Below, in pieces: positions 1 through 45,832 of a stretch of 45,832 nt of DNA. Source of the DNA: Thermoplasma sp. GTDB taxonomy: Archaea; Thermoplasmatota; Thermoplasmata; Thermoplasmatales; Thermoplasmataceae. Every line of letters starts with the position of its first letter. Position 1 is the first letter of the stretch. Below the pieces are notes generated by a model. The model was not told the DNA's origin. It saw only the letters and a list, made by a program, of their open reading frames with translations, and ran no database searches. The stretch lies in NCBI RefSeq assembly GCF_023256435.1, contig NZ_JAGDXM010000016.1:1-45832 (forward strand), given 5' to 3'. The position numbers were made by a program, and so were the translations under genes.

Positions 1-2
1 CC

Positions 3-284
3 AAAGTGAAGCTGTATCCAAATGTAAAACAGAAAGTATTACTGGAGAAGCACTTTGGCAGCTGTAGATTCGTATACAATTACTTCTTAGCGAAGAGGGA
101 TGAATATTACATAACGCATAGGGATGCTAAGAAATCTTCTTTAAACTATTTAGACACAGCGAACATGCTTATCGAACTTAAGAAGAAGTATCCATGGTTG
201 TACGAAGTTAATTCTCAATCTTTACAGATGTCTCTTCGCTGTAAGGAAGCTCCGAAGCTTAAGCTGAGGAGTAGCTCACTATGA
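3..284 (+). pseudogene. TnpB (IS605 OrfB family) N-terminal fragment, 5' end outside window
   Basis: The frame is open from the window edge and reads as the N-terminal part of an IS200/IS605 TnpB: K-V-K-L-Y-P-N near the edge, then SCRFVYNYFLAKRDEYY and LKKKYPWLYEVNSQSLQ, all typical of the family. Homology stops near base 240. The frame then runs straight into the right-end hairpin of the element (245-279) and ends at a TGA at 282-284. TnpB is normally about 400 residues with a RuvC-like nuclease domain; here only about 80 remain, so this is an internal-deletion derivative and cannot be a nuclease. TnpB in intact elements is an RNA-guided nuclease; that is family knowledge and not a claim about this fragment. 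Confidence 0.85.
245..279 (+). repeat. IS200/IS605-type right-end hairpin, copy a
   Basis: This 35-nt unit starts GGAAGCTCC and ends GTAGCTCAC. Internally CTCC pairs with GGAG and AGCTT with AAGCT, with tandem GA mismatches between them, giving a compact hairpin before the conserved GTAGCTCAC tail. By my hand alignment it matches the unit at 19276-19310 at 31 of 35 positions; the unit at 44940-44974 is similar but more diverged. Hairpin followed by a short tail matches the right-end architecture of IS200/IS605 elements. Confidence 0.75.
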
Positions 285-310
285 CAGGAAAGTTTATGGA
301 TATATTTTGT

Positions 311-445
311 ATGCATGAGCATGGTATCGCCTGCGATAGCCAAGCAGTGCGATATCATAATATAGGGCTGGCACGGTCCGAATCTACGCCTGTGGAGATG
401 CATATGAACATACCCTCAGAAAGGGTATGGCCATTGCGTCTTTGA
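311..445 (+). pseudogene. TnpB C-terminal tail remnant
   Basis: In the frame of base 311 the sequence reads HGIACDSQAV, then [15 protein letters not shown], ending at TGA 443-445. This resembles the last part of TnpB proteins, where a zinc-ribbon CG(I/L)xxDRDxNAAxNI is followed by a short TPVE-type tail. The DRD residues are already lost. A right-end-like hairpin follows at 450-484. Together with the fragment at 3-284 this indicates two insertions, or one insertion and a rearrangement, in the same spot. Confidence 0.65.
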
Positions 446-449
446 ATCA

Positions 450-484
450 GGAAGCTCCCAGGCTTCAGTTGGGGAGCAGGCCAT
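450..484 (+). repeat. Degenerate IS right-end hairpin, copy b
   Basis: Begins GGAAGCTCCC and can fold GCTCCC against GGGGAGC around an 11-12-nt loop. It aligns to copy a over 35 nt but has lost the GTAGCTCAC tail. It ends 29 nt before the probable start of the GfcR-like gene at 514. The open frame that starts at ATG 427 crosses this hairpin and continues into that gene. Confidence 0.5.
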
Positions 485-513
485 CTGATGCTGCAAAGGC
501 AAGGGGTATTGAT

Positions 514-1110
514 ATGAAGAGCATTGAAGAACTCTATAAGAGAGCTCTTGAATTGAAGAATAAGGGTATGAGCGACAAGGAGATATCAACTGAACTTCAT
601 CTTTCAGTTAATACGGTCACATGGCTTCTCAGTAAGGAATTTCTAAAGGAAGGCGCTGTTCAGGATGTCAAGATAGGTTGGAGAAGTGTAGGAGTATTCG
701 GTTCCAGGATCATCAGTATAGCAGAGATAATGAGTGATATCATTCGTGAGGAGATGAATAAAAACTCATTTGAAGTTGATTCAATACTGGGCATAGCTAT
801 AAATGGTATACCTTACGCTACATTGGTCTCATATCTGATGGATAAGGAGCTGATCGTTTACAGGCCACATCCTGCGAGAAAGGAAGGTGTATTCAGTTCT
901 AACTTTGCATCGGTAGAGGGCAAGCGAGTTGTGATTATTGACGACGTTGCCAGCACAGGGGAGACGATGAGGAGGACCATAACGGATGTCACCAAAGAGG
1001 GGGGAAAGCCAGTGCTCTGTGTGCTGTTGGCTTCCAAGATGAGCGTGAATGATCTGAATGGTGTACCTGTCAGATCGCTGATAAGGACGCAGGTCATCGG
1101 TGGCTCATAA
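514..1110 (+). CDS. GfcR/PyrE-like phosphoribosyltransferase-domain transcriptional regulator
   Basis: 198 residues from ATG 514. Residues about 1-50 form a helix-turn-helix ([20 protein letters not shown]), and the rest is a type I phosphoribosyltransferase fold with the PRPP loop [14 protein letters not shown]. This arrangement matches archaeal orotate-phosphoribosyltransferase-like regulators; the haloarchaeal GfcR member activates sugar-degradation genes. PyrE enzymes lack the N-terminal HTH, so a regulator is the better call. The frame opens further upstream (ATG at 427), but those codons come from IS-derived sequence (GGAAGCTCCC hairpin), so I chose 514, which follows AAGGGG. Regulatory target unknown. 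It lies upstream of lysS but is separated by 141 bp with its own TATA. Confidence 0.8.
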
Positions 1111-1251
1111 GCACCAAATCGAATTCCCTTTTTATGGAAAAATTGGGAAGAAAGCTTTGGATTCCAAAGTGAGGAATATATCGAATAAGAATTGAATTTA
1201 CTTTTTCATTCTTTATACGAATGAAAGTATTATTTACGCCTCTCCTATCTC

Positions 1252-2790
1252 GTGGCAGTGATAAGATTGTTTTGGGCAGATGCTTTGGTGAAGGATCTGA
1301 ATGGTCCACAGCGTGTTTCCACTGGTATATCGCCCTCTGGTCCAATACATATCGGAAACATGAGAGAAATCCTGACCGGAGATATACTATTCAAGGCCAT
1401 ATCCAAGAAAGGATTGGAGGCGGATTTTATATATTTATGTGATGATATGGATCCTTTGCGAAAGGTCTATCCTTTCCTCAGCGAAGATTATAAGAGGTAC
1501 GTGGGACAGCCATTGAAGAATATACCAGCACCTGAAGGAACAGGGAAGTATTCTGATTATTATCTCGATCCATTCGTCCGCGTTATGAAGGAGGCGAACA
1601 TCCCAGCAAGAGTCATAAAGACCTCCGATCTGTATGATACTGGTACACTTGCCAGAGCATGTGATATTGCGATACATAACAGGGAAAAAATAAGAGAGAT
1701 ACTTGAAACCGTATCAGGAAGGCAGATAGAAGGTGATTTCTATCCATACGAACCTTTATGTGAAAGGTGCGGTAGAATAAACACAACTCAGGTTGTTTCA
1801 TATAAGTATCCATATGCTGAATACGTGTGCAAATGTGGTCATCATGGATTTGCTGACATTAGGAAGGCGGAAGGCAAGATGCCATGGAGAGTAGAATGGC
1901 CAGCAAAATGGTTCGCGCTCAAGGTTACTGTCGAACCTTTTGGGAAAGATCATGGTGCACCTGGTGGTTCCTACGATACAGGAAAAAAAATTGCATCCGA
2001 AATATTCGGAATAGCGCCACCACTGCCACTGATATACGAGCGTATAATACTGAAAGGAAAGGGTGCTATGCATTCTTCCACTGGTCTTGCTATAGCGGCT
2101 TCGGAAATAATGGAGGTAATACCACCAGATCTTCTGCGGTATATGATTGCACGCGTTAATCCGGGAAGGCACATAGACTTTGATCCGGGGCTTGGCATAC
2201 TAGCGCTAGCAGATGAACTTGGTAAGCTACAGGATGAATACTTTGGAGATAGGTCTGCGCTTGATGAGGACCAGATCGCTATGGTGGAATATTCACTCGT
2301 TAATAAAGACAGAAAGCCGTATCCGGTGGACTTCAGGCATCTGGTGACTCTTGTCCAGATATACAGAAATGAAGATGAGCTATTGCGTGCCGTTAAGATG
2401 AGTTCCACATCTAATTTTGATGAGGCAGACTTTAAAAAGGAGATAGAGTATGCCAGGAGATGGCTTGATAGATACGCTCCGGAAAATGTCAAATTCAAGA
2501 TCTTGCCAATTGATCAGCGCGTCGAATTAAATGATGAGGAGGCTATGCTGCTGGAGTCCTTCGTGAACGACATCGATGGTATGCCTTGGGAGTCAGCTTC
2601 AATACATGATAAGGTGTACGATCTTGCTCAGAAATACAAGAAAAGCCCTGATTCAGTATTTTCATTGTTTTACAGAATATTTATAGGAAAAGATAGAGGG
2701 CCAAGGCTGGGATATTTCCTATACAACCTCGGCAGAGATTTCGTAAAGAACAGGATAGAAAGAGTATTATCGCAGCATGAAGGTGCCTGA
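1252..2790 (+). CDS. lysS: Lysyl-tRNA synthetase, class I
   Basis: 512 residues, the usual length for class I LysRS, which charges tRNA-Lys with lysine in the cytoplasm and replaces the class II enzyme in many archaea. The HIGH-type motif is HIGN (residues 33-36). Two CxxC pairs (CERC and CKC region) form the zinc-ribbon insertion. The KMSKS-equivalent loop is LKGKGAMHSSTG, typical of class I LysRS in being S-rich. The start is GTG 1252; a second in-frame GTG at 1258 is nearly as good. A TATA-like CTTTATACG near 1210-1218 suggests a short or absent leader. The next gene is metG, 64 bp downstream on the same strand. Confidence 0.93.
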   Translation: MAVIRLFWADALVKDLNGPQRVSTGISPSGPIHIGNMREILTGDILFKAISKKGLEADFIYLCDDMDPLRKVYPFLSEDYKRYVGQPLKNIPAPEGTGKYSDYYLDPFVRVMKEANIPARVIKTSDLYDTGTLARACDIAIHNREKIREILETVSGRQIEGDFYPYEPLCERCGRINTTQVVSYKYPYAEYVCKCGHHGFADIRKAEGKMPWRVEWPAKWFALKVTVEPFGKDHGAPGGSYDTGKKIASEIFGIAPPLPLIYERIILKGKGAMHSSTGLAIAASEIMEVIPPDLLRYMIARVNPGRHIDFDPGLGILALADELGKLQDEYFGDRSALDEDQIAMVEYSLVNKDRKPYPVDFRHLVTLVQIYRNEDELLRAVKMSSTSNFDEADFKKEIEYARRWLDRYAPENVKFKILPIDQRVELNDEEAMLLESFVNDIDGMPWESASIHDKVYDLAQKYKKSPDSVFSLFYRIFIGKDRGPRLGYFLYNLGRDFVKNRIERVLSQHEGA

Positions 2791-2854
2791 TTTCCAGAGC
2801 AAACTCTATCAGAAATTAGAAAACCAATAATATTTGAAATAAATTAACCGTGAG

Positions 2855-4498
2855 GTGGTTCATATAAAGGTACTGATTAACTGTGCCCTTCCATACGCCA
2901 ATGGCCCGCTCCATATCGGCCATATCGCTGGAGCTTATCTGGGGGCAGACGTTTTCGCAAGATATAACAGATTGATAGGTAATCAGGTTCTCTACGTATC
3001 TGGCAGCGATGAATATGGTACGCCCATAACCGTCAGGGCTGAAAAGGAGGGAAAAACCCCAAGGGAGATAGCCGACAGGTACTACGAGGAACATCTGGAG
3101 ACGTTTCGTAATCTCAACATAAATTTTGATATATTCATGAGGACCACCTGGCCGGAGCACTCTGATAATGCTCAGGATTTTTTCCTGAAGCTTTTGAATG
3201 CTGGTTATATCGAGAAGGGAACCATGATCGCTCCCTATTGCCGCAAGATCGGCCGGTTTATGCCGGATCGCTATATTGAAGGAACATGCCCCTACTGCCA
3301 CTATCCAAAGGCAAGGGGCGATCAGTGCGACAACTGTGGTCGTACCCTTGACCCCCAGGATCTCATCGATCCTAAATGTATTCTGAGTGGCGAGACACCC
3401 GAATTCAGGGAGACTGATCACTTCTTTTTGAGGTTGGATCTGCTTGAGGATAGGCTCAAAGAATGGATCTCAACAAGGAGTTTCTGGAAACCAAATGTGG
3501 TTGCATATACTCAGAATTTCATATCAGGAGGGTTGAAAAGGAGGCCAATAACTAGAGACATAGATTGGGGTGTGAGGATACCTCTGCAGGGATATGAAAC
3601 CAAGAGGATATATGTATGGTTTGAAGCGCTCATCGGATACATAACGGGAGCAAAGGAGTATTCAAAGAGAATTGGAAACCCGGATCTGTGGAAGGAATTC
3701 TATTTCGATCCGGAAGCGCGCAATTATTATTTCATCGGAAAAGACAACATACCTTTTCATGCGATAATATGGCCGGCTATGCTGATGGGTTACGGAGGCT
3801 TCAACCTCCCATACGATATACCGGCCAATGAGTACCTGACCTTCAAAGGCCAGCAGTTCTCTAAGAGCAGGGGAATCGGATACAGCGTCGATGATCTACT
3901 TAAAGCCGTTCCGGTAGATTATCTCAGGTATTATGTGGCTTCGATACTACCCGAAACCGGTGATTCGGATTTTTCCATCGAAGAACTCGTGAATACTGTG
4001 AATTCTGATCTAATAGACAAGTACGGCAATCTCGTGTATCGTGTCGTGTCATTCATCGATAAATACGATCTTAAGGTTGAACCTGTCGATGTTACCAGAG
4101 ACGAGGAGTTTTTATACGCAATTCATTCATTTCAGGCCTTTTTGGACGAGCTATCCAGCGTGCACATAAAAAAAGGGCTATCCATATGGCTTGATCTGGC
4201 GATCTACGCAAACGGATTCTTCAATAGATCGGAGCCATGGAAGACTGTTAAGATCGACAGAAACAGACTCAACCATGATCTATATCTTTCGCTGAAGATA
4301 ATAGAGATCCTCACTGCAATGGCGTATCCATACATCCCTGCATCGTCTGAGAGGATGTGGGATCTGCTTGGAATACCATTTAGGATAGACGACTCGTACA
4401 ATCGCCTGAACGAGATGCACACGTTCGATGTGCGCAGAGGCAGTATACCTTTTGTGAAGCTTGATCTTGAATCAGTAAAGACAAAATTAAATAATTAG
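2855..4498 (+). CDS. metG: Methionyl-tRNA synthetase
   Basis: 547 residues. Catalytic core: HIGH at residues 20-23 (LPYANGPLHIGH), YVSGSDEYGTP, a zinc knuckle with CPYC and CDNC, and WFEALIGYI. The second signature reads QQFSKSRG (F335-S338), so the first lysine and the methionine of canonical KMSKS are replaced, while the catalytic second lysine K337 is kept. The protein ends after the anticodon-binding helix bundle, without the C-terminal tRNA-binding (EMAP/Arc1p-like) domain seen in longer MetRS. The start is GTG 2855, preceded by GTGAG. The enzyme charges initiator and elongator tRNA-Met. Confidence 0.95.
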   Translation: MVHIKVLINCALPYANGPLHIGHIAGAYLGADVFARYNRLIGNQVLYVSGSDEYGTPITVRAEKEGKTPREIADRYYEEHLETFRNLNINFDIFMRTTWPEHSDNAQDFFLKLLNAGYIEKGTMIAPYCRKIGRFMPDRYIEGTCPYCHYPKARGDQCDNCGRTLDPQDLIDPKCILSGETPEFRETDHFFLRLDLLEDRLKEWISTRSFWKPNVVAYTQNFISGGLKRRPITRDIDWGVRIPLQGYETKRIYVWFEALIGYITGAKEYSKRIGNPDLWKEFYFDPEARNYYFIGKDNIPFHAIIWPAMLMGYGGFNLPYDIPANEYLTFKGQQFSKSRGIGYSVDDLLKAVPVDYLRYYVASILPETGDSDFSIEELVNTVNSDLIDKYGNLVYRVVSFIDKYDLKVEPVDVTRDEEFLYAIHSFQAFLDELSSVHIKKGLSIWLDLAIYANGFFNRSEPWKTVKIDRNRLNHDLYLSLKIIEILTAMAYPYIPASSERMWDLLGIPFRIDDSYNRLNEMHTFDVRRGSIPFVKLDLESVKTKLNN

Positions 4499-4639
4499 TC
4501 ATTCATTTTAATTCTATCCTTGTGAGTCCTATTCCTCATAATATTTCAGTTATGTTTATATAACATAAGGACAATATAGAAATGAGGACTGGCGATAAAC
4601 CCAATTCTTTCGCCATTCCGTATTTTCAGAGGTTTAAAG

Positions 4640-6088
4640 ATGGTGCGTAGAAGAAGTGGACTGAAGAGGAACTCAATAGGCATAATGCAGGGAATATTCC
4701 AGTCGATGGGACAGGTTGCCCCTGCCGCTGATATTGCGATATTGCTTGTGGCAACGTTTTCAATAGCTGGATCGAGAACAATACTTTCCGTGATTTTTGG
4801 ATGGCTCGTATACGCAGTGTTCATGGTCACGCCCTATCAATTCTCAAAATACAAGGCAAATGCAGGAAGCTACTATGCATTTGCAGCTGGTTCTACCGAG
4901 AGCGGCAAACTAGGGCCAGTAACTGCACTGAGCTTCATGTATTATGATATAACGGGCGCCGCGTTTGGCATACTGGGTCTTTCGTCGTTCATATTCCTGA
5001 TATCACCAAGAATAACCGCAATACCCTACATATGGATACTCTTCGCCGGTGCATTCACAGCTTACATAACTATAGTAACCTACATCGGCATAAAGCCATC
5101 ACTTGGATACAATGCCGTTGCAGGCCTTGCCGAGGTTCTGTTTCTGGTCATAGGCGCAATAATCATCATACTGAGGGTTGGGCCACATAATTCGATTGTG
5201 CCGTTCACGCTCCCAAAGAATCTTGGGGTAGGTTTTTCAGCAATAATGTTTGGTGCTGTGTTCTCGATACTGGATTTCACGGGTACTGGAATTGTTACAA
5301 CCGTCTCTGAAGAGATAAAGGATCCCAAAAGAAACATAGGTAGGTCGATCCTGTACGCCATGATTCTGACTGCTATAGCGATAATACCTGCAACTTACGC
5401 CCTAACGGTTGGCTGGGGTATAAGCAATATAGGATCGTTCGCCAGCGCACCTGATGCAGGGATAATAGTATTTGGAAAGTATCTTGGTCCCATAGGTGTG
5501 ATATTGCTGATTATATTCACGGTCAACAGCTACCTCACCAACGGAGTCTCGAAGGCAACTGCAGTGGGCAGGTGGTGGTACTCCGCAGCGGGAGACAATG
5601 TGATATTCCCGAAGGTCATAGCTAGGATACATCCGAAATACCGTTCACCTTACATGGCCATAATTGTCTGGAGCATAACCTCCTTTGTTCTTGATGTGCT
5701 TATGGGACTATATTTTGGCCCTAAGACTGCAGCCTTCATTCTTGAGGCGGGTACAGGGATATCCATAATCATAGTTCATATAATGGCTAATACATCGTTG
5801 ACATATTACACCAGAAGGATCAACAGATTCGAATTTTTGAAGCATGCCCTGGCGCCGGCAGTTGCGACAATTATAGGTATTGTGGTCATTTACTTCACCG
5901 TCTCAAACATATGGACAAGATGGATAACGAATCCAACGCCTGTAAATGACGCCTATTTCGCCTCGTTCATTATAACCATACTCTGGGTCGTGGTTGGAGG
6001 TCTTATCGTTACGCTTTATTATTCAAAGAAGAGGCCAGAAGTTCTTAAAAATGCCGGCGAGTTTGACGTTGAAAACGCAAAAGTTTAA
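4640..6088 (+). CDS. Amino acid permease, APC superfamily
   Basis: 482 residues with about 12 hydrophobic segments. The N-terminal segment ([15 protein letters not shown]) and the segment with [22 protein letters not shown] match APC-family transporters, in which the E-E-x-K-x-P-x-R-x-I-x-R motif follows TM6. The latter falls at about residues 220-240. Such proteins import amino acids or polyamines, usually with protons, which would be plentiful for an acidophile; the substrate cannot be read from sequence. The gene has its own upstream region (4499-4639) with T-rich and AT-rich stretches. Its stop overlaps the stop of the convergent rpoK by 4 nt. Confidence 0.85.
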
Positions 6089-6270
6089 TTTAAAATTTTT
6101 GAAGCTTTTTTAATTGTTATGGGTATAACGTTATTCTCGAACTCCAGCATTGCTATATCAACAGGATCTATCATATTTTTAGGCACATCGATGATAACTG
6201 GAGCGCCCATGGCTATTTGAAGAGCTCTTGCTCCTATAATCCTTGCTTTTTCAAATTTGGTATACTTCAT
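6085..6270 (-). CDS. rpoK: DNA-directed RNA polymerase subunit K
   Basis: 61 residues. The family signature is clear: [20 protein letters not shown] followed by APVIIDVP and a C-terminal I-P-I-T-I-K. RpoK is the archaeal counterpart of eukaryotic Rpb6 and bacterial omega and stabilises the core enzyme. Length is normal for Thermoplasmatales. It stands alone here, with UPF0179 113 bp upstream on the same strand, and converges on the permease gene. Confidence 0.95.
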
Positions 6271-6383
6271 AGAAATCTGGTAAAAACTACATTAAAAACC
6301 CCTATAATAGCTTTGCGATTTTTAATATGACGTAATGCCGAACATTCTCCATTGTTATCCTAATGCCATGATCTGTCGCAGAA

Positions 6384-6830
6384 TCACTTGTATGAGATGG
6401 AGATCTGTTTCATCTTATATCCTTTAGGGCAGCTTATCTCCTTTCCAATAGATTTTACCATGACCTTGGTGTCAGGTTTGAAATAATATAGGTTGCACTT
6501 TTCTATATTGGGACATGTGATGTAGTCGCAGTTCATCGATTTCAGAGATATTATCGCCCCTTCCTGAATACGTTTACTTTCCTGCACGTTCACATAGTCT
6601 TCGAGTTCTTCCACCTCAACGGTATTGACTTTATCACCATTAAAAATGATGCATGGGTTTACCTGCTCCCTGACTTTTGTTACTTTATAGCGATGTCCCT
6701 GCTCCAGATTGAAGCAGACATTCTTCACCCTACAGTCAGAGCACGCTGTGAGTGGACCGGCAAAAACAAACTCCAAGCCTTCCTTTGCTATGCTACTACC
6801 GATCAGACTTATCTTTGGCAGAACAATCAC
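6384..6830 (-). CDS. UPF0179 family cysteine-rich protein
   Basis: 148 residues matching the archaeal UPF0179 family of unknown function. Seven or eight cysteines occur in clusters (CSDC-x4-C; CDYITCPNIEKC; CPKGY), suggesting one or two metal sites, zinc or Fe-S; that is inference. It starts with GTG at 6830, one base after the egsA stop, so the two genes are almost certainly co-transcribed and coupled. No function can be assigned from the sequence. Confidence 0.85.
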   Translation of the reverse strand: MIVLPKISLIGSSIAKEGLEFVFAGPLTACSDCRVKNVCFNLEQGHRYKVTKVREQVNPCIIFNGDKVNTVEVEELEDYVNVQESKRIQEGAIISLKSMNCDYITCPNIEKCNLYYFKPDTKVMVKSIGKEISCPKGYKMKQISISYK

Positions 6831-6831
6831 C

Positions 6832-7890
6832 TCAGATTATTCCAGTAAGTTCCAGAGCCTTCACCGCCGCATCATAGGACATATCGCTCTCACCAAGTAT
6901 GGTGTATCTCTCAGGCCTGATGGAATGAGCCTTTCTGAGGGCTTCTATCACGATTTCGTCGCTAATGCCATAATCCTTGGATCTTATTGATATTCCTAGC
7001 GTATCGAAAGCTTCCTTTATCTGCTGCCAGTTTTCGTCATGAAGATACAAGGACACAACCGTGCCCATAGCGCACATCTCTCCATGCAGCATGTTGTCGA
7101 CACCTGCAGCCTCCAGCGCATGGGCGAAGAGATGTTCACTTCCACTTCCAGGTCTTGAATTCCCAGCGATGGCCATGGCTGTGCCGGAAGCGAGTATATT
7201 CTTCGTGACAAGCCATACGGATGATTCTTCATACCTTTTGATCTCACCTATTTGAGAAAGAACTTCCTGTGCCGAATATTCCGACATAGCTGCTGCGCTG
7301 GAACTGAACTCCTCTCCCTTGAGCCTATGGGCCAGCTTCCAATCTTTAACGGCGCTGAGATTTGATATTACATCTGCGGCACCAGCTGCAAGATACCTGT
7401 ATGGTGCTTTTATCATTATCGCAGTATCAGCTATAACACCTATGGGCATTGCACCCTCCTCAGAATACGATATACCATTTCTTCTCAGAGATGCCCTGGG
7501 TGAGGCAATGCCGTCATGACTTGGTGCCGTAGGTACGCTCACGAATGGTAATTTTCTGTCGAAGGCAAGTTTCTTAGCCAGGTCTATTTTGGCTCCCCCT
7601 CCCACACCTATCACAATGCCTGCCTGAAAGTCATAAGCATCCTGCTCAAGTTTTTCCAAAGTCTCATAGTTAGCATTGCCTGTCAGAAAGACGCGTACTT
7701 CATATCCATCAAGAGACAGGAGATCTTCGATCTTCTTTCCAGCAAGTTCATATGTTATACTTCCTGATACGATAATCGTCTTTTTATTACGGCTGTTTTC
7801 CCCCACGACGTCAACGATATGATCAAGCACATCATGTCCTATGTATACGTCCCTGGGGAAATGCATCGTCCTGAACTTCTGGAATTCCAT
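6832..7890 (-). CDS. egsA: sn-Glycerol-1-phosphate dehydrogenase
   Basis: 352 residues. This enzyme reduces dihydroxyacetone phosphate to sn-glycerol-1-phosphate, the backbone of archaeal membrane lipids. The nucleotide-binding region has VIGVGGGAKIDLAK, followed by SVPTAPSHDGIASPRAS, both typical. Zinc-ligand histidines are at residues 253 (GSEHLFAH) and 269 (MLHGEMC). A TATA-like GATTTATATCC lies about 25 bp before ATG 7890, so a leaderless transcript is likely. The downstream UPF0179 gene follows after one base. Confidence 0.95.
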   Translation of the reverse strand: MEFQKFRTMHFPRDVYIGHDVLDHIVDVVGENSRNKKTIIVSGSITYELAGKKIEDLLSLDGYEVRVFLTGNANYETLEKLEQDAYDFQAGIVIGVGGGAKIDLAKKLAFDRKLPFVSVPTAPSHDGIASPRASLRRNGISYSEEGAMPIGVIADTAIMIKAPYRYLAAGAADVISNLSAVKDWKLAHRLKGEEFSSSAAAMSEYSAQEVLSQIGEIKRYEESSVWLVTKNILASGTAMAIAGNSRPGSGSEHLFAHALEAAGVDNMLHGEMCAMGTVVSLYLHDENWQQIKEAFDTLGISIRSKDYGISDEIVIEALRKAHSIRPERYTILGESDMSYDAAVKALELTGII

Positions 7891-7994
7891 TGAAGGAACA
7901 AACTAAGAAGGGATATAAATCTTTCACTGTTCGGATAAGACATATACAATGATAACGAAATGCGTATAATTTTTAAAAAAATCGAATCGAGGAT

Positions 7995-8864
7995 TCAGGC
8001 GATCTTTGAGATCTCCAGATCGATGATCCTTTTTTGGTCTGAGCTGGGCTCTATCATTGGGGCTCTGTAACCACCCTTTATGTTGTTCATCTTGTAAAAT
8101 GCGTAGTAGTAGCCTGACGGGAACGTAGCACTATTGACCGCGTACATCAAGGAATTTATACTATTCATCTGTATATCCCTTGCTTTATCGAGGTTACCTG
8201 ATGAAAATTCATGATAGAGATCCGTTATGTATGGGGATATGTTGGAAAGGCCGCAAACTCCGCCACTTGCTCCGATGGAAAGGGAAAGAAATAGCAGATC
8301 ATCCTGGCCCTGGAAGATGTCAAAGTTGGATCCTTTATGTTTCATTATTCTGGAAAAGAATCTCATATCACCTGAGCTGTCCTTAATTCCCTTTACGTTT
8401 GAAAATTCTCTAGCGAGTTTTTCTATCAGATCCTCACTGATCCATGAACCTGCCAGCTGTGGGATATTGTAGATGAAGAGATCATTGGATGCAGCAGATA
8501 TGACGGCTGAAAAATGCTTATAGATCCAGTTTTCATCAGGCTTTATATAATATGTGGGCATCAACACTCTTGTCTTTATTCCGATATCTTCAGTATATTT
8601 TGAGAGTTCTATCGATTCCTGGGTTGATGAAGATCCTACGCCTGCATACACTTGCATCTTTCCTGAGTGTTCGCTGACAAAGCTCAAGAATTTCTTTCTC
8701 TCCTCCGTGCTGAACATCGGGAAGAGACCAGTTGATCCCATTGGAAAAAGGCCATCAACACCGTATTTATCAAGTTTCTCAATTAATACCTGCGTAGCGC
8801 TGTAATCTATTTCGCCCTTCACGTTCATAGGCGTGATCATGGGCGTTATGATACCCTTATACAT
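7995..8864 (-). CDS. 2-keto-3-deoxygluconate-type aldolase (DapA/NAL family)
   Basis: 289 residues, a class I Schiff-base aldolase of the DapA/N-acetylneuraminate lyase family. The family loop reads GSTGLFPMFSTEER (43-56), the catalytic tyrosine is Y132 in YNIP, and the Schiff-base lysine is K161 in GIKDSSGD. The GSTGLFP loop resembles archaeal KD(P)G aldolases more than dihydrodipicolinate synthases, which have GTTGE. Thermoplasma degrades glucose by the non-phosphorylative Entner-Doudoroff route, where this aldolase yields pyruvate and glyceraldehyde. Another sugar-acid substrate remains possible. It is monocistronic, with TATA-like AATATTTAA about 30 bp before the ATG. Confidence 0.8.
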   Translation of the reverse strand: MYKGIITPMITPMNVKGEIDYSATQVLIEKLDKYGVDGLFPMGSTGLFPMFSTEERKKFLSFVSEHSGKMQVYAGVGSSSTQESIELSKYTEDIGIKTRVLMPTYYIKPDENWIYKHFSAVISAASNDLFIYNIPQLAGSWISEDLIEKLAREFSNVKGIKDSSGDMRFFSRIMKHKGSNFDIFQGQDDLLFLSLSIGASGGVCGLSNISPYITDLYHEFSSGNLDKARDIQMNSINSLMYAVNSATFPSGYYYAFYKMNNIKGGYRAPMIEPSSDQKRIIDLEISKIA

Positions 8865-8904
8865 ACGTAGACATTACTGAAAAGTAGTTAAATATTGTTG
8901 AATT

Positions 8905-9888
8905 TCAGATATATCGATTTTCTATGGCCTCTCTACTGCGATCGTTTTTAGTGACGTAATCTAGCTGAATGGCCTTTCTGAGGTTTATTTTATATCCAAG
9001 ATATCCGAAAACCACTACGGATATAACAACAAGGAAGAATGGCAGGCCTATGGCATCCAGATTATGTATCTTCACGCCGGTTATTATCTGATAATTCCAC
9101 AGTGCCGGAAATATAAGAGTAATGATGCCAGCTACAACAAACGCTATCCCGCCATATGAAAGGACAAAGTGGCTTATTCCCCTAGCAACAAAAGCTATAC
9201 CCCTCACCGTAAGATTTTTCTTTTTGGTTAGCCAAAGACCAAATGCAGTTCCTGCCAGAACTTGCATGGTCATTGTTCCAAGGCCGAACATGAGACCAGG
9301 TACAAAACCAAGGTATATGGGCATATTCGGCGCAATGACAAAGTAAATTATCAGGGCAAATGCACCGAAACCAAATCCGGCAATCAGCCCATGAACAAAG
9401 GCAAGCCTCAGCGGTACGGGTCTATATTCTCCATCGACCTTCGTCATTATGGGGTTTTCCATGTGCTCAAGTTCCATCTTCTCTTTTTCTTCATGGCCCT
9501 TATGAATACCGAAGACATGGTACAGCCATTCCTCTAATATGTGTATGTGTGGATATTTCAGTTTATTTGCAATGTAGAAACCAGACAGAGCCATAACTGC
9601 ACCGACGATGATATATACTAAGCTATTAAAGTAGGGATAGAGCATAAAGCTTGCCAGAGCGAGCGCTGCTATCTCCGACATTATTGCTCTCTCCACTGTG
9701 AAGCCAGATGAGAATAGAAGACCAGCCTTTGCTCCTCCCTTTGTGGAATAGCTGCCCACAGCGTATGAAAAAGTTATAGGCCATGTATGCTCATCAGGCG
9801 TTATTCCATGGATTACACCAAGCAGATAGGAAATAAGTATCGCGGCATAGATGCCTTCATATGTAGGGTTCCATAGGTTTATAATCAT
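8905..9888 (-). CDS. Integral membrane metal transporter, NicO/UreH-like
   Basis: 327 residues with about seven to eight hydrophobic segments. The first has LGVIHGITPDEHTWPI, reminiscent of the HxxxxDH metal motif of nickel/cobalt permeases and NicO/UreH-type transporters; a second half-motif is FVHGLIAGFGFGAF. A central His/Glu-rich loop (HIHILEEWLYHVFGIHKGHEEKEK) could bind metal. The duplicated glycine-rich transmembrane architecture fits transport, but direction and metal are not determined. A 15-bp palindrome lies 3 bp upstream of the start codon (9892-9906), with an AT-rich TATA box just beyond it, so repression by a metal-sensing regulator is plausible. Confidence 0.65.
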   Translation of the reverse strand: MIINLWNPTYEGIYAAILISYLLGVIHGITPDEHTWPITFSYAVGSYSTKGGAKAGLLFSSGFTVERAIMSEIAALALASFMLYPYFNSLVYIIVGAVMALSGFYIANKLKYPHIHILEEWLYHVFGIHKGHEEKEKMELEHMENPIMTKVDGEYRPVPLRLAFVHGLIAGFGFGAFALIIYFVIAPNMPIYLGFVPGLMFGLGTMTMQVLAGTAFGLWLTKKKNLTVRGIAFVARGISHFVLSYGGIAFVVAGIITLIFPALWNYQIITGVKIHNLDAIGLPFFLVVISVVVFGYLGYKINLRKAIQLDYVTKNDRSREAIENRYI

Positions 9889-9891
9889 AGT

Positions 9892-9906
9892 TTAGTATCA
9901 TACTAA
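9892..9906. promoter_or_regulatory. Palindromic operator upstream of the NicO-like gene
   Basis: TTAGTATCATACTAA is a perfect 7-bp inverted repeat around a central C. The start codon of the transporter is at 9888-9886 and a TATA-like AATATTTAAATAT lies at about 9908-9920. The palindrome therefore covers the expected transcription start, the classical repressor position. Its TTAG...CTAA shape resembles DtxR/MntR-family boxes; identity of the regulator is inferred. Confidence 0.6.
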
Positions 9907-9998
9907 GATATTTAAATATTTTTAATGATGTTATATAATCATAGAATTGTTAACGATATGCTAAAAAATCCGCATAGCTATTTAACAATTATCTTTTC

Positions 9999-10919
9999 TC
10001 ACTCGTCATGCCTAACCTTGACCTCCAATTCCATGAGATCTTTGCTTTCATAGGTATTTTCGAATTCAGTTCTCGCGTCTTCAAGAAGAACCTTTGTATC
10101 GGTTATTCTTGGGCTGTAATGATATAGATAAAGTCTGCCAACGCCTGCCCTCTTTGCTATTCTGGCAGCCTGTCTTGAAGAAGAATGGCCGAATTCGTTC
10201 ACAGCTGGCTCAAAACTTGAGTCCGTTGTTGTATCGTGGATCAGCACATCCGCGTTCTTGGCAAATTCAACCATCCTATCCATCGGCCTGGTATCTCCAG
10301 TATAGACTATCTTTCTTCCTCTCCTTACACCGGCCGATATGTCCTGGATCCTGTATTCCATACCTCTATATACATAGGTCCCATTTTCTCTAATCTTCTC
10401 TATGATCTTTGATGGTATGTTTTTTTGCTTAGCCTTTTCTGGATCTATCTTTATCAGATCCTTTTCTTCTAGGCTGTAGGAAAGGGCAGGAACTGGATGA
10501 TCGTTGAGTGTCGTTTTGATCAAAAATTTACCGAAGTCGTAGGTTCTATCAGGTTCTAGTTCATAGATCTTCAATGGGAAATGAAGTGTATAGTAACCAA
10601 CATTGAGAGCATTCGAAAGTATATTTATCGCACCCTTTGGGCCGAATATGTTCAGCTGTTTTGATCTGTTATTGAACGACATGCTCTGAACCATACCAAG
10701 CAATCCAAGGAAATGATCACCGTGAAAGTGCGTTATAAATATATTGTCTATCTCCATAAAAGAAGTTGAACTTTTCATTATCTGCTTCTGAGTCCCTTCC
10801 CCGCAATCAAAAAGATTGAGAACATCATCTATCTTTATACCTACAGCCGGCATTGCTCGTATGGGTGTGGGCCAGCTACCACCTGTCCCATAAAAGATGA
10901 TCCTGATATTGGAAGCCAT
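9999..10919 (-). CDS. rnz: Ribonuclease Z
   Basis: 306 residues, metallo-beta-lactamase fold. The HxHxDH motif is HFHGDH (64-69) within FITHFHGDHFLGLLGM, as in tRNase Z, and LFDCGEGTQ at about residues 36-44 is the family's typical strand. Further ligands are in YTGDTRP and the late GHSSSRQAARIA segment. The enzyme removes the 3' trailer from tRNA precursors. The family exosite insertion (PSKIIEKIRENGTY region) is present. It is transcribed divergently from the fumarylacetoacetase-family gene over 82 bp. Confidence 0.93.
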   Translation of the reverse strand: MASNIRIIFYGTGGSWPTPIRAMPAVGIKIDDVLNLFDCGEGTQKQIMKSSTSFMEIDNIFITHFHGDHFLGLLGMVQSMSFNNRSKQLNIFGPKGAINILSNALNVGYYTLHFPLKIYELEPDRTYDFGKFLIKTTLNDHPVPALSYSLEEKDLIKIDPEKAKQKNIPSKIIEKIRENGTYVYRGMEYRIQDISAGVRRGRKIVYTGDTRPMDRMVEFAKNADVLIHDTTTDSSFEPAVNEFGHSSSRQAARIAKRAGVGRLYLYHYSPRITDTKVLLEDARTEFENTYESKDLMELEVKVRHDE

Positions 10920-11001
10920 TGACCTCCCATTCTACTATTCTACTATTATTTTTCCATGCCGAAGATCGATAATGAATTATCTTAACTTATAATATGGATA
11001 C

Positions 11002-11814
11002 ATGAAGATCGGTAGATGCATGGTGGATGGTGAAGAGAGATTATTTCTATCAGATGGTCAAAGTGTAAGGCTGCTGGAGGGAATAGATGACATAAACAAA
11101 TTCATAAAGCAATATGGTGATATCTTTTCTTCCACTCAATACGATGGGAAATTTCAGTATCTTCCTGCTGTCAAACCTTCCAAGATATTTCTCCCAGCCG
11201 TCAATTTCAGATCTCATTCAGAGGAATCGGAAACCAGATTTCCACCTAAACCTTACTTCTTTACGAAATTCTCGAACGCACTTGTTGCCCATGGCGGAAC
11301 GGTTCATAAGCCAAAGGAGATAGAAAAGCTGGATTATGAGGGCGAGATCGGGATTGTAATAGGAAAAAGGGGAAAGCGAATACCAGTGGAACAGGCCGAA
11401 GATTATGTGTTCGGCTTTACGATAGTAGACGACGTAAGTGCTAGGGATTACCAGTTTCCTGAGATGCATCCATATGGATACAATTGGGTACAGGGCAAGG
11501 CATTTGATGAGGCACTACCCGTTGGGCCTTACATAGTGACTAAGGACGAGATAAAATTCCCTTTAAAGATAGAAACAAGAATCAATGGCGAACTCCGTCA
11601 GTCCGGGACAACAGATGATATGATCTTCAGCATTGCCCAGCTCATATCCACACTTTCACAGACTATAACGCTTGATCCTGGGGACCTAATAACCACCGGA
11701 ACACCCTCAGGGGTGGCTGCCTTTACGGCTGGACGTTATCTTGCAGATGGAGATACAGTTTCGATTGAGGTGAGTGGGATAGGGGAACTGAAACATAATA
11801 TAAAGGATGAATAA
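11002..11814 (+). CDS. Fumarylacetoacetate hydrolase family protein
   Basis: 270 residues. The C-terminal FAH fold is evident from LDYEGEIGIVIGKRGKRI (acidic metal ligands), FTIVDDVSARDYQ, VQGKAFDEALPVGP and ITTGTPSGV. Family members hydrolyse or decarboxylate 2-keto compounds such as acylpyruvates and 2-hydroxyhepta-2,4-diene-1,7-dioates, with magnesium or manganese. In archaea some act as acylpyruvases or 2-keto-3-deoxyarabonate dehydratase-like enzymes, so the substrate is open. Converges with the ADP-forming synthetase; the 40-bp gap holds T-rich tracts (TTTTGTAGTTTTCTTT) that may terminate transcription. Confidence 0.8.
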   Translation: MKIGRCMVDGEERLFLSDGQSVRLLEGIDDINKFIKQYGDIFSSTQYDGKFQYLPAVKPSKIFLPAVNFRSHSEESETRFPPKPYFFTKFSNALVAHGGTVHKPKEIEKLDYEGEIGIVIGKRGKRIPVEQAEDYVFGFTIVDDVSARDYQFPEMHPYGYNWVQGKAFDEALPVGPYIVTKDEIKFPLKIETRINGELRQSGTTDDMIFSIAQLISTLSQTITLDPGDLITTGTPSGVAAFTAGRYLADGDTVSIEVSGIGELKHNIKDE

Positions 11815-11854
11815 TTTTGTAGTTTTCTTTATTTGACTCATAAATTATGTATTT

Positions 11855-13951
11855 TCAATGATGAGTGGTTGAAAGCATTATTCTTGCGTCAACCACCGTT
11901 GCTCCATGCTCATTCACGATCATTGGGTTTGCATCGATACCTTCGATCTCTGGATGATCGTATGCCAGCCATGAGAATCTTACAATCTGATCCACAACCG
12001 CATCTATATCCAGCGGGCCTCTGCCTCTGAATCTCTGCATCATCTTACCGGCTACTGTGTCGTGTATCATATCGTATGCTTCTTTAGAGCAAACAGGCGC
12101 AACTCTGAACGAGACATCTTCCAGTACCTCGACTGCTGTTCCGCCAAGCCCAAACATTACTGTAGGCCCGAACGTTGGATCATTTACTGTGCCGATAATG
12201 GTCTCTAGGTCACCTTTGAGCATTTCCTCGACAACTACGCCATCTATCTTTGCCTGTGGTGCGTTCTTTTTGACATTTGAAATTATGGTATCAAAAGCCT
12301 TTAAGGCCTCATCTTCAGATTTCACATTGACAATGACTCCTCCAACATCCGTCTTATGCACTATGTCCGGGCTCTGTATTTTCAAGACCACTGGATATTT
12401 GAAATCCTTGATTATGTTCTTCAATTCATCCTTACTTTTCGCAAGTTCCGTCCTGTTTACCTTTATTCCATAGGAAGCAAAGATCTCCTTGGACTCCAAT
12501 TCATTCAGACTCTTTATGCCAGCTGTTGCATATTTCTTGAGTTTTTCACCAACGCCATCGCGCTTGAGATCCACAGGTCTTGCCGGTCCAAGGCAAATAA
12601 GATCGTTCATTCTCTTATGGTTGCGCAGGGCGGCCATTGCCTTCACTGCCTTGTCTGGTGAATCGAACGTAGGAATTCCATTTTTGATAAGATACAGAGC
12701 TGCATTCTTGGAGTGATCGCCACCGACAAAGCCAGCAACCACTGGGATCTTTCTCTTTGATGAAAGTATACCATTTATAATTCCCTTCGCTGCATCAGAT
12801 GGATCCAGATTCGCGACCTCGCAGTAGAGTACAACCAGACCATCGACTCTTTCATCTTCCATCACGGTTTTCAGAGTATCTGCATAAATCTCTGGAGTGG
12901 CCATTGCACTCATATCTATCGGGTTCTTTGTGCTGCCGAATGAAGGTATGACCTGCCTGATTTTTGCCTGTAGATCGTCAGGAGGTGTCTGCAGGGGTAT
13001 ACCTGATAACTCAGCCTGATCAGTGGCCAGCACACCAATTCCACCGCCATTCGTAACAACCATTAGATTATCCCCGGCCATCGGTGGCTGCAGCGATAGC
13101 GTCAGAGATAGATCGAAGAGCTCCTCTATGGAATTGGCGCGTACAACACCTGCTTGTTTGAGCGCCCCATCATACACACGGTGGGACCCTGCAAGAGATC
13201 CTGTGTGTGATGCTGCCGCGACAGATCCATGCTTGGAGATTCCAGATTTCAGCATTACAATTGGCTTCTTGATGGCCCTTGCTGTGTCTATGAATTTTCT
13301 TCCTTCTTTCAGGCCTTCAGTGTATAATGATATGCAGGATACATTTTCATCGTCAGCTAGAAAAGATACGAGATCCGAAAAATCAAGATCTGCCATATTA
13401 CCGATACTTATCAGGAAGCTTGTTCCAGTCTTATTGCTCCAGGTCATAGCGTCGAGACCCACTATCAGTGCTCCGCTCTGTGATACCATTCCTATTGTGC
13501 CTGGATAAGGAAGATAGGGTGCGAAAGATGCATTAAGTTTCACAACATTGTTCATAAGGCCAACCACATTAGGCCCAAGCAGACGCATGTTGTACTTCCT
13601 GCAGACTGAAACCAGTTGATCTTCTAGATCCTTTCTTCCTACTTCTGAAAAACCGGAAGCCACAACTATTATACCGAACACTCCTTTTTTTCCGCATTCT
13701 TCAGCAGCCTCAGGCGTATGCTCAGCTGGTACCGATATTATGGCCAGATCAACCTTGTCAGGGACGTCCCCTATAGATGGGTAGACCGTATAACCCAGTA
13801 TGTTTCCGCCTTTTCGATTGACTGGATATACCTTACCGCGATAGCCGCCCTCCTTGAGGTTGCGAACAATCTGATAACCAATCTTCGTTGTATCAGCTGA
13901 AGCTCCTATGACCGCAACTGATTCTGGATAGAACAAGCTTTTTAGATCCAT
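11855..13951 (-). CDS. ADP-forming acetyl-/acyl-CoA synthetase, fused alpha-beta subunits
   Basis: 698 residues. Order: CoA-binding Rossmann domain (residues 1-130, with VAVIGASADTTKIGYQIVRNL), succinyl-CoA-ligase-like domains to about 460, then an ATP-grasp domain (about 480-698, with YPVVLKIQSPDIVHKTDVGG). The phosphorylated active-site histidine is probably H249 in AAASHTGSLAG. It converts acyl-CoA plus ADP and phosphate to the acid, CoA and ATP, the main energy-conserving step of archaeal fermentation of sugars and amino acids. Many archaea split alpha and beta; the fusion is common in Thermoplasmatales and bacteria. Upstream half-site repeats (14009-14042) may be regulatory. Confidence 0.92.
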   Translation of the reverse strand: MDLKSLFYPESVAVIGASADTTKIGYQIVRNLKEGGYRGKVYPVNRKGGNILGYTVYPSIGDVPDKVDLAIISVPAEHTPEAAEECGKKGVFGIIVVASGFSEVGRKDLEDQLVSVCRKYNMRLLGPNVVGLMNNVVKLNASFAPYLPYPGTIGMVSQSGALIVGLDAMTWSNKTGTSFLISIGNMADLDFSDLVSFLADDENVSCISLYTEGLKEGRKFIDTARAIKKPIVMLKSGISKHGSVAAASHTGSLAGSHRVYDGALKQAGVVRANSIEELFDLSLTLSLQPPMAGDNLMVVTNGGGIGVLATDQAELSGIPLQTPPDDLQAKIRQVIPSFGSTKNPIDMSAMATPEIYADTLKTVMEDERVDGLVVLYCEVANLDPSDAAKGIINGILSSKRKIPVVAGFVGGDHSKNAALYLIKNGIPTFDSPDKAVKAMAALRNHKRMNDLICLGPARPVDLKRDGVGEKLKKYATAGIKSLNELESKEIFASYGIKVNRTELAKSKDELKNIIKDFKYPVVLKIQSPDIVHKTDVGGVIVNVKSEDEALKAFDTIISNVKKNAPQAKIDGVVVEEMLKGDLETIIGTVNDPTFGPTVMFGLGGTAVEVLEDVSFRVAPVCSKEAYDMIHDTVAGKMMQRFRGRGPLDIDAVVDQIVRFSWLAYDHPEIEGIDANPMIVNEHGATVVDARIMLSTTHH

Positions 13952-14008
13952 AAATGATAATCGCAGCGTAAAGAAAAATGTTTTTGTTTTTAATATTTAA
14001 ATCAAACA

Positions 14009-14042
14009 TATTAATTGATATTTATTGATAATCAGATATCAA
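14009..14042. promoter_or_regulatory. TTGATA/TATCAA half-site cluster upstream of the ADP-forming synthetase
   Basis: The segment contains TATTAATTGATA (14009-14020), a second TTGATA exactly 10 bp further (14025-14030), and TATCAA at 14037-14042 in inverted orientation. It lies just upstream of the TATA-like TAATATTTAA (13991-14000) of the minus-strand gene. The first unit differs by one base from the palindrome upstream of the SQR and DUF1641 promoters. Confidence 0.5.
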
Positions 14043-14147
14043 ATATCTTATACATCCAGCTAATATGATTCATAGGGTATTGAAATTAAATACTAAAATA
14101 TGTATTCAAATGCAGATATTTTCACTGATAGATATTAGTTGTCAGTA

Positions 14148-14840
14148 TCATAGCTGAAATGTTCTGTTTCTTACAGCTTCAATGAATTCCTGATTCAATC
14201 CGGCCTTTGATAGGTAATACCATCCAGGGATCACCCCATGATTTATCGCATCGTTTATTATATCGTAGATCGGAACGTATCTTGAAACGTTCTGATATTT
14301 TATAGCGAAGACCCAGGGTGGGATATCGAAATAATTCTTTATCTTTCCAGGAACGGCTTCACGTAGTGTCTCATTCAATATCGATGCAACCTTTTCGTTA
14401 TAGTACCACTTATTTACTATGGGCCTCTCGTAATACTGTGGCGGTGAATATACTTTCCACAGAAGTCCGAACATGGAGATTTCTCCACCATATATTGCGT
14501 TTCCTCCAAAGTCGTCGATCATAGTTAGCGGTGCTGTTTCTTCCATCCCAGTCTCAACGTTGATTATTTTGAGATCCGTTTTTCTGTATGATCCCATATA
14601 CTTTATGACGATCCTGTCTAGAGATTCAGCCTCTGAATCGCTGATATCCCGGTCATTCTGGTATTCGTCCATTATGTATATGTATTCATTTATGGGGCTG
14701 TTAAGAATCAGCTTCAGGTAATAATCATACCTGTCTATGGACGTTCACAACACCCCCTAAACCGGATCGTCGGTATGACCCTCGCACACCCCATTCCAAG
14801 CCTCGGACAGCTCAAAAATACATATATTCATATCCTGCAT
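14148..14840 (-). pseudogene. Unknown protein gene interrupted by in-frame TAG and TGA
   Basis: The uninterrupted part runs 174 codons from ATG 14672 (begins MDEYQNDRDISDSE; contains MIDDFGGNAIYGGEISMFG and IPGWYYLSKAGLNQ). I do not recognise the family. The same frame is open well upstream of this ATG with protein-like sequence (IDRYDYYLKLILNSPINEY), then meets TGA 14745-14747 and TAG 14757-14759, four codons apart, then continues as another open stretch (NICIFELSEAWNGVCEG) back to ATG 14840 or GTG 14846. A TATA box (14871-14878) sits at the right distance before that start. The whole reads as one gene of about 231 codons with two stops, so a recent pseudogene, or less likely recoding. If ATG 14672 is used instead, the product is 174 residues. 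Confidence 0.6.
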
Positions 14841-14864
14841 ACTCACCTTACTGAATATAACGAA

Positions 14865-14883
14865 TATTCATATATAAATGTTA
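14865..14883 (-). promoter_or_regulatory. TATA box for the interrupted gene
   Basis: On the minus strand the sequence reads CATTTATATATG. The core TTTATATA (14871-14878) places transcription start near 14848, directly before GTG 14846 and ATG 14840. This supports the upstream start over ATG 14672, which lies about 200 bp from the TATA box. Confidence 0.5.
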
Positions 14884-14954
14884 ATGATTAGCAATGGACA
14901 CAATCTTTAAATAGCAAGCGGAGATGGGCAATCACGTCCTCCAGAAACAGATTT

Positions 14955-15320
14955 TTGGAGATTATTGAGAAGTACCGATCCAGAAATATGAGTGTACCAA
15001 TAATAGTTGAAGGGCGAAACGATCTGAAATCACTGAGGAAGATGAAGTTCCTAGGAGAAATACTGATATTGAATAGAGGAATGTCTCTTGTTGAATTTTC
15101 TGACCGTATTGCCGAAAGATACAGGCGCATCATACTGCTGACCGATTTTGATGCAAAAGGTTGCGATCTTGAGAAGCGAATGAGTGAATATCTGACAGGA
15201 ATGGGGGTTGATATAGACATATACCTCTGGAATTTCGTGAGGAAAAATGTTCCGGTGAAAACTGTAGAAGAGCTGCCCTCGGAATATGAACGTCAGTATG
15301 AAAAGACAGTGCAGATGTAA
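14955..15320 (+). CDS. Toprim-domain protein, UPF0292-like
   Basis: 121 residues. A compact Toprim fold: the conserved glutamate is in VPIIVEGRNDLKSL and the DxD is in ILLTDFDAKGCDLEKR. Small stand-alone archaeal Toprim proteins (UPF0292, COG1658/1756-like) are of uncertain function; relatives include RNase M5 and DnaG primase. The frame begins at TTG 14955, which retains an N-terminal helix; ATG 14988 is the alternative and would remove that helix. TATA-like TTTAAATA at 14906-14913 is consistent with either start. The downstream SSB gene follows after 72 bp on the same strand. Confidence 0.75.
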   Translation: MEIIEKYRSRNMSVPIIVEGRNDLKSLRKMKFLGEILILNRGMSLVEFSDRIAERYRRIILLTDFDAKGCDLEKRMSEYLTGMGVDIDIYLWNFVRKNVPVKTVEELPSEYERQYEKTVQM

Positions 15321-15392
15321 AGAGTTAAATACGCAATTGAAATGTGTGGTTGGTCTTTCTAGAGACGTTCTAGAGACAGGATAGTAAGTAGT

Positions 15393-15833
15393 ATGGAAGA
15401 TATAACGAAAATAAAGGATCTAACACCCTCCTCAAGGAGAGTGAATGTTGTTGGAAAAGTTTTGTCTGTTGGAGAACCAAAAACAATACAAACGAAGTTT
15501 GGAGACCAGAGATCTGTGACAGAAGTAACCATCGGAGACGACACGGGAAAGGTTATACTGTCCCTATGGGGCGATCAGGCTAGCCAGGCTAAGACCGGTG
15601 AGACTCTTGCAATAGGGAACGGATACGTTTCACTTGTCAGGGGTCATATAAGGCTTAACGTTGGCAAATACGGTTCATTGAGTGTTTCTGATGAAGAAGT
15701 AGCAGATGTTAACGAGGATTTCGACGCAAGCGAAAAGGAATATGAGAATTTCCATCGATCCGGTCCACGCAGAGATAACTTCAGACGCGGCGGATACGGT
15801 GGAAGATCGAACAGAGACGAAGAAGAAGAGTAA
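15393..15833 (+). CDS. ssb: Single-stranded DNA-binding protein, single OB fold
   Basis: 146 residues. One RPA-type OB fold occupies about residues 5-95 (VNVVGKVLSVGEPKTIQ, VTEVTIGDDTGKVILSLWG), followed by a flexible Arg/Gly-rich linker (RRDNFRRGGYGGRSN) and an acidic tip (RDEEEE). This matches the short SSB type of crenarchaea and Thermoplasmata; the acidic tail resembles protein-interaction tails of bacterial SSB. It coats single-stranded DNA in replication and repair. Converges with DNA ligase 3 bp downstream, so a shared terminator region is likely. Confidence 0.88.
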   Translation: MEDITKIKDLTPSSRRVNVVGKVLSVGEPKTIQTKFGDQRSVTEVTIGDDTGKVILSLWGDQASQAKTGETLAIGNGYVSLVRGHIRLNVGKYGSLSVSDEEVADVNEDFDASEKEYENFHRSGPRRDNFRRGGYGGRSNRDEEEE

Positions 15834-15836
15834 TTT

Positions 15837-17603
15837 TTAACTCTTCTCTTCCGTCAAAGTCTTTTTTTGTTCTTTATACATCTCAAGGATCTCCCTTGAT
15901 GTTGTTGAATCTTCAGGTTTTTTATCCTCACGCCATTTCCCAGTGAATCTCGGGAATCTTACAGATAACCCGGAATCTTTTTCTATTTCTCCATAGGCAC
16001 ATGTATGCACTGGGCTCACTGTTATTTCAGCTCCAATGACCTCCATCACAACTTCCGGATAGAACCATACATCTGGTTCAAGATTGCTGACCACCCTGGC
16101 TGGTTTTTCCTTTGATACATATTTTTCAAATTTCTTAGGCAGAGAAAACAGAACATCGTCAGAAAACCCAGATCCAAGTTTGCACACCGTTTCAAAGGTA
16201 TCATTTTTATCATTGTATGTAGCCAGGAGCAGTGCTCCATAGGTTCCTTTTCTTCTACCATGTCCGTAGAATGCACCCACTACGGTGAGATCTAAGGTAT
16301 CCCAGAGCTGTGCTTGATAGTCTCTCTTCAATTTTATCCATAACCAACCCCTTGCGCCAGCTTTATAGACAGAATCCTGAGAGAGGCTCTTCGCAACTAG
16401 CCCCTCACAGCCATCCTCTATCGCCTGGTTGAAGAATCGATGCACTTCTGCCTGATCTCCGGATTCTATTCTCTTTGCAAGTCTGAAATGGTCGTTTTCC
16501 TTGAAGAGTGATTCCAGTACGCTCCTTCTCTCCGAGTAAGGTGTCTTGGAAAGATCCTTACCATTGAGATAAACAATGTCGAAGAGGAATACTGTTATCG
16601 GTATCTCAGATGACACCTTATCTACGTCATGTTTTCTTCCTCTCCTGTGAGATATGACTTGAAATGGATAGAGTTCGCCGGTATCTGGATCATATGGTAC
16701 AGCTTCTCCATCCAGTATGGCCGAATCAACCTTGAAAGTTTCCAATGCCGCTTTCCTTATATCCGGAAACTGATTCGTTGTTTCCTCGTTTCCCCTTGAG
16801 AATAATCGAACATTGTTCTTCTCAATATGCGTCTGCGTGCGCATCCCATCATATTTGTATTCGAATGCGCATCTTCCACCCATCTTCTCAAGGATCTCTT
16901 CCACGGATCTCAGGCGTTCTGCAAGCATGACCTTGAAGGGTATCATGGGAGTAGGCCCCATTTCAATTATATTCTGGCTGTTGCCCTTCCTCAGCTCAGA
17001 TGCTATATAACCGAGATCAGGATGGAAATTATAGGCATTCTCTATATCCTCGGCATATTTTCCATCTGAGAATGCTTTTATTATTGCGTCAAGTATTGTG
17101 GCATCGGATATTCCAACACGCAGTTTGCCAGTTATGATTCTTGTTATGTACATTATCTCCTTGGGGGTGCTGTTGAGGAATAGATCCATGTACGCATCGA
17201 TCCTTGCCTTTGTGCTTCCAGATCCAGATGATCTGGCCATCTTCATAAGAGAATCATGTATGTATTTTACGGTTAGTTCAACTTTCATCAATGTGCTCAT
17301 GCTTCTCTTTTCGGCCACTTCGCGTGCTAGAGATCCTATGTCTCCAAGTTTTGTATATTCTTTTTCTATTTCTTCCTCCGATATATTTGAGGCGGTTGAA
17401 AGCGCTTTTAATATTAGTTTGTCAGACATCTGTGTTTCAAGACCAAGATAATCGGGGCCAAGTTTTCCCTGGACAAGATAAACCAGGAGAGGCAGATCAT
17501 CATCAGCGGTTTTCAAAAGATTAACAAGAAGATCAGTAAGTTCCAGCCTTTTGGTTGTGCTTTCCATCTTTTCAAAGGCGTCCGCAACTACAGAAAACAA
17601 CAT
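15837..17603 (-). CDS. lig: ATP-dependent DNA ligase
   Basis: 588 residues, the usual archaeal length. N-terminal DNA-binding domain to about residue 220; adenylation domain with motif I EYKYDGMR (adenylated lysine K250), motif III IFDGEA-like ([11 protein letters not shown]), motif IV EGLVAKS, motif V WIKLKRDY; then an OB-fold domain ending with [15 protein letters not shown]. It seals nicks in replication and repair. A TATA-like CTTTTATACTTCC about 25-30 bp upstream of ATG 17603 suggests a leaderless transcript. Confidence 0.95.
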
Positions 17604-17655
17604 ATATCATGTATACGACTGGAAGTATAAAAGCTATCTGCAGCAGACCGTGAAT

Positions 17656-17726
17656 GCGGGATCAGAGTTCTCCGTTTCATCTTGTCCGGTCAGAGAATAT
17701 TGAAGGCCGTATCAACTGATACCCGC
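17656..17726. other. Structured intergenic segment between lig and cysS
   Basis: GCGGGATCA (17656-17664) can pair with TGATACCCGC (17717-17726) with one bulge, closing a loop of about 50 nt. The 3' arm overlaps the palindrome TATCAACTGATA (17710-17721). The segment is less AT-rich than other intergenic DNA here. It may be a small RNA or regulatory site; no known RNA family is recognised. Confidence 0.3.
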
Positions 17727-17828
17727 TTATCCCTAAAGGTGAAGCTTTCTTGCTCGTTTCATTATAAGGCTAGTGGAACATGGATCAATGTCTATATATC
17801 TTATAGATTGATTATGGAATGATTGCAT

Positions 17829-19187
17829 ATGCGTTTCTACAATACACTGACACGAGGGATTGAAGAATTCAGGGAGATGAACAAAGGACGTGTAAACATA
17901 TTCGTTTGCGGTCCAACCGTCCAGGATCATTTTCATATAGGACATGCAAGAACCTACATATTTTTTGATGCAGTTGTCAAATTTCTCAGATCTAAAGGTT
18001 ATTCCGTATTTTATCTTCAGAATATAACAGATATAGATGATAAAATAATAAATAAAGCCAGAGAAATGAACATAGATCCCAGCGAAGTTGCTGAGATCTA
18101 TTTCAGAGAATTCCTGGAGGATATGGCTGTGCTTAAGGTGAATTCAATAAACTATTTCGCCAAATCAACATTATATATCCCTGAGATCATATCTCAGATC
18201 CAGAGGCTCATTGAAAAGGGCTATGCCTATGAGACAACCGATGGCGTCTATTTCGAGGTAAGAAAATTTTCAGATTATGGTCAACTCTCGAACCAGAGCC
18301 TGGATCAGATAATACATGGATATAGGGTGGCAGTGAACGAAAACAAGAGAAATCCAGAGGATTTTGTACTCTGGAAGAAGAGAAAGCCTGGGGAGCCCTA
18401 CTGGGAATCGCCTTGGGGGCCGGGGAGGCCTGGATGGCACATAGAGGACACGGCTATAACAGAGACCTATTTCGGGCCCGAATATGATATACATGGTGGA
18501 GGATCCGATCTTATATTCCCGCATCACGAGGCAGAGATAGCACAGATGAGATCGATAAGCGGTAGGAAATATCTTTCGCATTACTGGATCCACACAGGCA
18601 TGATCAACGTCAATAACGAAAAAATGTCAAAATCCTTGAAGAACTTCGTAACCATAAGGGAGGTTCTGAAGGAATATCGACCAGAAGATCTTCGCTATGC
18701 GTTGCTGAACGCAAACTACAGGACCCAGCTGGACTTTTCAAAGAATCTTCTGGAAGAATCAAAAAAGCAGGTGGAATATATCAATTCTACCTACAGAAAA
18801 CTAATGAACGCATCTGGGAATAAAGACATCGAACTGGATGCTGGATCAATCATAGCCAAGATGGAAGAAGAAGCGTCAAATGACTTTGACTTCCGATCGG
18901 TGTTTAGGGATCTCCTTGAGTTTGCCGGTGAGATAAACAGAGATCTGGAGGACATATCAAGAAAAAGTGCGGATGAGGCTGCGAAGATATTCAGATGGGT
19001 TGACGTCTTCGCTGGAATACTGTTCTCTGAGAACAATAATCTTTCAGGAATCGTCGAAGATCTGCTCAATATGCGAAACAGATTGAGGAAGGAAAGGAAG
19101 TTCAGCGAGGCAGATCAGATACGGGAAATCCTGCTCAGAAATGGAATACACATAGAGGACAGAGGAGATAATACCATATGGTGGTGA
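17829..19187 (+). CDS. cysS: Cysteinyl-tRNA synthetase
   Basis: 452 residues from ATG 17829; an in-frame TTG at 17823 only adds two codons. Zinc cysteine C27 (FVCGPTVQDH), HIGH at 36-39 (HIGHARTYIFFD), zinc region DIHGGGSDLIFPHHEAEIAQ, KMSKS at 265-269 (NEKMSKSLKNF). The C-terminal helical anticodon-binding region ends RKFSEADQIREILLRNGI, as usual. A TATA-like TCTATATATC lies near 17790-17800. The cognate tRNA-Cys(GCA) occurs in this window at 45760. Confidence 0.95.
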   Translation: MRFYNTLTRGIEEFREMNKGRVNIFVCGPTVQDHFHIGHARTYIFFDAVVKFLRSKGYSVFYLQNITDIDDKIINKAREMNIDPSEVAEIYFREFLEDMAVLKVNSINYFAKSTLYIPEIISQIQRLIEKGYAYETTDGVYFEVRKFSDYGQLSNQSLDQIIHGYRVAVNENKRNPEDFVLWKKRKPGEPYWESPWGPGRPGWHIEDTAITETYFGPEYDIHGGGSDLIFPHHEAEIAQMRSISGRKYLSHYWIHTGMINVNNEKMSKSLKNFVTIREVLKEYRPEDLRYALLNANYRTQLDFSKNLLEESKKQVEYINSTYRKLMNASGNKDIELDAGSIIAKMEEEASNDFDFRSVFRDLLEFAGEINRDLEDISRKSADEAAKIFRWVDVFAGILFSENNNLSGIVEDLLNMRNRLRKERKFSEADQIREILLRNGIHIEDRGDNTIWW

Positions 19188-19193
19188 CGATGG

Positions 19194-19217
19194 AAGCTCA
19201 GGATATTCATGAGTTTT
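19194..19217 (+). terminator. Hairpin plus T-run after cysS
   Basis: AAGCTCA pairs with TGAGTTT (seven pairs, one G-T) around a 9-nt loop, followed by TTTT. It starts 7 bp after the cysS stop, consistent with a transcription terminator; archaeal termination mainly needs the T-run. Confidence 0.4.
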
Positions 19218-19275
19218 AAAAGAGAAGGTGGGGTTTGGGGGGAAGCTGTAAATCTCAACAGCTTTAGCGATGAAA

Positions 19276-19310
19276 GGAAGATCCGATGCTTTAGCTTAGG
19301 AGTAGCTCAC
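19276..19310 (+). repeat. IS200/IS605-type right-end hairpin, copy c
   Basis: A 35-nt unit starting GGAAGATCCGA and ending GTAGCTCAC, with GCTTTAGC forming the hairpin tip. By my hand alignment it matches copy a (245-279) at 31 of 35 positions. No recognisable TnpB tail precedes it, although GGGGGAAGCTGTAAATC upstream may be eroded element sequence. It lies 90 bp before the nicotinate phosphoribosyltransferase start in the same orientation. Confidence 0.7.
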
Positions 19311-19400
19311 TTCGATACTACGTTTAGGCCAGTTGAATTAGAAAAGTTCGAGTCTCCATTTATATATACATTCGGTATATTCAGATGACGGGATGGTAAG

Positions 19401-20588
19401 ATGAATACATTCAACATTGCCAGCGATGAGGAGATAAAGAAGGGTCTGGCCTCTGACGTTTATTTTGAAAGGACAATAAAGGCACTGGGAAATAGATGCA
19501 AGGATCTTGAAGTATCTATGGAGGCCACAATATCAGGGCCATTGGATACATGGATCAATTTCACGGGCCTGGATGAGGTGATCAAGCTTCTCGAGAATAT
19601 AGATGTGGATCTTTATGCAATACCAGAGGGCACCATAATATATCCAAGGGATGTCAATGGAATGCCTGTGCCCTTCATAAGAATAGAGGGAAAATACTGT
19701 GATTTCGGAATGTATGAAACTGCGATACTGGGCTTTATATGCCAGGCCTCCGGTATTTCAACAAAAGCCTCAAAGGTCAGAATGGCTGCCGGGGATCTTC
19801 CATTCTTTTCGTTCGGTATACGCAGGATGCATCCGGCCATCTCACCCATGATAGATAGATCAGCTTATATCGGTGGTGCAGACGGGGTTTCTGGTGTGCT
19901 TGGTGCCAGGATCATAGGTGAGGATCCGGTCGGAACTATGCCGCATGCCCTGTCCATAATGATAGGCGATGAGGACGCCTGGAAACTGACTTTGGAAAAT
20001 ACGAAGAGTGGGCAGAAATCAGTTCTTCTCATAGATACATACATGGATGAGAAGTTTGCTGCCATAAAAGTTGCTGAGCTCTTCGATAAGGTTGATTATA
20101 TTAGGCTGGATACTCCATCATCCAGGCGGGGTAATTTCGAGGCACTGATAAGAGAAGTGAGATGGGAACTAGCCCTCAGAGGCAGAAAGGACATCAAGAT
20201 AATGGTATCGGGTGGGCTTGACGAGAATACTGTCAGGCGGCTGAGGGATGCAGGAGCTGAGGCCTTCGGTGTAGGAACCTCAATATCATCTGCCAAGCCT
20301 TTTGACTTTGCTATGGATATAGTTGAGGTTAATGGAAAGCCGGAGACCAAGAGAGGTAAAATGTCGGGCAAGAAGAACGTGCTCAGATGCGAGAAATGTA
20401 ACAGAGTAGAAGTGGTACCCGCGGATGTTCAGGAAAAGGCCTGTCCGTGTGGTGGCATGATGCGAAATCTGATGGTAAAATATCTTTCTCATGGAAAGAG
20501 GCTTTTCGAATATCCTCTACCAAGGGCCATAAGAGAGAGATCTCTTAAAGAGCTGAAATTCTTTATAGACCAGGATCAGAACAAATAA
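19401..20588 (+). CDS. Nicotinate phosphoribosyltransferase
   Basis: 395 residues. It joins nicotinate and PRPP to make nicotinate mononucleotide in NAD salvage. Features: substrate-loop [60 protein letters not shown], and the phosphate-binding [15 protein letters not shown] ... [10 protein letters not shown]-terminal zinc knuckle has four cysteines (CEKC and CPCGG). The sequence closely recalls the structurally solved T. acidophilum enzyme, from memory. ATG 19401 follows GGATGGTAAG; a TATA-like TTTATATATAC lies near 19360-19370. The adjoining IS scar is upstream of this promoter. Confidence 0.93.
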
Positions 20589-20745
20589 TAGAATGCATGA
20601 CCAATATATCATCCTGGCGCATAAAGCTGTTGAAAAGATCGGATATTTTTTTAGATACAATCATAATAATCTATGAAACTAACTATGCAAATTAGATCAA
20701 AAATATGGATGAAACGAAGATCTATCGTTTTATTTAATTTACTAT

Positions 20746-20931
20746 TCAGAACATCTTTTTCTTTATTGCGGCTGTGACCTTGTTCTTCAGATCCTCATTT
20801 ATCTCCGTTATATTATGGGCTGTCTTTGCGTGTTCAACGATCTTTGGCATCAGTTCATCTATACTCTTTGCAGAGGCTTCAAAGCCACAGTTCATACCTA
20901 TGTCGGCACATTTAAAAACATATTTTGCCAT
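20746..20931 (-). CDS. DUF1059 family small protein
   Basis: 61 residues. The pattern KYVFKCADIGMNCGFEASAKSIDEL ... HAKTAHNI is typical of DUF1059, small proteins with two conserved cysteines and a C-terminal HxxxxH. A metal-binding role is plausible but unproven. The gene lies 33 bp downstream of the mini-YHS gene on the same strand, so the two are probably co-transcribed, divergently from the YHS-containing ATPase. Confidence 0.85.
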   Translation of the reverse strand: MAKYVFKCADIGMNCGFEASAKSIDELMPKIVEHAKTAHNITEINEDLKNKVTAAIKKKMF

Positions 20932-20964
20932 AAATTTATAATTCTTTTATCTTAATAAACTTTT

Positions 20965-21102
20965 TTATCTTGTATATTTTATAGGATTCTTATCGAATTC
21001 AATCTTGCAATGTTCACTGCAGAAGTAGTATTCTTTTCCATTGTAGCTTGATCTATATTTTGCGTTTTTATCAACCTTCATTCCACACACTGGATCTATC
21101 AT
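20965..21102 (-). CDS. Mini-YHS domain protein (45 aa)
   Basis: 45 residues: IDPVCGMKV, then YNGKEYYFCSEHCKIEF, ending KYTR before TAA. This is a complete YHS/TRASH-like domain with C6, C28 and C32 as likely metal ligands, and almost nothing else. The N-terminal domain of the divergent ATPase (21188) has the same pattern (DPICGM ... YYFCSKTCMDKF). Such small proteins act as metal chaperones or sensors in other systems. An AATCAA-N6-TTGATT inverted repeat (21103-21120) directly abuts the start codon, and TATA-like GTTTAAAC lies at about 21124-21131. Confidence 0.8.
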   Translation of the reverse strand: MIDPVCGMKVDKNAKYRSSYNGKEYYFCSEHCKIEFDKNPIKYTR

Positions 21103-21120
21103 AATCAAGTATCTTTGATT
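21103..21120. promoter_or_regulatory. Inverted repeat at the mini-YHS start
   Basis: AATCAA, six bases, then TTGATT, immediately upstream of ATG 21102-21100 and between that codon and the probable TATA at 21124-21131. A protein bound here would block initiation of the YHS-DUF1059 transcript and could also influence the divergent ATPase promoter. Confidence 0.4.
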
Positions 21121-21187
21121 CCTGTTTAAACGTATCCTTTGCAAAATGCACAGAATAGCCTTAACTTATGGCGGGCAATGCTTAAAA

Positions 21188-23206
21188 ATGGCTACCGATC
21201 CTATATGCGGTATGTATGTTCCAGAGACATCGGATCTCTATGTTGATAGGGATGGAACGAGATATTATTTCTGTTCGAAGACATGCATGGACAAATTCCT
21301 GGAGCCAGAGAAACAAGGGAAGGATCTCGCCAAAAAATTATGGGTTGCATGGGTATTTTCTGTGACCGTGATGGTTCTAACATATCTCAGCGGTATAAAA
21401 TACCGCGATTTCATTCTCCTTCTGCTTTCTATTCCGGTAATTTTCTATTCAGGTACGCAGTTCTATCAGGGAGCATGGGGCGCCATAAAGACAAAAAGCG
21501 GGAACATGGATCTTCTGGTGTCTCTCGGCGTTATCACTGCGTTCGCATTCTCTCTATTCATAACGTTCTTCCCGCATGTCATACCGCATTCCATGGTATA
21601 TTACGATTCATCGGATTTCATAGTATCCCTGATATTAACAGGATCCTATATTGAAAATGTTACAAAGGCAAAGGCAAGTGAGGCTGGAAACAAGCTTATA
21701 GATCTGATTCCGGACACCATTCATGTGGTCTACAGCGAGGGTGTGAAGGACAAACCTGCTTCAGATGTTCATCCTGGAGATCTGATAGAGGTCAGGGCTG
21801 GAGAAATAATACCGGTGGATGGTACGGTAGATCGTGGATCATCTGATGTGGACGAATCGATGATAACCGGTGAAGCATTGCCGCTGGCAAAAAGGGAGGG
21901 TGACTTCGTCTCAGCAGGTACGAAAAATCTCAACGGAATTCTTACGGTAAGGGTGCAGAATGTAGGTGCAAATTCAACTGTTGGCAAGATATATTCTTTC
22001 ATCAAGATGGCTTCCTCAGGAAGAACAAAGATTCAGAGGCTTGCAGACATCTTTTCCTCTTACTTTGTTCCAGTTGTGCTTGCAGCGGCTAGCCTTTCAT
22101 TTCTCTTCTGGTTCTTCTATCTTAGATCCATAGGAGATCCATATTTCATCGAAATAGCGGTATTGGCATTTGTTTCTGTTATAGTCATAGCCTGCCCATG
22201 TGCAATTGGACTTGCCGGCCCTATAACACTTCTGATAGCATCTGAGGGTTCCTTCGAGGCTGGAATACTGGTGAAAAATACGGGGGCAATGGATAGGGTA
22301 ATAAAGGTGAACAGGGTAGTCTTTGATAAGACTGGAACACTAACGGAACCAGAGATGCATGTCCTGAGTTACGATGGAGATATGAATGCCCTTCATATGG
22401 CGGCGGCACTGGAATTGCATTCTAACCATCCGGTAGCAAGGGCAATAGTAGATTATTCTGGTAACTCAACATCGATGGATGTTGCGAATGTAAATGAAAT
22501 TCCTGGGATCGGTATAGAAGGTGATTGCTCTGGGCATCATGTCTCCGTGCGATCAGGAGATGATGGCTACATTAAGATTTATGTTGATGGAGAAGAGAGA
22601 GGCATTCTGAGTGTGGGCAGTAAATTGCGTCCAGAGGCTGTTGAAACCATATCTCATCTCAGATCAATGGGCATAAGGATATCTGTTCTGACGGGTGATA
22701 GGAACAAGAACTCGCTCTCAGTTCTAGATCCATTGGGTGCCGATGAAATACACTCCGGTCTCAGGCCAGAGGATAAGGCTGAGATCATAAGGAGATATCA
22801 GGAATCAGGAGAATATGTAATGTTCGTTGGAGATGGTATAAATGATGCTATAGCGATCGATCAGGCCGATGTCGGGGTCGCAATGGGATCCGGATCAGAC
22901 ATAACGAGAAGCCAGGGAGACTTCGTTCTTCTCAGAAATGATCTCAGAGCAATAATAGCAATATTCGATATATCATCGAAGACTATTTCTAAGGTCAAAC
23001 AGAATATATTCTGGGCCATATCATATAACTCTGCGCTCATACCTGTAGCTGCTGGCATCCTGGTACCTATCTTTGGAACGGGGATATACTCATTCCTTCC
23101 GATCCTGGCCGCATTTGCCATGGGAATGAGTTCAACTACGGTTGTTCTTAACTCGATGAGACTAAAGGGAAAGATTAGGGTAAATCAATATTATATCGGC
23201 ATCTGA
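21188..23206 (+). CDS. Heavy-metal P1B-type ATPase with N-terminal YHS domain
   Basis: 672 residues from ATG 21188; the frame extends upstream to ATG 21146, but the YHS domain begins right at MATDPICGM, which favours 21188. Order: YHS domain (4-40), eight predicted membrane segments, A-domain with TGEALP, ion-pore CPC at 336-338 (VIACPCAIGLAG), phosphorylation D380 in DKTGTLTE, HP locus NHPVARAIV, and VGDGINDAIAI. CPC ATPases export copper, silver or similar soft metals. There is no classical HMA (GMTCxxC) domain; the YHS domain takes its place. Converges on the aldehyde oxidoreductase gene after 2 bp. Confidence 0.92.
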   Translation: MATDPICGMYVPETSDLYVDRDGTRYYFCSKTCMDKFLEPEKQGKDLAKKLWVAWVFSVTVMVLTYLSGIKYRDFILLLLSIPVIFYSGTQFYQGAWGAIKTKSGNMDLLVSLGVITAFAFSLFITFFPHVIPHSMVYYDSSDFIVSLILTGSYIENVTKAKASEAGNKLIDLIPDTIHVVYSEGVKDKPASDVHPGDLIEVRAGEIIPVDGTVDRGSSDVDESMITGEALPLAKREGDFVSAGTKNLNGILTVRVQNVGANSTVGKIYSFIKMASSGRTKIQRLADIFSSYFVPVVLAAASLSFLFWFFYLRSIGDPYFIEIAVLAFVSVIVIACPCAIGLAGPITLLIASEGSFEAGILVKNTGAMDRVIKVNRVVFDKTGTLTEPEMHVLSYDGDMNALHMAAALELHSNHPVARAIVDYSGNSTSMDVANVNEIPGIGIEGDCSGHHVSVRSGDDGYIKIYVDGEERGILSVGSKLRPEAVETISHLRSMGIRISVLTGDRNKNSLSVLDPLGADEIHSGLRPEDKAEIIRRYQESGEYVMFVGDGINDAIAIDQADVGVAMGSGSDITRSQGDFVLLRNDLRAIIAIFDISSKTISKVKQNIFWAISYNSALIPVAAGILVPIFGTGIYSFLPILAAFAMGMSSTTVVLNSMRLKGKIRVNQYYIGI

Positions 23207-23208
23207 AA

Positions 23209-25089
23209 TCAGATACCGACAGCGATCTCGGGATCTATATCCAATTTTTTGAGGACGTCCGGTGATGGCCTGCCATCTCTTGACAATCCAATCTCGGACA
23301 GATATTCGTTTCTCAAAGTCTCATAATCCACGGATACCCCAGCGGTAGGACCGGCTTTCAGAGGTGGATAACCCATGACTCTCCCTGGTGGCTTGATCTC
23401 ATACTGATTTATCCCCTGCTTAGCATTGAATATGTGCCTGGCCATCTGTATCCTCCATCCGATCTCCACAAGATCGTCTTCGGTAAGATCCCATCCTGTT
23501 ATCGCCTTTATCAGTTCAAGATACGGATAGCTGTTTGGCCATATATTGGTGGAGAACAGGCACATCCCGGTGGAATTCAGGATCTCCTGTCCTGCCACAG
23601 ATAGCAGCTGCCAGTGGGCTTTTCCATGATACTCGTATCTCGGGATCTTTGTTCCGCTCTCCTTATGCTTGAATGGAAGGACAAGCTCGAAGCCCTCGTT
23701 GAACCCTATACCACCAGCGGTATGTCTTCCAGGTGTGGCATCCGAGATATAGGTATTTCCAAGGCTGGGCATCAGCCTTGGGTCATGCATCGGAAGATCC
23801 TGCCCGCCTATTTCCATGGCAGATTCTTCAGCACCCTTTCCTATGACCTTTGCTGCATATCTCTGTCCCATGCCAAGTATTCTCCCTATCCCCTCGCCTT
23901 TCCCTATCAACTCGGTGAGCTTGACCTCAGCATCTGGATTTCCGAATCCTATCTTGAATCCTATATCTTTTTCGGTTAAAATTCCCCTTTCATACAGCTC
24001 GTTGGCAAAGGCTATCACAGCTCCAGTTGTTATTATATCGAGTCCATATCTGTTGCACAACTCGAAGGACATAGACATAGCGTCAAGATCCGCAATCAGG
24101 TTTAGGCCCCCAAATGCACCGGTACCTTCATACTCCAGGCGGTGTCCTTCAACTGTTCCATATCTTGTCTCTCTCTTCACATGTCCTCCACATGCCAGTG
24201 TGCACTGCGCACAGCCGTATGATTTGAGGACATCCTTCCTGATTTCCTCACCGCTTATCTTGCGAGCGTTCTCCTCGCCGAAGTCAATTATACCAACACC
24301 AGCCCAGTTCTTGATAGGGGTATCACCATTTAGATGGGATGATTCCGTAATTTGAGTTGTACCGAACATGTGCCAAGGATTGACCAGATTCATTGAATTC
24401 CTGAACTGTATCTGAGCTTTCTTTATGGTATCGGTGAGCATCTTATCATCATATACCGGTATTTTCTTTGTCCCGCGTACAAGTACACCTTTAAGTTTCT
24501 TGGATCCCATAACGGCAGCCAGCCCGGATCTGCCGGCAGCTCTTCCGTATTCATTCATTATTGCAGCAGCGTAGAGCATCTTTTCTCCCGGTACCCCTAT
24601 AACCATTGCCTGCCCTTTCGGCTCTATTTTCTTCAACTCAGTTTCAGTTTCATATGCATCCTTGCCCCAAAGCGTGCTCGCATCTTCTATAGAATAATTA
24701 TCATCCACTATCTTTATGTAAACCGGGCGCTTCGCTATACCCTTAACAAAGAGTGCGTCAAAACCAGTATTTTTCAACTCAGGAGCGAATTTTCCGCCGC
24801 AGTTTGAATCGCCCCATGTACCGGTCATTGGGGATTTGGCCACCACTTCCAACCTTCCACCGAGAGGTGCATTATGGCTGTTGAATATTCCAGTTACGAA
24901 GCCCAGTATATTATCAGGGCCAAGCGCATCGATGTTATTCTTTATTTCACGATTGAGTATATAGGAGCCAAGACCAACCCCCGCAAGATATTTCTTGTAT
25001 ATTTGTTCTGGGATCTCTTCAACCCACATCTTCTCATTTGTGAGATCAGCCCAAAGAACCTTTCCATTTACGCCGTACATAATGATCAT
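23209..25089 (-). CDS. Aldehyde:ferredoxin oxidoreductase, tungsten type
   Basis: 626 residues. Begins with the beta-rich domain 1 (GVNGKVLWADLTNEKMWVEE), then GRAAGRSGLAAVMGSKKLKG for pterin cofactor binding. The 4Fe-4S ligands are C293, C296, C300 (CAQCTLAC) and C510 (STGMCLF). Family enzymes oxidise aldehydes to acids with ferredoxin as acceptor, using tungstopterin or, in some, molybdopterin. Subfamily assignment (AOR, glyceraldehyde or formaldehyde type) is not certain; AOR length is about 605. In a sugar-degrading archaeon it could detoxify or conserve energy from aldehydes formed by 2-oxoacid metabolism, which would feed the ADP-forming synthetase. Confidence 0.9.
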   Translation of the reverse strand: MIIMYGVNGKVLWADLTNEKMWVEEIPEQIYKKYLAGVGLGSYILNREIKNNIDALGPDNILGFVTGIFNSHNAPLGGRLEVVAKSPMTGTWGDSNCGGKFAPELKNTGFDALFVKGIAKRPVYIKIVDDNYSIEDASTLWGKDAYETETELKKIEPKGQAMVIGVPGEKMLYAAAIMNEYGRAAGRSGLAAVMGSKKLKGVLVRGTKKIPVYDDKMLTDTIKKAQIQFRNSMNLVNPWHMFGTTQITESSHLNGDTPIKNWAGVGIIDFGEENARKISGEEIRKDVLKSYGCAQCTLACGGHVKRETRYGTVEGHRLEYEGTGAFGGLNLIADLDAMSMSFELCNRYGLDIITTGAVIAFANELYERGILTEKDIGFKIGFGNPDAEVKLTELIGKGEGIGRILGMGQRYAAKVIGKGAEESAMEIGGQDLPMHDPRLMPSLGNTYISDATPGRHTAGGIGFNEGFELVLPFKHKESGTKIPRYEYHGKAHWQLLSVAGQEILNSTGMCLFSTNIWPNSYPYLELIKAITGWDLTEDDLVEIGWRIQMARHIFNAKQGINQYEIKPPGRVMGYPPLKAGPTAGVSVDYETLRNEYLSEIGLSRDGRPSPDVLKKLDIDPEIAVGI

Positions 25090-25313
25090 AGTTGATTATT
25101 CTATTTTAACTTAATGGGAATTCTTAAAGGAAGAACGATATTATGAGATATCTTACATTATAAAAGAAATATCTGAGATAATACTCATCGTAGATTTTAA
25201 TTTGCATAATCGAAATCAAAAGGAATACTTAAGAAACGATGGAATGGCAAATATATTAACTTTGAATTGATTGACGTAGGAAGGCGTGCATAAGTCATAG
25301 GATCTGGATATGT

Positions 25314-25355
25314 AAGGAATATTGAAATATACGGGTCGCATCGATAATATTCCTT
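25314..25355 (+). repeat. 10-bp perfect inverted repeat upstream of the HIT gene
   Basis: AAGGAATATT (25314-25323) and AATATTCCTT (25346-25355) pair perfectly around a 22-nt loop that is relatively GC-rich (ACGGGTCGCATCG). It lies 37 bp before ATG 25392. It could be a 5'-leader hairpin or the end of an upstream element. The rest of the 302-bp gap (25090-25391) is AT-rich and shows no gene that I can support. Confidence 0.4.
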
Positions 25356-25391
25356 GAGCCAGAGCAGCAGAATAAACATGGGTGTTTCGAA

Positions 25392-25835
25392 ATGGTATTG
25401 GACGATTCATGTGTTTTTTGTAAGGAGATTATCATAAAGAGAAATGCAGCCATAGTGGCCGAAAATGATATGGTGATATCATTCATGGACAATGCCCCTG
25501 TTGAACCAGGGCACATCCTTGTAATTCCGAAAGAACATTTTGAGAACATCTTCGACATAGATCAGAGATACTATATTGAAGTTCAATTGATGGCCAAGAG
25601 GGTTGCCAAAGCTGTAATGAAAGCTATGGGAGCTGATGGCATCAATATAGGCCAGAACAATGGATCGTGTGCAAATCAAAGGGTCATGCACTTTCATGTG
25701 CATGTTATACCGAGATGGTGTGATAAACCTTTCAAATGGGGGAGACTGGAAGTATCTTTTGAAGATCTTCAGAGAACAGCACAGAAAATAGCCGGAGTTT
25801 ACAGCGAAATGGAGAGAAATCACGATTTTGATTGA
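25392..25835 (+). CDS. HIT family nucleotide hydrolase/transferase
   Basis: 147 residues. Begins CVFCKEI, a cysteine pair often binding zinc in bacterial and archaeal HIT proteins, continues NAPVEPGHILVIPKEHFENI and has the catalytic triad H100-x-H102-x-H104 in MHFHVHVIPRW. Members hydrolyse AMP-linked nucleotides such as Ap4A or AMP-lysine. The physiological substrate is unknown. Converges with the GNAT gene, 8 bp between stops. Confidence 0.9.
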   Translation: MVLDDSCVFCKEIIIKRNAAIVAENDMVISFMDNAPVEPGHILVIPKEHFENIFDIDQRYYIEVQLMAKRVAKAVMKAMGADGINIGQNNGSCANQRVMHFHVHVIPRWCDKPFKWGRLEVSFEDLQRTAQKIAGVYSEMERNHDFD

Positions 25836-25843
25836 ATCATGGA

Positions 25844-26305
25844 TCAAGCAGTCTTTTCTTTACAATTTCTTTTCATACGATAAGCATTTTTTGATCCTCT
25901 ATAGGATTCATGATAATATCCATTGAGAAATTCTATGATTTCGAATCCCATTTTCAGATACAGCGATATGGCCTCAGTATTTTTGTCCCTCACTTCGAGA
26001 ATTATGTTTTCATATTCATTGCAAGCCCAATTTATAAGCATGGAAATCATACGCTTTGCTATGCCCAGGCCCCTGCAGTCAGGATCTGTTGCTATGCTCT
26101 CTATATCTATGGATCTTTCATCCAGTGGCAGTGCTACCAGATAACCACATATCGAGGAGTTTATCTGCGCCACCATGCTTATCGATCCAGGATACTCCAG
26201 CACAGTTTTGAGATAACGTTTGGAATATGGGCCGACAGTGAAAGCCCTCTTTTCCAGCACTGCTATATTATCGAGGTCTGATCTTCTGTAGCGTCTGATT
26301 ATCAT
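25844..26305 (-). CDS. GNAT acetyltransferase, RimI/Ard1-like
   Basis: 153 residues. The acetyl-CoA loop reads SIATDPDCRGLGIAKRMISML, followed by ILEVRDKNTEAISLYLKMGFEI, both typical of RimI and archaeal Ard1 N-terminal acetyltransferases. It may acetylate protein N-termini, but other amine substrates cannot be excluded. The extended N-terminus (MIIRRYRRSDLDNIAVLEKRAF) is standard. It is divergent from the nucleotidyltransferase at 26425 with about 120 bp between. Confidence 0.82.
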   Translation of the reverse strand: MIIRRYRRSDLDNIAVLEKRAFTVGPYSKRYLKTVLEYPGSISMVAQINSSICGYLVALPLDERSIDIESIATDPDCRGLGIAKRMISMLINWACNEYENIILEVRDKNTEAISLYLKMGFEIIEFLNGYYHESYRGSKNAYRMKRNCKEKTA

Positions 26306-26424
26306 TACTGTGGGAATAACCTCTCTGGATATAGGAGTATTTCATCATATCAAGATTAGATCTTTAGAAGTGAATATATGACGGGTGGTGAAATCTTTAT
26401 TTACAATCTTAAAATAGGGCGCTG

Positions 26425-26853
26425 ATGATTAAGGTAATGGCAACCGGCGTTTTCGACATCATACATCTTGGTCATATTCATTATCTGAAGGAATCAAAGA
26501 AACTGGGAGATATGCTGGTTGTGGTAGTGGCAAGGGATAAGACTGCGAAAAAGAATGGTAAGTCGCCTATTTTTGACGAAAACTCCAGATTAAAGCTTGT
26601 ATCCGAACTTAAACCAGTTGATTATGCGATCCTTGGTCATGAAGACGATATGATGAAAACAGTACTCGAAGTCAGACCGGATATAATAACTCTAGGGTAC
26701 GATCAAAAATTTGATGAAGTAGAACTTAACAGGCAGCTGCAAAAAGTTGGAGTGGAAGCACGCATAGTTCGCATCTCGAAATATGATGGAGATCTCAACA
26801 GCTCGTCATTGGTGAGAAAAAAGATAATGGATCTGATTGGAGAAAAAATGTAA
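26425..26853 (+). CDS. ribL: Cytidylyltransferase-fold enzyme, probable archaeal FAD synthase (RibL-like)
   Basis: 142 residues. The nucleotidyltransferase signature is ATGVFDIIHLGHIHYLKES, with HxGH at 14-17; the second motif ISKYDGDLNSSSLVRKK resembles the ISTSxIR loop. This matches the archaeal RibL family, which adenylylates FMN to FAD; glycerol-3-phosphate cytidylyltransferases are close relatives. No cysteine occurs in the protein, whereas the Methanocaldococcus RibL is reported to depend on C-terminal cysteines, so activity or substrate could differ. TATA-like CTTTATTTAC is about 30 bp upstream. Confidence 0.75.
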   Translation: MIKVMATGVFDIIHLGHIHYLKESKKLGDMLVVVVARDKTAKKNGKSPIFDENSRLKLVSELKPVDYAILGHEDDMMKTVLEVRPDIITLGYDQKFDEVELNRQLQKVGVEARIVRISKYDGDLNSSSLVRKKIMDLIGEKM

Positions 26854-26884
26854 AGATGAAATTTTCTTGGGCATGGCAATTTGA

Positions 26885-27745
26885 TTATTTTCTGGAGATC
26901 CTTCTAAGTTCACCCGCGCTCAGTTCTAGTTCTGCGAACGCATTATGTGGGTGTATGCTCTCATCACTTTCGGATGATACTCTTATCTTCGCTTCGTCTG
27001 GAATTGCCAGAGAATTGGCAGCCACATAGGCTATTTCACGTACGACATCTTCAACAAATCTTGGATTCTTATGAGCCCTATAGACAAGATTTCCCTCATC
27101 AATCCTTTTAAGAAGCGAATCGAGCGGTCTACCCTGAACATTTTCTATTATGCTTGCAAGTTGCCATACAGAGATATTGTTCCCTTTGTTTTCAACAAAT
27201 AATTTTATAATATTTCTCTGATTATGAGTAACGGTTGGAATAGATATCAGATAATCCGATAGTTCCGGATTATCCTTACTGATCAATGCTCTTGTGGTTT
27301 CCATGGCGCATGGGCAGGCCGTCATCGTAACATAGGACATCCCAATTTCGTTTTTTAGGGTATTAAGACGATTTTTAATTGAATGTAAATATATTTTATA
27401 TTCAAGGTATCTATCCTTTTCCCTTTTGAAATAGTTTATTTCAATGTAACTCTCTGATTTTTCTGAATAGTTGAACCTTGAGAGGGCTTCATCACATATG
27501 GCAATACCTATTTCTCCTATTCTTTCGCTATCTGACCAGCTATTAAGGATCTTGTGGATGGATTCCACTGCTCTGGACATGTCAGCGCCTTTTCTTGTTT
27601 CAGGGATATCAACAAATAGATCGATAACTAAGAAAGCGAAATCCTCGCCGAGTTTCAGGGGAAAATTTATCTTCTTTACCCCAACCCTATTGATCCTCAC
27701 ACCAATGGATGGGAGCTCCTTCTGGACATCCAGGAAATCTATCAA
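26885..27745 (-). CDS. mptA: GTP cyclohydrolase MptA (type IV, FolE2/DUF198 family)
   Basis: 286 residues of the FolE2/MptA family. The metal-site motif is TACPCAMETTR with C144 and C146; the N-terminal part has IRINRVGVKKINFPLKL and VDIPETRKGADMSR, and the end has HPHNAFAELEL. The archaeal enzyme makes 7,8-dihydroneopterin 2',3'-cyclic phosphate, first step of tetrahydromethanopterin-type or folate-like pterin synthesis, and depends on iron. It overlaps pfdB by 4 nt (ATGA), so it is the last gene of the pcc1-pfdB-mptA operon. Confidence 0.88.
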   Translation of the reverse strand: MIDFLDVQKELPSIGVRINRVGVKKINFPLKLGEDFAFLVIDLFVDIPETRKGADMSRAVESIHKILNSWSDSERIGEIGIAICDEALSRFNYSEKSESYIEINYFKREKDRYLEYKIYLHSIKNRLNTLKNEIGMSYVTMTACPCAMETTRALISKDNPELSDYLISIPTVTHNQRNIIKLFVENKGNNISVWQLASIIENVQGRPLDSLLKRIDEGNLVYRAHKNPRFVEDVVREIAYVAANSLAIPDEAKIRVSSESDESIHPHNAFAELELSAGELRRISRK

Positions 27746-28116
27746 TTTGTGGCACCTTTCTTATTCTCCTGATTATATCTATCCCTTATTGCATTCTGTA
27801 GTTCCTTGTATTTTTCTTCAAGTGATTTCTGCTGTTTCTCGAGTGTACTTATTCTTATCTTTGCCAGTTCTATCTGCTCATCCAATTCATCTACCAGCTT
27901 TTTCTTATCCTGCACTCTGTATAAAATAGATCCCACGGTGCGATATATTGGAGTACTTTCATCGAGTTTATTCAATTCGTCAAGCGTCTTCTGCATCTCC
28001 TTAAGACTTAGATCAAGTTGATATCTCTGTGTTGCTAGTTTTTCTATATTTTCTTCAAGCTCCTGGGCCTGGCGTAATTGATTCTGCAAGTATGCACTTA
28101 TATTTGGTTCAACCAT
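27742..28116 (-). CDS. pfdB: Prefoldin subunit beta
   Basis: 124 residues. Two coiled-coil helices (about 10-50 and 75-118; QNQLRQAQELEENIEKLATQR and EQIELAKIRISTLEKQQ) flank a beta hairpin with TPIYRTVGSILYRVQDKK, diagnostic of the beta subunit. Prefoldin is a hexamer that holds unfolded proteins and hands them to the thermosome. It overlaps pcc1 by 8 nt upstream and mptA by 4 nt downstream. In many archaea pcc1 and pfdB are neighbours. Confidence 0.93.
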   Translation of the reverse strand: MVEPNISAYLQNQLRQAQELEENIEKLATQRYQLDLSLKEMQKTLDELNKLDESTPIYRTVGSILYRVQDKKKLVDELDEQIELAKIRISTLEKQQKSLEEKYKELQNAIRDRYNQENKKGATN

Positions 28117-28327
28117 TAATTAATCCCTCCATCCTATCTATCACATGAAATAGTCTCGCAATTGAGGACAATGAAGTTCTCAGCGATCCTGTATCAGGTG
28201 CTTCTATATAAATGTAAAAACTCCCGCCTTCACTATGGAGAGAGACGTCAGCCTTACCATATCTCCCCTCAACATCTGGTCTTAATATACGGTACTGATA
28301 TCCATCAAGATATAGTTTAACTTGCAT
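28109..28327 (-). CDS. pcc1: KEOPS complex subunit Pcc1
   Basis: 72 residues from ATG 28327; a TTG one codon earlier is the alternative. The small CTAG/Pcc1 fold is seen in VSLHSEGGSFYIYIEAPDTGSLRTSLSSIARL, with the SLR and N-terminal RP-D pattern. Pcc1 is the dimerising and tRNA-contacting subunit of KEOPS, which makes t6A37 in tRNAs reading ANN codons. First gene of the operon with pfdB and mptA; divergent from aglB over about 105 bp. Confidence 0.8.
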   Translation of the reverse strand: MQVKLYLDGYQYRILRPDVEGRYGKADVSLHSEGGSFYIYIEAPDTGSLRTSLSSIARLFHVIDRMEGLING

Positions 28328-28432
28328 CAATGGTTGAGTGAATTCATAACAATTATTTATTCATCCTGTAAGACCAATTCTAACCCAATCGATCAGTTTT
28401 TTATATAGAGATTTGATTAGAGGTTTCGCTGT

Positions 28433-31400
28433 ATGTTTGAAACTGTAGAGAGAAACGAAAACAAATTCGATCTTACATTGATATTCAAGAGATACGAAAC
28501 AGAGATAATACTGGGTATAATCTTTGTTTTCTATCTCTTTATGGCCAACTTCTTTTCTTGGTCGCAGGCTTTTGACTACCCGTTTCTCAATAATTCGGGT
28601 GGCAGTGATCCGTATTTCAATTATTATATTATTCAATATATATTAACATACCACACTCAGTTATTGCATGAATTGTTCCTCAATTATCCTATTGGGGCAG
28701 GAAATCCGAGACCACCATTCTTTCACTGGATGATAGCGTTTGTAGCCACTATACTTTCACCTATATTTGGTGTATATAAGGCTGCATATTACGCATTCGC
28801 CGAGTTCGATGCGGTATTCGGGGCGCTTCTTATAATACCAGTTTATTTGATGGCAAAGGAGGCCTTCGGTAAAAAGGCAGGTATAATAGCAGCATTCCTG
28901 TATGCACTTATGCCAGGAAACCTATCTGCCGGTATATTGACCGATGGTAGAATGCACACTCCAGAGCTCCTATTCGCATTCCTGGCCATATACTTCTTTG
29001 AGATGGCGATAAAAAATGCCAAGAAAGGCCTATTTATAAATAAACTATCGGATGTAAAGTCATATTTGCCGTCCATAATTTCCTACTATTCCAAGAATAA
29101 GAAAGCTACTATCTATGCCCTCCTGTCTGGAGCTGCTCTGGGGGGGCTGATGCTCTCCTGGCAGGGTTATGCCTACATTCAGGTAATCATACTTATATAT
29201 GTAGTCGTTCAGTCTGTGATAAATCTTCTCACAAGAAAGCCTACGGGCTATCTTACCTATATAACGACACTGTCTATGTTTCTTGGTTTTCTGATGGGCG
29301 CTTACTACTACTACGGTTCAGGGCTTATATCTGGCTGGTATACCCCAGAGGTGCAGATGGCGGTACTTGGTATCGCATTCCTTATCCTAATAAATATAAT
29401 TGGCAGGAAACCATGGGTGATAACAGTTCCGTTGACCATAGCCGTTTCTCTGGGTGGTTTCTTCGTCTTACTCAAATTGGAACCAACCACTATGCACACG
29501 CTCATATCTGGAGAAGGTTATTTCATCAAAACGAGGGTCTATACCACGATAGCAGAGGCAGCTCCGCTACCGCTTGGTGAATATATAAATAGTTTCGGTG
29601 TGGCTCAGTTCATATTTGGAATGAGCGGAATAGTCTATGTATTGTACAAATACGTGAAAGAAAAAACCGACATACTTATGTTTATTCTAGTCTTCTCTCT
29701 GGTCTCAATTTATATGAGCTTCGAAGCAGCAAGGTTCAATATTACTGCAGCTCCAGCTTATGGGATTCTAGGTGGCGCCGTATTGATCTATTTCATAGAC
29801 ATGGCCAAGCTAACAGAGGTCAGAAAGAGAAACATTGGAAGCTCTACGCTGAAGAAGACGCTGAAGGGAAATATAAACTGGGTTCATGCAAGCTTCGCAA
29901 TAATACTGGTATTGGTGCTTATAATACCTTCCGGTATCGGCATGGTGAATGCCGCGATACCTGAAAACAGTGCCTCAACAATAAATTCCCAAATCTATCA
30001 TGAGCTTCCACCTTTCCTCAGGGCTAACAATTCGAGCAACGCCCAATACTTCGGTTCATCAGGTTTCTACATAGCCAATTCATCTCAGCCGCTGGCTCAG
30101 TCCTTCGCATGGCTATCTACGCAGAACACCAATGTTCCTATAGATGAGAGGCCAGCGTACGTTAACTGGTGGGATTATGGTTTCCAGGAAGTTCTAGAAG
30201 GACAGCATCCAACGGTGGCGGATGACTTCCAGCAGGGTTACGTTCCAGCTGGTCAGATACTGCTATCTGGAAATCAGAGTCAGATACTTGGCGTGATGAT
30301 AGCAAGATTGATAAAAGGCTATGAAGCTAATTACCACAATTTTGCCCCAATAAACTCGACGATCACACAATATTTGGGATCAAAAGCTGCCCAGATTGTA
30401 TATAAATCATATGTTGATCCGGCGTCCTTTACCTCCACCGTACTTTCGAACACAAGCATCTATGGAAATTTCATTAATTCTTCAACACCAGACAATATCT
30501 ACTATGGATTCCTTAGGGGATATCTTGCCAGTACATTTAGTCTCAATACACTCAGCGATCTTTATGCTGCCCTTGAAGATGTTACAGGTTATTCAATTCA
30601 GTATATCCAGATCGATCACAATCTTTTCCCATTCTCTGGTGATAACCCGGGTATCTTTTATGCACCAGCATACCTTACAGATCAGGCGACATATACCTAT
30701 GATGGAGAGATAGTTCCATACACATATTATCAGATCTACGCATCCACTGATCAGGGTACATATCCGCTCAACCAGTTACCGACAGATCTTACGCCTGTTG
30801 GGTTTAACATAACGTATACCCCAGCATTCTATAACACATCAATATACAGATTTCTGGTCGGATATCCGCCTTCAGCGGTGGGGCAGTCCAACGGTATTCC
30901 TGGAATTTCGTATGGGGTTGGACAGTACGAGATAATGCCTGCCTGGAATATGAGCAACTTCGAGCTTGTATACCTTGGTGTTCCTTACAATCCATATAAC
31001 AATACAACTGCTCATCCAAACGCATGGAAGATAGTACCGATCCAGGAAGCGTATACCCTTACATCTGAAGGTAAGGGAAAGGCTCAGCTTCTGCCACCGC
31101 TGTCCGAAATATATAATGGTGCAGATCCGATCGTTGCCTATTATCCAGGTGCATATATAAACGGTAGAGTTACCACAGAATCTGGTTCTGGTGTTGGCGG
31201 GGTTTACGTCACTATATTCGATCAGTATGGTATACCCCATGAACGTGTAATCACTAATTCAACTGGGTATTACAATTTAATAGGTCTTCCAGGAAATGAT
31301 ACAGTTGTTATAAGCACTGGTACGTTGGATCCACTCACACTCATAGGATCTAATGTTATCTCATACTGGAAGGTTCATATATCAGATGCGCAGGCAGAGC

Positions 31401-34400
31401 ATATCTCAACATCGGTCAATTTGACAAGTGGTTTGCCAGATTATTATATTATACACAATTTTGTGATAAAGAACACAACAATAAGTGGTAACCTGGGATA
31501 TACTTACAGGACGTCGTACAATCGAACATCAACCGTTCATGTTAATACTGGAACTGTGATCCTTCACAACTCGACATACAACTATACGATTAGCAAAAAC
31601 GTTGTTAACGGTCAGTATGAATTTAATAGTATACCTCCTTATGATTATTCTGTATCCGCAATAATTGATGGAAAATATTATGGAAACATTACTATAGCGA
31701 ATACAACTGTAGGAGGGTCTTACGTATACAACGCATACGTTCCAATGAATACAGTGAATCTGACCGTTCTGGTAGGTAATACGCCCATAAATGGTCTCAC
31801 GATTTACGTTAACGGTGCTCCTTATAATGAAGTATCCGCAGAAAATGGCCATTATCTGATATATCTTCCCTCTGGCAACTATGAGATAAATGCCATGGAT
31901 CAGAATTCAACAACCGACACGATTTTTGAGTCGCTTTCCGGCTGGAACGAATTCATTAACATATCAGCCAACGCGTATCCTGTCGTTCATGTCAGTGGTA
32001 TTGCCTCTAATATTTCAACGCTCAAGTTTCTTTCAGACGGAAACTATGGAAATGTAACTACGTCTGTTGATATAAGCAATGGCAGTTATGCAGTATCCAT
32101 ACCGTCCGGATCATACACCGTATACGGTTACGGAGATGGATATGCGTTCCTTGGAACGTATACATTTACAACCGATACAAAATTGAACATCTCTGGATAT
32201 CCGTCCAGCTTGATTTCCCTGGAATCAAATGTCACCAACATATCTTTGAGCTCTGGATACTATTCCATAGTTACTGGCAACTCTTTCATATATTACCAGT
32301 ACAGTGGCAGCTCTGAGTTTAATATCAGTCTACCCGATGGATATTATTCCATATATTCATCGAGTGTTGTGGCCGGTCAGAGCTATTCGGCAAATATTAA
32401 AGTCCCATTGACGCGCAACCTCGCTTATCAGATGCATCTTGTCAACTCAACATTAACCGGTATAGTTTTATATAACTCCGGTGTTAGCCCATCTTACGAT
32501 TCAAATTCTTCTATAAGGAATGGTTATATCGTTCTTTACTCATACAGGACCCCTATTGAAGCTGTGCCAATTACGCCTTCAGGATATACTGATATAGTTT
32601 ATGCATCCAATACCGGGAGCCCGTCAATAAAGGTGATATCTCCATACTTTGAAAATTACACCGTCACAAATCTGGCACCCGCCATGACCCTCGGTATGAC
32701 TCCAATTAACATTCCAATTGATATAACGCTATACAATTCATCTATTCCAGCGGTGTTCAACGGTTATGTAGATCTTAGAGGAGAGTACGATTATAACCTT
32801 TCACTGATCAATGGCGTCATAGTTGGATCCGTTCTACCAGGAATATACACAATAACGATTCACAATGCTACAAACATCATAAAATATAATGATCGTCCAA
32901 TAGCTGCATCAAGGACGATAAAGCTACCTGTTCAGATATTAGCCAATGTATCTAGCAATCTAAGCAACCTGTATCTGTTCAGTCAAACTGGTTCGCGTGT
33001 TATGTTAGGAATTATTCCTGTTGGAACATACGAGGAATATTATATTTCAGGTTCAAGCTACCATCTCTCTATGTTTAACGTGACGAGGAACATTCAGATA
33101 AACAATATAACTACGGCATCTGGCTTCTACCTAAACCTCAGCAATGACCTTGGCATTTTCGGCAATTATACTGTTTCAGGGAATGGATACAAGATATCAG
33201 GCCTATCCAGTCTGGTCTTACCGGCAGGGAGTTACCATATAACATTCTCTGGTGCTCTTTCCAATTACACTGGATCCTTCTATGCAACAGGATATTCAAA
33301 TGTAACGTTAAATGCAAACACCAATGAAACAATAAATGTCACGCTTGTCCAGGTCATGACCAATTTGAGGATAGATACAGATCATCCATATTCCACAGTT
33401 TACCTGTATTATAATGGTTCTTTTTACTCCGGAGCCAATGCAAACGGTACGGGCATAGCATATTTCAAGGTTCCTACGAGAGATTATACCGTATATGCAT
33501 TGAGTCGCACGTACAGTACTGGTTACTTCGGTTCATTATCCATAAGCCCATTTGAAAGGTCAAAGACATTCAACGCAAGCATGACCGACTCCTACAAAGT
33601 CTTCATGTTGACGGCTGTAGATGGAGTACAGGAGCCCTTGAACGTCTCAATTTCTTCTGGAAATGCTAACATAAATGTAAACAGCTCGATCGGATACATC
33701 TATCTGCCGATAGGGAATTATACCTTTTCTTCACAGATAAGCAGTAGCGAAAGTTTCCCATCAGAGACGGTTAGCATAACATTCGCCAGCTCTTCCACCG
33801 TATACGTAAAAGGTCAAACATATGTGAACCTTAATTTGGTCAAAGAGAAGGTCTTTTCATTCTCTATAACTCAAATTTCCAAGATAAAGACCTTTAAATA
33901 TATTATCAAAAATGGAACGATTATCTACTATCCTTTGAGCTATAACTTCACAATTATGAATACTGGGAATTCAATCGTAAATATAACGCTTTCATCCGGT
34001 AATCTGAGTGAGTTTCGCATGATATTCTTCGGTAAGAACATAAGCGATGGAAAGTTGATGTTGATCCCGGGACAGGAAGATAATGTAACCGCAAACATAA
34101 CTCCACTAAAGATGATGAACTCCGGGCAAATAAGCATCCCAGTGAATATAACCTATAATGGCGGTAATACTACCAAATATCTTTACGCAAACTTTCCATC
34201 TATTGTTGCTTTCGATGTCTCTGCCGGAATAAGTTCAGTGAATGGGACTTATCTTGAATTACCAGTTATAATAAACAATACCGGCAATGCGAACATAACG
34301 GTAAATCTTAATATATCTGCGGCTGAGATAAACAATCTTTCGCTGCTAGATTATTCTGTTAAGTATCCATACAATGTTACTATACCTGCATACAGCTCCA

Positions 34401-34678
34401 GATCGGTGAATATAACTCTTATACCCACAACGAGCACTCCGGCACCGCAGGTTTCAGTTAAGGTTGTGGTCAGTGGTTATAATACTACGTATAGTTTAAC
34501 GCTGAATGCCAGTTATCCACAGCTCTCAAAGGCAAGCGTAGTTGCGAGTGGCAATGGAGTAATAAGCAATTATACATCGAATCCATATCTTAGCCTCATA
34601 ATCGGCTTGAGTTTGATCGCTGTGACCGTCATAGTTGGTCTAAGTGTATCAGCATACAGGGGGAGGCGCAGGAAATGA
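28433..34678 (+). CDS. aglB: Giant STT3/AglB oligosaccharyltransferase with repetitive ectodomain
   Basis: 2081 residues; ordinary archaeal AglB is about 600-1000. Residues 1-505 contain about 13 membrane spans with the acidic motif SDPYFNYY and DGRMHTPE. The catalytic WWDYG is at 579-583 (YVNWWDYGFQEV), and VMIARLIK is the expected downstream substrate-recognition helix. About residues 505-905 complete the AglB globular part. From about 905 to 2050 follow beta-rich repeats resembling carboxypeptidase-regulatory/Ig-like modules (GVGGVYVTIFDQYGIPHERV, TNSTGYYNLIGLPG), with dozens of N-x-S/T sites. Then a single anchor (about 2050-2072, IIGLSLIAVTVIVGLSV) and RGRRRK. A TATA-like TTTTATATAG lies 25-35 bp before ATG 28433. 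It transfers lipid-linked glycan to asparagine outside the cell. Confidence 0.9.
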   Translation: MFETVERNENKFDLTLIFKRYETEIILGIIFVFYLFMANFFSWSQAFDYPFLNNSGGSDPYFNYYIIQYILTYHTQLLHELFLNYPIGAGNPRPPFFHWMIAFVATILSPIFGVYKAAYYAFAEFDAVFGALLIIPVYLMAKEAFGKKAGIIAAFLYALMPGNLSAGILTDGRMHTPELLFAFLAIYFFEMAIKNAKKGLFINKLSDVKSYLPSIISYYSKNKKATIYALLSGAALGGLMLSWQGYAYIQVIILIYVVVQSVINLLTRKPTGYLTYITTLSMFLGFLMGAYYYYGSGLISGWYTPEVQMAVLGIAFLILINIIGRKPWVITVPLTIAVSLGGFFVLLKLEPTTMHTLISGEGYFIKTRVYTTIAEAAPLPLGEYINSFGVAQFIFGMSGIVYVLYKYVKEKTDILMFILVFSLVSIYMSFEAARFNITAAPAYGILGGAVLIYFIDMAKLTEVRKRNIGSSTLKKTLKGNINWVHASFAIILVLVLIIPSGIGMVNAAIPENSASTINSQIYHELPPFLRANNSSNAQYFGSSGFYIANSSQPLAQSFAWLSTQNTNVPIDERPAYVNWWDYGFQEVLEGQHPTVADDFQQGYVPAGQILLSGNQSQILGVMIARLIKGYEANYHNFAPINSTITQYLGSKAAQIVYKSYVDPASFTSTVLSNTSIYGNFINSSTPDNIYYGFLRGYLASTFSLNTLSDLYAALEDVTGYSIQYIQIDHNLFPFSGDNPGIFYAPAYLTDQATYTYDGEIVPYTYYQIYASTDQGTYPLNQLPTDLTPVGFNITYTPAFYNTSIYRFLVGYPPSAVGQSNGIPGISYGVGQYEIMPAWNMSNFELVYLGVPYNPYNNTTAHPNAWKIVPIQEAYTLTSEGKGKAQLLPPLSEIYNGADPIVAYYPGAYINGRVTTESGSGVGGVYVTIFDQYGIPHERVITNSTGYYNLIGLPGNDTVVISTGTLDPLTLIGSNVISYWKVHISDAQAEHISTSVNLTSGLPDYYIIHNFVIKNTTISGNLGYTYRTSYNRTSTVHVNTGTVILHNSTYNYTISKNVVNGQYEFNSIPPYDYSVSAIIDGKYYGNITIANTTVGGSYVYNAYVPMNTVNLTVLVGNTPINGLTIYVNGAPYNEVSAENGHYLIYLPSGNYEINAMDQNSTTDTIFESLSGWNEFINISANAYPVVHVSGIASNISTLKFLSDGNYGNVTTSVDISNGSYAVSIPSGSYTVYGYGDGYAFLGTYTFTTDTKLNISGYPSSLISLESNVTNISLSSGYYSIVTGNSFIYYQYSGSSEFNISLPDGYYSIYSSSVVAGQSYSANIKVPLTRNLAYQMHLVNSTLTGIVLYNSGVSPSYDSNSSIRNGYIVLYSYRTPIEAVPITPSGYTDIVYASNTGSPSIKVISPYFENYTVTNLAPAMTLGMTPINIPIDITLYNSSIPAVFNGYVDLRGEYDYNLSLINGVIVGSVLPGIYTITIHNATNIIKYNDRPIAASRTIKLPVQILANVSSNLSNLYLFSQTGSRVMLGIIPVGTYEEYYISGSSYHLSMFNVTRNIQINNITTASGFYLNLSNDLGIFGNYTVSGNGYKISGLSSLVLPAGSYHITFSGALSNYTGSFYATGYSNVTLNANTNETINVTLVQVMTNLRIDTDHPYSTVYLYYNGSFYSGANANGTGIAYFKVPTRDYTVYALSRTYSTGYFGSLSISPFERSKTFNASMTDSYKVFMLTAVDGVQEPLNVSISSGNANINVNSSIGYIYLPIGNYTFSSQISSSESFPSETVSITFASSSTVYVKGQTYVNLNLVKEKVFSFSITQISKIKTFKYIIKNGTIIYYPLSYNFTIMNTGNSIVNITLSSGNLSEFRMIFFGKNISDGKLMLIPGQEDNVTANITPLKMMNSGQISIPVNITYNGGNTTKYLYANFPSIVAFDVSAGISSVNGTYLELPVIINNTGNANITVNLNISAAEINNLSLLDYSVKYPYNVTIPAYSSRSVNITLIPTTSTPAPQVSVKVVVSGYNTTYSLTLNASYPQLSKASVVASGNGVISNYTSNPYLSLIIGLSLIAVTVIVGLSVSAYRGRRRK

Positions 34679-35448
34679 ACAAATCGATAATCTTTGTGGC
34701 AGTGATCGCACTTCTTATGATCGGAATGGCAGGAACTGCGGCCAATGCACAGACCGCGCCGTTCTACTCGAGTCAGGTGAGTTTCCCATCGTATGTCGGC
34801 ACAGGCCAGCAGTTCAATATAACAATAACAAGTACAGCTGGATTCAGCAATTATAATTACACGATTTATATAGCTGGTACGAATCTTACTGGAATAAGCC
34901 CAACCAACACTATACATCAGTATTACCCATCAAAATATAATTACACTGCCAGTATAACGGCTCCAGATGTTCCACAGACACTTTATCTCTACATAGTAAC
35001 ATCTGCTGATTTCGATGGCATCCAGGAGAATTATTCAGAGATGATAACGATCTCGGTTGTTTCACCTATCTATTTCCATGTATCTCTGAGTAATCCATCC
35101 GCATATCCAGTTTACAATGTTACGGCAACGTTTTATGTGGATGGCGTCCCCGTAATTCAAAAGACGGTGCCGAAAATAATGCCAGGATCAACTGTGGAGG
35201 TTAACGTCACATACGTTAATCCCAATCTTGGTCATGGATCACATACGCTTACGGTCACCTTGAACAACGCCAACATCAAAATAGATGGGAATGCAAACTC
35301 CATAACTACAAAATTTTACTACGGAACCCCGCCGAACTATGACTGGATATTCTATGTATTTGGCGTCGTATTGATATTTATGGTGATAATGGTCCTCGGA
35401 TCGAACAGAGGACGCAATCAGCCCAAATGGAAAAGATCAAAGAAATAA
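34675..35448 (+). CDS. Type I membrane glycoprotein-like protein coupled to aglB
   Basis: 257 residues. A signal peptide (1-26, IIFVAVIALLMIGMAGTAANA) is followed by a beta-rich ectodomain with several N-x-T/S sites (NIT, NYT, NLT, NVT) resembling Ig/CARDB-like archaeal surface modules. One membrane span (about 222-241, IFYVFGVVLIFMVIMVLG) and a basic tail (NRGRNQPKWKRSKK) complete it. It overlaps aglB by 4 nt (ATGA), so translation is coupled. It resembles the last ectodomain modules of AglB in composition. Whether it is an oligosaccharyltransferase accessory subunit or a substrate is unknown. Confidence 0.75.
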   Translation: MNKSIIFVAVIALLMIGMAGTAANAQTAPFYSSQVSFPSYVGTGQQFNITITSTAGFSNYNYTIYIAGTNLTGISPTNTIHQYYPSKYNYTASITAPDVPQTLYLYIVTSADFDGIQENYSEMITISVVSPIYFHVSLSNPSAYPVYNVTATFYVDGVPVIQKTVPKIMPGSTVEVNVTYVNPNLGHGSHTLTVTLNNANIKIDGNANSITTKFYYGTPPNYDWIFYVFGVVLIFMVIMVLGSNRGRNQPKWKRSKK

Positions 35449-35555
35449 GAAAAGGTATACACAACAAAATATTAACAAATATGTGATATAATCATTTACT
35501 TGATACGAAAACAATGGTATTCCTCAGATATAACTTCCCTTTTTATGATCTTTGA

Positions 35556-36248
35556 TCAGGTCTGGGTATTACTGTTTTCATGTCTATCCAACACGTTTTT
35601 GTTTTCTATTACATTTCTCAACGTTGTGAACTCCTTTTCGTATACATTTTTTCTGCTGAATTTTATGGGGATTTTCTTTGTGGGATAAAGACCGTTTATC
35701 TGTGCTATTCTGGCGGCAGAAAGTGCATTATCATGGATCTTGTGTGGCGTGCTGGTGTTTTTTTCGTTCACTATCTCTATGGCGATATCCACATCTGATA
35801 GTCTGCTCATTATGATCTCTCGATTTGGCTTATCGCCATTTCCTATCTTGATCATTATATTTTCATAGCTATAGCTCATACTTATTGAGTCAACAAAATT
35901 TCTGACCGAAAATACTGTTGGGCACTCGAAGGCCTCCAACAGAACATCATCACCGAACACTGCAATACCAGGTTTTGGGCCAGGATCAATACCGATGATC
36001 AGATCCTTAAACATGGTCTTATTGAGAAGTCTGGGTATAGCCCTTCTTATTCCATCAATACCATCCTGAGCTTTCACCTGACCAGGTAGATCAATATCGT
36101 CCCTGATTGAACTTAAGATCACAACAACATCGTCTGGAATTCCATCCTTCAGATCCAAGCTTACAAACGGTATTTTCCAAGATTTAAGTTCATTTATAAC
36201 ATCATGGTAGAATTTGAAGTCAGATGTTATTATCCCAACTCTTGGCAT
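35556..36248 (-). CDS. RNase H-like fold protein, archaeal conserved
   Basis: 230 residues. The central motif DLIIGIDPGPKPGIAVFGDDV is the first strand of an RNase H/RuvC-like fold, with an aspartate in the catalytic position; MIKIGNGDKPNRE and HDNALSAARIAQINGLY could supply the remaining acidic residues. The N-terminal ~90 residues are a separate alpha/beta domain. Archaeal relatives are annotated only as conserved proteins. A nuclease or Holliday-junction role is an inference. The last ~35 residues are polar and probably disordered. Confidence 0.6.
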   Translation of the reverse strand: MPRVGIITSDFKFYHDVINELKSWKIPFVSLDLKDGIPDDVVVILSSIRDDIDLPGQVKAQDGIDGIRRAIPRLLNKTMFKDLIIGIDPGPKPGIAVFGDDVLLEAFECPTVFSVRNFVDSISMSYSYENIMIKIGNGDKPNREIIMSRLSDVDIAIEIVNEKNTSTPHKIHDNALSAARIAQINGLYPTKKIPIKFSRKNVYEKEFTTLRNVIENKNVLDRHENSNTQT

Positions 36249-36320
36249 TCATATAACTATCGAATCATCATTTAAATTTTTTTCGGTAAAATTTATATAT
36301 AAATTATGAAGAATAATATT

Positions 36321-37661
36321 TTACCTGGCCTTCGCAGCTATTTTTCCTATCTGTGATTCCACGATCTTCTCAGCAACCTCTAAGAACTGTATCTCTTTTC
36401 CCTTTGGAATCACTGCGCCTGCTGCTATATCATGCCCGCCACCCGATCCACCTACTGCTGAAGCAGCTTCGCGCATTACCACTGAAAGATTTAGGCCTTT
36501 GGCGACGAGCTTTCTTGTACCACGAGATGATACTTTTGTGTCGTCCTTTCCTACGCTGAACCCGATCACCGGTTTTGATTGATCTGCCAGGTAAAGCATT
36601 ATTATGCCTGAGATTGCTCCAGCCATCTCTGACTCGGGGGCATAGAAGTACGAGATATGTGTGGTATTGAACATTTCTGCTATAGATCTGTATGCATAAT
36701 CAATTATTTTAGTCTTGAACATTTTCCAGTTTGTTTCCATCTCCTGCTTGAACTCCGGAAAGCCCAGAAAATATGCAACAGGTACCGAGTTTTTACCCAT
36801 TTTACCATTGCCGTCAATTATGGAAGCAAGCTGTTTTGATGAATATCCAGAATCAAAATAATAAATGTCACCCTCTATGTATGATAGAGCTTCAAAACCG
36901 GCTTTTTGTTTAAGCAATTTCAAACCAAGTGCATTGGCTAACAAGCGTTTTTCATCCTCCGAGAGATCCTGCGGTTTCTTTTCAGGATTTATCCCGATGG
37001 ATCTTAGAAAGGTTTCAGCATTATCAGGAAAACCAGTGATGTCCTTGAAAAAAGGATCTGTGGAGTATGTTAGTGAATCCCTTATGGAGGATCCCTCCAG
37101 GTTAAGAGTGCGTTCCTTCCTGAATTTTGTACCATAGGCCTCGACAAGTTTCTGGTTAAGGCCGGTAATCCCTCCAAGATCCTGTTTGTCTGCTATTAGG
37201 CCACTCATGAAGAAGGGGAAGAGGTCAGAATTATTCTCGTCAACCACAAGCGCCATTATATAGGACATGGTCGATCCGCAGGCCTCATGGGTGCCATCCA
37301 CTCCATAATCTCTAGCATTTATATTTAGGCCTTTCCAGCTTCCCTGGGTATAGAAGTGATGATCAAGGACAATAATATTCTCCTTATCCGGTATAAATCT
37401 GAGCTGGTCGGATCCAGCATCAGCTACGATTGTAGTGTCATCGGTTATGAACGATCTGAAACCAGCCTCGTTCAGCTCCTTTATGTAGCTGAGATGAAAT
37501 TTCTTGTTCAATCTCTTAAGCATATTTGTTAAGATAACGGCTGAACTAGTTCCATCCCCATCATAATGAACGATAACACGCAAAAAATCGGAACCAAGGA
37601 TCATATCCCTGGCCTTCACATACTTACCGTATAATTCTTTTGGAATTAGATCTTCAATCAT
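36321..37661 (-). CDS. RecJ-like DHH phosphoesterase/single-strand exonuclease (GAN-like)
   Basis: 446 residues. Motif [11 protein letters not shown] (D34, D36), motif [13 protein letters not shown] at 100-102 (VLDHHFY), and the DHHA1 motif [16 protein letters not shown] at about 410-425. Archaeal RecJ homologues include GAN, which binds GINS in the CMG helicase, and Cdc45-like proteins. All catalytic residues appear kept, so an active exonuclease is likely rather than a pure scaffold. The start overlaps the S15 stop by 4 nt (ATGA), the common archaeal rpsO-recJ coupling. Confidence 0.88.
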
Positions 37662-38095
37662 CTCAGAACCTTACTTAGGTTCCACTTTTCATCAAGTACT
37701 CCTGTCCTCTTGTAATATTTTACAAGGCGGAGCATTTTGGCCATTATGAGATCTCTTCCCCTCTTATTGGCCTGGTCCTTGGGATTCAGATCCACATGCT
37801 TTGCCACATTGTTGTATCTCTTTATTAGATTCGCTAGATCCTCCGGTACTTCGTCCTTAAGGCCTTTTTCTGCGAGTATTTTCCCAAGCTTAGTGTTGAG
37901 TACTGCTTTAACGGTCGGAATGCCATACTGATCTCTCAGTTTAATCCCGATCACGGATGGTGGAACTCCCGATTTTTTCAGATTAACAATTGTGTTTATG
38001 ATCTCATCTTTACTGTATTGAATCCAGGTTGGTTGAACACCATAAACCTTCTTTGAACCTGATTTGCCTCTTTTCCTCGTATGCATTCGTGCCAT
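37658..38095 (-). CDS. rpsO: Small-subunit ribosomal protein S15 (S13e type)
   Basis: 145 residues. N-terminal archaeal extension [16 protein letters not shown] and the S15 core with [24 protein letters not shown], ending with [44 protein letters not shown]. It binds the central domain of 16S rRNA. First gene of an operon with the RecJ-like exonuclease. Confidence 0.96.
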
Positions 38096-38283
38096 TCTTA
38101 CACCTGATTTTAACGCAATCTATATCCCATTTATTTACTTTTTCATTTTTCTGTCCGCTCTCAATATGAGGCTAACGTTGAAGAATTATTTCAAGGAAAG
38201 TATATGGGGAGTCGCTCGATGAATATGTTATATAGCCCATATTATGTGTTATTTTTAAGAAATAAATTATAAAAATATTATTT

Positions 38284-38574
38284 TTAGCTAAGTTTTTCGA
38301 GGATCGCAGAGATATTGGCATAGGTTTCGTTTTTGGAAAGCAGGGCTATGAGTTTTACAATATTATCCCTGTTGACCAGTATCTCAAGCATGGTATCGCT
38401 GGTGAGGAAGGATGTTATGGCGCTTATGGTTCTATCATCATCCAGAATGCCTTCCAGCACATCCAGCAGCCCTAGTTTTTCCAGTTTTTGGGCTATTCTG
38501 GAAAATTTCTGCATTACCTCTATATCTTCCGGCGTAATCTTACTCAAATTATCAAGCTGACTCAACAACGACAT
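38284..38574 (-). CDS. DUF1641 protein encoded with SQR
   Basis: 96 residues, all helical. Pattern LLDVLEGILDDDRTISAITSFLTSD and ILVNRDNIVKLIALLSK matches DUF1641, small proteins often encoded beside sulfide:quinone reductase-like or formate dehydrogenase genes. It starts 4 bp after the SQR stop, hence co-transcribed. A partner or assembly role in the membrane dehydrogenase is the best guess. A longer DUF1641 paralogue is at 44147-44596. Confidence 0.8.
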   Translation of the reverse strand: MSLLSQLDNLSKITPEDIEVMQKFSRIAQKLEKLGLLDVLEGILDDDRTISAITSFLTSDTMLEILVNRDNIVKLIALLSKNETYANISAILEKLS

Positions 38575-38578
38575 ATGA

Positions 38579-39811
38579 TCACCAACTTGTTAGATACTTA
38601 TCCATAGCGAGATCTCCCTTACTCCACAGGAAATATCTTGTGAACAGCGTCTTTTTCAAGTGATTTGCGGCTGAAGGTATGGCCTCAGAAATGTTCCCAC
38701 CATAGAAGGTTGAATCTGTCACTGCGACGGCATAGTTTCCATACGGGCTATCAGCCACGCATACGATCTTCGGATCGTATACTTCTACAGGCACAGACAA
38801 TCCAAATCTGTTGGCTATGTTGGCAGCAGCTATTCTTGCAGCTTTTACAGCAAGGAATGCCATCTTCGGTACGATAAGCGCATTTACATCACCCACCGCA
38901 TAGATATTATCGTATTTCACAGACTTCATATCAGTTCCTGTAAGCACGAAACCAACATCATCGCCCAGATTGGCATCCTTTACGATTTTCTGCCCAGTAT
39001 AAGGTGGCAATATGAAACTTATATCCGAAGGCAGTCTCCTACCATCTTCACTGATAACCTCCTTTTCGGTCACCTCCTTCACCACAAAGTTATCTATAAG
39101 TTCTATGTTCATTCCTTTATACATTGAGGCTACCGTGGCACGGCTTGTTCGTGATAAGTCGCTCAGATATTCACCTGGTGAATATACCGTCATTTTGACC
39201 TTATCCAGCATGTTCTTTGATTTGAAGTAATCATATAGCATGATCGACATTTCGAAAACCGGCCCTTCACAGGCCGAATCGGCTATGGGTGCATACTTAT
39301 CTGGCGTACTTGTAGGTCTGTTCTTTGTATCCTGGATGAATTTCGCAGATCCAAGAGTTATATTTCCTCCCTTAAAATCCTTAAGTTTCTTCCACATGTT
39401 CTCGGCGAGATCCGCCTCACATACGCTTGATCCGTATTTGTCGAATCCGGCTATCATCTCGCTGGCCAGGTGCGCTCCAAGAGCTACAACTAGAAAATCA
39501 TATTTTTCCTTGTATCCTCCACCCCCTTCCTTGGCGTATTCCACAAAGTTTCTTTCAGGATCTATGCGCGTGACAGTTCCCTGTATGAACTCTATGCCTC
39601 TCTCCGGTAAAACCTTCGTGAGATCTATCCGTAGATCCTCAGAACGTTCAAGCCCTATTCCTACATGCGGAAGTGCAGGACGAAAATAGACATACCTATT
39701 CTTCTCTATTATCTTGATATCTGCTTTGTTCTTCAGATATCTTTTGAGATCGTAGGCTGTCTGTAGCCCACCGAACCTCCCACCTAATATTAGAATTTTG
39801 ACATCTGCCAT
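38579..39811 (-). CDS. sqr: Sulfide:quinone oxidoreductase-like flavoprotein
   Basis: 410 residues. FAD-binding ILGGRFGGLQTA (8-19), second dinucleotide strand YDFLVVALGAH, and VGDVNALIVPKMAFLA near the C-terminus. Three cysteines, C131, C181 and C351, lie in the places of the redox cysteines of SQR enzymes, which separates it from NADH dehydrogenase type II. It would oxidise sulfide or polysulfide and pass electrons to membrane quinone. The final amphipathic region fits peripheral membrane binding. The promoter has TATA-like TATATATAA (39866-39874) with the palindrome TATCAATTGATA immediately upstream. Confidence 0.85.
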   Translation of the reverse strand: MADVKILILGGRFGGLQTAYDLKRYLKNKADIKIIEKNRYVYFRPALPHVGIGLERSEDLRIDLTKVLPERGIEFIQGTVTRIDPERNFVEYAKEGGGGYKEKYDFLVVALGAHLASEMIAGFDKYGSSVCEADLAENMWKKLKDFKGGNITLGSAKFIQDTKNRPTSTPDKYAPIADSACEGPVFEMSIMLYDYFKSKNMLDKVKMTVYSPGEYLSDLSRTSRATVASMYKGMNIELIDNFVVKEVTEKEVISEDGRRLPSDISFILPPYTGQKIVKDANLGDDVGFVLTGTDMKSVKYDNIYAVGDVNALIVPKMAFLAVKAARIAAANIANRFGLSVPVEVYDPKIVCVADSPYGNYAVAVTDSTFYGGNISEAIPSAANHLKKTLFTRYFLWSKGDLAMDKYLTSW

Positions 39812-39884
39812 TGTGCATCGATTTTCCTCATTTATTTAAAAATAATTTATTATTAGATGAAACATTATATATAAAAAATAAGAA

Positions 39885-39896
39885 TATCAATTGATA
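39885..39896. promoter_or_regulatory. Palindrome upstream of the SQR-DUF1641 operon
   Basis: TATCAATTGATA, a perfect 12-bp palindrome about 10-15 bp upstream of the TATA box of the minus-strand operon. The identical 12-mer occurs at 44691-44702 before the other DUF1641 gene. Upstream-of-TATA placement fits an activator or a shared regulator. The rest of 39812-40127 is AT-rich and contains no gene that I can support. Confidence 0.6.
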
Positions 39897-40127
39897 ATGG
39901 CTAGATTAAGTAAAATACGAATAAATATCATAATGAATGTATTGAGTTTAAAAATTCATGTTCATGGTTGCTGGCTCTGATCTGTCGAGTTCTATTTTAT
40001 ATATAATCATTTTTAAAATATTTCGTCATTAGTCAAGTTAACATTTCATTCATACTGCGGATGAATAGATGATCCTCAAAGTAAAGCATTCTAGAGTCAC
40101 GACCAACCAACAGTTCTCTTATATGGT

Positions 40128-40925
40128 CTAGATCACCGCTGGATCAAAGACCTTCGGAAGATTCTGATCTATCTTCCTGAAAACAAAATAGTTCGATGTC
40201 CCCTTTTCATAGCCTATTATTGAATAGCCATTTCTGAAAAGTTCGTTGAAAATTTCATAAGCCTTCTCCTTTAGTTTGATCCCTAGGGACTGTTCCTCAA
40301 AGAAGAATGAAATCTTGGATGGAACATAGAACCCCAGGCAATCTGAATCACCATGCATTTTTATGCTGATATAGTCCATTTCATCATTAACGAACTCTAT
40401 TTCGCTGCATTTTCTGTCGAACATACTCTTAATCCACCATTCTGCAACCACTCTGTCAGTGCGCATACCGCGATTTATGCCGTCACTCATGTTTCCATAG
40501 AAGTTTCTTATGTATGTGCGCGAAATAGCACCCAGCTTTGTTATATTGAAATAGGCATTCAGTGGATTGAATGGATCAAAAGTCCAAGCTATCAGATCAT
40601 AACCCATTGAAGTAGCCAGTTCCTTCTGTTTTAACTTCAGAGTGTATCCTATATTCGAATATTTTTTCCCCTCTACTACTCCTGCCATGTGAGAATAGAG
40701 ATATACCTTTCCGTTTCTGTATCCTGGATATGAGAATGACATACCAACCATCTTTCCATCATCGTCAAATGCACCAAGAAGTATCCCACCATGATAACGC
40801 ATTGAAGCTATGGTATCTCTGAATGCACCATCAATGTTATCAGCCCTCCACGCAGACTTGATAACTTCCAGAAAGCCGTCTATCTGATCCGGATCTATAA
40901 TCTTCCTTATCTCCACATTCTTCAA
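40128..40925 (-). CDS. GNAT superfamily acetyltransferase (COG3375-like)
   Basis: 265 residues. N-terminal GNAT half: KMVGMSFSYPGYRNGKVYLYSHMAGVVEGKKYSNIGYTLKLKQKELA, with the acetyl-CoA strand-loop-helix. Then GYDLIAWTFDPFNPLNAYFNITKLGA, characteristic of COG3375-type acetyltransferases. The N-terminus overlaps the family start (IDPDQIDGFLEVIKSAWRADN). Substrate unknown. It appears monocistronic. Confidence 0.72.
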   Translation of the reverse strand: MKNVEIRKIIDPDQIDGFLEVIKSAWRADNIDGAFRDTIASMRYHGGILLGAFDDDGKMVGMSFSYPGYRNGKVYLYSHMAGVVEGKKYSNIGYTLKLKQKELATSMGYDLIAWTFDPFNPLNAYFNITKLGAISRTYIRNFYGNMSDGINRGMRTDRVVAEWWIKSMFDRKCSEIEFVNDEMDYISIKMHGDSDCLGFYVPSKISFFFEEQSLGIKLKEKAYEIFNELFRNGYSIIGYEKGTSNYFVFRKIDQNLPKVFDPAVI

Positions 40926-41086
40926 TCGATTTGATATATAAATGATCTTCCAAAGCAGATTTCGAAAAAGTTCAATGATGGGATCACTGGCTCTAATTTA
41001 TAATCCCAGCAATAGGTGATATATACCAATCTGGTGCATTATCCACGTCATGATATCGATATAAAAAAGGATATTAGATAATGAGA

Positions 41087-42622
41087 TCAATCTTCCTGAT
41101 CCTCACTATCGCAGTTCTGTTCTATGAATTTTTCCAGAAAAGATCTTGCTTTTCCCTCTGTCAATTGAACTATGTTGTTGGCAAATTCGCACACTTCCTC
41201 TTTATGTTCATCAATTCTCAGAAGTTTTTCCTTGCCCTTCTCATAGCTCTCAAATACACCGGAGTTTATTGCGCGCATCGTATCTACAAGAATGGATATA
41301 TCGTCAGATTTATCATTCAGGCTATCAAGAAAATCGTTAACGCTCTGAAAATCTGATTTATCTATCATTTTAGATACGCCTTCGAGAACATTCGATATTA
41401 TATCCTCATCTTCCTCGCTGTTCTCTATTGAATTCTTCAGATATCTAGATGCGGTCTTGGCCTGGTCCTTGTCCATATAAGAAAGGAACATTTCATACGA
41501 AACATCTGGATCATTTTCATATTCTGAGAGCGCTTTAATGGACTCATCAAGTCTCCCGAGTTTTCTCAATTGTGATCCATAGAGGCTGATGTTGTAAGGG
41601 CTTCGATCAAGGTTCATGAGTTCCTTGGCCGTTTCAAGGGCGCTCTGATGATCTCCCTTCTGATCCTCAGCAAGATATTTTATTTCAAGGACCTCATCAT
41701 CATTCAGCCCGCTCTTATTGATCTCCTCTATTAACCGATCAAAGGAGCCATCATCAAGCAGAAAATCGAACCAGTATATCTTTGCCTCCCTGTCGCCGTT
41801 GGCGCTCAGCAGTTCTTCGTATATTTTATATGCATCATCCTTTCTGTCTTCATCGTAATATACCCTTGCGAGAGCATCATATAAAAATGGTTCCCCCTTA
41901 TAGATCTTTATGAATTCTTTAAGTATATCCTCGGCTGTATCATAAGATCCAACATTCTTTAGGGTGTCGACAAGTGTGCCTATGTACTTGAAATCCTCAG
42001 TATCTTTAAATGCCTCTAGCAGCTCTTTCAGATAGCTCTCTATATCTTTCTGGGCAAGCAGAATGTTGAGCTTCAGATCATGGGCATCTACGTTCTCCTT
42101 ATCCTTCTTTATAGCGGTATTAACATTCTGCAGAGCCTTTTTGTAATCGCCCTCATTATAGCTCATTTCGGCAAGATCAAGATACGCATCCGGGTCGTTT
42201 GGCTGTAGCTCGAGATATTTTTGAAGATCTTTCTTTGCATCTTCATATTCCTCAAGGTATTGTTCAGATTTTGCCTTGTTATAGTATGCAAAAGGATAGT
42301 TTGGGTCGGCCTTTATGGCTTTTATGGCCTCCTCCTTCGATTCCTTAAACTTTCCTATTGATCCATAGCATATGCTCTTCAGAGAATGTAGTTCTGGATT
42401 GTTACGATCAAGTGTCTCTGCGAAGTTAAGTGCGTCAAGTGCCCCCTCATAATCGCCCTTCTTATAGAGCGCGTCAGCCTTTATGAGATGATATGAAACA
42501 TCCCTCGGGCTCGCTTTAATGGCCCTTTCAATATTGCTTATCGCCTTATCGTAATCACCAAAATTTATGGCATCCTTTGCCTCACTTGCATATCTATCTG
42601 CATTATCCTTATTAGACTCCAT
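41087..42622 (-). CDS. TPR repeat protein
   Basis: 511 residues, acidic, made of about 13 tetratricopeptide repeats (for example YDKAISNIERAIKASPRDVSYHLIKADALYKKGDYEGALDAL) with no signal peptide or membrane segment. TPR proteins are scaffolds for complexes. No partner can be read from the neighbourhood. It carries a leader region with a 7-bp hairpin at 42648-42669 and a TATA-like TTTAAATA at 42801-42808 on the minus strand. Confidence 0.88.
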   Translation of the reverse strand: MESNKDNADRYASEAKDAINFGDYDKAISNIERAIKASPRDVSYHLIKADALYKKGDYEGALDALNFAETLDRNNPELHSLKSICYGSIGKFKESKEEAIKAIKADPNYPFAYYNKAKSEQYLEEYEDAKKDLQKYLELQPNDPDAYLDLAEMSYNEGDYKKALQNVNTAIKKDKENVDAHDLKLNILLAQKDIESYLKELLEAFKDTEDFKYIGTLVDTLKNVGSYDTAEDILKEFIKIYKGEPFLYDALARVYYDEDRKDDAYKIYEELLSANGDREAKIYWFDFLLDDGSFDRLIEEINKSGLNDDEVLEIKYLAEDQKGDHQSALETAKELMNLDRSPYNISLYGSQLRKLGRLDESIKALSEYENDPDVSYEMFLSYMDKDQAKTASRYLKNSIENSEEDEDIISNVLEGVSKMIDKSDFQSVNDFLDSLNDKSDDISILVDTMRAINSGVFESYEKGKEKLLRIDEHKEEVCEFANNIVQLTEGKARSFLEKFIEQNCDSEDQED

Positions 42623-43106
42623 ATCGTTTCGCCTTCATTTTTGACATCTTCTCATCGTTCTCTGAGAAGTTCCTGCGCGGTCTCACCTTCGGAACCACAC
42701 AATACTTTCAACCATCACAGGCATAAAGTCGGGCCAGTCATTCCCTACTCGATTCTGTTACAATGGTCCCATAAAGCAAGTTCAATATTTGCCTCCATTA
42801 TTTAAATTTTGATGCATTACGATGCATTCGCTTAATCGATCTTGTTGGAAGCTATCGATTGACTTGACTGTTAAGATAATATACCTGGAAAAATAATCGC
42901 TCAACCTTCCAAGAATAGATAGGATCTGGCTTTCAGCAAGAATCATCAGACCTAAAAATTCCTGTACTTTATATATTAAAGAGGATGCTCTCTTGGGAAA
43001 TAGTACGATAGAGCCTTTTCGTTCATTCTAAAAGACTCTACGAGAAAACCATAGAACGCATTTCTGGAAAAGATGAATCTTCCGTTTTTAGGAGGTAACC
43101 ATCAAG
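42623..43106. other. Intergenic gap with hairpin and degenerate element-like sequence
   Basis: On the minus strand CTTCTCA (42663-42669 complement) pairs with TGAGAAG (42648-42654 complement) around 8 nt, followed by GATGTCA, which resembles an IS605 right end, but no TnpB tail can be recognised reliably. A frame with two stops (MEANIELALWDHCNRIE, then GSEGETAQELLRE) could be an eroded gene. A plus-strand TATA-like TTTATATATTAAA lies at 42968-42980. I see no intact gene here. Confidence 0.4.
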
Positions 43107-43172
43107 ATGCTGATCATTCAAGAAATTATTAATAAATTATCTACTTATATATTAGAAGGCATGATTCACTGA
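43107..43172 (+). CDS. Possible 21-aa leader ORF 1 before the membrane HTH gene
   Basis: ATG 43107 follows a strong Shine-Dalgarno AGGAGGT at 43090-43096. The product reads LIIQEIINKLSTYILEGMIH after the Met. Its TGA overlaps the next ATG in TGATG. Too short to trust on its own; the strong ribosome binding site and the two overlaps are the evidence. Confidence 0.35.
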   Translation: MLIIQEIINKLSTYILEGMIH

Positions 43173-43246
43173 TGATTGAGAAAGCAGGATATAATAGCAG
43201 ATGGATGAAAATTCGTGCGGGCACGAAACAGGATCATTATGTCTGA
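43172..43246 (+). CDS. Possible 24-aa leader ORF 2, overlapping the HTH start
   Basis: Starts at the ATG in TGATG (43170-43174) and ends at TGA 43244-43246, overlapping the regulator start ATG 43239 by 8 nt. The product reads MIEKAGYNSRWMKIRAG and further. Overlapping starts and stops suggest translational coupling through to the regulator, if either ORF is translated. Confidence 0.3.
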   Translation: MIEKAGYNSRWMKIRAGTKQDHYV

Positions 43247-43739
43247 TACAAAATCTAAAAAAAGGGATAAGTTCACCCCTGATTCCGGGATAGTAAGGTA
43301 TCTATTTACAATGCTAGTGGTATCTCTAGTTTCACTTATAATACTGGTCTCCACGTTTTCGGTGATGCTGTTCACGATAATGTATGGGATAAAAATAAAT
43401 CGTATCACACTGATACTTTACGGCCTTATCATTGGCATAAACAGCATTATTCTTGTTCTATCGATCAGATCATTCGTAAGCATTTATGGAAAGCATAATC
43501 AATTGGATGATAAAGAGCGAATAATTTCAACTGATCTAACTGACAATGAAAAGACGATCATAGCAATTATTGAAAGATATGGAGGTCGTGCAATGCAGAA
43601 TCAAATAGTAAAGGACTCTGGATTTTCTCCCGCAACAGTTTCAAGGATACTTAACGCGCTTGAAAACAAAGGTATCATACAGAGAAGGAGATACGGCATG
43701 ACGAACGAGATTTTTCTTCTGGGTAAAATACATTTCTGA
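43239..43739 (+). CDS. Membrane-anchored winged-helix regulator
   Basis: 166 residues from ATG 43239; the frame has an earlier GTG at 43215 but ATG 43239 lies in a better context. Two membrane segments (LFTMLVVSLVSLIILVSTFSVM and ITLILYGLIIGINSIILVLSI) precede a C-terminal winged helix with LTDNEKTIIAIIERYGGRAMQNQIVKDSGFSPATVSRIL and the wing NKGIIQRRRYGMTN. This membrane-tethered HTH architecture is common in archaea; signal and target are unknown. Followed 48 bp later by the SHOCT protein. Confidence 0.75.
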   Translation: MSDTKSKKRDKFTPDSGIVRYLFTMLVVSLVSLIILVSTFSVMLFTIMYGIKINRITLILYGLIIGINSIILVLSIRSFVSIYGKHNQLDDKERIISTDLTDNEKTIIAIIERYGGRAMQNQIVKDSGFSPATVSRILNALENKGIIQRRRYGMTNEIFLLGKIHF

Positions 43740-43787
43740 AATGTATTTCAAGTCAGGTTTATCAGGTATTTCATTCTATTGATTAAT

Positions 43788-44126
43788 ATGAAAAATCATC
43801 TTAGTGTTGTGATTTGGGCGCTTATAGCTATGATAGCGCTAGTTGTGATCCTCAGCGTGATTCCAACAATCTATTACGGTGTAGGATACAGAGGGTTTGG
43901 TTATGGTATGATGGGGTATCCATATTATGGCATGTATATATTCATGCCAATAATGGCCATAATCTCCATACTCGTGATAGTGCTGTTCATATACCTCTTC
44001 TTCGGGGCATTTTCTGGTATTCACGATTACGACGACCGAGCTGAAGAGATACTAAAAGAAAGATATGCTAGAGGAGAAATTTCAAAAGAGGAATATGAAA
44101 AGAGATTGGAAGATCTGAGGAGATAA
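43788..44126 (+). CDS. Membrane protein with C-terminal SHOCT domain
   Basis: 112 residues from ATG 43788 (a TTG at 43779 would add three residues). An N-terminal span (VVIWALIAMIALVVILSVIP), a Gly/Tyr/Met-rich loop (YGVGYRGFGYGMMGYPYYGM), a second span, and the SHOCT helix pair EEILKERYARGEISKEEYEKRLEDL. SHOCT segments occur at the end of many small membrane proteins and promote oligomerisation. Function unknown. Converges with the DUF1641 gene, 20 bp between stops. Confidence 0.8.
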   Translation: MKNHLSVVIWALIAMIALVVILSVIPTIYYGVGYRGFGYGMMGYPYYGMYIFMPIMAIISILVIVLFIYLFFGAFSGIHDYDDRAEEILKERYARGEISKEEYEKRLEDLRR

Positions 44127-44146
44127 CAAATAGTAACTAAATCTCC

Positions 44147-44596
44147 TCATTCTTTCCCTTTAAATGGACATCCTTCGGATTCAGAGCATGTCTTTCCCAG
44201 ACTCTTAAGTAGTGATAGTACAATGCCTATACCTCTCTGAGTATCGTCGTCTTTTATTTTCTGAAGAATTCCGCTCAGTCCGCCAACAGGTTCCACATCT
44301 TCAGTTTTTATTGCATTTTCTACAGCCTTTATAGCATTTGTATAATGTGGAAACATTCCGAGATCTATCGTAGTGAGAGAATTTGCTATAACCTCTGAGT
44401 TATCAATAAGATTCATAAGGAAACCGCTTGATAGCAATTTCTTTAATGAGTTTATAACCTCCTCATCCTTGGTCATCCTGTATAATATATCAATTATCCC
44501 ACTCTTATCCAGTTCCACTATAATAGATAGGATTTTTTGAACCGATCCTTCGGTGCCTTCGAAAACATAGTCATTTTTTAATTTCTCCAACTTCAC
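44147..44596 (-). CDS. DUF1641 family protein, longer paralogue
   Basis: 149 residues; contains GIIDILYRMTKDEEVINSLKKLLSS, FLMNLIDNSEVIANSLTTI and a C-terminal GIVLSLLKSLGKTCSESEGCPFKGKE with two cysteines absent from the short paralogue at 38284. DUF1641 proteins go with respiratory flavoproteins. Here no dehydrogenase gene adjoins it, but its promoter region has the same 12-bp palindrome as the SQR operon. TATA-like AATATATTTAATAG (44659-44672) lies between. Confidence 0.75.
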   Translation of the reverse strand: MKLEKLKNDYVFEGTEGSVQKILSIIVELDKSGIIDILYRMTKDEEVINSLKKLLSSGFLMNLIDNSEVIANSLTTIDLGMFPHYTNAIKAVENAIKTEDVEPVGGLSGILQKIKDDDTQRGIGIVLSLLKSLGKTCSESEGCPFKGKE

Positions 44597-44690
44597 CTAC
44601 CTCCACTGTGAGGCAATTCAAATCTGATAGCATCCTTTGAGGATAATTTGGCGTCCAGAATATATTTAATAGATATCATAATGTATTAAG

Positions 44691-44702
44691 TATCAATTGA
44701 TA
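44691..44702. promoter_or_regulatory. Palindrome upstream of the solitary DUF1641 gene
   Basis: TATCAATTGATA, identical to 39885-39896. It lies about 20-25 bp upstream of the TATA-like element at 44659-44672 on the minus strand, about one helical turn farther than at the SQR promoter. Confidence 0.6.
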
Positions 44703-44717
44703 TATTAATGTTGTTAG

Positions 44718-44974
44718 CTCCATTCAGTGTAAGTTTTACAGTGGAGTTAGGCGTTTGCTGGAAGTGGTAAAATCATCTCTTCGACCAGAAGATACTGGGA
44801 CTAAGCCTAATGATAAAGTATAATGAATTCTGGACGATCTATAAGAATAGGACAAATGCGATCCGAATATACGCCTAGAGATTTATGATACGGTGCTTGT
44901 ATGGAATATACCGTACGGGCAGAGCTCTCTTCGTTAAAGGGAAGATTCGAAGATTCTGCTTATGGGTAGCTCAC
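44718..44974 (+). mobile_element. Decayed IS200/IS605-type element with TnpB tail remnant and right-end copy d
   Basis: The right end (44940-44974) is 35 nt from GGAAGATTCGA to GGGTAGCTCAC and is related to copies a and c. Before it, in frame from 44841, IRIGQMRSEYTP matches the [11 protein letters not shown] of the TnpB tail at 311-445, then the frame breaks. At 44718-44746 CTCCA pairs with TGGAG and TGTAA with TTACA, a possible left-end hairpin. Total about 257 bp, so a miniature, non-autonomous relic. nep1 begins 50 bp after it in the same orientation. Confidence 0.65.
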
Positions 44975-45024
44975 GGTCTCAGGGAAGATGAGAACCATAA
45001 TATCACAGGTTAGCATCATATGTT

Positions 45025-45693
45025 ATGCTTCATCTGATCATCGCCGATGCCGAACTGGAAACCATTCCAGAACAGATGACAGAAGATCCAGCAATAAGGC
45101 GATTCGCCAAGAAAAGAAACAAAAAGGTAGAAAAGATAATACTAGATTCCAACTATATGCATACCTCTATCGACCGGTACTTTCCAAACGAATCAAAGAG
45201 AAGGGGAAGGCCTGACATAATATACCTATTGCTGGAGATGGCGCAGGAATCCATACTTAATCATAAGAATCAGCTGAGAACTTACATACATACGAGAAAT
45301 AACAAGGTAATAAAGATAAGTCCAATCACTAGGATGCCCAAGTCATATAATAGGTTTATAGGTCTCTTCGAGGATCTGTTCGATAAAAAAATTATAACGA
45401 ACAGCGGGAAAAAGCTGCTCTCAATTGAAGATTCGAATCTTCTGGATCTGATAAATTCCATAAATGTTGATAGGAAGATACTTTTACATCCAAAAGGCGA
45501 AATGAAAAAACCCTCAGAAATCGTAGACAAATCCGATATGCTTGTCGTGATTGGTGGTTTTTCTGAAGGTGACTTCCTCAGCGATATATCATATATGCAA
45601 GAAAAATATGCAATATTCGATCAGGAACTAACAATATGGTCTGTCGCAAATGAAGTCATAGCAAATTATGAGCGGGCCATAGGCCTCACATAG
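45025..45693 (+). CDS. nep1: Ribosome biogenesis methyltransferase Nep1 (Emg1)
   Basis: 222 residues. SPOUT-fold Nep1/Mra1 family: starts LHLIIADAELETIP, has HTSIDRYFPNESKRRGRPDI, IHTRNNKVIKISPITRMPKSYNRFIGLFEDL, MLVVIGGFSEGDFL and ends with LTIWSVANEVIANYERAIGL. It methylates the N1 of a pseudouridine in small-subunit rRNA and helps assembly. The start is ATG 45025. Upstream sequence is the IS relic, so its promoter is either inside the relic or very short. Confidence 0.92.
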   Translation: MLHLIIADAELETIPEQMTEDPAIRRFAKKRNKKVEKIILDSNYMHTSIDRYFPNESKRRGRPDIIYLLLEMAQESILNHKNQLRTYIHTRNNKVIKISPITRMPKSYNRFIGLFEDLFDKKIITNSGKKLLSIEDSNLLDLINSINVDRKILLHPKGEMKKPSEIVDKSDMLVVIGGFSEGDFLSDISYMQEKYAIFDQELTIWSVANEVIANYERAIGLT

Positions 45694-45727
45694 TGTTTCA
45701 TTAGTTATGGCCGCTTTTTGTGGAAAG

Positions 45728-45736
45728 GATAAAATA
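45728..45736 (+). promoter_or_regulatory. TATA box of the tRNA-Cys gene
   Basis: GATAAAATA lies about 25-30 bp before the tRNA 5' end at 45760, the expected archaeal position. Confidence 0.5.
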
Positions 45737-45759
45737 TTGTTGAATAATTGCCAGAACAC

Positions 45760-45831
45760 GGATAGGTGGCAGAGAGGTCATGCGTGGGACTGCAGATCCC
45801 ATCTACTAGGGTTCGAATCCCTACCTATCCT
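45760..45831 (+). tRNA. tRNA-Cys (GCA)
   Basis: 72 nt. Acceptor GGATAGG pairs with CCTATCC; anticodon stem TGGGA/TCCCA closes the loop CTGCAGA with anticodon GCA; T-arm TAGGG-TTCGAAT-CCCTA. The discriminator base is T, as required for cysteine identity. No CCA is encoded in the visible end. No intron is seen. Confidence 0.95.
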
Positions 45832-45832
45832 T

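Follow-up and report, generated by a model that had tools for sequence, protein, structure and literature searches.

The aglB locus and its enzyme part

The window, i.e., the whole stretch of 45,832 nucleotides analyzed here, belongs to Thermoplasma sp. (contig NZ_JAGDXM010000016.1). Positions 28433–34678 of its forward strand form one unbroken open reading frame (ORF), from ATG to stop, which encodes an oligosaccharyltransferase (OST), AglB, of 2081 residues. The features of the locus are as follows.

28433–34678, + strand: aglB/STT3-like oligosaccharyltransferase, 2081 aa, with a giant tethered ectodomain (Pfam, NCBIfam, match to Archaeoglobus AglB, AfAglB)
28433–29956, + strand: multi-pass GT-C membrane domain, residues 1–508 (hydropathy, AlphaFold2 helices, Foldseek to AfAglB)
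28595–28615, + strand: SGGSDPY, residues 55–61, first acidic (metal-site) motif with D59 (at least 90% conserved in alignment A1)
28943–28966, + strand: DGRMHTPE, residues 171–178, in place of the usual second acidic motif (alignments)
29546–29560, + strand: TIAEA, residues 372–376, catalytic/metal Glu motif with E375 (invariant in A1)
29957–31132, + strand: C-terminal globular (catalytic) domain, residues 509–900 (conservation, AlphaFold2, Foldseek)
30167–30181, + strand: WWDYG, residues 579–583 (invariant in A1)
31133–31462, + strand: first carboxypeptidase-regulatory-like module, residues 901–1010 (Pfam CarboxypepD_reg, conservation)
31463–33892, + strand: about ten more transthyretin/CarboxypepD_reg-like β-modules, residues 1011–1820, boundaries approximate (AlphaFold2, motif positions, strand count, profile matches)
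33893–34576, + strand: two Ig-like modules, residues 1821–2048, with conserved N-x-G-N motifs at about 1843 and 1949
34577–34675, + strand: C-terminal membrane helix with the basic end RGRRRK, residues 2049–2081 (hydropathy, conservation, AlphaFold2)
34675–34678, + strand: ATGA overlap of the aglB stop and the partner start (of 75 loci with the partner, 45 have exactly this −4 overlap)
34675–35448, + strand: candidate partner subunit, 257 aa (CARDB above cut-off; the next gene after aglB in 73 of 73 class loci examined)

The STT3 core with WWDYG, recognized in a first-pass annotation of this DNA, is confirmed in the intact ORF. Pfam STT3 (PF02516) matches above its cut-off, a profile comparison with the solved AfAglB gives an E-value of 7e-36, and Foldseek aligns a model of residues 1–1160 to AfAglB 7e9s with an E-value of 6e-25 and a TM-score of 0.70 on the target; all three identify a GT-C membrane domain homologous to STT3/AglB. 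The match to NCBIfam TIGR04154 (archaeosortase A-associated STT3) reaches 177.6 bits, under the 450-bit cut-off. By hydropathy, numerous helices lie ahead of residue 510, and a single clear one at 2054–2072. Both D59, the acidic Asp of the first loop, and E375, the Glu of the TIAE/SVAE motif, are present. The second acidic motif (DHD/DxD type) is replaced by DGRMHTPE in AglB and its family, where nearby Asp/Glu residues could substitute; in the alignments, many class members have ADHD and AfAglB has D-H-H. AglB is the sole STT3 found in its own genome, and the relative G082 likewise has one. N-glycosylated glycoproteins have been reported in T. acidophilum (Vinogradov 2012, as cited in PMC12448462).

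AfAglB-L (PDB 3waj, 7e9s), a GT-C enzyme of the STT3/PglB family, shares the membrane fold, the D59 and E375 motifs, WWDYG, and the globular domain with the enzyme described here. However, its 875-aa chain has D-H-H where the Thermoplasma protein has DGRMHTPE, and it stops after the globular domain, whereas the Thermoplasma protein continues for ~1,180 residues, is anchored a second time, and has a coupled partner gene.

The extracellular tail and its occurrence in archaea

The first-pass annotation placed the end of the AglB portion near residue 905. For the globular domain this holds, but the module that follows (~901–1010) equals the catalytic domain in conservation, T927, D930, H936, G945, and G954 being invariant in A1. 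Beyond this module, sequence conservation is low. A conserved-stretch search of the broad core alignment A4 gave no conserved window. The β-modules of residues 1011–1820 are marked by recurring LPxGxY/PGxY turns. As proposed in that annotation, the structure of the tail was predicted, and AlphaFold2 gave a string of ~13 β-modules, mostly of the carboxypeptidase-regulatory/transthyretin type (pLDDT 87.5, pTM 0.50), all-β apart from one long C-terminal helix. Together with the Pfam and profile matches, this model supports the claim of ~1150 additional residues of Ig/CarboxypepD_reg-type ectodomain, and the helix, seen in both the hydropathy scan and the model, bears out the second membrane anchor. 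The tail diverges fast, its dN being some five times the value for the enzyme core, and it is under purifying selection (pN ~0.22 vs. pS ~0.80 against L005); dN/dS values against L004 and L005 are unusable for most regions owing to saturated synonymous sites. Searches for a full paralogue of the tail in its own genome returned weak partial matches only, and no free-standing full-length tail gene was found in 12 short-form genomes.

The best PDB match of the tail profile is human NOMO2 (E-value 2e-27, three significant stretches), and among 39 tail members, 21 match Pfam NOMO_5th and all match CarboxypepD_reg. NOMO (nodal modulator, a BOS complex subunit, PDB 9c7v) forms a rod of beads on a string and sets the spacing of ER membranes (PMC8327139). 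Like NOMO, the tail consists of tandem transthyretin/CarboxypepD_reg-like modules followed by one C-terminal membrane helix, and both resemble the BaTIE string (PMC8327139). Unlike the archaeal tail, which is fused to an OST and has two N-x-G-N Ig modules ahead of its helix, NOMO is a type I protein of the translocon that stands on its own. The matches are largely supplied by the early tail modules (profile ~150–366) at several scattered places of NOMO2; not being co-linear, they rule out orthology. Cna-B/SpaA-type adhesin stalks and the MG strings of alpha-2-macroglobulin are also β-sandwich beads on a string, but the AglB tail is attached to a membrane enzyme. AglB contains no Cys, and neither sortase signals nor thioester/isopeptide chemistry was noticed on unsystematic inspection.

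AglB-like matches occur in 286 of 300 Thermoplasmata genomes. In the sampled members of the class, AglB is single-copy, ~1,850–2,550 aa long, and ends in a membrane helix; related classes have longer ones, up to ~3,190 aa. The terminal hydrophobic helix is present in all complete long forms examined except L135, where it falls below the threshold used. Since orthologues of nearly equal length are found in the relatives examined across the class, an assembly artefact or read-through is ruled out as the source of the long ORF. The lengths were compared with those of other archaea, as the first-pass annotation had recommended: in other phyla, exclusive of Halobacteriota and most methanogen phyla, all 48 AglBs lack a membrane helix beyond the motif, and complete ones measure 664–1,298 aa. 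Its contrast with known AglBs, which lack such a tail, is thus supported for those sampled from other phyla but not for Thermoplasmata, where the long form is the rule, as it is in a larger clade of the phylum. The long form is therefore neither peculiar to Thermoplasma nor, for the phyla sampled, universal in archaea. The literature searched, outside subscription journals, makes no mention of AglB length or of the partner described below.

The partner gene and the methanogenic relatives

The first-pass annotation did not remark on a co-encoded membrane protein, nor on the persistence of tail, anchor, and partner in relatives whose sequences lack active-site residues. The 257-aa protein has a signal-peptide-like N-terminus, probably two Ig-like domains, a C-terminal membrane helix, and a basic end with PKWK; the second Ig-like domain is a CARDB domain (residues 125–206, above cut-off). 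Its relatives, usually with the ATGA overlap, lie directly downstream of aglB throughout the class loci examined, and this arrangement suggests the CARDB protein as a candidate second subunit of AglB. Several long-form lineages with no separate partner gene have a CARDB-plus-helix module at the OST C-terminus; the matches behind this fused/separate pattern are weak and concern a common domain. An origin of the partner by direct fission from that end of the OST is only suggested, as the partner's first domain was not convincingly found there.

Most methanogenic relatives examined have lost the active-site residues; catalytic residues are missing in eight loci of the f9 methanogens and in L150. 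In each of the nine such genomes searched, one OST homologue was found, and Pfam STT3 finds no other. Judged from its sequence, the enzyme is probably catalytically dead in these organisms. In the f9 methanogens, H936 of the first module has disappeared along with the active site. The long tail, the anchor, and the partner are nevertheless retained, so the tail probably has a function of its own.

A proposed membrane-tied scaffold and competing readings

As the best explanation of the whole, to which we give about an even chance of being right, we propose an AglB with a membrane-tied scaffold of β-modules and a co-encoded partner subunit. The ~13 modules would extend the extracellular side of the single-copy OST, and the C-terminal helix would tie the chain back to the membrane; the tail would form a loop or arch over the membrane, a geometry that is conjectural since AglB was folded by AlphaFold2 as two pieces. 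The first tail module would be part of the working enzyme, and the remaining ones would mainly serve as a structural scaffold, like NOMO. This scaffold would hold or space the enzyme inside the unordered surface protein layer and would provide a platform to newly exported proteins and to the CARDB partner, proposed as a stoichiometric subunit of a putative physical complex. Where the enzyme is active, the tail itself would probably be N-glycosylated, as a consequence of its location and not as its purpose. Observations counted against the scaffold include the fast divergence of the tail, expected also of a loosely constrained surface coat, and the scattered NOMO matches, which could reflect a general module type. 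We offer more tentatively the idea that Thermoplasmata have a two-subunit OST with a built-in NOMO-like scaffold, that scaffold and partner act as a surface/translocon machine independent of glycosylation, and that most sampled f9 methanogens carry it with a catalytically dead enzyme.

Ribophorin I/II and OST48, accessory subunits of the eukaryotic OST, and TRAP are single-helix proteins with β-rich ectodomains that accompany STT3. They resemble the AglB tail and partner by analogy only; no sequence relation was found. A conceivable but doubtful reading takes tail and partner as a cis-fused analogue of such ribophorin-, TRAP-, or NOMO-like proteins, which would tether the enzyme to the Sec translocon and keep nascent chains in place for their glycosylation or folding; such a chaperone function may persist without catalysis. 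The NOMO-type modules (NOMO2 being deposited as a BOS complex subunit), the coupled β-sandwich-plus-helix partner, and the survival of both in relatives whose active site has degenerated are consistent with it. However, searches gave no co-linear homologue among eukaryotic OST or translocon subunits, the partner matches generic CARDB/Ig domains and shows no relation to such subunits, and no sec gene was recognized among the window ORFs read.

On the idea raised in the first-pass annotation, the tail, with dozens of N-x-S/T sites, would be chiefly a self-glycosylated surface coat: the enzyme would decorate its own ectodomain in cis and supply part of the exterior layer. The sites are there, 60 in residues 901–2050 vs. 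25.6 ± 4.3 in shuffles, with an enrichment (z at least 2.5) in 58 of 60 class members. Within the genus they are preferentially kept, sequon Asn being retained at 90% vs. 61% for other Asn in L004 (51 of 59 sequons kept), so the alignment reads as if the sequons were under selection. Thermoplasmatales do have an unordered protein layer ~20 nm thick on their exterior (PMC12448462), and AglB of Hfx. volcanii is itself N-glycosylated (PMC8241124), so the tail may contribute to the surface. As the tail's main purpose, however, a coat is unlikely. The tail density of 5.2 sequons per 100 residues is little above the 4.2 per 100 of a second membrane-anchored, surface-type protein encoded in this genome and is thus not exceptional for this cell, and methanogenic relatives have only ~0.8–2 per 100. 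Across the class, the number of sequons varies ninefold, from 9 to 83, at a near-constant aligned tail length of 1,100–1,264 aa, which favors the scaffold over the coat; moreover, tail and partner outlast the active site. AglB is a multi-pass enzyme, and enzymes would usually be too scarce to form a coat. A passive stabilizer or spacer with no specific partner, grown by module duplication and kept because its anchor helps in hot acid, is quite improbable: similar modules are repeated, conservation is low after the first of them, and a gain in thermal stability has been proposed for the additional structural units of other AglBs (PMC3703281), but methanogens also have the long form, and the tail is held closely to one length and accompanied by a specific partner gene.

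Descriptions of the archaeal OST give it a single subunit (PMC8241124), and no proteins of the Thermoplasmatales exterior layer have been identified (PMC12448462). The class-wide tethered NOMO-like ectodomain and its translationally coupled partner are concrete candidates for both the second subunit and the layer proteins, and the scaffold proposed here would be a prokaryotic case of a glycosylation enzyme that shares one molecule with a NOMO-type scaffold. The methanogens with a degenerate active site provide a natural experiment that separates the role of the tail from that of the enzyme.

Identity and boundaries of the enzyme

The gene at 28433–34678 (forward strand) is an uninterrupted frame of 2081 amino acids with WWDYG at residues 579–583, and its product is the only STT3 copy detected in the window genome. 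It matches Archaeoglobus AglB (AfAglB) by sequence and by predicted fold; in a structure search, the predicted model aligned to AfAglB (PDB 7e9s) with an E-value of 6e-25 and a TM-score of 0.70 on the target. Beyond the globular domain, AlphaFold2 models about 1,150 residues as an all-beta chain (mean pLDDT 87.5). Together, these features bear out the long-tailed oligosaccharyltransferase (OST) proposed in the first-pass annotation. By the defining features tested, save for an altered second acidic motif, the enzyme is an AglB, i.e., a variant and not a new kind.

28943–28966: second acidic motif, DGRMHTPE in the window family, replacing the DHD-like motif of many relatives and the D-H-H of AfAglB

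This motif is also variable in other lineages of the class Thermoplasmata, and three loci (L040, L042, and L049) lack any acidic residue there.

The globular domain does precede the tail, as first annotated, but the enzyme probably extends further. Indeed, the first tail module (residues ~901–1010) matches the catalytic domain in conservation (T927, D930, H936, G945, and G954 are invariant in 52 sequences) and thus probably belongs to the enzyme.

Distribution and architecture of the tail

A match was found in 286 of 300 Thermoplasmata genomes. The 59 full-length orthologs extracted from the class have ~2,030–2,210 residues, and further members (1,851 to 2,544 residues) carry a hydrophobic segment at the extreme C-terminus. 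In other classes of the phylum, the proteins reach ~2,300–3,190 residues in about half of the sampled families and ~950–1,430 in the remainder; in the six short forms examined, the tail stops after its first few modules and lacks the C-terminal helix. When the catalytic part was used to build a tree, one clade (SH-aLRT 96) took in 37 of the 41 long forms; the other four, from family f9, lie apart on a long branch, a position that is unsure because a quick tree method was used. A sample of 48 AglBs, drawn from Thermoproteota/Nitrososphaerota, Asgard, DPANN, and Thermococcus records (the 3' end is intact in 43), includes none with a membrane helix after WWDYG, and the complete ones have 664–1,298 residues. 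Two lokiarchaeal AglBs, L226 (1,298 residues) and L204, continue for ~770–780 residues past WWDYG without a terminal helix, an extension different from and shorter than the Thermoplasmata tail. Separately, the OSTs of L118–L121 (families f47 and f55; 3,174–3,188 residues) have a terminal membrane helix and ~350 additional residues ahead of the catalytic core. In L122 (f47), an OST of ~3,190 codons lies in two frames (1603 + 1589 residues) with a 4-base overlap, reflecting either a sequencing frameshift or a real split.

The tail model is 63% strand, with 98 strands of at least three residues and one long helix closing the C-terminus; turn motifs and strands give an approximate count of 13 modules. 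CarboxypepD_reg was matched by all 39 members scanned and NOMO_5th by 21. The best solved relative in a profile search was human NOMO2 (E 2e-27), an ER protein with tandem beta-modules. Much the same set of tail modules hits several different regions of NOMO2, so what is shared is module type and architecture rather than orthology. Foldseek returned generic strings (axonemal Ig proteins, alpha-2-macroglobulins, and BaTIE) with TM-scores near 0.1, as expected of a flexible chain. NOMO has been compared to BaTIE and found to be a 27–30 nm beads-on-a-string rod affecting ER membrane spacing (PMC8327139). Anchored at both ends, a tail of about 13 modules could plausibly form an arch of some 15–30 nm, the same order of size as the ~20-nm exterior protein layer of Thermoplasmatales (PMC12448462).

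The candidate partner gene and relatives with degenerate active sites

34675–35448: partner gene, 257 residues, starting inside the aglB stop codon (ATGA overlap)

The partner protein, absent from the first-pass annotation, has a signal-peptide-like N-terminus and a CARDB domain, with a hydrophobic C-terminal helix and a basic terminus. Each of the 73 class loci examined has a relative of it directly downstream of aglB, as do two out-of-class loci (L135 and L136), and 45 of these 75 show the exact 4-base overlap. The relatives were collected by iterative profile search and align as a single family. This conserved adjacency and the overlapping frames make the partner a candidate stoichiometric subunit of AglB. 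Several out-of-class long forms with no separate gene (L123, L131–L134, and L137) have at their C-terminus a CARDB-plus-helix module that resembles the second half of the partner, and the ~3,180-residue forms match it more weakly. As CARDB is common, this likeness is suggestive, and a weaker argument for a stoichiometric subunit than adjacency with overlapping frames.

McrA, present in all 11 f9 genomes tested and in G160 (family f30), identifies these organisms as methanogens. Eight f9 loci, spanning seven genera, all have altered R93 and W580 and have all lost H936 of the first module. D59 is missing from six of them and E375 from seven, the eighth having E375 out of context. L150 (G160) has lost WWDYG and E375 but retains D930 and H936, and the f9 genus g74 keeps canonical motifs (L152). 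The Pfam STT3 model found no second STT3 in these methanogen genomes, and a core profile found exactly one homolog per genome in nine. Despite their motifs, the degenerate OSTs (L138–L145 and L150) are intact frames of 1,851–2,544 residues with tail, terminal helix, and directly downstream partner, and, judged by their sequences, appear to be catalytically dead pseudo-enzymes. Joint loss of H936 and the active site in f9 fits a first module belonging to the enzyme and a remaining tail that is something else. The literature searched, which excluded most subscription journals, mentions neither the partner nor these tail-retaining relatives.

Glycosylation and possible roles of the tail

With middling confidence, we propose that the tail serves as a scaffold. 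The ectodomain would form a membrane-tethered, NOMO-like string, glycosylated incidentally, that would hold AglB and the partner in place, either within the exterior layer or at the outer end of the export path. That the tail and partner instead constitute a translocon or chaperone device seems less likely.

The tail contains 60 sequons (N-x-S/T) against 25.6 expected, and almost every member of the class shows such an enrichment. Among relatives of the same genus, sequon Asn is kept better than other Asn (0.90 vs. 0.61 in L004; 0.75 vs. 0.44 in L006). The tail is therefore probably glycosylated, but across the class the number of sequons per tail varies between 9 and 83 at little-changed length, and the density is close to that of a second membrane-anchored surface-type protein encoded by this genome (L154, frame of 1007 residues; 4.2 sequons per 100), which weakly matches the tail profile. 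Carrying glycans is unlikely to be the conserved function of the tail, and a self-glycosylated coat seems less likely than a scaffold.
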